Positions 1 through 30,758 of a DNA stretch of 30,758 nucleotides are shown piece by piece. The translations under genes and the position numbers were made by a program. Source of the stretch: a virus; the IMG/VR virus record IMGVR_UViG_3300032177_000051, positions 1 through 30,758 of that record; one strand, given 5' to 3'. Each line of letters begins with the position of its first letter. The first letter of the stretch is position 1. The notes under the pieces are model-generated. The model ran no database searches, was not told where the DNA came from, and was given only the letters and a program-made list of their open reading frames with translations.

Positions 1-366
1 TTCATAAAGATAACCAGCAGCAAAGTGTGGAATATAAACAGTACCAGCTTCATCCCAATCATTTGATGCTGGCCCAATACTATACCATGTGTGATCATTC
101 CACCTAACACTTCTTTCTAAAGCAGCATGATAACCAAGTCCTTTTTTTCTTATTCCTTTAACATAGTCATAACGATCCCCTGCATGATGGTTACAAAAAG
201 AAAAACCAATCATAACCAGACCATCATTTCTCATATTAGCTACGAACATTCCAGCTTTGTATGGTTTTTTATTTTTAGGGCTTATACGATAAAATTTATT
301 TGAAATTACAGTACAAGGTTTCTTTGGAACTTTCTTAATTTTGATCGGGGTAGATTTTGGTTTCAT
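1..366 (-). CDS. Hypothetical phage protein, N-terminal part (cut by window edge)
   Basis: The reading frame is open from an ATG at 366 to the left edge, giving the first 122 residues. The start overlaps the stop of the upstream SGNH gene by 4 nt (ATGA), so the two are probably translationally coupled. The N-terminus is short and Lys/Pro-rich (KPKSTPIKIKKVPKKP). It is followed by a compact Gly/aromatic-rich region with no membrane segment. I do not recognise the family. The missing C-terminus lies outside the window. Confidence 0.7.
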   Translation of the reverse strand, partial: MKPKSTPIKIKKVPKKPCTVISNKFYRISPKNKKPYKAGMFVANMRNDGLVMIGFSFCNHHAGDRYDYVKGIRKKGLGYHAALERSVRWNDHTWYSIGPASNDWDEAGTVYIPHFAAGYLYE

Positions 367-1013
367 TTGTTCTCTCCTTGTGTGTTCTTGTCGGATAAGA
401 TCCCCCAGGTTTTCAGCCATTGTCTAAAATCCTCCTGAATTGGTACTTTATTGGGATCAACGTGAACTTTATCATTTAATAAATTATCTGTAGGAATTAA
501 ATTATTACCACTATGTAAATAAGGTAAAAGATGACAATCAAAATAAGGAATTGCCGACATACTGCATTTATCTTTTAATCTCATATTGAATCTACTACTT
601 ATAAAAGCTCTTATACTTTCATCAGCATAGAATTCAAGATTATACTCATTGCCTTGTCTTACAGCGGGAATAGGCCCATGTACTGCAACTTTAAATCCAC
701 AGTCTTCTACATAATCAAGGGCAGACATATAACGATAAACTACAATATCAACCATATCAATTATTGGGATGTTGTATTTAATATGTTTAAAGTAAATTAA
801 AACACGGCAATCAATTTCACCAAATCCAAAAATAATGGTATCTTCTTTATAGTTTTTATTTATTAAAAACTCTTTTAATGTTTTATAAGAATTGGTATAG
901 CTGTGCTCTGTCATCAAACTATAAGCAGTACAAGCCCCAAAATGGATGGGGTCTATTTCCGGTTTCATTCCAAGGTACATGATGGTATGGCTGTCACCAA
1001 TTAAATAAACCAT
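363..1013 (-). CDS. SGNH/GDSL-type hydrolase-like protein
   Basis: This 216-residue protein starts with a GDSH motif (residues 6-9), the usual nucleophile block of SGNH hydrolases. It has a second block, FGFGEIDCR (62-70), and a DxxH pair at D180/H183, which matches the catalytic Asp-His dyad. No signal peptide is visible, so it should act in the cytoplasm. Related SGNH proteins are often found in polysaccharide loci, where they remove or transfer acyl groups. The substrate here is unknown. It is coupled by ATGA to the next gene. A sugar kinase, a sugar-isomerase-type cupin and a methyltransferase on the same arm make a carbohydrate role plausible, but that is inference. Confidence 0.7.
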   Translation of the reverse strand: MVYLIGDSHTIMYLGMKPEIDPIHFGACTAYSLMTEHSYTNSYKTLKEFLINKNYKEDTIIFGFGEIDCRVLIYFKHIKYNIPIIDMVDIVVYRYMSALDYVEDCGFKVAVHGPIPAVRQGNEYNLEFYADESIRAFISSRFNMRLKDKCSMSAIPYFDCHLLPYLHSGNNLIPTDNLLNDKVHVDPNKVPIQEDFRQWLKTWGILSDKNTQGENK

Positions 1014-1015
1014 GA

Positions 1016-1309
1016 TTACTCCAATTTGATTTGAGAGATAGTGTTAATTGTCTCTATAATTCTTCCTTTGATAAAATCCCTTAAAGTCACTTTGTATATA
1101 CACAGGATTTCATCTAAATACTCCCTTGGGTCATCGTCACTATTCCAAAGTTGAACACCAAGGAAGTTAATTATAATTGCATCACCATTTGAATTATAAG
1201 ATATTTGGTTTTCTTCTAAGAATTGTGCTACCTGTGGTGGGGATGTTTCATACATATCCTGGTTTAAATAAGCAACTATTGCATCTACTTCATCTATCAT
1301 GGTTGCCAT
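1016..1309 (-). CDS. Small acidic hypothetical protein
   Basis: A 97-residue acidic protein with no signal peptide, membrane segment or cysteine motif. It has the mixed helix/strand pattern common in small phage accessory proteins. The start is placed at the ATG at 1309, behind a weak AGGGTG ribosome site, and lies 3 nt after the preceding stop. The gene sits tightly packed between two other small genes, so it is probably part of the same transcript. Function not recognised. Confidence 0.6.
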   Translation of the reverse strand: MATMIDEVDAIVAYLNQDMYETSPPQVAQFLEENQISYNSNGDAIIINFLGVQLWNSDDDPREYLDEILCIYKVTLRDFIKGRIIETINTISQIKLE

Positions 1310-1312
1310 AAA

Positions 1313-1615
1313 TCACCCTTGCGTAAAGTTAAAATTTACTTCAATACGACCCTCAATACCATTGAGAGTCAATGTTGAATTTTTTTCAAACTTGATACTG
1401 CTTGTCCTTTGCTCAAATAATGCTATATCATTCCAACAATATTTTACAACTATACCCTCATTCCAAAACCCCGATTGATTGTCAATTGTTATTTTATTAA
1501 ATTTAAAATACATTTTGCCATTATCTTTATCTTTAAGAAATGGACTTTTCTTTGATTCAGATAAAACATTTTCTAATATTTCTTTTCCTTTATCTGTTAT
1601 TTCAATAGTAGACAT
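1313..1615 (-). CDS. Hypothetical phage protein
   Basis: A 100-residue protein preceded by a strong AGGAGG ribosome site about 5 nt upstream of its ATG. The first 30 residues look helical and charged (ITDKGKEILENVLSESKKS). The rest alternates hydrophobic and polar residues, as in a small beta-rich fold. It is separated from its neighbours by 3 and 8 nt. No known motif was recognised. Confidence 0.6.
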   Translation of the reverse strand: MSTIEITDKGKEILENVLSESKKSPFLKDKDNGKMYFKFNKITIDNQSGFWNEGIVVKYCWNDIALFEQRTSSIKFEKNSTLTLNGIEGRIEVNFNFTQG

Positions 1616-1623
1616 AGTACCTC

Positions 1624-1860
1624 CTATTTAGCAATATCATCTTTTTCCATTTTATTATATTTTTCAAATTGTTGATTTACTACCAATTCCAATATCTTTA
1701 GAAGAAAGGCATCATGCACCAGATCCCCCGAAAGAGCCACTATATTAAAAGGATCATCTTTTGAGTCTGCTGATAAAATCATTATCCATTTAGTATCTGC
1801 TTTTTTAAATGTTTTAATTGTTCCATCTTTCATTTCCAAAGTAATCTTATCTACTATCAT
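1624..1860 (-). CDS. Hypothetical phage protein
   Basis: A 78-residue protein with a GGGGGAAAC-ATG start region, so initiation is well supported. It opens with a beta-hairpin-like pattern (VDKITLEMKDGTIKTFKKAD), followed by a hydrophobic strand and a C-terminal helix. Small phage proteins of this length and pattern are common, but I cannot assign a family. It lies in the same leftward run as its neighbours. Confidence 0.55.
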   Translation of the reverse strand: MIVDKITLEMKDGTIKTFKKADTKWIMILSADSKDDPFNIVALSGDLVHDAFLLKILELVVNQQFEKYNKMEKDDIAK

Positions 1861-1868
1861 GTTTCCCC

Positions 1869-2021
1869 CTAATTAGTCTCAATTACAAAGCGTTTATCGG
1901 GTTTGTCGTAATAAGCGGTTTCAACAGAAATAGGTCGTGAACTGGTGCAGAGAATGGTAATTTCACAATCATCGGGGATTTTCTTGTCGGATAGATACTG
2001 GATCAGATCTTTTTTCGTCAT
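1869..2021 (-). CDS. 50-residue hypothetical protein overlapping its upstream neighbour
   Basis: This frame runs from an ATG at 2021 to a TAG at 1869-1871 and encodes 50 residues. A good AAAGGA ribosome site precedes the ATG. The N-terminus (MTKKDLIQYLSDKKIPDDCE) resembles the many small phage proteins that begin MTVKELIE.L...PDDAEV, which supports it as a real gene. Its first 53 nt overlap the 3' end of the membrane-protein gene at 1969-2223 in another frame. Without it, the stretch from 1861 to 1968 would be empty in an otherwise packed arm. Confidence 0.6.
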   Translation of the reverse strand: MTKKDLIQYLSDKKIPDDCEITILCTSSRPISVETAYYDKPDKRFVIETN

Positions 2022-2223
2022 TTTGTTTTTCCTTTATCTCATTGATGGTGGTTAGTTTACAATGGAGCAGTTGATATTTCAATTCAGATATGACTTGGTT
2101 TTTTGCTTCTACATGATCGCTTAACTTTTTAAAACTCTGGTCAATAAGTATCAAGGAAACAATAAACAAGGATACTGCAAAACTGGTCAGAACTACCCTG
2201 AGTACTATATTGAGTTTTTTCAT
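1969..2223 (-). CDS. Small membrane-anchored protein with periplasmic-type tail (possible inner-membrane spanin)
   Basis: An 84-residue protein with one N-terminal transmembrane segment (residues 8-27, VLRVVLTSFAVSLFIVSLIL). It is followed by a helical, probably coiled-coil stretch (30-65) and a polar, Pro-ending C-terminus. The layout of one N-terminal anchor plus an outside helix is that of an i-spanin. However, the partner lipoprotein candidate (5832-6131) is 4 kb away rather than adjacent or nested, so this role is only a suggestion. The start overlaps the previous stop by 4 nt (ATGA). Its 3' end overlaps a 50-residue gene by 53 nt. Confidence 0.5.
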   Translation of the reverse strand: MKKLNIVLRVVLTSFAVSLFIVSLILIDQSFKKLSDHVEAKNQVISELKYQLLHCKLTTINEIKEKQNDEKRSDPVSIRQENPR

Positions 2224-2408
2224 CTTTCTGCCGCCTGTTTAAATATATTGGCTAATAAATCAAACTGTTTTTCACTAAGCTTACCATAATTAATAAATGA
2301 TTCCTCAAGAGAAATAATTATATCATGTTGCCGATCAGAAATATTATCATACTCCATTAATTTGAACATCATTTCTATTCTTGCTTTTGTTTTATCATTT
2401 TCCATCAT
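2220..2408 (-). CDS. Small helical hypothetical protein
   Basis: A 62-residue, mostly helical protein. It contains two similar helix phrases, SDRQHDIIISLEESF and LSEKQFDLLANIFKQ. Repeated (S/L)xxKQ..LL..I helices of this sort occur in several small phage proteins of unknown role. The start is one of two adjacent ATGs (2408 or 2405) and overlaps the end of the upstream gene by about 14 nt. The end couples by ATGA to the membrane protein downstream. Function unknown. Confidence 0.55.
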   Translation of the reverse strand: MMENDKTKARIEMMFKLMEYDNISDRQHDIIISLEESFINYGKLSEKQFDLLANIFKQAAER

Positions 2409-2634
2409 CCTCTGCCTTTATCCTTTCAAGAATAGCTAATTTACTACTTATCCCCTCATCACAGAGGTCAGCTAATTTCCCACACCGTTCCATTATTTCT
2501 TCTAATGTATTTGTTCTAAATGAGCATGGAGTTCTTAAAATTAAATCTAAAAGAATTAAAGCTGGATTGGGATTTTCTGTTAATAAGATATTCTGTTTAA
2601 TTCGTGGGTCATAAATAAGCGGTTTTGTTTTCAT
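2395..2634 (-). CDS. Hypothetical phage protein
   Basis: A 79-residue, mostly helical protein preceded by AAGGAAG at about 7 nt. It is the first gene after a G/C hairpin at 2654-2679, so expression may be partly separated from the secreted-protein gene upstream. It has two cysteines (the RCG and LCDEG segments) but no paired CxxC motif. The function is not recognised. Confidence 0.55.
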   Translation of the reverse strand: MKTKPLIYDPRIKQNILLTENPNPALILLDLILRTPCSFRTNTLEEIMERCGKLADLCDEGISSKLAILERIKAEDDGK

Positions 2635-2653
2635 TCAATTCTTCCTTAAATTG

Positions 2654-2679
2654 TGGGGAGTGAGTTGCCCCACTCCCCA
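2654..2679. terminator. Intergenic hairpin, possible weak terminator
   Basis: TGGGGAGTG (2654-2662) pairs perfectly with CACTCCCCA (2671-2679) across an 8-nt loop. It lies directly after the stop of the gene at 2686-3195 when read leftward. There is no proper U-tract after the stem on either strand (CAATTTAAG on the minus strand), so it may attenuate transcription or protect mRNA ends rather than terminate fully. Confidence 0.5.
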
Positions 2680-2685
2680 TTAGAA

Positions 2686-3195
2686 TCAGGAAGGAATGTC
2701 TTTAAGAGCCTTTAGCAATGAGAGCATACGCACACCAGCGGGTTTTCCAGGTACAGGGGGTGGAATATCAGGATCTTTATACAGGAATCCAAATGTATTT
2801 CCACTAAGGCAATCAGCAGCTTTATGTGACCATGCCCTTCCAGCGGATATGGTTTGAGCAGCACCACCAGTACCATTAAATCTGGAATCAATGCTGATAT
2901 AGTAAGTAGTTCCTTTAGTAAAGGAAATTAGCAATTGGGTAGCAGAAATTTCTCCACCAATTTTGACTCCTACTGTATCCACTAAATTATTTGTTGCCCA
3001 TACTTGATAGGTAATTGTCCCAACAGCCGGACCCCCAAGAGTAGGGCATACTGCTGTAGGTGTTCCTGTTGTCGCGCATGTGGGCTTTGCAGAAGCATCC
3101 CACCCAACAGTAAATTGGGGGCCATTGTACATAGTTTGCCCAAATGCGGATACTGCAATAAAAATAAAAGCTAATGTGAAAATTAGTTTTTTCAT
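2686..3195 (-). CDS. Secreted protein with fibronectin-III-like pattern
   Basis: A 169-residue protein with a clear Sec signal peptide (MKKLIFTLAFIFIAVSAFGQ, cleavage probably near residue 20). The mature part is Gly/Thr-rich and beta-rich: FTVGWDAS..., then GTITYQVWATNN, then GTTYYISIDSRFN. This is the strand spacing of a fibronectin type III or Ig-like domain (W in strand B, Y..Y in strand C). The C-terminal 30 residues are Pro-rich and then helical. Export to the periplasm or cell surface is expected, and a role in altering the infected cell envelope is possible. Two other fn3-like proteins lie on this arm (10544-10888 and 10984-11439). Confidence 0.6.
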   Translation of the reverse strand: MKKLIFTLAFIFIAVSAFGQTMYNGPQFTVGWDASAKPTCATTGTPTAVCPTLGGPAVGTITYQVWATNNLVDTVGVKIGGEISATQLLISFTKGTTYYISIDSRFNGTGGAAQTISAGRAWSHKAADCLSGNTFGFLYKDPDIPPPVPGKPAGVRMLSLLKALKDIPS

Positions 3196-3204
3196 TAGAT
3201 CCTC

Positions 3205-3471
3205 CTACCCACTAAAGCGTTCACTTGGTTTAATGAGCTTAGACACCGATTGGTGGAGCTTCAGCCCATCGAGTTTAGCTCCGCAAAAATAACAAAAATT
3301 CAGATCATTGGCAATGTCATCAACAGGATTAATATCAATCCATTTACCATTTCCCATGCAGAGGAAACTCACTTTATTTTCCTTCAAAGAAACAAAGTGA
3401 GAGTAATTGGGTTTGGATGGAAGTTCAATTGCCGAAATAGGTTCTGCCTTTTTAACAATTTTCTTAGCCAT
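3205..3471 (-). CDS. Small protein with a C-terminal CxxC knuckle
   Basis: An 88-residue protein with a Lys-rich start (MAKKIVKKAEP) and a CYFCGAKL motif near residue 60. FCYFCGAKL-type knuckles are half of a zinc ribbon. The other ligands here may be the single Cys in SFLCMGN plus a His, so metal binding is possible but incomplete. It is preceded by a usable ribosome site and is packed 9 nt from the secreted protein downstream. Function unknown. Confidence 0.6.
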   Translation of the reverse strand: MAKKIVKKAEPISAIELPSKPNYSHFVSLKENKVSFLCMGNGKWIDINPVDDIANDLNFCYFCGAKLDGLKLHQSVSKLIKPSERFSG

Positions 3472-3494
3472 AATAACCGCAAGCCTCCTTTAAA

Positions 3495-3710
3495 TTAATA
3501 ATAAAGAGTTATGTCTTTAATTGAAATGTTCTCTGCTTCATACTGCCACATGGCATCGGTTAAAGCATTAACCCCATTAATACAACTTTCTCTTTTAACA
3601 TACCCCTCACTTTGAGCTATAATCTCACCGTTCCTTGCTTTAACCCTAAATCTAAAATCCCCTGTATCATCTTTAAAAATCTCAATTGACGGCATTTTAG
3701 GTTTGGACAT
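3495..3710 (-). CDS. DUF1508 (YegP-like) domain protein
   Basis: The 71-residue sequence EIFKDDTGDFRFRVKARNGE followed by SEGY and a helix (CINGVNALTDA) matches the DUF1508/YegP repeat: strand, R-F-K-A-x-NG, S-(E)GY, then a helix. Bacterial YegP proteins usually carry two copies, whereas this one has a single copy, as is usual for phage forms. The biochemical role of the family is not settled. It lies 9 nt downstream of the metacaspase gene and is probably co-translated with it. Family assignment is fairly sure and function is not. Confidence 0.75.
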   Translation of the reverse strand: MSKPKMPSIEIFKDDTGDFRFRVKARNGEIIAQSEGYVKRESCINGVNALTDAMWQYEAENISIKDITLYY

Positions 3711-3719
3711 TTTACCTCC

Positions 3720-4559
3720 TTAACTAAATACTTCGTTATAATAACGTGCTTTGTTACTTTCCATTTGTACCACTTGATCAAATTGATCATACTTCAAAGA
3801 AGATCTAATTCGTTTCAGCAATTCGGGCCTTGTAATTTTTCCACCAGCATCCCGAATGTGCTTACAGAAGTAGTATGTGAAAGCCCCATTATAAGCCCCT
3901 TTAATGTAGGCATCAGCAGAGGTTTGAGAAGATTTGCACCCACCCCAAAGAACATGGTTCATATTAACAATTAATCGTTCACTGTTCGATGGGTCATATG
4001 TTTTTACACAATCAAACATTTTATTTACAAATCCTGGGTCTTCACCATCTGCCCTTGAAGAAATATCAATTGGGGGTGGGCAATAACGATAGCTTCTTGG
4101 ATGTTCTTCCATAATTAATGAATTTCGTGTACCAGTACCAGAATGGCAACAATCAAGGAGTATTTCCAATTCAACTCCTTGAGGGAGTTGCTTTATAATA
4201 GTTGCAAGATCATCATCCAGAATATAACTTTTTTCCCAATCCATATCCCAAGGGCAAATCAACTCATCCTGACCATCGGATAGTTCATCCCCATGACGAT
4301 CCCTAATTTGTGAACCATGACCGGAGAAATGAAAGATAATCTTATCACCAGAAACAGCAGATACAACCAGATTACCAAGACGATCCAGAATTGCAGCTTT
4401 GCTTGCTCTGCTATCAGCAAGCATCCTGATATTAGCATTTTCAAAACCAAAGAATGTTTTAAGAATATCTCTCACATTGGTAATGTCGTTAATACACCCA
4501 TTTAATCCGTTAATTGATTTGTATTGATTAATTCCAGCCAATAATGCTCTCTTTGCCAT
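3720..4559 (-). CDS. Type I metacaspase-like cysteine peptidase (caspase fold, C14)
   Basis: This 279-residue protein has the full p20-type signature of prokaryotic and lower-eukaryote metacaspases. It begins with KRALLAGINQY and a GCINDITN segment. The catalytic His is H81 in FHFSGHGSQ and the catalytic Cys is C138 in LLDCCHSG. Between them is DELSDGQDELICPWD (91-105), and after them GGCKSSQTSADA (206-217), the usual S1-pocket region. Metacaspases cut after Arg or Lys and are often Ca2+-dependent. The protein has no signal peptide and no attached effector or sensor domain, so it should act in the cytoplasm on an unknown protein. Start ATG at 4559 follows an AGGAGG site. Expression as a self-contained early phage protein suggests host takeover or defence/counter-defence, which is inference. 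Confidence 0.9.
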   Translation of the reverse strand: MAKRALLAGINQYKSINGLNGCINDITNVRDILKTFFGFENANIRMLADSRASKAAILDRLGNLVVSAVSGDKIIFHFSGHGSQIRDRHGDELSDGQDELICPWDMDWEKSYILDDDLATIIKQLPQGVELEILLDCCHSGTGTRNSLIMEEHPRSYRYCPPPIDISSRADGEDPGFVNKMFDCVKTYDPSNSERLIVNMNHVLWGGCKSSQTSADAYIKGAYNGAFTYYFCKHIRDAGGKITRPELLKRIRSSLKYDQFDQVVQMESNKARYYNEVFS

Positions 4560-4568
4560 GACTTCCTC

Positions 4569-4886
4569 CTAATAAGATATTTTTCTGAGTTTATCAAATT
4601 TGTCTTCATCTATTTCCCTTTTAAAACTAATTTTGTCACTTTCCCCATCCCGATTTACTATGATATTATATAAAGGAGTTACATTTGTCTCTGGACATGG
4701 TTCAAATTCATTACTATAACCAATATACTCAATTGATCTGTTATAATAATGTGATCTTGTTTCTACAGTAATTACTTTTGCCATAATCTTTAAAACTATA
4801 TAGGGTTCATCCTCCAAGAACCTTTGGTCTATTTCAAATTTACCAATTTTGTTTTCTCTAACTGGATTTGGCATAATTACCGGCAT
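4569..4886 (-). CDS. Hypothetical phage protein
   Basis: A 105-residue, strand-rich charged protein with no motif I recognise. The ATG at 4886 is chosen because GAGAGG lies 6 nt upstream. This makes it overlap the end of the sugar kinase gene by 29 nt; a second ATG at 4874 is possible. It lies 9 nt upstream of the metacaspase gene, so the kinase, this protein and the metacaspase are probably translated from one message. A partner role with the protease is possible but untested. Confidence 0.6.
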   Translation of the reverse strand: MPVIMPNPVRENKIGKFEIDQRFLEDEPYIVLKIMAKVITVETRSHYYNRSIEYIGYSNEFEPCPETNVTPLYNIIVNRDGESDKISFKREIDEDKFDKLRKISY

Positions 4887-5823
4887 AGCTGGCCTCTCTT
4901 ATAATTTCTTTCATGAAAACCGGATCAACAGCAGTAGTACCCATTTGTGAAACCACGTTCCCTGCTGCCCTATTCGCAAGAATAACAGAATCTATAAAAG
5001 AAAAGCCCATTGACTTAGTTGCAGCAAGAGCAGCAATTACGGTATCCCCTGCACCCGATACATCATAGACTGTTTGAGCTTCGGTAGGTACATGGAAATT
5101 ACCTTCTTTGCTATAAACATGAATTCCATTTTCTCCTTCTGTTCCCACAATCTTATTTATTTTTAAGGAATCCATTATATAAGCAGCACTTCCAATTTCT
5201 TCAAACTCTTTCTTATTGGGAGTAATGCAAAAGGAGTAGGAATACATTTCTTTGTGCAATGGGTAGGGGTCGATATATACATTGGTAGAAAAGAATGAGG
5301 GGTTATGGCGCATGGCACTCATGAATTGCTGACTGATCATTCCTTTTCCATAATCAGAAATAATAATAGCATCAATATTCCAAGTATTATGGGACAAGCC
5401 TTCAAAAGCATTTGCAAATAGATCAACTTGAAGCCCATATATACTTTCAACTTCTTCTGTATCTATTCTTACAATTTGTTGGGAACGTGCTACTATTCTT
5501 TCCTTGGTAATAGTGGATTTCATGGGCTGTTGAATTATATAGTTTGAATTAACAGGACTTAAATCAAGAATCATCCCTTTTACAAATTCTCCATTTGCAT
5601 CATCTCCAATAATTCCAAACAAATGAGCATTTATCCCCATATTACAAAGATTAGCAAAAGTATTAGCAGCACCACCTAAATAATATTTCTTTTCTTTAGA
5701 GTGAAATACAGGGACCGGAGCTTCAGGAGAAATTCTATGAGCATCCCCATAGTTATAAATATCCAGCATTATATCGCCAATAACCAGAATGTGAACATCT
5801 TTGGGGTTTAACAGAGATAGCAT
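4858..5823 (-). CDS. PfkB-family sugar kinase, RfaE domain I/HldA type (heptose 7-phosphate kinase-like)
   Basis: A 321-residue ribokinase-fold kinase. The N-terminus (VHILVIGDIMLDIYNYGDAHRISPEAPVPV) and YYLGGAANTFANLCNMG (47-63) match the RfaE1/HldE kinase domain closely. Further matches are the DPYPLH segment at 185-190, TPNKKEFEEIG (201-211) and the PfkB anion-hole motif DVSGAGDTV (254-262), with D260 the expected base. The known reaction of this clade is phosphorylation of D-glycero-D-manno-heptose 7-phosphate at C1, on the route to ADP-heptose for LPS core. The nucleotidyltransferase half of HldE is absent, so this is an HldA-like stand-alone kinase. The substrate could be another sugar phosphate. 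It lies directly upstream of the metacaspase block. Confidence 0.8.
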   Translation of the reverse strand: MLSLLNPKDVHILVIGDIMLDIYNYGDAHRISPEAPVPVFHSKEKKYYLGGAANTFANLCNMGINAHLFGIIGDDANGEFVKGMILDLSPVNSNYIIQQPMKSTITKERIVARSQQIVRIDTEEVESIYGLQVDLFANAFEGLSHNTWNIDAIIISDYGKGMISQQFMSAMRHNPSFFSTNVYIDPYPLHKEMYSYSFCITPNKKEFEEIGSAAYIMDSLKINKIVGTEGENGIHVYSKEGNFHVPTEAQTVYDVSGAGDTVIAALAATKSMGFSFIDSVILANRAAGNVVSQMGTTAVDPVFMKEIIREASYAGNYAKSS

Positions 5824-5831
5824 GTATCCTC

Positions 5832-6131
5832 CTATGGAACAGGTGTAACGCTAACAGGAATAGAAGCAGCAGTAGAAATAACTTTTGGAGTTTGGGAATC
5901 AATTGTTAGATAAACTATATTTCCTGAATTACGAACATCTGTAAAATTTCTATTGGGTGCTTTGGACACATCTCCGATAGCTCCTGTTGCTGCTATGGGT
6001 TCCTTTGATTGGGACATTCCTTCTTTAAGTAGTTCTTTAGCATCTTGAGAGGGCATCTGAACAACATAAAGGTTATAGGAACAACTACAAATCAATAAAG
6101 AAGCAATTAGAGTAAGAAATAGTTTTTTCAT
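5832..6131 (-). CDS. Small lipoprotein (possible outer-membrane spanin)
   Basis: A 99-residue protein starting MKKLFLTLIASLLICSCS, a lipoprotein signal peptide with Cys17 as the likely lipidated residue (ICS-C). The mature part is about 80 residues, polar, with a short helix (AKELLKEGMSQ) and a Val/Pro-rich end (SIPVSVTPVP). Size and location downstream of a muramidase-like gene fit an o-spanin, the lipoprotein half of a Gram-negative lysis complex. There is no nested i-spanin, so the role stays open. It overlaps the upstream gene by 4 nt (ATGA). Confidence 0.6.
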   Translation of the reverse strand: MKKLFLTLIASLLICSCSYNLYVVQMPSQDAKELLKEGMSQSKEPIAATGAIGDVSKAPNRNFTDVRNSGNIVYLTIDSQTPKVISTAASIPVSVTPVP

Positions 6132-6379
6132 TTTTTCACCTTCAGTTTTAACCGTTTGGGTTTTACTTTCAAAGCCAAGTCACAAATACCTTTTAATTGC
6201 TCTGCATCTACTCCTACCTTCACATACCCATGCGCGTAAGTGCAGAGATTGCTAATTGCACGTTGTCTAACCTTCTCAACTTCTTCCCTTGTCGGTTCTA
6301 CATGCTGGACAGGTGCAATCTTTAATGTCAAATAACCATCCAATTCGCATTGCTTTTTTAATAAGGAGAATCTTTGCAT
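6128..6379 (-). CDS. Small basic hypothetical protein, start uncertain
   Basis: An 83-residue frame with a basic C-terminus (KPKRLKLKVKK) and a central helix (EPTREEVEKVRQRAISNLCTYAHGY). The only ATG in frame is at 6379, which gives a 104-nt overlap with the zinc-ribbon gene upstream, and its GGAG site is about 12 nt away. No later ATG, GTG or TTG in frame gives a cleaner start. The downstream half, which has no competing frame, is clearly used. The end couples to the lipoprotein gene by ATGA. Function unknown. Confidence 0.5.
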   Translation of the reverse strand: MQRFSLLKKQCELDGYLTLKIAPVQHVEPTREEVEKVRQRAISNLCTYAHGYVKVGVDAEQLKGICDLALKVKPKRLKLKVKK

Positions 6380-6488
6380 TGCTTACTTCATCTCCAAAGA
6401 TCTTCTTTGGTTTAATTTCTTTTTCTTCCAGAGTGAGCTTCAGGCCGCATACTTTGCAATTGAATATGATTTCCAGGTTTGATACCAA
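6276..6488 (-). CDS. Small zinc-ribbon protein, probable TTG start
   Basis: The frame carries CKVCG near its N-terminus and CTCPAC near its C-terminus, two knuckles that would form a zinc ribbon. The longest ATG version (6575) would overlap the upstream gene by 74 nt. A TTG at 6488 has AAAGGA 8 nt upstream and gives a 70-residue protein that begins 13 nt after the previous stop, so I prefer it. Zinc ribbons of this size usually bind nucleic acid or a protein partner; the role here is unknown. Confidence 0.55.
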   Translation of the reverse strand: MVSNLEIIFNCKVCGLKLTLEEKEIKPKKIFGDEVSNAKILLIKKAMRIGWLFDIKDCTCPACRTDKGRS

Positions 6489-6501
6489 TTTAAGATCCTT
6501 T

Positions 6502-6753
6502 CTACTTGTATGCCAAGCAATCTCCTTGAGTGTTATAGGGATCATCAGCAAAAACACACATATTCCTTGAAACACAATTATAACAGGTCAGCGTCATTGG
6601 GTCTGGTTCATAACCATCCCATAGTTTTTTCATTTGTCTTTCTTTGTACCATTCTTTAATAGCAGTATAAACAAAAGCAAAATTAATAATTGTGCTGGCT
6701 ATTAAAAGAATCTGTAGTATTTCATATTCCCACAAATTCCCATTTAAATACAT
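6502..6753 (-). CDS. Single-pass membrane protein with Cys-rich tail (holin candidate)
   Basis: An 83-residue protein with one transmembrane helix (about residues 10-30, EILQILLIASTIINFAFVYTA). A basic linker (KEWYKERQMKKLW) follows, so the C-terminus should be cytoplasmic. The tail has a CYNCVSRNMC...C pattern that may bind metal. It follows the muramidase-like gene by 3 nt. That position and the single helix fit a class III holin or a lysis regulator, but the Cys motif is not usual for holins. Confidence 0.5.
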   Translation of the reverse strand: MYLNGNLWEYEILQILLIASTIINFAFVYTAIKEWYKERQMKKLWDGYEPDPMTLTCYNCVSRNMCVFADDPYNTQGDCLAYK

Positions 6754-6756
6754 TTG

Positions 6757-7284
6757 TCATCTCCTTTCCGCAAATAGCTTGTATTTGTTAAAGGCATCAT
6801 CAGCCTTTCCAGATCCTTTCCATGTATTATATTCTTTTTTCCAAATAGTAGCTAAATTATATATTTCATAATTTGTTGGGTTTTTAGATACTTTAATTTC
6901 TGATAAATTAATTCTTGAACTATAATAAATAATTGCTAATGCTGCATGATAATGTAGGGTGGATTTGGTATTTAATCGGCCCACTTTTTTACATAAGGAC
7001 TCTCTTTTACATAACCACTCTTGGATATACTTTATAGTGGTCCCGGTTAATTGCCATACACCAATTGATGAATTGCTGTTTGTAATTCTACCATTATCTG
7101 ATTCAACTGCTGCTGTTAATTTTAATAGAGTCTTTGTTGCAATGTTATTTGGAATTTCTGGAGATAATTCTTTTAAAACCTCATTTATTACCATATTAAT
7201 TTTCTCATCAATTGGCGATCCTTCACAGTATTGGGGTATTAAAAAAGCAACTACCCCAAGTCCTATAAGTAATCGCTTCATCAT
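6757..7284 (-). CDS. Exported muramidase/lytic-transglycosylase-like endolysin
   Basis: A 175-residue protein with an N-terminal hydrophobic segment (MMKRLLIGLGVVAFLIPQYC) that could be a cleaved signal or a SAR-type anchor. The segment LTAAVESDNGR...SSIGVWQLTGTT (56-83) matches a phage lysozyme-like pattern in which E61 would be the catalytic Glu and G-x-W/Y-Q lines the groove. The C-terminal WKKEYNTWKGSGKADDAFNKY resembles the KxYNTxxGxGT..F segment of the same phage family. It would cut peptidoglycan glycan strands in the periplasm at lysis. AAGGAG lies 3 nt from the first ATG and 6 nt from the second (7281), so the second may be used. Confidence 0.65.
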   Translation of the reverse strand: MMKRLLIGLGVVAFLIPQYCEGSPIDEKINMVINEVLKELSPEIPNNIATKTLLKLTAAVESDNGRITNSNSSIGVWQLTGTTIKYIQEWLCKRESLCKKVGRLNTKSTLHYHAALAIIYYSSRINLSEIKVSKNPTNYEIYNLATIWKKEYNTWKGSGKADDAFNKYKLFAERR

Positions 7285-7631
7285 GTCTCCTTATTTGCAT
7301 AGTACCTAATTGGGATTTCAAAATTTATCACCGACTTTTCCAATTGTTCTGTTAAACAATCAAGTGGTGTATTTAATAGGCCCAAAGCAACTTTCCAAAT
7401 AGTAACTACTTTTTCAACAGATAAGTATGGTTGATCATACTCATCATCCCCAATATCCTTATATGTCCCAAGATATTTATGGGATGCTCCGCAAACTACA
7501 CCAAATTTTGGATTTTTAAACCACATCTCTATTGCTATTTTTTTATTACCCTGACTATAAGCGGGTTTAAATTCACCTTTTACAAGAACCTTATCCCCAA
7601 TTTTAAATTCCCCCAATAGTTCATTCTTCAT
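7281..7631 (-). CDS. Hypothetical protein with SH3-like N-terminal pattern
   Basis: A 116-residue protein whose first 30 residues (GEFKIGDKVLVKGEF) have the FKxGDxVxVxG pattern of small SH3-like barrels. This is followed by a strand/helix region and a hydrophobic helix (VTIWKVALGLLN). No catalytic motif is visible. The start overlaps the upstream zinc-finger gene by 11 nt, with AAGGAT as ribosome site. The stop overlaps the lysozyme-like gene by 4 nt. Function unknown. Confidence 0.55.
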   Translation of the reverse strand: MKNELLGEFKIGDKVLVKGEFKPAYSQGNKKIAIEMWFKNPKFGVVCGASHKYLGTYKDIGDDEYDQPYLSVEKVVTIWKVALGLLNTPLDCLTEQLEKSVINFEIPIRYYANKET

Positions 7632-7938
7632 TTGCGCTAATCCTTTTCTTTAGTTTAGCAGCATACCCTTTCATTCCATAAAATTGTTTTTCTACATAAC
7701 TAATTGTGTTCAATCTGGACTCACATATTTTTTTCATACGATCTAATTCTTCTTTTAATTTTTCTTCCCTTGTTTTTTCTGCATAGTATTGGTTATGACC
7801 TTTTGGGCAATAAAAACTTTCATGTGACTTTCTAAATATTTCATAATCTGCTTTTGGATAGGCGAATCTCATTCCACACTCAAAACAGGTTTCCATTATA
7901 AAATCTTCATGTTCATTTACACCAAAGAAATAACCCAT
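7621..7938 (-). CDS. Zinc-knuckle plus coiled-coil phage protein
   Basis: A 105-residue protein with a zinc site made from CFECG (about residues 17-21) and FYCPKGHNQYY (about 43-53), giving a C-x2-C...C-x3-H set. It is followed by a long charged coiled coil (TREEKLKEELDRMKKICESRL). Proteins with this CxxCG...FYCPNGH plus coiled-coil layout recur in many phage genomes without a proven function. It is the first gene after a strong predicted promoter (7984-8012) and has an AAAGGAGGGAAC-ATG start. Confidence 0.7.
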   Translation of the reverse strand: MGYFFGVNEHEDFIMETCFECGMRFAYPKADYEIFRKSHESFYCPKGHNQYYAEKTREEKLKEELDRMKKICESRLNTISYVEKQFYGMKGYAAKLKKRISANEE

Positions 7939-7983
7939 GTTCCCTCCTTTGTCGTTTGGTTAGTGGTTTAGGTCAATACTTGG

Positions 7984-8012
7984 ATTATCTCATAAAAAAT
8001 CATCCAAGTCAA
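7984..8012 (-). promoter_or_regulatory. Predicted sigma70 promoter, leftward
   Basis: On the minus strand, TTGACT (8012-8007) and GATAAT (7989-7984) are separated by 17 nt. Both boxes are one base from consensus. It lies in an 82-nt gap and would drive the zinc-knuckle gene at 7621-7938 and the lysis group below. An AT-rich inverted repeat (CATAAAAAA at 7991-7999 and TTTTTTATG at 8017-8025) overlaps the spacer and could be an operator. Confidence 0.7.
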
Positions 8013-8020
8013 GCCCTTTT

Positions 8021-8383
8021 TTATGATGTTGTGCTGTTAGTCCAATAATATTGTCCAGAAGTATTTGTATGTGTATTAAACCTAAATTCAAATCTAAACT
8101 CAGAAACAATAGGTCGTTGTATCTGCACTGTTTTAATTACCATAGAATTAATAGCTTTCATATATTTATTCAATTGAATAAGTTTCTCATGGGCTAATTC
8201 TTTATTCTCTGCAACATCAGGGTGATATTTTTTAACAAGAATTCTATATTGCTTTTTAAATACAGCCTTGAATTCAGCAACCTGTTTTTTCAATTGGGAT
8301 TCTTCCATTGGGGAAATACTAGGCACACTCCCAATTGGGATCTCAAATAAGATTGCCAATTCTTGTACGCTAATTCTTTCCAT
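8021..8383 (-). CDS. J-domain (DnaJ-like) protein
   Basis: A 120-residue protein whose residues 36-80 read FKAVFKKQYRILVKKYHPDVAENKELAHEKLIQLNKYMKAIN when the segments are joined. This is J-domain helix II, the HPD loop (H54-P55-D56) and helix III. The HPD tripeptide is needed to stimulate Hsp70 (DnaK) ATPase. The N-terminal 30 residues are not J-domain-like, and the Ser/Thr-rich C-terminus has no Gly/Phe or zinc region. It may recruit host DnaK to a phage protein. The gene shares one nucleotide of context with its upstream neighbour, so coupling is likely. Confidence 0.75.
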   Translation of the reverse strand: MERISVQELAILFEIPIGSVPSISPMEESQLKKQVAEFKAVFKKQYRILVKKYHPDVAENKELAHEKLIQLNKYMKAINSMVIKTVQIQRPIVSEFRFEFRFNTHTNTSGQYYWTNSTTS

Positions 8384-8646
8384 TAGTGTTTTCCTTGGGC
8401 CTTGGCTAATTCGTCTGCTTCATGCCGCAGCCAATCATTAGCATTGAATGGAAGTCCACAAGCAGAACATACCCAGGCCGTTTGTATTGCTGTATCCCAT
8501 TTACCACTTGAGGATTGAATGGGGCTGATCATTTTTATAGTACCCAACATCGTGAATTTTGTATTCTGGCATTGTAAGCATTGGGCATCATCAATTTTGG
8601 ATAAGTCTGTAGTTATTTTAGCTTGTTGTTTAATTGGATTAAACAT
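8383..8646 (-). CDS. Small zinc-ribbon protein
   Basis: An 87-residue protein with CLQC near residue 23 and CSACGLPF near residue 61, the two knuckles of a zinc ribbon. The start at 8646 is preferred over a longer frame because AAGGGGG lies 6 nt upstream and the upstream gene ends exactly there (TAATG overlap). The longer N-terminus would lie wholly inside the upstream gene. No further domain is visible. A nucleic-acid or protein-binding role is likely but unproven. Confidence 0.65.
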   Translation of the reverse strand: MFNPIKQQAKITTDLSKIDDAQCLQCQNTKFTMLGTIKMISPIQSSSGKWDTAIQTAWVCSACGLPFNANDWLRHEADELAKAQGKH

Positions 8647-8903
8647 TAGTACCCCCTTATTAAAAGAATCATTTTTAAATAAACAATCACTTGAATAGGA
8701 ACAGAGCACATAGCCAAAATCCAAAATATCTTATTTCTTTCTTTGATGATTTCTGATAAAGGTGTTTCTCTTGCATAGTGTCTTAATTTTAAACTTGAAT
8801 CACACCTTGGGCATTTAACTGAGTTTTCTTCTGTGTTATATCTATTGAGTAGTGTTATAGAAGTCATAACATTGCCACAATTGCTGCATTTAAATTTCAT
8901 CAT
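8646..8903 (-). CDS. Zinc-ribbon membrane protein
   Basis: An 85-residue protein with an N-terminal zinc ribbon (CSNCG at about 5-9 and CPRCDSSL at about 31-38). It is followed by a basic helix and a C-terminal hydrophobic stretch (FWILAMCSVPIQVIVYLKMILLI) long enough for one long or two short membrane helices. Such ribbon-plus-tail proteins would face the cytoplasm. The function is unknown. Two ATGs in tandem (8903, 8900) are possible starts. Confidence 0.6.
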   Translation of the reverse strand: MMKFKCSNCGNVMTSITLLNRYNTEENSVKCPRCDSSLKLRHYARETPLSEIIKERNKIFWILAMCSVPIQVIVYLKMILLIRGY

Positions 8904-8914
8904 GTTACTTTACC

Positions 8915-9343
8915 TCAATATTGGTTTTCTTTTAATAGCAACAATGGTTCAGCCATATCATATAAATTTTTATGGTTCTCATAATGGAAAATGAATTTTT
9001 TTATAGGGACATGAATTTCCATTATGGACTTTAAAAATACAAGGTGCTTTTGTGTAAATCTAACGCCATATCTTTTCTGAAAGTGATCCATAGTTAGTTC
9101 AAATCGAAACTGTTCTATGGTTTTGGTATCTCCTTTAATCCTATTACATCGTTTGCAGCTTGGTACTAAATTATGGAAGTGGGCATTGCCCCCTTTAGAT
9201 CTTGGTATTAGATGATCACAGGTCATATAGTCTTTTTTACTGCTTTCCCCCTTTAGAGATATATTCCTTCCACAATAAAAACATTTTCCAGAAGTCTTTC
9301 TGTAAACTCTTTCCCGCATCACGTTGTCAGTTATCCCCTGCAT
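8915..9343 (-). CDS. HNH endonuclease
   Basis: A 142-residue HNH nuclease. It has CFYCG (21-25), the DH pair at D43-H44 in TCDHLIPRSKGG, N58 in HFHNLV and CKRC(N) at 63-67. The two CxxC pairs hold the structural zinc, and H44 is the general base. HNH proteins of this form can be homing nucleases, packaging-associated nickases or defence nucleases. This one is not next to the terminase, so a homing or host-degradation role is more likely. The start at 9343 is chosen for its AAAAGGATCTTACTG-ATG context and overlaps the upstream gene by 17 nt. Confidence 0.85.
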   Translation of the reverse strand: MQGITDNVMRERVYRKTSGKCFYCGRNISLKGESSKKDYMTCDHLIPRSKGGNAHFHNLVPSCKRCNRIKGDTKTIEQFRFELTMDHFQKRYGVRFTQKHLVFLKSIMEIHVPIKKFIFHYENHKNLYDMAEPLLLLKENQY

Positions 9344-9827
9344 CAGTAAGATCCTTTTCATTGGGTTTTTTAGTGAGTTTACATAAATAGGTACTTCCAA
9401 CTCCTAACCATTTAGCTGCTTCAATTTTTGTTCTGAATTTACCAGTTACAAATTCTAAATAACGGGCTTTCATCAGGTCTTGCATGGCACTCCATTTAAA
9501 ATTATTCTCATAAAGCCAATTGCAGCAATCATCTATGGGATCTACGTCCATGTCGATTGGTGGTGGTAATACTTTTTGCACTTCTATAATTTGATTAATT
9601 TTAGGGGATTCTATAAGATCACATATTTTAAGAGCCTTTACCATTAAAGGCATCATTTTAGAAAATATTTCCACATTTTGATTTTGAATTATAACTATTC
9701 CTTCACGCTTAACAGCATTGGATAACTGCACTCCCATTTGTTGGGTAGCTTGCACATTGGAATTATCTTGGAACACATCTTCAAGTATTTGAAGAAGAAC
9801 TAATTTTAAATCGGAAGCTGTTTGCAT
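9327..9827 (-). CDS. Putative regulator with C-terminal Fis-type HTH
   Basis: A 166-residue protein. The N-terminal 100 residues are helical with no known motif. The C-terminal segment (about 119-152, KARYLEFVTGKFRTKIEAAKWLGVGSTYLCKL when joined) has the pattern of the Fis/NtrC DNA-binding domain: YLE....G....AAKWLGV..TYL.KL. It lacks an AAA+ domain, so it would bind DNA or act as a small architectural regulator. A Pro/Asp-rich hinge (VLPPPIDMDVDPIDD) separates the two halves. It is in the same leftward run as the HNH gene. Confidence 0.6.
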   Translation of the reverse strand: MQTASDLKLVLLQILEDVFQDNSNVQATQQMGVQLSNAVKREGIVIIQNQNVEIFSKMMPLMVKALKICDLIESPKINQIIEVQKVLPPPIDMDVDPIDDCCNWLYENNFKWSAMQDLMKARYLEFVTGKFRTKIEAAKWLGVGSTYLCKLTKKPNEKDLTDAGDN

Positions 9828-9836
9828 GATTACCCC

Positions 9837-10238
9837 CTATTTACAATGCTGATTTACCAGACCAACTAAAATATCCCCATGACAAACAGCAGGGGAACAA
9901 TGGCACCCCAATCTTTTTCCTTTTAATTCTGGTAAACTATTCATTAAACTTTGGTTATTTAAAATCCAATCTTTATATAAGGATATGGCTTTTTGTCTTC
10001 CATGTTCTTTTACTTTAAATTTATTTCCCCATTTAGTAGTTCTATCAATAAGAACATCATAATCCTCACTTTGAATATTGACTACCCTGGTACTTGGGGG
10101 CTTGCTGTTTTTTAACAGAGTTCTTTTTTCAAAAGGAATTGTGCAGAAGTCACAATGAAGATTGCACTCAGAAATTAACACCCTGAACATAGGGCATTGG
10201 AAGGGTTCAATTTTTATTTTTAGCTGGTGTCGTATCAT
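9837..10238 (-). CDS. DUF4326 protein with N-terminal CxxxCxxC cysteine cluster
   Basis: The C-terminal 85 residues fit DUF4326: TRVVN...YDVLIDR.TKWGNKFK, then AISLYKDWILNN, then LPELKGKRLGCHCSPAVCHGD. The Cys/His end may bind metal. Upstream is an unusual segment ending CNLHCDFC, a CxxxCxxC spacing identical to the radical SAM cluster motif, with one more Cys 10 residues before. No radical SAM barrel follows. An ATG at 10274 would add 12 residues but lies inside a hairpin (10250-10275), so the ATG at 10238 is preferred, although its ribosome site is poor. Function unknown. Confidence 0.65.
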   Translation of the reverse strand: MIRHQLKIKIEPFQCPMFRVLISECNLHCDFCTIPFEKRTLLKNSKPPSTRVVNIQSEDYDVLIDRTTKWGNKFKVKEHGRQKAISLYKDWILNNQSLMNSLPELKGKRLGCHCSPAVCHGDILVGLVNQHCK

Positions 10239-10249
10239 GTGGTTAAAGT

Positions 10250-10275
10250 TATGGGGGGATTTTACTCCCCCCATA
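10250..10275. terminator. Perfect G6/C6 hairpin
   Basis: TATGGGGGGA (10250-10259) and TCCCCCCATA (10266-10275) form a 10-bp perfect stem with a TTTTAC loop. It lies just after the stop of the gene at 10290-10502 and before the DUF4326 coding start. The tract after the stem on the minus strand is ACTTTAACC, a weak U-tract, so termination may be partial. Confidence 0.6.
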
Positions 10276-10289
10276 TCCAGTAAGGGGGA

Positions 10290-10502
10290 TTACCAACTTA
10301 GGAAGCTGTCTATTTTCTTACGGAGTTTTCTAACCTCTTGGTACATCAAATCCAAAGTTATTTGTTGCTTTGTAATTGTATCTTGCAACATTTTTATTTG
10401 GATTTTCTGTACCCCAACTTCTACAAGAACACTCTCCGTAAGCTGCGTATTTTTTAAAGATCCTTCCAAAACAGTATTTAACCCACGAACTATAATATCC
10501 AC
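10290..10502 (-). CDS. Short coiled-coil protein, GTG start
   Basis: A 70-residue frame starting with GTG at 10502. It is almost entirely helical with heptad-like spacing (LTESVLVEVGVQKIQIKMLQ, then TLDLMYQEVRKLRKKIDSF). No convincing ribosome site precedes the GTG; an AAAGG lies about 20 nt away. The frame fills the space between the fn3-like gene and the 10250 hairpin and avoids stop codons, and the heptad pattern looks real. Function unknown and start uncertain. Confidence 0.45.
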   Translation of the reverse strand: MDIIVRGLNTVLEGSLKNTQLTESVLVEVGVQKIQIKMLQDTITKQQITLDLMYQEVRKLRKKIDSFLSW

Positions 10503-10518
10503 TATGAATAGGATCTTT

Positions 10519-10534
10519 TTTACCTTTCGGTAAA
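10519..10534. other. Small hairpin with GAAA tetraloop on the minus strand
   Basis: TTTACC (10519-10524) and GGTAAA (10529-10534) pair around TTTC, which reads GAAA on the leftward transcript, a stable GNRA tetraloop. It lies between the fn3-like gene and the coiled-coil gene. It is not followed by a U-tract on the minus strand, so an mRNA processing or stability role is more likely than termination. Confidence 0.3.
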
Positions 10535-10543
10535 TACGCCTTA

Positions 10544-10888
10544 CTAAACGTAATAGACGCTTCCATCCGTAGGAGGGACCGGGGCAATAAAGTCCAGGTC
10601 GATGTTAGCAAGCCCCTGAGTAAGCAGCACAGAAGCATTACCAACCTCATCAAAGGAAGCAACACCAAGATCATAGAAACCATCCAGAGCAGCAATCTCA
10701 GGGACGGTTTCAAGCTGAATCTTGATATACCCATCAGCAGCATCAGCCGCAGGTTTCCCAAGATCCAGTACAATAGTGGCATTGTCCTTGGTAATAGGAA
10801 CTTCTGCCTCAAAGGGTTTCATGTAAAGTTTATAGCCAACAACATCCTCACTCTCAGACGGTTTGAATTTAAGAACTGCACTTGCCAT
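10544..10888 (-). CDS. Fibronectin-III-like protein without signal peptide
   Basis: A 114-residue protein starting ASAVLKFKPSESEDVVGYKLYMKP, the strand A/B/C pattern of an fn3 domain (W/F...P....V.GYKLY). It continues with GFYDLGVASFDEVGNAS, which matches the strand F/G YxVxAxDxxGNxS pattern. The end is PVPPTDGSVYYV. No signal peptide is present, and the AAAGGAGATTTTAAA-ATG start is strong. The codon use is more C/G-ending than in its neighbours (long runs of GCA, GAT, CTG codons), suggesting high expression or different ancestry. It may decorate a virion protein or bind a surface. Confidence 0.65.
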   Translation of the reverse strand: MASAVLKFKPSESEDVVGYKLYMKPFEAEVPITKDNATIVLDLGKPAADAADGYIKIQLETVPEIAALDGFYDLGVASFDEVGNASVLLTQGLANIDLDFIAPVPPTDGSVYYV

Positions 10889-10925
10889 TTTAAAATCTCC
10901 TTTTTAAAGTTAATTAATTAAAACT

Positions 10926-10938
10926 ATCTGCCGCAGAT
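10926..10938. terminator. Weak short hairpin in gap between two fn3-like genes
   Basis: ATCTG and CAGAT pair around CCG. On the minus strand the stem is followed by AGTTTTAATT and on the plus strand by TTTATTTT. It sits in the 95-nt gap between 10888 and 10984. Stem length is only 5 bp, so this is a low-confidence terminator. Confidence 0.25.
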
Positions 10939-10983
10939 TTTATTTTAATTATCCCCTGCATCCCCCCTTTCTAACTCCACTAT

Positions 10984-11439
10984 TTATGAAGTAGGTGGAG
11001 CTACATGCCCATAAATAACCCATGCTCCTGGGACATATTCTGTTTGACCAATAGGAATTATTTTACAAAAATCGCTTTCTAATGAATTTGTCCATTCTGT
11101 ATAGGTGTTATCAAGAAGCTTAAATCTGATATAGAATGAGTATAAGCCAGTTCGTGGTAATTTGAAAGTCTTTTGTGTGCCAATGCTGGTATTAATTCTA
11201 TATTTTTTTTGTTCTCCAATATTCCAAAGGTAAAATTCTGCTAATAGAGCATCAGGGTTTTCCCAAGCAATCGTTAATGGATCACTTGTATAGCATTGAT
11301 AAATAGTTACTTGTGGGGATTGCACTACCCCTGCTTGTACATGGCTTAATACAAAAAACAAAGCTGCAATTAAAAGTAGAAAAGCAAATAGAAGAACAGA
11401 AATATGCATCCTCATATTACTATGGCAGTATGCACTCAT
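10984..11439 (-). CDS. Exported fn3-like protein
   Basis: The protein has a strong hydrophobic N-terminal segment (HISVLLFAFLLLIAALFFVLSHVQA), a signal peptide or anchor. The following domain has ITIAWENPDA-like and FYSFYIRFKLL-like strands typical of fn3 or Ig folds, with Cys residues in IYQCYTS and SDFCKII that could pair in the periplasm. Three starts are possible: GTG 11451, ATG 11439 (GAGG 6 nt upstream, chosen, 150 residues or so) and ATG 11415 just after the cupin stop. It pairs with the non-exported fn3-like gene downstream. Function unknown. Confidence 0.6.
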   Translation of the reverse strand: MSAYCHSNMRMHISVLLFAFLLLIAALFFVLSHVQAGVVQSPQVTIYQCYTSDPLTIAWENPDALLAEFYLWNIGEQKKYRINTSIGTQKTFKLPRTGLYSFYIRFKLLDNTYTEWTNSLESDFCKIIPIGQTEYVPGAWVIYGHVAPPTS

Positions 11440-11854
11440 TTTCATCCTCACAATTTAAAGTTGTTATTGGGTTATAATATGGCAAATTAAACCAGCGCAT
11501 AAATTCATCATGTTTTATTTGATGACTTTCATCTTGACGGTAACTATCGTCTTCTGAATGGGTTGTAGATATTTCTAACATTTGTGCTGGATAGGTGGAA
11601 AGTCCACCAAAGCTATGATTGGTGTGGGGTGGGATTACTATGGTCATTCCTTTTTTCATTCTAAACTCTCTACCATCGAATTTAAAATAAATGTGACCAT
11701 CTAAAATATGAAATGTTTCATGCTTAATTTGATGATGGTGATAAGATACTTTCCAATGATTATCTACAGATAAAATTTTTCCACAATACTGTTCACTATT
11801 AACAATCCAAAACTCATGCCCCCACGCCTTTTTTTGAAAGTGATTGATTACCAT
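11420..11854 (-). CDS. Cupin protein of the mannose-6-phosphate isomerase/sugar-nucleotide type
   Basis: A 144-residue single-domain cupin. Motif 1 is YHHHQIKHETFHILDG (residues 38-53, metal ligands H39/H41, E46), and motif 2 is IPPHTNHSFGG with H80 as the fourth ligand. The lead-in KKAWGHEFWIVNSEQYCGKIL matches small cupins related to mannose-6-phosphate isomerase and D-lyxose isomerase. A sugar or sugar-phosphate isomerase or binding role is therefore likely, with a divalent metal. The ATG at 11854 is chosen because the longer frame has an unrelated, hydrophobic N-terminus inside the upstream gene. The overlap with that gene is 41 nt. Confidence 0.75.
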   Translation of the reverse strand: MVINHFQKKAWGHEFWIVNSEQYCGKILSVDNHWKVSYHHHQIKHETFHILDGHIYFKFDGREFRMKKGMTIVIPPHTNHSFGGLSTYPAQMLEISTTHSEDDSYRQDESHQIKHDEFMRWFNLPYYNPITTLNCEDENECILP

Positions 11855-12059
11855 GAATTTTCTGTTTAACCTCCCTATCAGTATGTTCCTCATATAGAGC
11901 AGCAAGAAATCCGCAAGCATCATATTGGAGATTAAATATGAGTTCTTTGTTTTCTAATTCACAAATCTGCCAGATCCCTTTTCCAGTTCTGGCATAAACC
12001 CCCCACATGGTTTTTCTTCTGGAATAATCTTTTTTTATTTTAAGATTTCCTATTTTCAT
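11814..12059 (-). CDS. Hypothetical phage protein
   Basis: An 81-residue protein with a basic N-terminus (MKIGNLKIKKDYSRRKT) and a mixed central part (WGVYARTGKGIWQICELENKE). It has two separated cysteines and no CxxC motif. The start ATG at 12059 overlaps the upstream stop by 4 nt, which indicates coupling. The final 13 codons overlap the cupin gene. I do not recognise it. Confidence 0.55.
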   Translation of the reverse strand: MKIGNLKIKKDYSRRKTMWGVYARTGKGIWQICELENKELIFNLQYDACGFLAALYEEHTDREVKQKIHGNQSLSKKGVGA

Positions 12060-12439
12060 CGGATTGCCGGTCCTCTCCCCTCTGAGTTTCCTGGGACTAA
12101 TCTGCCTCCCCCTCCACCCATTTGATCAGGGAAGTCGGTTCTTGGTATTTTGCCCTCACTCATCATTTGTTGAACCATTTGAGTTCTCTGGTTCATAATG
12201 TGCTGCACCATCATTTTGCGGGTATAATCATCATTAAGATCTGGACAAAGGGAGCTATAGTACTCCATTAAATTTTCATACTCTTTATTTGTAATATTAA
12301 TTATTTCTTCTTTACCACTTTTAAAAATAAAACGAACATGCTTGTAATCTTTGTTTACTTCTTCAAATGATTTTTCAATAAAAGCGATCTCCCCGATATT
12401 AATTAAACGATCTCCAAGTCTAACAATCATGTCTACCAT
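12056..12439 (-). CDS. Hypothetical protein with Met/Gln helix and Gly-rich tail
   Basis: A 127-residue protein. Residues 1-60 are strand-rich (IVRLGDRLINIGEIAFIEKS...VRFIFKSGKEEIINIT), resembling the small one-strand-per-turn LytTR/PAS-like or Sm-like beta domains seen in phage proteins. A helical Met/Gln-rich segment (MMVQHIMNQRTQMVQQMM) and a disordered Gly/Pro tail follow. GGAGGG lies 9 nt from the ATG. It overlaps the methyltransferase stop by 7 nt. Function unknown. Confidence 0.55.
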   Translation of the reverse strand: MVDMIVRLGDRLINIGEIAFIEKSFEEVNKDYKHVRFIFKSGKEEIINITNKEYENLMEYYSSLCPDLNDDYTRKMMVQHIMNQRTQMVQQMMSEGKIPRTDFPDQMGGGGGRLVPGNSEGRGPAIR

Positions 12440-13152
12440 AGATCCATGCCCTCCTTGGACATAACCATTCCAACAGCAAGTGAAGTGTCTTTGATTTGAT
12501 TTATTTTAATAACCTTATTTAATTTAGAATCAATCTGATCAAGTGCTTTGGTAACTCCCGGCCAGCCATTGTAATCATGCCAAATAATTATTCCATATTT
12601 CTTGATTATTTCATAAGCAATAAAAGAATCATTGTAACAATTTTCATAGGTGTGGGAAGCATCAATAAAAAATAGATCTACTTTATCTTTCCATTCTATA
12701 TGATCAGGATCTAACATTGCGGTGTCTGACCAAACCTGTTGAATTCTTCCAGAGGCTTTATACACATGGTTTTCAAAGAATTTGGATTTCCCTACAAAGC
12801 CTAACTCATCATTGGGGTCTATTCTGCCATCAGCCAATTTAAATTTTGTTTTAAGCTTTGTAATGGTTCCTACTGTTTTGTTTTGGATCGGAAGATCTAC
12901 GGTAATAATTCTACCATCAGTTGGCAAATTGTGGGCAATGTTAATTGTGGTACGACCGTTGAATGTTCCAAACTCCATAACTAATTTGGGTTCCATTATT
13001 TTTATAATTGAACAAAGACAGATCGTTTCATAAAGGGAAATATTTCCACTTTCAAATTCCAGGTGGGATAGACCCAAATCTAAATGTTGTTGATCCTTGA
13101 GGGATAATGTGTTTTTTAGGAAATCAACAATATCAACAATTGGTAAAGGCAT
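12433..13152 (-). CDS. Class I SAM-dependent methyltransferase (Methyltransf_24 type)
   Basis: A 239-residue methyltransferase. Motif I is VMEFGTFNGRTTI (58-70), the acidic residue after strand 2 is D86 in IITVDLP, and the characteristic FFIDASHTYENC (161-172) and IIIWHDYNG (188-196) match the Methyltransf_24 group. The Asp/His residues in these last motifs are typical metal ligands of O-methyltransferases acting on sugars, lipids or phenolics. In phages and surface-polysaccharide loci such enzymes often modify sugars. Together with the cupin, PfkB kinase and SGNH hydrolase on the same arm, it suggests a glycan-modifying set, though the substrate is unknown. Confidence 0.8.
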   Translation of the reverse strand: MPLPIVDIVDFLKNTLSLKDQQHLDLGLSHLEFESGNISLYETICLCSIIKIMEPKLVMEFGTFNGRTTINIAHNLPTDGRIITVDLPIQNKTVGTITKLKTKFKLADGRIDPNDELGFVGKSKFFENHVYKASGRIQQVWSDTAMLDPDHIEWKDKVDLFFIDASHTYENCYNDSFIAYEIIKKYGIIIWHDYNGWPGVTKALDQIDSKLNKVIKINQIKDTSLAVGMVMSKEGMDLW

Positions 13153-13475
13153 TATAAATCTCCTTTCCCTGCCCTTCTTTTCATCTTTGCATTTTCAAAA
13201 GCTTCTTTTTTTCTTGCCATTGTTCTTTGATGTGATTCCCGATTTAATCTATTTTTGCAGATACTACAAATTAAATTCCTTTGTTTAACAGCCCACATGC
13301 CCCAATTCTTGCCCTCATATAAACGGGTTCCGCAATGTTTGCACTTGGGTACTCCCCCTGTCTTGGTAATGTTCCTACGGTGCGCCCCTCCTAAGTGACC
13401 GTCTAATTGTTTTTTAATGTGGAATACCTCTGGACAAAGAGGGCATTTAAATTCTCCATACTTTTTTGTAACCAT
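13152..13475 (-). CDS. C2H2 zinc-finger plus zinc-ribbon protein
   Basis: A 107-residue protein. Residues 11-32 form a C2H2 finger (C-x2-C-x12-H-x4-H, in CPLCPEVF...DGHLGGAH). A second site follows from PKCKHCG and ICSICKN. The C-terminus is very basic (ARKKEAFENAKMKRRAGKG). This composition suggests DNA or RNA binding. The ATG at 13475 has AAAGGTGG 5 nt upstream and is preferred to the GTG at 13484. It is the first gene after the promoter at 13515-13543. Confidence 0.7.
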   Translation of the reverse strand: MVTKKYGEFKCPLCPEVFHIKKQLDGHLGGAHRRNITKTGGVPKCKHCGTRLYEGKNWGMWAVKQRNLICSICKNRLNRESHQRTMARKKEAFENAKMKRRAGKGDL

Positions 13476-13514
13476 AAAAACCACCTTTAATTATTTATTT
13501 AAACAACCAAACTT

Positions 13515-13543
13515 AATATACCAATACGTCCAAGTTAAGTCAA
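13515..13543 (-). promoter_or_regulatory. Predicted sigma70 promoter, leftward
   Basis: On the minus strand, TTGACT (13543-13538) and TATATT (13520-13515) are 17 nt apart, each one base from consensus. It lies between the terminator at 13557-13593 and the zinc-finger gene at 13475, so it restarts leftward transcription for the operon below. Confidence 0.75.
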
Positions 13544-13556
13544 GGGGTAAAAAAAT

Positions 13557-13593
13557 CCCCCTGAGAATGACGCTATGCGACTCTCTCAGGGGG
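13557..13593 (-). terminator. Intrinsic terminator, leftward
   Basis: CCCCCTGAGA (13557-13566) and TCTCAGGGGG (13584-13593) form a perfect 10-bp stem with a 17-nt loop. On the minus strand it is followed by A and seven Ts (13555-13549). This is a textbook rho-independent terminator for the AT-hook gene. Its loop is nearly identical to that of the neighbouring hairpin at 13605-13633. Confidence 0.85.
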
Positions 13594-13604
13594 TATGTTA
13601 AAGC

Positions 13605-13633
13605 AGTTGGAAGACGCTATGCGACTCCCAACT
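13605..13633. repeat. Second hairpin with the same loop as the terminator
   Basis: AGTTGG (13605-13610) and CCAACT (13628-13633) enclose a 17-nt loop that differs from the terminator loop (13567-13583) at one base; both contain GACGCTATGCGACTC. The stems share no sequence. It starts 3 nt after the stop of the AT-hook gene. Confidence 0.7.
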
Positions 13634-13635
13634 TA

Positions 13636-14001
13636 CTACGCCGGGACTTCCCCGTACTTGGGTTTCAAATTCTTCTTGACGGTGCGAACGGTTTTGCAAA
13701 AGGTTTTCATTCCCTTCTGAAGTGCAATGATTTCTTTAATTGCGCTCATTGCAGACTTGGGGGCAGCTTCAAAAGCAAGCTTGCTGACCTGTTCCCCGAC
13801 AGAATCAAAAGTCTTCTGAAGATTGGCGAAATCACTTCCAAGCTTGTTCTGATCCTTGCTTGTAATTTCAAAACCAACAACAGGCTTTTTGGAAGGGGGT
13901 CTGCCGGGACGTTTCTTTTCAGTACCAGACGCTTTCCGCTTTGCCGCCAACTTGCTTTTCAGTTTGTTCACTACCTTGGGTGCAACTTTCTTCTTAGCCA
14001 T
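13636..14001 (-). CDS. AT-hook, Lys-rich DNA-binding protein
   Basis: A 121-residue protein whose first 40 residues are highly basic (AKKKVAPKVVNKLKSKLAAK) and include RPGRPPSKK (31-39), a match to the AT-hook core (R/K-x-GRP). The rest is a predicted helical bundle (DFANLQKTFDSVGEQVSKLAF). It resembles histone-H1/HU-tail-like phage or bacterial nucleoid proteins, with minor-groove binding expected on this AT-rich genome. Codon use is richer in C/G-ending codons and the AAGGAG site is strong, so high expression is likely. It ends at twin hairpins including a strong terminator. Confidence 0.7.
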   Translation of the reverse strand: MAKKKVAPKVVNKLKSKLAAKRKASGTEKKRPGRPPSKKPVVGFEITSKDQNKLGSDFANLQKTFDSVGEQVSKLAFEAAPKSAMSAIKEIIALQKGMKTFCKTVRTVKKNLKPKYGEVPA

Positions 14002-14015
14002 TTTTTGATTCTCCT

Positions 14016-14462
14016 TTAGTTAATAGTTTTAACCACACCAACAGGCTTGCCATGAGGATTTCCCAATATGCAAATCAGAGTGTTTACTTTTTGACCAAAC
14101 CACTCTGTTATTGGGTAAAACACACAGTTTGGAAAATTCTCTATGAACCAGATTACCAATTCTTTGCTGGATTGACCTACCGACTCAAAGGCAATCATGT
14201 CACCCTTATCAATCGGTTCCAGCATTTTGTTACGGTCTATTTTAATATCTAAAAATTCTTCTGTCAACAAAAATGTTTCAAAATTAACTATATTTTTTTG
14301 GTCGATGAACTTTTTGACATTATCTGCCCCGAATAAGGCCAGGGATTCATTGTCCGTAAGGCTGAAATCTGAAACAAACATTTTTTTAGTATCCACAAGC
14401 ATTTCCGGTTTAATTGATAACTTTAGTTTCTTTGTAGATCCAAGCTTATGCCGTTTAACCAT
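14016..14462 (-). CDS. Hypothetical phage protein
   Basis: A 148-residue protein with a basic start (MVKRHKLGSTKKLKLSIKPE), a central acidic region and a hydrophobic strand pair (LVIWFIENFPNCVFYPITEWF). No motif recognised. GAGAGG precedes the ATG. It sits 14 nt upstream of the AT-hook gene and 17 nt downstream of a Cys-rich gene, in the unit started by the promoter at 15084-15112. Confidence 0.6.
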   Translation of the reverse strand: MVKRHKLGSTKKLKLSIKPEMLVDTKKMFVSDFSLTDNESLALFGADNVKKFIDQKNIVNFETFLLTEEFLDIKIDRNKMLEPIDKGDMIAFESVGQSSKELVIWFIENFPNCVFYPITEWFGQKVNTLICILGNPHGKPVGVVKTIN

Positions 14463-14479
14463 AGTAACCTCTCAGGCAG

Positions 14480-15049
14480 TTAGTTGTTTTGGAAGAAATA
14501 ATTCCAGAAATTAAAATCTTCCAGGTCTTTAATATATTCATTAAAATTGTAATTGGCACAATTATCAAGCACACGCTCAATTTGAATGTACATCAACTGC
14601 ACATGGAATGTGCCTAATTCCCAATTACAGCAACGGGCATCGTGGGGAACTATATCCTGTTCTTCCTTGGTGCATATGCCTTTGAATGGGACTACATTGG
14701 TTCTGAGTTTATCGCTCTTTGTATAGCCCTCATAATGGACGCAGAAAGAGCAGTACCCAAACTGGCAAAGGGTTTTCACTGGAAAATATTCCAGAGTTTT
14801 TGGAGTAACAAAGTATTCTATTTTTATGGGCCATAGATTTTTCATCGTGAAAAATGCATCTTCATCTAATTGCCCAACGGTGGTCATTCCAAAGTGAGCG
14901 CAAATATCATAGATAGCTTCCCGGCGAATGGACTCTTGATCCTGGGTCATCATACGATACCCACGATACTTTGAACGGGACCGCTTCAGCTTGAGTTTTT
15001 CCCAATCAGGCAGTTTGTAAAAATCTTCTTGGTTGTAATGTTGAACCAT
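14480..15049 (-). CDS. Cys-rich hypothetical protein, possible metal-binding
   Basis: A 189-residue protein. The N-terminus is basic and helical (LPDWEKLKLKRSRSKYRGYR). The central region has CQFGYCSFC, then GICTKEE, then ARCCNWE, a cluster of six or seven cysteines that could hold zinc or an Fe-S site. The C-terminus is rich in Asn and aromatics. AAAGGGGGC lies 7-9 nt from the ATG. It is the first gene after a predicted promoter. I do not recognise the family. Confidence 0.6.
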   Translation of the reverse strand: MVQHYNQEDFYKLPDWEKLKLKRSRSKYRGYRMMTQDQESIRREAIYDICAHFGMTTVGQLDEDAFFTMKNLWPIKIEYFVTPKTLEYFPVKTLCQFGYCSFCVHYEGYTKSDKLRTNVVPFKGICTKEEQDIVPHDARCCNWELGTFHVQLMYIQIERVLDNCANYNFNEYIKDLEDFNFWNYFFQNN

Positions 15050-15083
15050 AAACCATGCCCCCTTTCAACTATGACTTCATCCA

Positions 15084-15112
15084 ACTTTACTATTTCTTTT
15101 CTCACTTGTCAA
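15084..15112 (-). promoter_or_regulatory. Predicted sigma70 promoter, leftward
   Basis: On the minus strand, a perfect TTGACA (15112-15107) and a 4/6 TAAAGT (15089-15084) are 17 nt apart. The -35 box overlaps the TGA stop of the upstream gene. It would drive the genes from 15049 leftward to the terminator at 13557. Confidence 0.6.
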
Positions 15113-16149
15113 CTTTTACTTTTAATTTTTATCTTCCAGAAGTCGGAATAGCCGTATGTATACCGAACATGGTCTACAAATGAAGACCACCATCCTTCTT
15201 TTATCAGGTCTGTTGGCAGAGGGTTTGATTTTTGAGTGGTAAGAAAAATAAAATATTCTTCCAAGAGGGAATTAATGTTCCCATTGCTGCTAATTAACTT
15301 TAACCCACAGGTATTTCTAAGAGAAAAGCTTGAAGTAAAATAATCTGAAATTGTGTCAAACCATATTGATAGATCTTTTTTATGTTTATTAAATATTAGT
15401 TTCCCTTTTATTTCATTGTGGCTGAAAAATACATTTATGAATGTGCTTTTAAACTTTCCATTAAATAGATCCTCATGCCTGGACCCCTTGTAATAATAAT
15501 GTTGTCTGAATTTTTTTGGGTCTACAATATCAAATAACAATTCAAAATTTTTGGTGCTCATCATTTTATCTGTAAAAATTTCATAGATAGAATACTTATG
15601 TCTTGAGTAATTAACAATTCTGCTCTCTTTGTTTAAAATCATCACTATGGCATTTTTTATTTTATCTACGGATTTAGCTTTGAAGTGCAGAGCATAGGTA
15701 AGTGCTATAGAAGAACTAATTAATCTCTTAGAAGTTTTATTTATTTGGATTTTAGTAAAATCATTACTATCTTGCTTAACAACCATCTCATTCCAGAAAC
15801 TACATAATTCCAATCCCATATCATAATCTATTTGAATGTTATTTTCACATAGGGTAACAAGCATTTTAAATATGCTTTCATATATTTTAGTAACGAACCT
15901 TTGTTTTGTATTCCTATTAGTATAGTACCCTTTTCCCAAAGAAAGTGGTTTTAATAGATCCTTCATATCAATATCAAGTTTATTTTCAACAATGGAACAA
16001 AGGTCATTTTGTTCTGAAATAGATAGGCACTCACGCTTGTATTCATTTTTGATTAATTTTTGATATAAACCTGTCTCAATATGGTCAATGGGGTTTGGGG
16101 CATCCTTTTTCCTTAACACCAAACGAGCAGAGAGGGCTGTGGCTGGCAT
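15109..16149 (-). CDS. Large hypothetical protein
   Basis: A 346-residue protein, the largest on the leftward arm, with an AAGGAGG ribosome site. It is Lys/Asn/Ser-rich, mostly helical in the middle (residues 80-200), and has aromatic-rich strands near the end (GWWSSFVDHVRYTYGYSDFW). No Walker, polymerase, nuclease or HTH motif was seen. It follows a repeat-rich intergenic region with its own promoter, next to a winged-helix-type gene. Replication or early takeover is a reasonable guess only because of that position. Confidence 0.55.
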   Translation of the reverse strand: MPATALSARLVLRKKDAPNPIDHIETGLYQKLIKNEYKRECLSISEQNDLCSIVENKLDIDMKDLLKPLSLGKGYYTNRNTKQRFVTKIYESIFKMLVTLCENNIQIDYDMGLELCSFWNEMVVKQDSNDFTKIQINKTSKRLISSSIALTYALHFKAKSVDKIKNAIVMILNKESRIVNYSRHKYSIYEIFTDKMMSTKNFELLFDIVDPKKFRQHYYYKGSRHEDLFNGKFKSTFINVFFSHNEIKGKLIFNKHKKDLSIWFDTISDYFTSSFSLRNTCGLKLISSNGNINSLLEEYFIFLTTQKSNPLPTDLIKEGWWSSFVDHVRYTYGYSDFWKIKIKSKS

Positions 16150-16225
16150 TTAATGGTTCCTCCTTACAAAGATGTACATTTGGGTTCAAAGTGGTCTATT
16201 TTAAATACAAAGTGTTTTTAAGTTA

Positions 16226-16245
16226 GATGCCCGTTTTTGGGCATC
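16226..16245. repeat. Inverted repeat with T-rich loop
   Basis: GATGCCC and GGGCATC pair around GTTTTT. With one mismatch the stem extends to GTT (16222-16224) and AAC (16247-16249). No U-tract follows on either strand, so it is more likely an operator or an mRNA leader structure than a terminator. It lies in the 5' leader of the gene at 15109-16149. Confidence 0.45.
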
Positions 16246-16309
16246 CAACAAAGAACTTATTGATTCCCCAAACTACGAAGTAGTTTGTGAATAACTATGT
16301 ACTTTGTTG
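16246..16309. repeat. Nested 64-bp imperfect palindrome
   Basis: The outer arms CAACAAAG (16246-16253) and CTTTGTTG (16302-16309) are perfect complements. Inside, TTATT and AATAA can pair, and the core CAAACTAC (16269-16276) and GTAGTTTG (16280-16287) forms an 8-bp stem with a GAA loop. It could fold as a long leader RNA structure or form a cruciform. Confidence 0.5.
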
Positions 16310-16320
16310 GTTCATAGAAC

Positions 16321-16342
16321 ATAGTAATGTTCATATTACTAT
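16321..16342. repeat. Inverted repeat downstream of the promoter at 16354-16384
   Basis: ATAGTAAT and ATTACTAT flank GTTCAT. It lies just downstream of the -10 region of the leftward promoter, near the expected start site, and is preceded by a GTTC-ATA-GAAC palindrome at 16310-16320. The position suits a repressor operator. Confidence 0.4.
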
Positions 16343-16353
16343 ATTGGTTATTG

Positions 16354-16384
16354 TATATATTAAAAGGGGCCATTTTTTTGTCAA
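16354..16384 (-). promoter_or_regulatory. Predicted sigma70 promoter, leftward
   Basis: On the minus strand, a perfect TTGACA (16384-16379) is followed by AATATA at 17 nt or TATATA at 19 nt (16361-16354). It would drive the 346-residue gene at 15109-16149, with a leader of about 200 nt holding several hairpins. Confidence 0.65.
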
Positions 16385-16406
16385 TAATTAAATTGAGTTA
16401 CAACAC

Positions 16407-16434
16407 AAACTGATACCCCCCCTGGTATCAGTTT
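16407..16434. terminator. Strong hairpin terminator after the winged-helix gene
   Basis: AAACTGATACC (16407-16417) and GGTATCAGTTT (16424-16434) form an 11-bp perfect stem with a 6-nt loop. It starts 6 nt after the stop of the gene at 16440 read leftward. The minus strand continues GTGTTG and the plus strand CTTTGTT, so it may work in both directions. Confidence 0.7.
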
Positions 16435-16439
16435 CTTTG

Positions 16440-16937
16440 TTACCTTATAAATTTATTGTAATTTTCATAAGAAAAAGATATTCCTGGGTCTTTTTCTTCA
16501 AATTCTTTAAATTCTTTTTGGGTTTGTTCTTCAGATTGGATATTTGGTAGGAGATATACTCTTTTAAATTTTCCTGTTTCTAATACTAATTTTAATAATA
16601 TTCCTCTTTTTACAAGTTCACCAATAACTCTGGTGAGATTGCATGGATTCATGTTTGGATTAATTTTGGATTGTTTAATTATATTTTTTCTTTTTAACCA
16701 ACAAGCTTTTCCTCTGCTAAAATATTCTATGTGAAAAAATTTAATAAGTAGCTTTTGATTTTTACTTATTTTTGTATGCCCTAATGAAATATAAAATTGA
16801 ATTGGGTTTGATGCTCTACCCCAAGGATAGTTTTTTAATTTTAATAAATCTTGGCAATATTTGGTGGCAGTTTGATCAAAAAGTTTAAATGCACTTTTTG
16901 CTTGACATAGATAGGGGGGTTGTATTATATTATTCAT
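16440..16937 (-). CDS. Putative winged-helix DNA-binding protein
   Basis: A 165-residue basic protein. The middle part has the order expected of a winged helix: a helix (SKNQKLLIKFFHIEYF), KRKNIIKQSKI (helix 2), NLTRVIGELVKRGILLKL (recognition helix), then a wing strand pair ending KRVYLLPN. The C-terminus is acidic. It is translated from a message that begins at a perfect-consensus promoter and is coupled to a 17-residue leader peptide by ATGA. It ends in a strong terminator, so it forms its own unit. An early regulator or replication-initiation role is likely but the family is not recognised. Confidence 0.6.
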   Translation of the reverse strand: MNNIIQPPYLCQAKSAFKLFDQTATKYCQDLLKLKNYPWGRASNPIQFYISLGHTKISKNQKLLIKFFHIEYFSRGKACWLKRKNIIKQSKINPNMNPCNLTRVIGELVKRGILLKLVLETGKFKRVYLLPNIQSEEQTQKEFKEFEEKDPGISFSYENYNKFIR

Positions 16938-16987
16938 ATCATCCTCATCCGATTAGATTGTTGATCGTTTGGGGTCTTGTGTTTCAT
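16934..16987 (-). CDS. 17-residue leader peptide coupled to the winged-helix gene
   Basis: An ATG at 16987 with AAGGAG exactly 6 nt upstream opens a frame MKHKTPNDQQSNRMRMI ending TGA at 16934-16936. The TGA overlaps the ATG of the downstream gene (ATGA), and the downstream ribosome site (GAGGAT) lies inside the leader codons. This is the layout of translational coupling by a leader ORF. The ribosome site is better than that of the main gene. No run of one regulatory amino acid is seen, apart from QQ and two Met-Arg pairs. Confidence 0.6.
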   Translation of the reverse strand: MKHKTPNDQQSNRMRMI

Positions 16988-17020
16988 GTTTCTCTCCTTC
17001 GTGTTGTGGTGTGGTTCAGG

Positions 17021-17055
17021 TGAGGGGGTCGGTCTTGTCGGGGCTGACCCCCTCA
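17021..17055. other. G5/C5 hairpin in the 5' leader of the winged-helix transcript
   Basis: TGAGGGGGTC (17021-17030) and GACCCCCTCA (17046-17055) form a perfect 10-bp stem with a 15-nt loop. It lies between the promoter at 17092 and the leader peptide at 16987. On the minus strand no U-tract follows. On the plus strand it is followed by AACTTTTTG, so it can terminate rightward transcription. In the leftward RNA it could act as a 5' stabiliser or attenuator. Confidence 0.55.
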
Positions 17056-17091
17056 AACTTTTTGTACTCATTAAAATTAAAAACAAGATTT

Positions 17092-17120
17092 ATTATACAC
17101 TATACTTGGATGGGTGTCAA
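17092..17120 (-). promoter_or_regulatory. Perfect-consensus sigma70 promoter, leftward
   Basis: On the minus strand, TTGACA (17120-17115) and TATAAT (17097-17092) are separated by exactly 17 nt: 12 of 12 consensus bases with ideal spacing. It lies in the short gap after the gene at 17141-17635. It reads leftward through a hairpin and a leader peptide into the winged-helix gene. This strength suits immediate-early expression by the host polymerase. Confidence 0.9.
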
Positions 17121-17140
17121 GAATTTTTACTTGGAACTAC

Positions 17141-17635
17141 TCAGGTGCGGAACGATACAACGTGGTTTTTGAAGTATGGGCCAAACTTAGCCTGTAAGCG
17201 GTTTAGATTGATCTTGCTCCTTCCCCAATATTTCCTCACGAACAACGGCATTGCCTCTGATTGATCTTCCCTCCCGTAATTTCTTGCAAAGTAATCCAAA
17301 AGAAAAGAAATTAGCTCATTCATCGGGACACATTCCCCAAACATCTCCTTTGCTGCTTCCTGTATGTCAAGGTAAAAATTTGGGTCAACCTTGCAACTGA
17401 GCAGCAGGGGCTTGACTTTAAGCCCAATTTTTTTATCATCCCGGTGAAGCTTCCTGTATAAAAACTTCTGAAATTTATCCCTGTCAAACTCCCCGCACTC
17501 CATAAGCATCATCTTTTCAGACATGGCAATCTGAAATATTCTGAGAAAATCACTTTCCTCTGAGGGAATATTAAATCTGTTGATTGGGGATTGCCGTTTT
17601 CCAAATCTTGGTTTTTTCATAAGATCACTTGACAT
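17141..17635 (-). CDS. Hypothetical protein, possible ribbon-helix-helix regulator
   Basis: The frame is open further upstream, but the N-terminal part of the long version lies inside the divergent terminase gene, so the ATG at 17635 (164 residues) is chosen; an ATG at 17620 is also possible. The N-terminus is basic (KKPRFGKRQSPINRFN). The C-terminal half, VKPLLLSCKVDPNFYLDIQE... followed by MNELISFLLDYFARNYG, has the strand-helix-helix order of RHH DNA-binding proteins. Its start codon overlaps the -35 box of the rightward late promoter, so it could autoregulate or control the virion genes. The ribosome site is weak. Confidence 0.5.
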   Translation of the reverse strand: MSSDLMKKPRFGKRQSPINRFNIPSEESDFLRIFQIAMSEKMMLMECGEFDRDKFQKFLYRKLHRDDKKIGLKVKPLLLSCKVDPNFYLDIQEAAKEMFGECVPMNELISFLLDYFARNYGREDQSEAMPLFVRKYWGRSKINLNRLQAKFGPYFKNHVVSFRT

Positions 17636-17656
17636 TCTTATAGGTTTACATATAAA
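17629..17656 (+). promoter_or_regulatory. Predicted sigma70 promoter for the virion operon
   Basis: A perfect TTGACA (17629-17634) and TATAAA (17651-17656) are 16 nt apart, 35 nt upstream of the terminase small-subunit ATG at 17691. The -35 box contains the CAT of the divergent gene's start. This is the only plausible promoter seen for the rightward block. Confidence 0.7.
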
Positions 17657-17690
17657 ATAATAGTAAATTATCAAAAAATCTGGAGAACTT

Positions 17691-18206
17691 ATGAAACGGT
17701 TGAAGATTTTTCCTAAACATCCTTCCCTAAACACCGATGATCTCTCAACGTCTGCTGAAGATATGTACCTGAAAATGAAACTGATTGAAACCATGCAGTA
17801 CGGCATGGATCTGATTGAGGCATCCAAGCTGAATAACATCAGTCAGTACAAATTGGATTCATTCAGGTCTGATCCTGATTTTGAAGAAATTGTCCAGAAA
17901 TGTCAAGCTACTTGTGAGTTTGAGCATATCCAGAATATTGCAACGGCTGGTAGCATGGGCCAATGGCAAGCTTCCGCATGGTTCCTTGAAAGAAAGTTCC
18001 CTAAGAAGTACGGTAAGAAGGATACGATCAAGCATGAGTATGAGATTAAGATCAATAGTTTTATGAACGCAGTTATTCAGGTGGTTAATCGGGTAGATCC
18101 CAATATCAGAAAACTTATTTTACAGGAACTTAATCAGATTGATTCGGAACATGCTATTGGTGTGGCCCAGGAAATGAAAATGATCGAACAGCAGAAGTTA
18201 GGATAA
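17691..18206 (+). CDS. terS: Terminase small subunit
   Basis: A 171-residue protein just upstream of the large terminase. The N-terminal half is helical and includes an HTH-like stretch (MQYGMDLIEASKLNNISQYKLDSF) followed by FEEIVQKCQ. The segment WQASAWFLERKFPKKYGKKDTIKHEYEI (residues about 88-115) is the hallmark seen in many phage small terminases. The C-terminal part is helical and likely contacts the large subunit. It binds packaging-start DNA as an oligomer. GGAG lies 5 nt before the ATG. It is the first gene of the rightward operon. Confidence 0.85.
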   Translation: MKRLKIFPKHPSLNTDDLSTSAEDMYLKMKLIETMQYGMDLIEASKLNNISQYKLDSFRSDPDFEEIVQKCQATCEFEHIQNIATAGSMGQWQASAWFLERKFPKKYGKKDTIKHEYEIKINSFMNAVIQVVNRVDPNIRKLILQELNQIDSEHAIGVAQEMKMIEQQKLG

Positions 18207-18210
18207 TTAT

Positions 18211-19749
18211 ATGTACTCCGCTTTAGATGGGGATATAAAGAATTTCTTCAAAGCCAATCTCAGCCAATTGGTTGACCAGATTGATGTTGACCATCGTGAA
18301 CTCCTTCCTAAGAAATCTGAAGTTTTTACTTTTCAGGTATTAAAAGACAGTTCTGGTAATGCTGTAAAAAATGAAGCTGTTCATAATGTCATGCATCGTT
18401 TTATTCGTAAGGCTAAAGCTGCTGGTTTCAATAAAATGCTTATCCTGGGGGCTTTCGGGCATGGTAAGACTGAACAGATCTGCGTTGGGTATGCTTTATA
18501 TCGAATTGCTCAAGATCCAAATTTATTGATTAAGCTTGTCCATGTGTCTGAAACAGAATCGGTAAAGCGGTGTAGAGCTTTGAGGGATTACATTTCCAAG
18601 GATGAGGATTTCAAAAGACTTGCCCCGCATGTACAGTCAACATCCATTTGGGGATCGCAACGGTTTACAGTTAAGCGGGATGCAATGTCCAAGGATGGTA
18701 CGGTAGAAGCATACGGAATTTTGTCAACAGCTTTAGGTGGTCGTGCTAATTTAATTATCTTCGATGATCCGCAAGATCTCAAGACAGCAGTTCTTGAGCC
18801 TACCATGAGAAAAAAGATTGAGGAAACTTTTAAAAACGTCTGGTTGACCCGACTTACCCCCGGCAATTCTGAAGTTGTAGTTCTTATGAATAAATGGCAT
18901 GAGAACGATTTAGCCAACATGATCCAATCCAATCCCATATGGGCCTGGATGGAGATTGCTGTAGCTGAAGACTTGAACCATTTAATTTATAAAGACTCCT
19001 TTGGGGAAACATATGAATTGCCTTTGTGGACTCTGTTTAATAAGGATGATCTGATTGATCGTTTGAAAAGCCTTGGTCAGCGTGACTTTGATCGTGGTTA
19101 TCGTTTGGTTCCTTATACCGATGCGGATAAAACTTTTTCCCACTTCAGACAATGTTGCCATTTTGGTATTGCCCCCAAAGCACTAATTGAAAATGAAAAG
19201 AATTGGATATTTATTGCTGGTATTGACTTCGCTGGAAAGAAACGTCCCGGTACGGTTTTGGTGGTGTTAGCAATTAATCGGTTTTCTGGTATGAAGGTTC
19301 CTGTTGAAGTTGTATGCTTGCGTGGATCACAAGAATTACCTCACTACATGGTAAAGTTCTATCAAAAATATGGGGTGGAATTATTCGTTGCTGAAAACAA
19401 CGGTACTCAGGATGCATTGGTGGACATGCTCATTTCTACATTAGGTGAGGAAAAGTACAGACGGTTTAGAATTAAGATTGAAGGATTTCTAACTGGCAGC
19501 AACAAAGCAGATCCCCTTGTAGGATTACCAAGCATTGAGAAAGAATTTGAAAATAATGAATGGATGTTTTGTTTTGAACAAGAACCTAAAGTCGGGGAGG
19601 TAGATGCTAACAATGCCTGGATGAAACTTTATCAAGAGTTTTTGCATCATCCATTTTTTGAAACAACGGATATAGTAATGGCTCTTTGGTTCAGCAGGCA
19701 GGGCGCGGTTCAACTCATGAGGGGTAGTGGTGGCCCCAACGTGTATTGA
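18211..19749 (+). CDS. terL: Terminase large subunit (packaging ATPase/nuclease)
   Basis: A 512-residue TerL. The Walker A loop is GAFGHGKT (80-88 region, K87), Walker B is LIIFDDPQD (181-189, acidic pair D185-D186) and a C-motif-like segment VVVLMNKWH follows at 222-230. The RNase H-fold nuclease domain has D339 in FIAGIDFAG, E395 in VAENNGTQD and D487 in TTDIVMALW. It powers DNA translocation into proheads and cuts concatemers. It starts 4 nt after the small subunit. Sequence phrases resemble TerL proteins paired with HK97-type heads. Confidence 0.93.
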   Translation: MYSALDGDIKNFFKANLSQLVDQIDVDHRELLPKKSEVFTFQVLKDSSGNAVKNEAVHNVMHRFIRKAKAAGFNKMLILGAFGHGKTEQICVGYALYRIAQDPNLLIKLVHVSETESVKRCRALRDYISKDEDFKRLAPHVQSTSIWGSQRFTVKRDAMSKDGTVEAYGILSTALGGRANLIIFDDPQDLKTAVLEPTMRKKIEETFKNVWLTRLTPGNSEVVVLMNKWHENDLANMIQSNPIWAWMEIAVAEDLNHLIYKDSFGETYELPLWTLFNKDDLIDRLKSLGQRDFDRGYRLVPYTDADKTFSHFRQCCHFGIAPKALIENEKNWIFIAGIDFAGKKRPGTVLVVLAINRFSGMKVPVEVVCLRGSQELPHYMVKFYQKYGVELFVAENNGTQDALVDMLISTLGEEKYRRFRIKIEGFLTGSNKADPLVGLPSIEKEFENNEWMFCFEQEPKVGEVDANNAWMKLYQEFLHHPFFETTDIVMALWFSRQGAVQLMRGSGGPNVY

Positions 19750-19761
19750 CCCACATCAATC

Positions 19762-19806
19762 TCAGCTAATGCTGAAACGGTGACAGTACGTTAATGGCTA
19801 ATGCCA
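19762..19806. repeat. Two mini-hairpins with the same TAAT loop
   Basis: In the 76-nt gap between large terminase and portal, TCAGC-TAAT-GCTGA (19762-19775) and TGGC-TAAT-GCCA (19795-19806) form short perfect stems with identical loops and different stems. No U-tract follows. They may be chance given their size. Confidence 0.35.
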
Positions 19807-19825
19807 AATCAACGTGGAGGGTAGA

Positions 19826-21742
19826 ATGAAAATCCTTGGATATGATGTAAACTTTGGAAGAAAGAAAAGTTATGAACAACTTCGGCAGATGATCACAAGG
19901 GAACAATCTGATGGTGGTAGATTACTGACAGGAACTAAGCAACAGTTAGAAGCATATAAGTCTTGGGTTTATTCTTGTGTGTCCTTAATTGCTGATCGTG
20001 TTTCCACCCTTGAGTACAAATTTTATAATAAGGATACCCAAGAGGAATTATCTACCAAAAATAAAAACTACAAAATATTTACAAAGCCATTTACACATCC
20101 GAATGATTTAATGACCTTTAGGTTTATTAAACAGTTTTGTTCTATTCAATTAGATTTAACTGGAATGACTGTTATATACCCTGTTAAAAATCTTCTTGGT
20201 CAAGCCTGGGAGATCTGGCCTTTGAACATGGAAGATTACATGAAGACTGAGGTTAGTGGGAACATGCTTAATCCCACAGTTAAATATATATTCAGATCTG
20301 GTAAAGGTGGCTGGATAGATTTTGATATTAGAGAATTAATTGTAATTAATTACCCTAATCCTAAAAATCCCTATGAACCCATGAGTCCTATCCAATCACA
20401 GGCGTATGCTACGGATCTGGATAAGTACATTGAAATTTATGAAAGGGATTTTTTTAAGAATAGTGCAAGAACAGATTTTGCTTTGGCTACTGAGGTTCCT
20501 ATTGGGCAAGATAAAGCTGATGAGATTAAAGCTCGTTGGAAGGAAAAGTATCAGGGGAATTTCCATGACGTTGCTGTTTTGGATTCTGGATTAAAACCTG
20601 TACAATTGAGTTTTGCTAATAAAGATTTTGAATTTTTAAATTTGGCTCAATGGAGCAAGACAAAAGTTTTGGCTTGTTATCGTGTCCCTGAATCTAAATT
20701 AGGTGGTACGGACTCCAATCGTGCGGGATCTGTTCAATCCGATATTTCTTTTAACCGTGAATCTGTTGGGCCACGTTTAATTTTGTGGGATGAGGAATTA
20801 ACTGAAGGTATTTGTAAAACATTTGATGAGCGTTTGCAAGTTAAACATGAAAATCCAATTCCAAGGGATAGACAGTTAGAAGTGCTGGAAGCAAAGACTT
20901 ACTTGGGTGGACTTCCGGCAATGACGATTAATGAGTATAGAAAAACCCATTTGAACTTGGGGCCGAAACCCAATGGTGATCGTCTTTTAATTCCGAATAA
21001 ATACATTGATATTGAGGATCTTGATAAAGTAACTGCTGCTGCACTTAAACCTGATCGTACAGGCAATTCAGATCCGAATACAGGTGGTGACACCAGACCT
21101 TCCCCCGATGGTTCTGATCCAAGAGATGATGCCCCCACACCAGGAAGATCAATTTCTGGACAAGGGACAAACAAAAATGATATAGTAACTATAGAGTCTA
21201 AAACAAGGGACACTTGGAATGAGGCAATAATTAAATCTTTAACAATAGAAACAGATAGTATGCTTGATTGGGATTTAATTCCAGAAACTATTAAGTCTGG
21301 AATATGTTCAATGGTAGAGGTATTCGGGGATGTGCTCTTTGGTAAAACATTAGATGAAATGCAAGTTTTAATTAAGAATGATCCTTGGCCTGAATTAATT
21401 TCTAAAGAGATTTCTAAAAAGTATTGGGAAACAATTGATAAGACCAAGACCGGGATGGATGTTTGGAATGATCATGTTAAAGAGAGCTTTGATTCTAATC
21501 CAAGACTTTCCAAAATAAATAATTATGTTATTAGAGCATCTATTAATTTTGCTAATTATTTGGTTATGCGATCACAGCAGAAATCTATGGTTTGGACGGT
21601 TAATAGCAACGAATGTGGTCACAAAGGGAGAATAAAGGAAAAGAAAACCTTTGATTCCTTTAAACTTGGGATTCACCAAATTAGATTTCCTGGTGAGATT
21701 TTCAGTTTAAGTTGTGACTGTGAATTAGTAACGGAAAAATAA
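19826..21742 (+). CDS. HK97-type portal protein with extra C-terminal domain
   Basis: A 638-residue protein starting at ATG 19826 with GGAGG 6 nt upstream (an in-frame GTG at 19814 is less likely). Residues 1-400 match HK97-family portals: KSWVYSCVSLIADRVS near 45-60, YEPMSPIQSQAYA near 183-195, and LACYRVPESKLGG near 281-294. A Pro/Asp/Ser-rich linker (about 408-452) leads to an unusual 185-residue helical domain. That domain ends WTVNSNECGHKGRI...FPGEIFSLSCDCEL, which resembles the C-terminal end of MuF/SPP1 gp7-type head proteins (W..., then PG...CxC). HK97 portals are normally about 400-450 residues. The portal is the dodecameric DNA gate of the capsid. Confidence 0.88.
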   Translation: MKILGYDVNFGRKKSYEQLRQMITREQSDGGRLLTGTKQQLEAYKSWVYSCVSLIADRVSTLEYKFYNKDTQEELSTKNKNYKIFTKPFTHPNDLMTFRFIKQFCSIQLDLTGMTVIYPVKNLLGQAWEIWPLNMEDYMKTEVSGNMLNPTVKYIFRSGKGGWIDFDIRELIVINYPNPKNPYEPMSPIQSQAYATDLDKYIEIYERDFFKNSARTDFALATEVPIGQDKADEIKARWKEKYQGNFHDVAVLDSGLKPVQLSFANKDFEFLNLAQWSKTKVLACYRVPESKLGGTDSNRAGSVQSDISFNRESVGPRLILWDEELTEGICKTFDERLQVKHENPIPRDRQLEVLEAKTYLGGLPAMTINEYRKTHLNLGPKPNGDRLLIPNKYIDIEDLDKVTAAALKPDRTGNSDPNTGGDTRPSPDGSDPRDDAPTPGRSISGQGTNKNDIVTIESKTRDTWNEAIIKSLTIETDSMLDWDLIPETIKSGICSMVEVFGDVLFGKTLDEMQVLIKNDPWPELISKEISKKYWETIDKTKTGMDVWNDHVKESFDSNPRLSKINNYVIRASINFANYLVMRSQQKSMVWTVNSNECGHKGRIKEKKTFDSFKLGIHQIRFPGEIFSLSCDCELVTEK

Positions 21743-21755
21743 AAGGAGAATTATT

Positions 21756-23255
21756 ATGGCATATCAATTGAAAAGTAAGAGTGGTCAGCCTATTAAAAAG
21801 GATGGTGCGCCTGTCATGGGCGCGGATCTCATTGGGATTAAGATTGAGCAATTAGATGATGCCAATCTTACCTTTGTGGCAATTGCTTCAACTGAAGATG
21901 AGGACCGGGACAAAGATATTCTTAGGCAAGGTGGATGGGATCTGAAGAATTTTAAAAAGAACCCTGTTATTCCTTGGTCCCACAACTATTGGGAACTCCC
22001 TGTTGCTAAGTCAATGCGTACATGGGTGGACTCAACAAACAAACGGCTTTTGTTCAAACCCAAATTTGATGGCAACGATGATTTTTCCAAGAAAATATTT
22101 AACAAGTATGCAAATGGATTTCTAACTTCTTTTAGTGTTGGCTTTCGTGGAATTGAATCAACTCCAAGGGATGAAGCCAATCCCTGGTTTGGTGGTAAAG
22201 AATTTACAAAGATGGAATTGCTTGAAGTATCTGCTGTTGCGGTCCCTGCCAATCCCAATGCCAATGTGAACTTGAGCTTTGAGGAAGCTGGTATGGTCAA
22301 AAGCATGTTGGATATTGGTTATCCTGAATTTTTTTCCCGTAGGAAAGATAATTGGCTTTTCTATCCTATTAGAGATGTGGGACAGTTTGCTTCTCCGAAA
22401 CAGATTCCTATTGATGGGGTAAAGGGTGCTTTTGCTATTGTGGCAACAGCAATTGATGGGGAACACCCTGAAGGTAAGAAGGACATAGCTGTTGGGTACT
22501 CCTTTGATCCTACGGAATTTGATAAGGATCTTGCAATTGACTTTGCAAAAGAATTTGGTGATAAGACAGCCAAGACTTACTATTACCAAGTGCAGTTTGA
22601 GGATGAAAAGGGAATTACTGTTGAACCTAAGATTGAAGATGTTGAGATTACCTATTCTGTAGACTACATAAAGGATTTTGAATGGGCCGATCCCAATATG
22701 GTTCATGGTTATTCTTATCGTATTTACACTGATAAAGTAAAGGTTATTGAAGAAATTGAAAAACAATCCCTTGCCCCTAAAGAACCAGATAAAGTGGTAG
22801 ACAAAACTCCTGAAGGTTGCGTTGAGGATATTCCTACTAAGCCTGAACCGGGAGAGGAATTGGATAAAAAGGTTTCTGCTTTGGAGTTGAAGGTTCAAAA
22901 TGCAATTGATTCTTTAACTTCGACTTTGGATGCTGTATCCAAGGCTATAGAAAAACTTGTTGTCAAACAAGAAGAACTTTGTCATAATAAGATTGAACCT
23001 GTAATAGAAGACTCTACCTTGGAATTTGAGGATGAGGAACAGGTTCAAGATAAGGATGGTGTGGAAGATCTGGAAGTCATTGAAACTCCACCGGAGACTG
23101 TAGATGACAAAACCAGTTCAGATAGCACCATTGAGATTGATGAAGCGGAATTGAAAGAAGTAGGCGAAATGTGTGGTGTGATTATGAGTGGTTTGAAAGA
23201 TAATCTCAAGAAGCATTTAACAGAAGTTGTTAATAGTTCTGGAAAAATTGACTAA
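21756..23255 (+). CDS. Prohead protease fused to an inserted domain and scaffold-like tail
   Basis: A 499-residue protein. Residues 28-175 are an HK97 gp4-type (U35) prohead protease: VAIASTEDEDRDKDILRQGGW, the catalytic His in IPWSHNY (H76), the catalytic Ser in TSFSVGF (S127) and LLEVSAVAVPANPNA. Residues about 180-335 form an extra domain (WLFYPIRDVGQF, GVKGAFAIVA, GYSFDPTEFDKD). Its RDxxxF...GIKAIVG...SxxFDK order recalls a domain attached to phage XkdF-like proteins. Residues 360-499 are an acidic coiled coil typical of an internal scaffold. So protease and scaffold are one polypeptide, which must assemble and then self-cleave. AAGGAG precedes the ATG. Confidence 0.85.
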   Translation: MAYQLKSKSGQPIKKDGAPVMGADLIGIKIEQLDDANLTFVAIASTEDEDRDKDILRQGGWDLKNFKKNPVIPWSHNYWELPVAKSMRTWVDSTNKRLLFKPKFDGNDDFSKKIFNKYANGFLTSFSVGFRGIESTPRDEANPWFGGKEFTKMELLEVSAVAVPANPNANVNLSFEEAGMVKSMLDIGYPEFFSRRKDNWLFYPIRDVGQFASPKQIPIDGVKGAFAIVATAIDGEHPEGKKDIAVGYSFDPTEFDKDLAIDFAKEFGDKTAKTYYYQVQFEDEKGITVEPKIEDVEITYSVDYIKDFEWADPNMVHGYSYRIYTDKVKVIEEIEKQSLAPKEPDKVVDKTPEGCVEDIPTKPEPGEELDKKVSALELKVQNAIDSLTSTLDAVSKAIEKLVVKQEELCHNKIEPVIEDSTLEFEDEEQVQDKDGVEDLEVIETPPETVDDKTSSDSTIEIDEAELKEVGEMCGVIMSGLKDNLKKHLTEVVNSSGKID

Positions 23256-23292
23256 CCTAATTAAATAAAATCTCAATGGAGGAATTTTAACT

Positions 23293-24534
23293 ATGAAAGT
23301 TACTAAGGAAGAACTCGTTGCAATGCTGAAGACCCAAATGGAAACCATGATGAAGGATGAGCCTTTTACTCAGATGGTAAAGGCTACTCTTGAGGGCATG
23401 GTAAAAGATCTTCAGACCAATCTGGTCAAGCCCTTTACTGGTGCTGATACTTCTAAACTCATTACCAGTATGCCTTTCTCCAAAATTGATGGTGGGTACA
23501 TGCATACCAAGCAGGGTTCCATCATCAATCTTCGTAACAAGTCAAATCCCTGGGTTACTATCTCTGAGGAAATGCAGACATGGGCCAAAGACTTTGCTGC
23601 TTATCTGAAGAATGGTGTCCAGACCAAACTGCTTTCTGAGTCGGTGGATACTGCTGGTGGTTATACGGTTCCTGAAGAATTCCGCGCCATGATGATCATG
23701 TATGATGCGGAGGATACTCTGGTTTGGCAGAGAGCAACCGTGTGGCCGATGGTCGGGGAAAAGATGATGTTCCCCAAAGTCATGCAGAACCCCGATGTTG
23801 AGGATCAGAACTTTGATCACTTCGCTGGTGTGACGTTTGATTGGGTGGAGGAAGGTGGAGAGAAACCCGCAACTGAGCCGTCCTTCGGTTTGGTTGAAAT
23901 GATTGTCCACGAATTGGCTGGTTACACCGAAATTACCAATACCCTGCTCGATGATTCTATTATTAACTTCCTGAATTATCTTACCCGCCTTTTCCGGGCC
24001 GCATGGTACTGGTACACCGATAAGGAATTCATTCAGGGTACGGGTGGTAAAAAGCCCCTTGGCATCCTTAATGATCCTGGTGTGCTTATGGTCAATCGGC
24101 AGACTTCTCTTAATATTGAGGTTCAGGATATTCTCAATATGGAAGCTCGTATGCCTGCCATGTTTGATTCTCAGTCGGTTTGGTTTATCACCAAACAAGC
24201 AAGAGCCAATCTTCGTGGTCAGACGGTTTCTGCTCAGAGCAAGGAACTGGTTCTTCAGGAGTCCTATGCCAATATCGCTGATAGCTACCAGATGACCATG
24301 CTTGGCCGACCCTGCTTCCTGGCTGATGGCAAGATCCCGGCTCTTGGTACTACGGGAGACATTATCCTTGGTGCATGGAATTGGTACTACATTGGTTTCA
24401 GACAGGATTTTGCGATGGATTCTTCGCGCCATTACAAATTCCGTAACAACCGTACTGCTCTGCGGTGTTCTGGTCGGTTGGATGGTCAGGCAGCTATGCC
24501 CAAAGCGTTTGTTATCCTTGGGCCTACTTCCTAA
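23293..24534 (+). CDS. Major capsid protein, HK97 fold
   Basis: A 413-residue capsid protein. The N-terminal 110 residues are helical (EELVAMLKTQMETMMKDEPF) and would be the delta domain cut by the protease. The mature part begins around LSESVDTAGGYTVPEEFRAMM (114-134), the usual N-arm/E-loop entry of HK97-type capsids. Later come WVEEGGEKPATEPSFG, DKEFIQGTGGKKPLGIL and FVILGPTS at the end. Codon use is strongly biased to frequent C-ending codons, as expected for the most abundant virion protein. GGAGG is 10 nt from the ATG. A G5 hairpin follows its stop. Confidence 0.92.
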   Translation: MKVTKEELVAMLKTQMETMMKDEPFTQMVKATLEGMVKDLQTNLVKPFTGADTSKLITSMPFSKIDGGYMHTKQGSIINLRNKSNPWVTISEEMQTWAKDFAAYLKNGVQTKLLSESVDTAGGYTVPEEFRAMMIMYDAEDTLVWQRATVWPMVGEKMMFPKVMQNPDVEDQNFDHFAGVTFDWVEEGGEKPATEPSFGLVEMIVHELAGYTEITNTLLDDSIINFLNYLTRLFRAAWYWYTDKEFIQGTGGKKPLGILNDPGVLMVNRQTSLNIEVQDILNMEARMPAMFDSQSVWFITKQARANLRGQTVSAQSKELVLQESYANIADSYQMTMLGRPCFLADGKIPALGTTGDIILGAWNWYYIGFRQDFAMDSSRHYKFRNNRTALRCSGRLDGQAAMPKAFVILGPTS

Positions 24535-24554
24535 TTAATTTGTAAACTTATTAC

Positions 24555-24572
24555 GGGGGAAGTAATTCCCCC
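24555..24572. terminator. G5/C5 hairpin after the capsid gene
   Basis: GGGGGAA (24555-24561) and TTCCCCC (24566-24572) pair around GTAA. It is followed by TTATCAAATT, a poor U-tract, so it is more likely an mRNA stabiliser or partial terminator between the capsid gene and the next gene. Confidence 0.5.
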
Positions 24573-24611
24573 TTATCAAATTAACAATAAAATTGTAATG
24601 GAGGAAAGACT

Positions 24612-25046
24612 ATGTTTGATATTCTGAGCAATCATCGTGTGATCCTGTTCAAGACTTATACCCAACTTGGTACTGGCAATGAAACGCTCACGGATGTTGA
24701 TATGTGGGCAGATGGGCAACGTCCCAATCGGATTCTGCTCATTGCAGATATTGGGGCTACTGCTGGTACGCTTACTTTTACTTTCAGGGATTCTCCTGAT
24801 GATAGCACCTATGATGCCGACTTTGCTACTTCTGCCGGTATCACTACTACTGGATTGAAACTCTTTGATCTGGTGGACTTTGAGCGTTACCTTCGGGTTT
24901 ATGCGGTTGCTGCTGCTGGTAACATCTCCTACGGTCTTTATGGTATCACTTTTGAGGATCGTGGAAGACCTGTCACTCAGGTTACAGGGGCTAACATTGC
25001 CCTTACTTATGGTACAGGTCGCAAACCAAGGGTTGCAACCAGTTAA
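24612..25046 (+). CDS. Beta-rich probable head decoration or structural protein
   Basis: A 144-residue protein directly after the capsid gene. It is rich in Thr, Gly and Ala with alternating beta strands (TLTFTFRDSPDDSTYDADFA, ISYGLYGITFEDRG) and no helix-rich or catalytic segment. Codon use is biased like that of the capsid gene, and it is flanked by G-run hairpins on both sides, suggesting high copy number. A decoration protein or accessory head protein is the best guess from position and composition. I cannot match a named family. GGAGG lies 8 nt upstream. Confidence 0.6.
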   Translation: MFDILSNHRVILFKTYTQLGTGNETLTDVDMWADGQRPNRILLIADIGATAGTLTFTFRDSPDDSTYDADFATSAGITTTGLKLFDLVDFERYLRVYAVAAAGNISYGLYGITFEDRGRPVTQVTGANIALTYGTGRKPRVATS

Positions 25047-25081
25047 TTAATTGATCGGCTAAATTGCTTTAATGCCGGATG

Positions 25082-25115
25082 TTAGGGGGGATAGACTCCG
25101 GTTTATCCCCCCTAA
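25082..25115. terminator. G6/C6 hairpin between head genes
   Basis: TTAGGGGGGATA (25082-25093) and TATCCCCCCTAA (25104-25115) form a 12-bp perfect stem with a 10-nt loop. The tract after it (TTATAAGAG) is not U-rich and the ribosome site of the next gene starts 7 nt later. Partial termination would lower expression of the connector genes relative to the capsid genes. Confidence 0.6.
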
Positions 25116-25132
25116 TTATAAGAGAGGTCAAT

Positions 25133-25420
25133 ATGCTGTTAAAACTGTTGGATCGCTCAGATATTATTCGTTATGGAAAAACCGTTCTTGAGATACCAAA
25201 TCATATTGCAGAGAATTTGGTTAAAGCAAAAAGAGCCATTGTTTTTGTGGGGAATGTAGATCGTGAGCATAATGCAAAAATAATGGAAGCTCCCCCAAGA
25301 AATAAAATGATGTGGGTTTCCCCTGAAAAGAAAGCAATGGATAATATGACGGTAGAAGCGCATATACCTTTTCCTGGCGTACATGACCGTTTGTTCCCTG
25401 AACATATTATAGGGAGATAA
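25133..25420 (+). CDS. Small hypothetical protein between head and connector genes
   Basis: A 95-residue protein. The ATG at 25133 is chosen because AGAGG lies 6 nt upstream; a longer frame would run into the hairpin at 25082-25115. It begins LLKLLDRSDIIRYGKTVLEIP, followed by IAENLVKAKRAIVFVGNVD. Small proteins in this slot, before the gp6-like connector, are common in HK97-type phages and often unnamed. It ends 4 nt before the next gene. Function unknown; a head-tail joining role is possible from position. Confidence 0.6.
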   Translation: MLLKLLDRSDIIRYGKTVLEIPNHIAENLVKAKRAIVFVGNVDREHNAKIMEAPPRNKMMWVSPEKKAMDNMTVEAHIPFPGVHDRLFPEHIIGR

Positions 25421-25424
25421 TATC

Positions 25425-26126
25425 ATGACTGTTGCCCTTGCTGTTAATGCCTTATTGGATCTTGAATCTTTTTATAGCATGTACCAGCAACAGGTAAATA
25501 GCAGCTATGAAACTGATGATGGTGGTCCCGTTGATGAGTTTGTCATACGGTCCATTAATGCAGCATCTACTACTTTTGAAAAGTTTTGTAATCGTAGATT
25601 GAAAGCACGATACTATTCCTATGATCCTGATGATGCTGATCCTCAAAAAGTGGGGGCTGGCATCCTTTATAATTATGATCCAGAATATACAGTTTTTGAC
25701 CCGCCTAAAAATAGTCGATTTTGGTTTCCCACTTTTCCTATAAATTCTATTACTGAGTTTTTAGTTAGGGATATAGAAATTATTCCTTCAATTAATTACT
25801 TGGCTACTGATGGATATATCCTATATAAAAATCAGGGGTATATTATTTATGAACAGGGTTATGACTTTGGTTATTATAAATGTGTTAAAGTAAAATGGAA
25901 TGGTGGGTATCTGGATGGTTCAGATGAAATGTACCAACTTCAGCATTTGCTGTTTCAATCTGTAAAGACCATCATAAGTGCTCCTGAAAATCCTTTGCTT
26001 CAGAGTGAAACGATAGGATCTTATCAATATCAGAATTATTCCGGTTTTGTTTTAAATGCATTAAAATCATTTTCTCCTGAAATATTTGTGAACCTTGGAA
26101 GATACCGCAAGGAGTCAATAGGATAA
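25425..26126 (+). CDS. Head-tail connector protein (gp6-like)
   Basis: A 233-residue protein in the gp6/adaptor position after the capsid genes. The N-terminal region is helical (ALLDLESFYSMYQQQ, then VIRSINAASTTFEKFCNRRL), the IN.AS..IE.YC.R.. pattern of HK97 gp6-type connectors. The middle is aromatic-rich, with GYDFGYYKCVKVKWNGGYL resembling the pattern of these proteins, and a C-terminal helix follows. It would form the ring under the portal. It overlaps the next gene by 1 nt. Confidence 0.75.
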   Translation: MTVALAVNALLDLESFYSMYQQQVNSSYETDDGGPVDEFVIRSINAASTTFEKFCNRRLKARYYSYDPDDADPQKVGAGILYNYDPEYTVFDPPKNSRFWFPTFPINSITEFLVRDIEIIPSINYLATDGYILYKNQGYIIYEQGYDFGYYKCVKVKWNGGYLDGSDEMYQLQHLLFQSVKTIISAPENPLLQSETIGSYQYQNYSGFVLNALKSFSPEIFVNLGRYRKESIG

Positions 26127-26467
26127 TGTCTTATAGCTCCCTATTAATTCAGAGATGTTCTATTGAACGTAAAACAAATACGTTGAATGAATACGCTCAA
26201 ATGCAACAAACTTGGAAAGAGCTATATAAAGAAATTCCTTGTCGTTTAGATAAAATTGGGAATTTTACTTCAACCCTTGCTCAGACTCCAACGGGGCAAA
26301 CTTCACGAAATGAGTTTGTTTGTTTCATGTTGCGTGATCAAGATATTCTTTCTGGTGATCGAATTAAAGTTGATGATGTTTATTTATATGTGACACCTTT
26401 TTTAAAGGTGCATGATGGTAAGAAGCTTCACCATAAAGAAGTTTTCGTTTCTATACAGGAAACTTAA
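26126..26467 (+). CDS. Head closure / head-tail joining protein
   Basis: A 113-residue beta-barrel type protein. It has CSIERKTNTLNEYAQMQQTW near the start, a RNEFVCFMLRDQDILSGDRI middle and VDDVYLYVTPFLKVHDGKKL near the end. This is the order of the head-tail joining (SPP1 gp16/HK97 gp7-like) group, in which D..IDG..Y.V.......G..HH.E appears at the end. It would seal the portal channel after packaging. The gene starts at the stop of the connector gene and ends 2 nt before the next. Confidence 0.75.
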   Translation: MSYSSLLIQRCSIERKTNTLNEYAQMQQTWKELYKEIPCRLDKIGNFTSTLAQTPTGQTSRNEFVCFMLRDQDILSGDRIKVDDVYLYVTPFLKVHDGKKLHHKEVFVSIQET

Positions 26468-26469
26468 TT

Positions 26470-27177
26470 ATGGAAGAAGATGATGGTATAATCAATACTG
26501 TAAAGTCATTAAGAATACAAATTAATGAAACTGTTAAAACAAGCGGATTAATGAAGCACATTGTTAAAAGATCATTAGAACCAATTTTAGATGCTCTTGA
26601 AGAAACAGTTAATTCAGTTTTATCAGAAGTCGGTAGGATGGTGGTTGAAGTTCTTAAAGATGAATTAAGTCAAAACACTGATTCTGGTAAAACATATTTA
26701 ATTGTTCAATTTAATCCTGAAGTAGAAAAGGGTGTTGGTGGTAGATATGAAGTGATAGATACTTATACTGCTTCTGCTCCACTGGCATCTCCTGGGAAAT
26801 TAACAGGAACATTGGAAGATTCAATTGGGTTCACAATAACTAAGGCTGGTGTTTTAAAAGTAGGACAAGTTAATTTAACTGCGGGTGGATGGAGTGTTGG
26901 TAAAACAGAATTTAAAACCATGTTTTTTAGAGGCAATAAAATATTTGTAAATGATGAATTAGGAAAAGCAACTTCTGTCGGTCTGTACTCGCATTATTTA
27001 GAAGAAGGTACAGACAAGATGGCAGCAAGACCCTGGATAAGTGAAATTCTTAAAAGTATGCATCCAGCGATAAAAGATTTTATAAAGGAAAAGCTTCATG
27101 CAGCAATAAAAAGAAAAACACGGTCTGAGGGTGTAAGAAAAGCATTTACCTTTAGAGTATTCATAATGAGAAAATAA
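26470..27177 (+). CDS. Tail completion protein (HK97 gp10-like)
   Basis: A 235-residue protein in the gp10 slot. Its C-terminal part has YSHYLEEGTDKMAARPWISE, matching the YA.xVExGTxKMxARPF hallmark of the HK97 gp10 tail-completion group. The N-terminal 60 residues are helical and coiled-coil-like, and the middle is Gly/Thr-rich beta. A long middle insertion makes it longer than the usual 120-170 residues. It forms part of the neck linking head and tail. It starts 2 nt after the previous stop. Confidence 0.75.
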   Translation: MEEDDGIINTVKSLRIQINETVKTSGLMKHIVKRSLEPILDALEETVNSVLSEVGRMVVEVLKDELSQNTDSGKTYLIVQFNPEVEKGVGGRYEVIDTYTASAPLASPGKLTGTLEDSIGFTITKAGVLKVGQVNLTAGGWSVGKTEFKTMFFRGNKIFVNDELGKATSVGLYSHYLEEGTDKMAARPWISEILKSMHPAIKDFIKEKLHAAIKRKTRSEGVRKAFTFRVFIMRK

Positions 27178-27179
27178 CT

Positions 27180-27656
27180 ATGTTCCCTCAATTAGAAAAA
27201 GCACTTGTGGATTTGTTCAAAGGAAGCACCACATACAAAAATGCTTCTGGTGCTACTACTGTGGACCCCAGGATATATGCTTGGTTTCCAGCAGGGGATG
27301 TAGTCTTTGTTCCTGGTGTTAAAGATGTTGCTACTATTTACCGATTTTCAATTACAGGAAGACCTGGAAGATGGTCCTACCCAAGTCAGTTGGGAGACAT
27401 GCAGTTGTTTCTTAGAGTTTCATCCATTAACCAATTAAAACTCGGAACAGTAACCGAAATCTTAGTTGGTGAGAATTCATTTTTGGATCAAGCTTCAATT
27501 ACAACTGAAAATCTTTCAGTGAAGAAGATCTCTACTTTAACAGTTAATGACGGTTTGAATGAGGGTGCGCCTACTCAGCCCATTCATGTAAGGAACTTTT
27601 CTTTCCGCTTCTCAAATGTGTTCATTCGGGAGCCTGTTGAAGAAGATGATGAATGA
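27180..27656 (+). CDS. Tail terminator candidate
   Basis: A 158-residue protein between the gp10-like protein and the tail tube candidate, the usual slot of the tail terminator. It begins with a helix (FPQLEKALVDLFKGSTTY), followed by strands (IYRFSITGRPGRWSYP, GDMQLFLRVSSIN) and a late beta pair (VRNFSFRFSNVFIREP), consistent with the alpha/beta fold of terminators. No family motif is certain. Its stop overlaps the start of the zinc-ribbon gene. Confidence 0.55.
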   Translation: MFPQLEKALVDLFKGSTTYKNASGATTVDPRIYAWFPAGDVVFVPGVKDVATIYRFSITGRPGRWSYPSQLGDMQLFLRVSSINQLKLGTVTEILVGENSFLDQASITTENLSVKKISTLTVNDGLNEGAPTQPIHVRNFSFRFSNVFIREPVEEDDE

Positions 27657-27909
27657 GAAGAAAAACTTTAATTACTCTATGGTTCGTGTGGTTTGCCAAG
27701 GAAAAATTAAATCCTGTGCGTCTTGCAAAGAACAGGTTAATAATTCAACGGTTATGTATGATGGTTATTGCCCTAAATGCAGTAGACCTCTTTGTAAAAA
27801 TGAGGGGGATCTGTGTGGTCAAGTAGTCGGTTATTATGATCGTAGGTATCGGCAGCAAGATAAAGTTCACATTACCTGTAGATTTTGCAGGACTATAACA
27901 TCCATTTAA
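27646..27909 (+). CDS. Zinc-ribbon protein inside the tail module
   Basis: An 87-residue protein with CASC, CPKCSRPLC and CRFC motifs plus two more cysteines, a cluster that can hold two zinc ions. ATGs at 27646, 27649 and 27679 are possible starts; 27646 overlaps the tail-terminator stop. CxxC...CPKCxxPLC spacing resembles the small Com-type or rubredoxin-like fingers of phages, including Mu Com, a translational regulator. A zinc-ribbon gene between tail terminator and tail tube is unusual, and it could be regulatory rather than structural. Confidence 0.65.
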   Translation: MMNEKKNFNYSMVRVVCQGKIKSCASCKEQVNNSTVMYDGYCPKCSRPLCKNEGDLCGQVVGYYDRRYRQQDKVHITCRFCRTITSI

Positions 27910-27921
27910 GGAGGATTTATT

Positions 27922-28434
27922 ATGACTGTTTATGCAACTTCTTTTTCTTCTGACAACATCAGCATTGGCCCCTGCTTCGTTTATTTTGAAGGGGTCCATG
28001 TGGGACACACCTTCGGGGGTGTTCAGGTTTCTATTACTCAAAATACTTATCAGTTGAAATCAGATCAGTACGGGGAAACTGCTGTTCGTGTTCTTGATGC
28101 TGGTCTGGTAGTTGAAGTCACGGTTAATATGACAGAAGCAACCTTTGCTAATTTGAAGATTCTTTTTGCTTCTGCTGAAGACAAAACTACCTACCTGACT
28201 TTTGGTAAGCCGGTGGGTCAGCCCATTAATACGGGTGAGCTTGTCCTTGAGCCTACGGATGGATCTGAAGTGTGGCAGTTCTACAATGCCGCGCCTAACG
28301 TGGGTGGTGCTGTTGAAATTTCCTTTACTACTGATAACCAGAGAGTTTATGCTTGTAAGTTCGTTGCTCTCATTGATGACTCTAGGATCAGTGGCGACCA
28401 ACTATTTAGAATCGGAGGCTATTCTTCACCGTAA
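27922..28434 (+). CDS. Major tail (tube) protein candidate
   Basis: A 170-residue beta-rich protein with AAGGAGG 7 nt upstream. The run FEGVHVGHTFGGVQVSITQN, followed by YQLKSDQYGETAVRVLDAGL and VVEVTVNMTEATFANLK, has the strand order of siphophage tail tube proteins, with the typical D..G..P...V..G....V...L.E.T..... pattern. Codon use is highly biased like the capsid gene, as expected for an abundant protein. A long hairpin follows the stop. Confidence 0.75.
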   Translation: MTVYATSFSSDNISIGPCFVYFEGVHVGHTFGGVQVSITQNTYQLKSDQYGETAVRVLDAGLVVEVTVNMTEATFANLKILFASAEDKTTYLTFGKPVGQPINTGELVLEPTDGSEVWQFYNAAPNVGGAVEISFTTDNQRVYACKFVALIDDSRISGDQLFRIGGYSSP

Positions 28435-28453
28435 TAGAAAATTAAATGTTTAG

Positions 28454-28510
28454 ATAAGAAGGGGGCAATTTGGTTTACACAATGTAATTCTGAATTAGCC
28501 CCCTTCTTAT
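28454..28510 (+). terminator. Long hairpin after the tail tube gene
   Basis: ATAAGAAGGGGGC (28454-28466) and GCCCCCTTCTTAT (28498-28510) form a 13-bp perfect stem around a 31-nt AT-rich loop. It ends before the ribosome site of the appendage gene. It probably terminates or attenuates the high-level head/tail message; the following tract (AGAATC) is not U-rich, so readthrough is likely. Confidence 0.6.
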
Positions 28511-28541
28511 AGAATCAAATCCCAATGGAAGGGAATGTAAA

Positions 28542-29534
28542 ATGGCACGAATATTCATAGATGGGTTTGAAAGCGGTGGTTTAAATTGGTGGACTATTTT
28601 AGAAGCGACTGTGGATAGTTCCCCACCAGCAGGTATGTCTGGATCATATTATCTTAATGTTCGTGACAAAAACTGGACAGCATATACAACTCTTAATTCA
28701 AGTAAAGCAGAATTATATTTTGCTTTTAAATATATGTTAAGAACTGCTGATACTCCATCTGGAATAATTTCATTTTATGATTCTGCTGGAACTGTAATTG
28801 GTGGATTATATAGAGAATCGGCAACTGGACTTCCTACATTCAGGTTAGGTGGTGGAGGGGCAGCAATCCAAGCAACAGGGACAACTGTAATTAATACTTT
28901 TACTGTATATTTAATTGAAATACATTATAAACCACTTAATTCTGGAGGAATTCTTCAATTAAAAGTCAACGGTGCAGCAATGGAAATAAATTTTTCTGGT
29001 GATTCAACTGCTGGACTTGAAAATATAATTAAATTTGGATGGTTTCATACTATAGTAAGTACTGCTTGTTGTATAGATGATTTTGTCGTGGATGATGCCA
29101 ACTGGATCGGAAACACCAAGATCCAGGCAATCGTCCCAACGGGTGCGGGGGCAACCACAGGATGGACCCCATCAACCGGAAGCAATTGGGATACATTAAA
29201 TGAAAAACCAGCGGTTGATACCGATTATATAAAAACAAGTTCCGGCCAAATCGACACCTATGCAATGGGAAATCTTACTGGTTCTATTGCTTTAATCAAA
29301 TCCGTAGCCGTTCAAACTCGGAATTGGCGTGAAGGAAACGGAGCATACGACCGCGCTCAACATATCGTGCGCCCTGCATCGACCGATAGATTGGCGGCAT
29401 CAAAGACTACCGTGTTTCCCCCTTCCGCAATATCATTTCAATCAATATGGGAATTAAACCCTGAAGATTCAGCCGCATGGGAAGAAGCAGACGTAAACGG
29501 CATGGAAGCCGGAATAAAGGCGGTGACGGCATGA
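28542..29534 (+). CDS. LamG-like tail appendage protein, paralog 1
   Basis: A 330-residue protein starting MARIFIDGFESG, the signature opening of a family of phage appendage proteins. Residues 1-185 are a LamG/concanavalin-like beta sandwich (LYFAFKYMLRTA, LIEIHYKPLNSGGILQLKVNG, CIDDFVVDDANWIG). Residues about 190-330 are a conserved C-terminal domain: GAGATTGWTPSTGSNWDTL, the DTDYI motif, IDTYAMGNL and SIWELNPEDSAAWEEADVNGMEAGIK. This second domain recurs in tail proteins of many phages. It probably binds glycans on the host surface or decorates the tail. Its stop overlaps the next gene by 4 nt. Confidence 0.75.
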   Translation: MARIFIDGFESGGLNWWTILEATVDSSPPAGMSGSYYLNVRDKNWTAYTTLNSSKAELYFAFKYMLRTADTPSGIISFYDSAGTVIGGLYRESATGLPTFRLGGGGAAIQATGTTVINTFTVYLIEIHYKPLNSGGILQLKVNGAAMEINFSGDSTAGLENIIKFGWFHTIVSTACCIDDFVVDDANWIGNTKIQAIVPTGAGATTGWTPSTGSNWDTLNEKPAVDTDYIKTSSGQIDTYAMGNLTGSIALIKSVAVQTRNWREGNGAYDRAQHIVRPASTDRLAASKTTVFPPSAISFQSIWELNPEDSAAWEEADVNGMEAGIKAVTA

Positions 29535-30514
29535 GCAGAATATTTATGGATGGGTTTGAGAGTGGGGACACAGGGTTATGGAATACTGTTTCAGGAGCAT
29601 CGGTTAATACGCTTGCTGGAAAAGATGGGAATTATTGTGTATCTATACCAAGCACATATGCTTATATGATAAAACAAATTTCATCTACAAGTGAATTATA
29701 TGTTTCTCTTAAATATTATTGCGGAGACTTTACTGGAAAAGCAATAATAACTTTCTTTGAAGGAGCAATAGTGCATTGTTGTTTGATGCATATCAATGGA
29801 CTTTTATATGCTTATTTATATGATGTTCCTTTTGGAAATTCATCTATTCCCAAAATTATTGTAAGCACTTGGTGCCAAATAGAGATTTATGTAAAAATTG
29901 CAAATTCTGATGGACGATTTACTGTAAAGGTAAATGGAATCGCTTGTATTGATTATACAGGAGATACTCAAAATGGTGGAACAGGAGTTATTGATTCATT
30001 TAAAGTTGGGTATCAAGCGCATAGTGCATTAAATGGTTATGCTTTTTGTTATATGGACAATATTATAGTTGACAATGCCAACTGGATCGGATCGTCTTCG
30101 ATCCAGGGCCTTGCCGTAACAGGTGCGGGAAACTCCGCACAATTCGATCCATCGGCTGGAAGCAATTATCAGTGTGTCGATGAGATCCCGCCGTCTGATG
30201 CAGACTACATAAGCACCAACACCCCAAACGAAATCGACACTTATGCCTGTGGCAATCTGACCGGGACGATCAATTCAGTCAAAGCCGTCCAGGTCCAGGC
30301 CCGCTGCATGCAAGAAGGGTCTCCCGCAGTCCCCAAGATTCAACTGGTCACTCGCCCAACGTCTACAGATCGCGTGAGCGCAAGTAAATCCGTTCAGACA
30401 TTTACCCCAGGAGCAGTTTCAAATATATGGGAACTCAATCCAGATGACTCCGCAGCATGGGAATCGGCAGATGTGAATGGAATGGAAATCGGTGTCAAAG
30501 CAGTAGCCTCATAA
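29531..30514 (+). CDS. LamG-like tail appendage protein, paralog 2
   Basis: A 327-residue paralog of the gene just upstream. The ATG at 29531 overlaps the previous TGA (ATGA); a longer in-frame start lies inside the first paralog and is rejected. It has the same MSRIFMDGFESGD opening, a diverged LamG-like region and a closely similar C-terminal domain (SAQFDPSAGSNYQCVDEIPP, DADYI, EIDTYACGNLTG, NIWELNPDDSAAWESADVNG). The C-terminal half (about 30070-30500) is visibly richer in G+C than the N-terminal half. Role as for paralog 1. Confidence 0.75.
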   Translation: MSRIFMDGFESGDTGLWNTVSGASVNTLAGKDGNYCVSIPSTYAYMIKQISSTSELYVSLKYYCGDFTGKAIITFFEGAIVHCCLMHINGLLYAYLYDVPFGNSSIPKIIVSTWCQIEIYVKIANSDGRFTVKVNGIACIDYTGDTQNGGTGVIDSFKVGYQAHSALNGYAFCYMDNIIVDNANWIGSSSIQGLAVTGAGNSAQFDPSAGSNYQCVDEIPPSDADYISTNTPNEIDTYACGNLTGTINSVKAVQVQARCMQEGSPAVPKIQLVTRPTSTDRVSASKSVQTFTPGAVSNIWELNPDDSAAWESADVNGMEIGVKAVAS

Positions 30515-30526
30515 GGAGAATTTAAA

Positions 30527-30758
30527 ATGGCACGAATATTTATGGATGGATTTGAGTTGGGTGATACTTCTTTGTGGAATACTTTAGACAATGCCTACGC
30601 CGCATCTTCAAGCTTCCCTGCCGGATTTTCTGGAACATACTACTTAAATTGTATTGGGGCTTGGTCAGCTGAAAAAATATTTTCTACAACATATTCAGAT
30701 TTATATTTTGCATTTAAAATTTATAAACCTAGTACATATAGTTATGAACAAATACTAA
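30527..30758 (+). CDS. LamG-like tail appendage protein, paralog 3 (cut by window edge)
   Basis: AAGGAG lies 7 nt before an ATG at 30527 that opens MARIFMDGFELGDTSLWNTL, nearly the same opening as the two genes before. The frame stays open to the last base, giving 77 residues of the LamG-like part (TYSDLYFAFKIYKP). It is the third tandem copy; the rest lies outside the window. Confidence 0.75.
   Translation, partial: MARIFMDGFELGDTSLWNTLDNAYAASSSFPAGFSGTYYLNCIGAWSAEKIFSTTYSDLYFAFKIYKPSTYSYEQIL

Follow-up and report, generated by a model that had tools for sequence, protein, structure and literature searches.

Lactococcal siphophages of the 936 group carry on their virions accessory sugar-binding modules that add host binding, and two of these carbohydrate-binding modules have been shown to bind host cells (PMC6669499). 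There the modules are parts of the neck passage structure, of the major tail protein and of the evolved Dit (PMC6669499), whereas in the locus considered here the proposed adhesins are encoded by separate genes in a row. A second point of comparison is the Achromobacter siphophage AchV4, which, like this locus, has three tandem copies of one type of gene (AchV4_0025, AchV4_0026 and AchV4_0027), though they are distant from ours in sequence and are placed further downstream, towards the end of the tail module. Proteins of phrog_2448 and phrog_6368, known from Caulobacter phiCbK and from Brevundimonas, Sphingomonas and Achromobacter phages, belong over nearly their whole length to the same two-domain family as the proteins described below; both groups are annotated in PHROGs as 'unknown function', and the family is widespread and unnamed. 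In annotated phages its genes mostly follow the tape measure or tail-tip genes. In the window, i.e., the whole 30,758-nucleotide stretch of the virus record IMGVR_UViG_3300032177_000051 that was analysed, they stand instead between the tube and chaperone genes.

The part of the window upstream of the row is an HK97-type head and neck module, with terminase, portal, protease, capsid, adaptor, head closure and neck genes. The upstream border of the row is a gene at 27922..28434 (+) for a 170-residue protein; from its sequence pattern and the gene order we infer that it is the tail tube, or major tail, protein, as it has PHROG matches to Ig-domain virion proteins, a position after the neck genes and relatives that are 75–94% identical. 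Just 5′ of it, at 27616-27909 (+), is a gene for a 97-residue, zinc-ribbon-like protein with CxxC pairs, which is kept in relatives at 43–75% identity and has no family match above cut-off. Directly 3′ of the tube gene comes adhesin-like copy 1 (slot 1; 28542..29534, +; 330 residues), whose predicted N-domain, residues 1-186, is encoded by 28542..29099 (+) and whose predicted C-domain, of slot-1 type, by 29100..29534 (+). Copy 2 (slot 2; 29531..30514, +; 327 residues) follows, with an N-domain at 29531..30074 (+) and a slot-2 type C-domain at 30075..30514 (+), the latter delimited by a DNA match to the closest relative, IMGVR_UViG_3300032177_000069 (hereafter L002), which itself begins inside slot 1. 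The first 77 residues of copy 3 (slot 3; 30527..30758, +) are open at the window end, cut short because this virus record of 30,758 bases is a fragment. The stop of copy 1 and the start of copy 2 overlap as ATGA, and all three copies overlap or nearly touch. An earlier note, made from the letters of this DNA, had described tandem paralogs after the tail tube, each beginning M(A/S)RIF(I/M)DGFE.G and better conserved in the C-terminal part, and so they proved to be: two complete copies and the start of a third all have this beginning, copies 1 and 2 are 40% identical end to end (E = 3e-68, far beyond chance), and by halves the identity is 32% for the N-half and 52% for the C-half. Elsewhere the window has some other cargo. 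A 279-residue protein encoded at 3720-4559 (-) has a clear caspase-like Peptidase_C14 domain (E 1e-27), unusual for a phage, in which the motifs FSGHGS and LLDCCHSG suggest that the His/Cys pair is intact; at 4858-5823 (-) lies a gene for a sugar kinase of the PfkB family (E 2.1e-32).

The window proteins P0001 and P0002 match the phrog_6368 profile over most of their length (E 3.8e-18 and 1.1e-19, respectively), and P0002 also matches phrog_2448 (E 1.2e-16). A family alignment built by iterated profile searches has 61 members, 51–53 of which match the profiles of these two PHROGs. Across 60 loci (E <= 1e-10) the family is present in 1–5 copies, 41 loci having one, 13 two, four three, one four and one five, with directly adjacent copies in 15, counts which are rough because of near-duplicate loci (phiCbK is included twice), limited flanks and partial copies. 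The locus with five (L024, 9605-16996) has three members whose C-domains form a deep separate clade. The hosts of family-carrying phages include Caulobacter, Brevundimonas, Sphingomonas, Achromobacter, Mesorhizobium, Pseudomonas and Pseudanabaena. In phiCbK a single small ORF separates the member from an F5/8C tail fibre, putative tail fibre genes adjoin or lie near those of AchV4 and Cp1R7A-A1, and the Sphingomonas phage Lucius has a member that is itself annotated as a putative tail fibre. No close DNA relative of the window was present in the phage collection, and a search of genome contigs with P0002 found no prophage relatives.

What might the two halves be? An AlphaFold2 model of copy 1 (pLDDT 91.1, pTM 0.89) has two beta-sandwich domains. 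Residues 1-195 of the model match ConA-like structures with Z scores of 14–18 to many chains, the best being Cip1 (Z 18.4, 176 residues aligned, 2.6 A) and TtX122B (Z 18.3), followed by the BT_1020 sialidase and a glucuronan lyase (Z 17.6) and by trans-sialidase lectin domains (17.2 and below); the top matches align 176–182 residues. That the N-domain has the concanavalin A-like lectin/glucanase fold, a two-sheet jelly-roll, is supported by this predicted structure, in keeping with the LamG-like, lectin-type character ascribed to it earlier. Cip1 and the glucuronan lyase, both of Trichoderma reesei, have this fold in common with the N-domain at approximately 12–20% identity; they are fungal secreted proteins, and no shared role is implied. 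Sequence comparison reaches less far. Pfam gave no match, Laminin_G_3 (LamG) included, for window proteins P0001, P0002 and P0003, and Laminin_G_3 matches five of the 61 aligned members (best E 1.4e-4); a PDB sequence search with one cassette protein returned nothing, and one with the family profile returned weak local matches and no member with a solved structure. The C-domain of copy 1, modelled alone, has a pLDDT of 95.4. Its structure matches are marginal and largely to carbohydrate-binding modules and other beta-sandwiches, the best being the AlyQ CBM32 (Z 8.0), with a Foldseek E of 0.07 at best, so that it is called here a weakly CBM-like beta-sandwich.

The structural neighbours of the N-domain include, besides the glucuronan lyase, a PL14 alginate lyase, Pfam Polysacc_lyase matches five of the 61 members (best E 9.7e-06), and the Pam4 homolog is annotated as a polysaccharide lyase. 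Could the cassette proteins then be lyase-type depolymerases that cut capsule or exopolysaccharide? The fold, however, is common to many non-catalytic lectins, and by column conservation only, the measure used, there is no broadly conserved His or Gln in the N-domain as a PL20/PL14-like enzyme would lead one to look for, while Tyr and Arg columns reach at best 24–43 of 61; the sole broadly conserved Arg (residue 32 column, 43 of 61) is Met in copy 1. We consider depolymerase activity quite improbable. Conservation in the N-domain falls mostly on G, F, W, E and D, with D179 and D180 among the conserved positions, and a putative calcium site like that of other ConA-like proteins may be present.

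Are the proteins on the virion, as the note had supposed? The homologs AchV4_0025 and AchV4_0026 (E 4.9e-29 and 4.4e-32 to the family) are in the LC-MS/MS virion table of AchV4, with 22 peptides and 75% coverage for the first and 14 peptides and 35.5% coverage for the second, and were singled out by the authors as resembling no characterised phage structural protein (PMC7996906). Through them virion membership is supported. Counting against an adhesin reading, AchV4_0027 is not listed in that table (PMC7996906), and the phiCbK member is not among the eight proteins detected in phiCbK virions in a shallow survey (PMC3556154). A different reading would have the products be non-structural, displayed on or secreted from the infected cell and, for example, masking receptors. 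It draws on the virion evidence all coming from homologs in other phages; against it are the place of the genes within a structural operon, the sequences, which by eye show neither a signal peptide nor a membrane segment, and the AchV4 homologs in virions, and we regard it as very improbable, the least credible of the readings weighed here.

The two halves of these proteins have had different histories. In a tree of C-domains the grouping is by slot position and not by genome, with a slot-2 clade of the window and L002 (support 100/98) and a slot-1 clade of the window, L060 and L002 (support 100/100), L060 being another close relative, and across these two relatives C-domains of the same slot have 78–90% amino acid identity. 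For slot 2, the C-domain is 90% identical to that of L002 (dS 0.57, dN 0.063) and lies in a 90.5% identical DNA match that starts close to where the two domains are predicted to meet, at base 30075 (residue 182), whereas the N-domain is 33% identical (dS 1.51, dN 0.72) and by blastn has no match to L002 beyond the first ~40 bases. The first 77 codons of slot 3 are 99% identical to L002 (dS 0.02). As contrasts in dS, slot-2 N- versus C-domain gives an approximate z of 3.8 and slot-3 N- versus slot-2 C-domain one of 5.2. In slot 1 the window C-domain is 78% identical to L060 and 78–81% to L002 and the N-domain 31–36% to L060, a case resting on amino acids because dS is saturated. Given the slot-wise C-domain tree and these same-slot contrasts, C-domains descend by slot and N-domains get replaced, a replacement that rests on two same-slot comparisons, slot 1 with L060 and slot 2 with L002. 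It is not universal, since in the pair L007 and L040 the N-domains follow slot (43–45% identity in the same slot, 26–28% across slots) and simply evolve faster. For slot 2, an account by fast adaptive change confined to the N-domain was rejected, since synonymous divergence too is far higher in N than in C. A diversity-generating retroelement was set aside, as by inspection the N-domains differ by indels and throughout, and not at targeted adenines.

This exchange bears on whether the proteins could be decoration of the tail tube or head that stabilises or coats the virion and leaves host choice unaffected, the lectin fold serving as a structural brick. Their genes come directly after the tail tube gene and it is the C-domain, not the N-domain, that is best conserved, as such a role would allow. 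Wholesale N-domain exchange between close relatives is, however, unexpected for a structural coat, and in L002 the neighbours of the row are adhesins of F5/8C, LamG and fibre type; decoration is thus unlikely, to our minds. For the adhesin reading these same neighbours are support, Gly_rich_2 and Gp80-fibre proteins being among them.

What lies beyond the window end can be read in L002, where slots 2 and 3 are complete and no fourth copy follows, which answers the question of copy number past base 30758 by way of a relative. After slot 3 come a 774-residue protein that combines Laminin_G_3 and F5/8 type C domains, a 347-residue F5/8 type C protein, proteins of 245 and 257 residues with tail-fibre PHROG matches, the latter above the Gly_rich_2 cut-off, and then a 1229-residue repeat protein and one with a Gp80 fibre domain. 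The repeat protein (L002 7123-10812) has repeats of ~22 residues, a 66-base period, and no family match above threshold. A chaperone-like ORF begins about 10 kb 3′ of slot 3. A second ORF, in the -1 frame and with a sequence conserved in L058, overlaps it, an arrangement that, from the reading frames, would be as expected of a G/GT-type chaperone pair. The chaperone-like ORF is followed by an ORF of 1882 codons for a putative tape measure, a BR0599/phiJL001-type tail protein, an NlpC/P60 peptidase and a J-like tip protein. Tape measure assignment in contig L052 was made solely on the size of the ORF, its place after the chaperone and the character of its sequence, with no family match, and Pfam TMP_2 was not found in 11 family-carrying contigs, which are not close relatives of the window. 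The copies had been thought to occupy the place of tail chaperones and tape measure. They do sit there, but in L002 both genes are displaced and not absent: with the two ~10 kb further 3′, the cassette is inserted before both and replaces neither.

Tail tubes 75–94% identical to that of the window were present in 22 contigs, and content of the site was read only in those with enough sequence after the tube. L060 (tube 85%) has phrog_2448/phrog_6368 family members at the same site, L079 has almost nothing between tube and chaperone, L062, L069 and L076 have 6–8 kb of unrelated genes, and L058 (tube 94%) has one homing-endonuclease-like gene. In L058 and L060 the proteins encoded upstream of the cassette site are 57–94% identical to those of the window. 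The L058 gene, of HNH type (10597-11286), is at an otherwise empty cassette site and might help cargo enter and leave it. One protein of the L062-type site resembles a beta-helix spike by eye, with no database match. The tube/chaperone junction is best read as an accessory site, prone to recombination, where phages of this group can carry adhesin cargo. The description of the cassette as expandable thus held up and can be widened to exchangeable, with 1–5 copies across the 60 loci, N-domains replaced over slot-conserved C-domains and a site that is empty or differently filled in relatives.

The explanation we favour, and hold to be probably correct, is that the cassette encodes virion-borne, glycan-binding accessory adhesins, small proteins of two domains with an exchangeable binder at the N-terminus and a fixed C-domain. 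The ConA-like domain would be the variable, outward-facing, sugar-binding part, and the conserved C-terminal beta-sandwich would probably hold each copy in position, either on the tail or on an adjacent adhesin. The row would occupy the accessory site from the tube gene to the chaperone and tape measure genes, where related phages have other genes or nothing, and recombination would swap the stretch coding for the N-domain, flanked by ~40 conserved bases at the 5′ end and by the slot's conserved C-domain, giving new binding specificities. Sugar binding, C-domain docking, the place on the virion and an effect on host range are what we infer of these proteins. The polarity counts against adhesins, as in many tail fibres the order of conserved and variable parts is opposite to the variable N and fixed C of the cassette. 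A more elaborate form of the adhesin reading, which we put forward tentatively as a possibility and rather doubt, is a slot-coded array in which each slot's C-domain type docks at a distinct tail place or at the next adhesin. The phage would then display several different lectin N-domains together, and recombination could replace any of them while leaving the rest as they were.

For the phrog_2448/phrog_6368 family there is now a predicted fold, published evidence of presence in virions and a likely role. The unit of exchange has come into view, as it is the N-domain that swaps while a position-specific C-domain stays, and the tube/chaperone junction, as an accessory site, may serve for predicting which genes of metagenomic phages are receptor-binding candidates. 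Most likely the cassette is a new instance of a known way in which phages change what they attach to, here with separate genes in a row.
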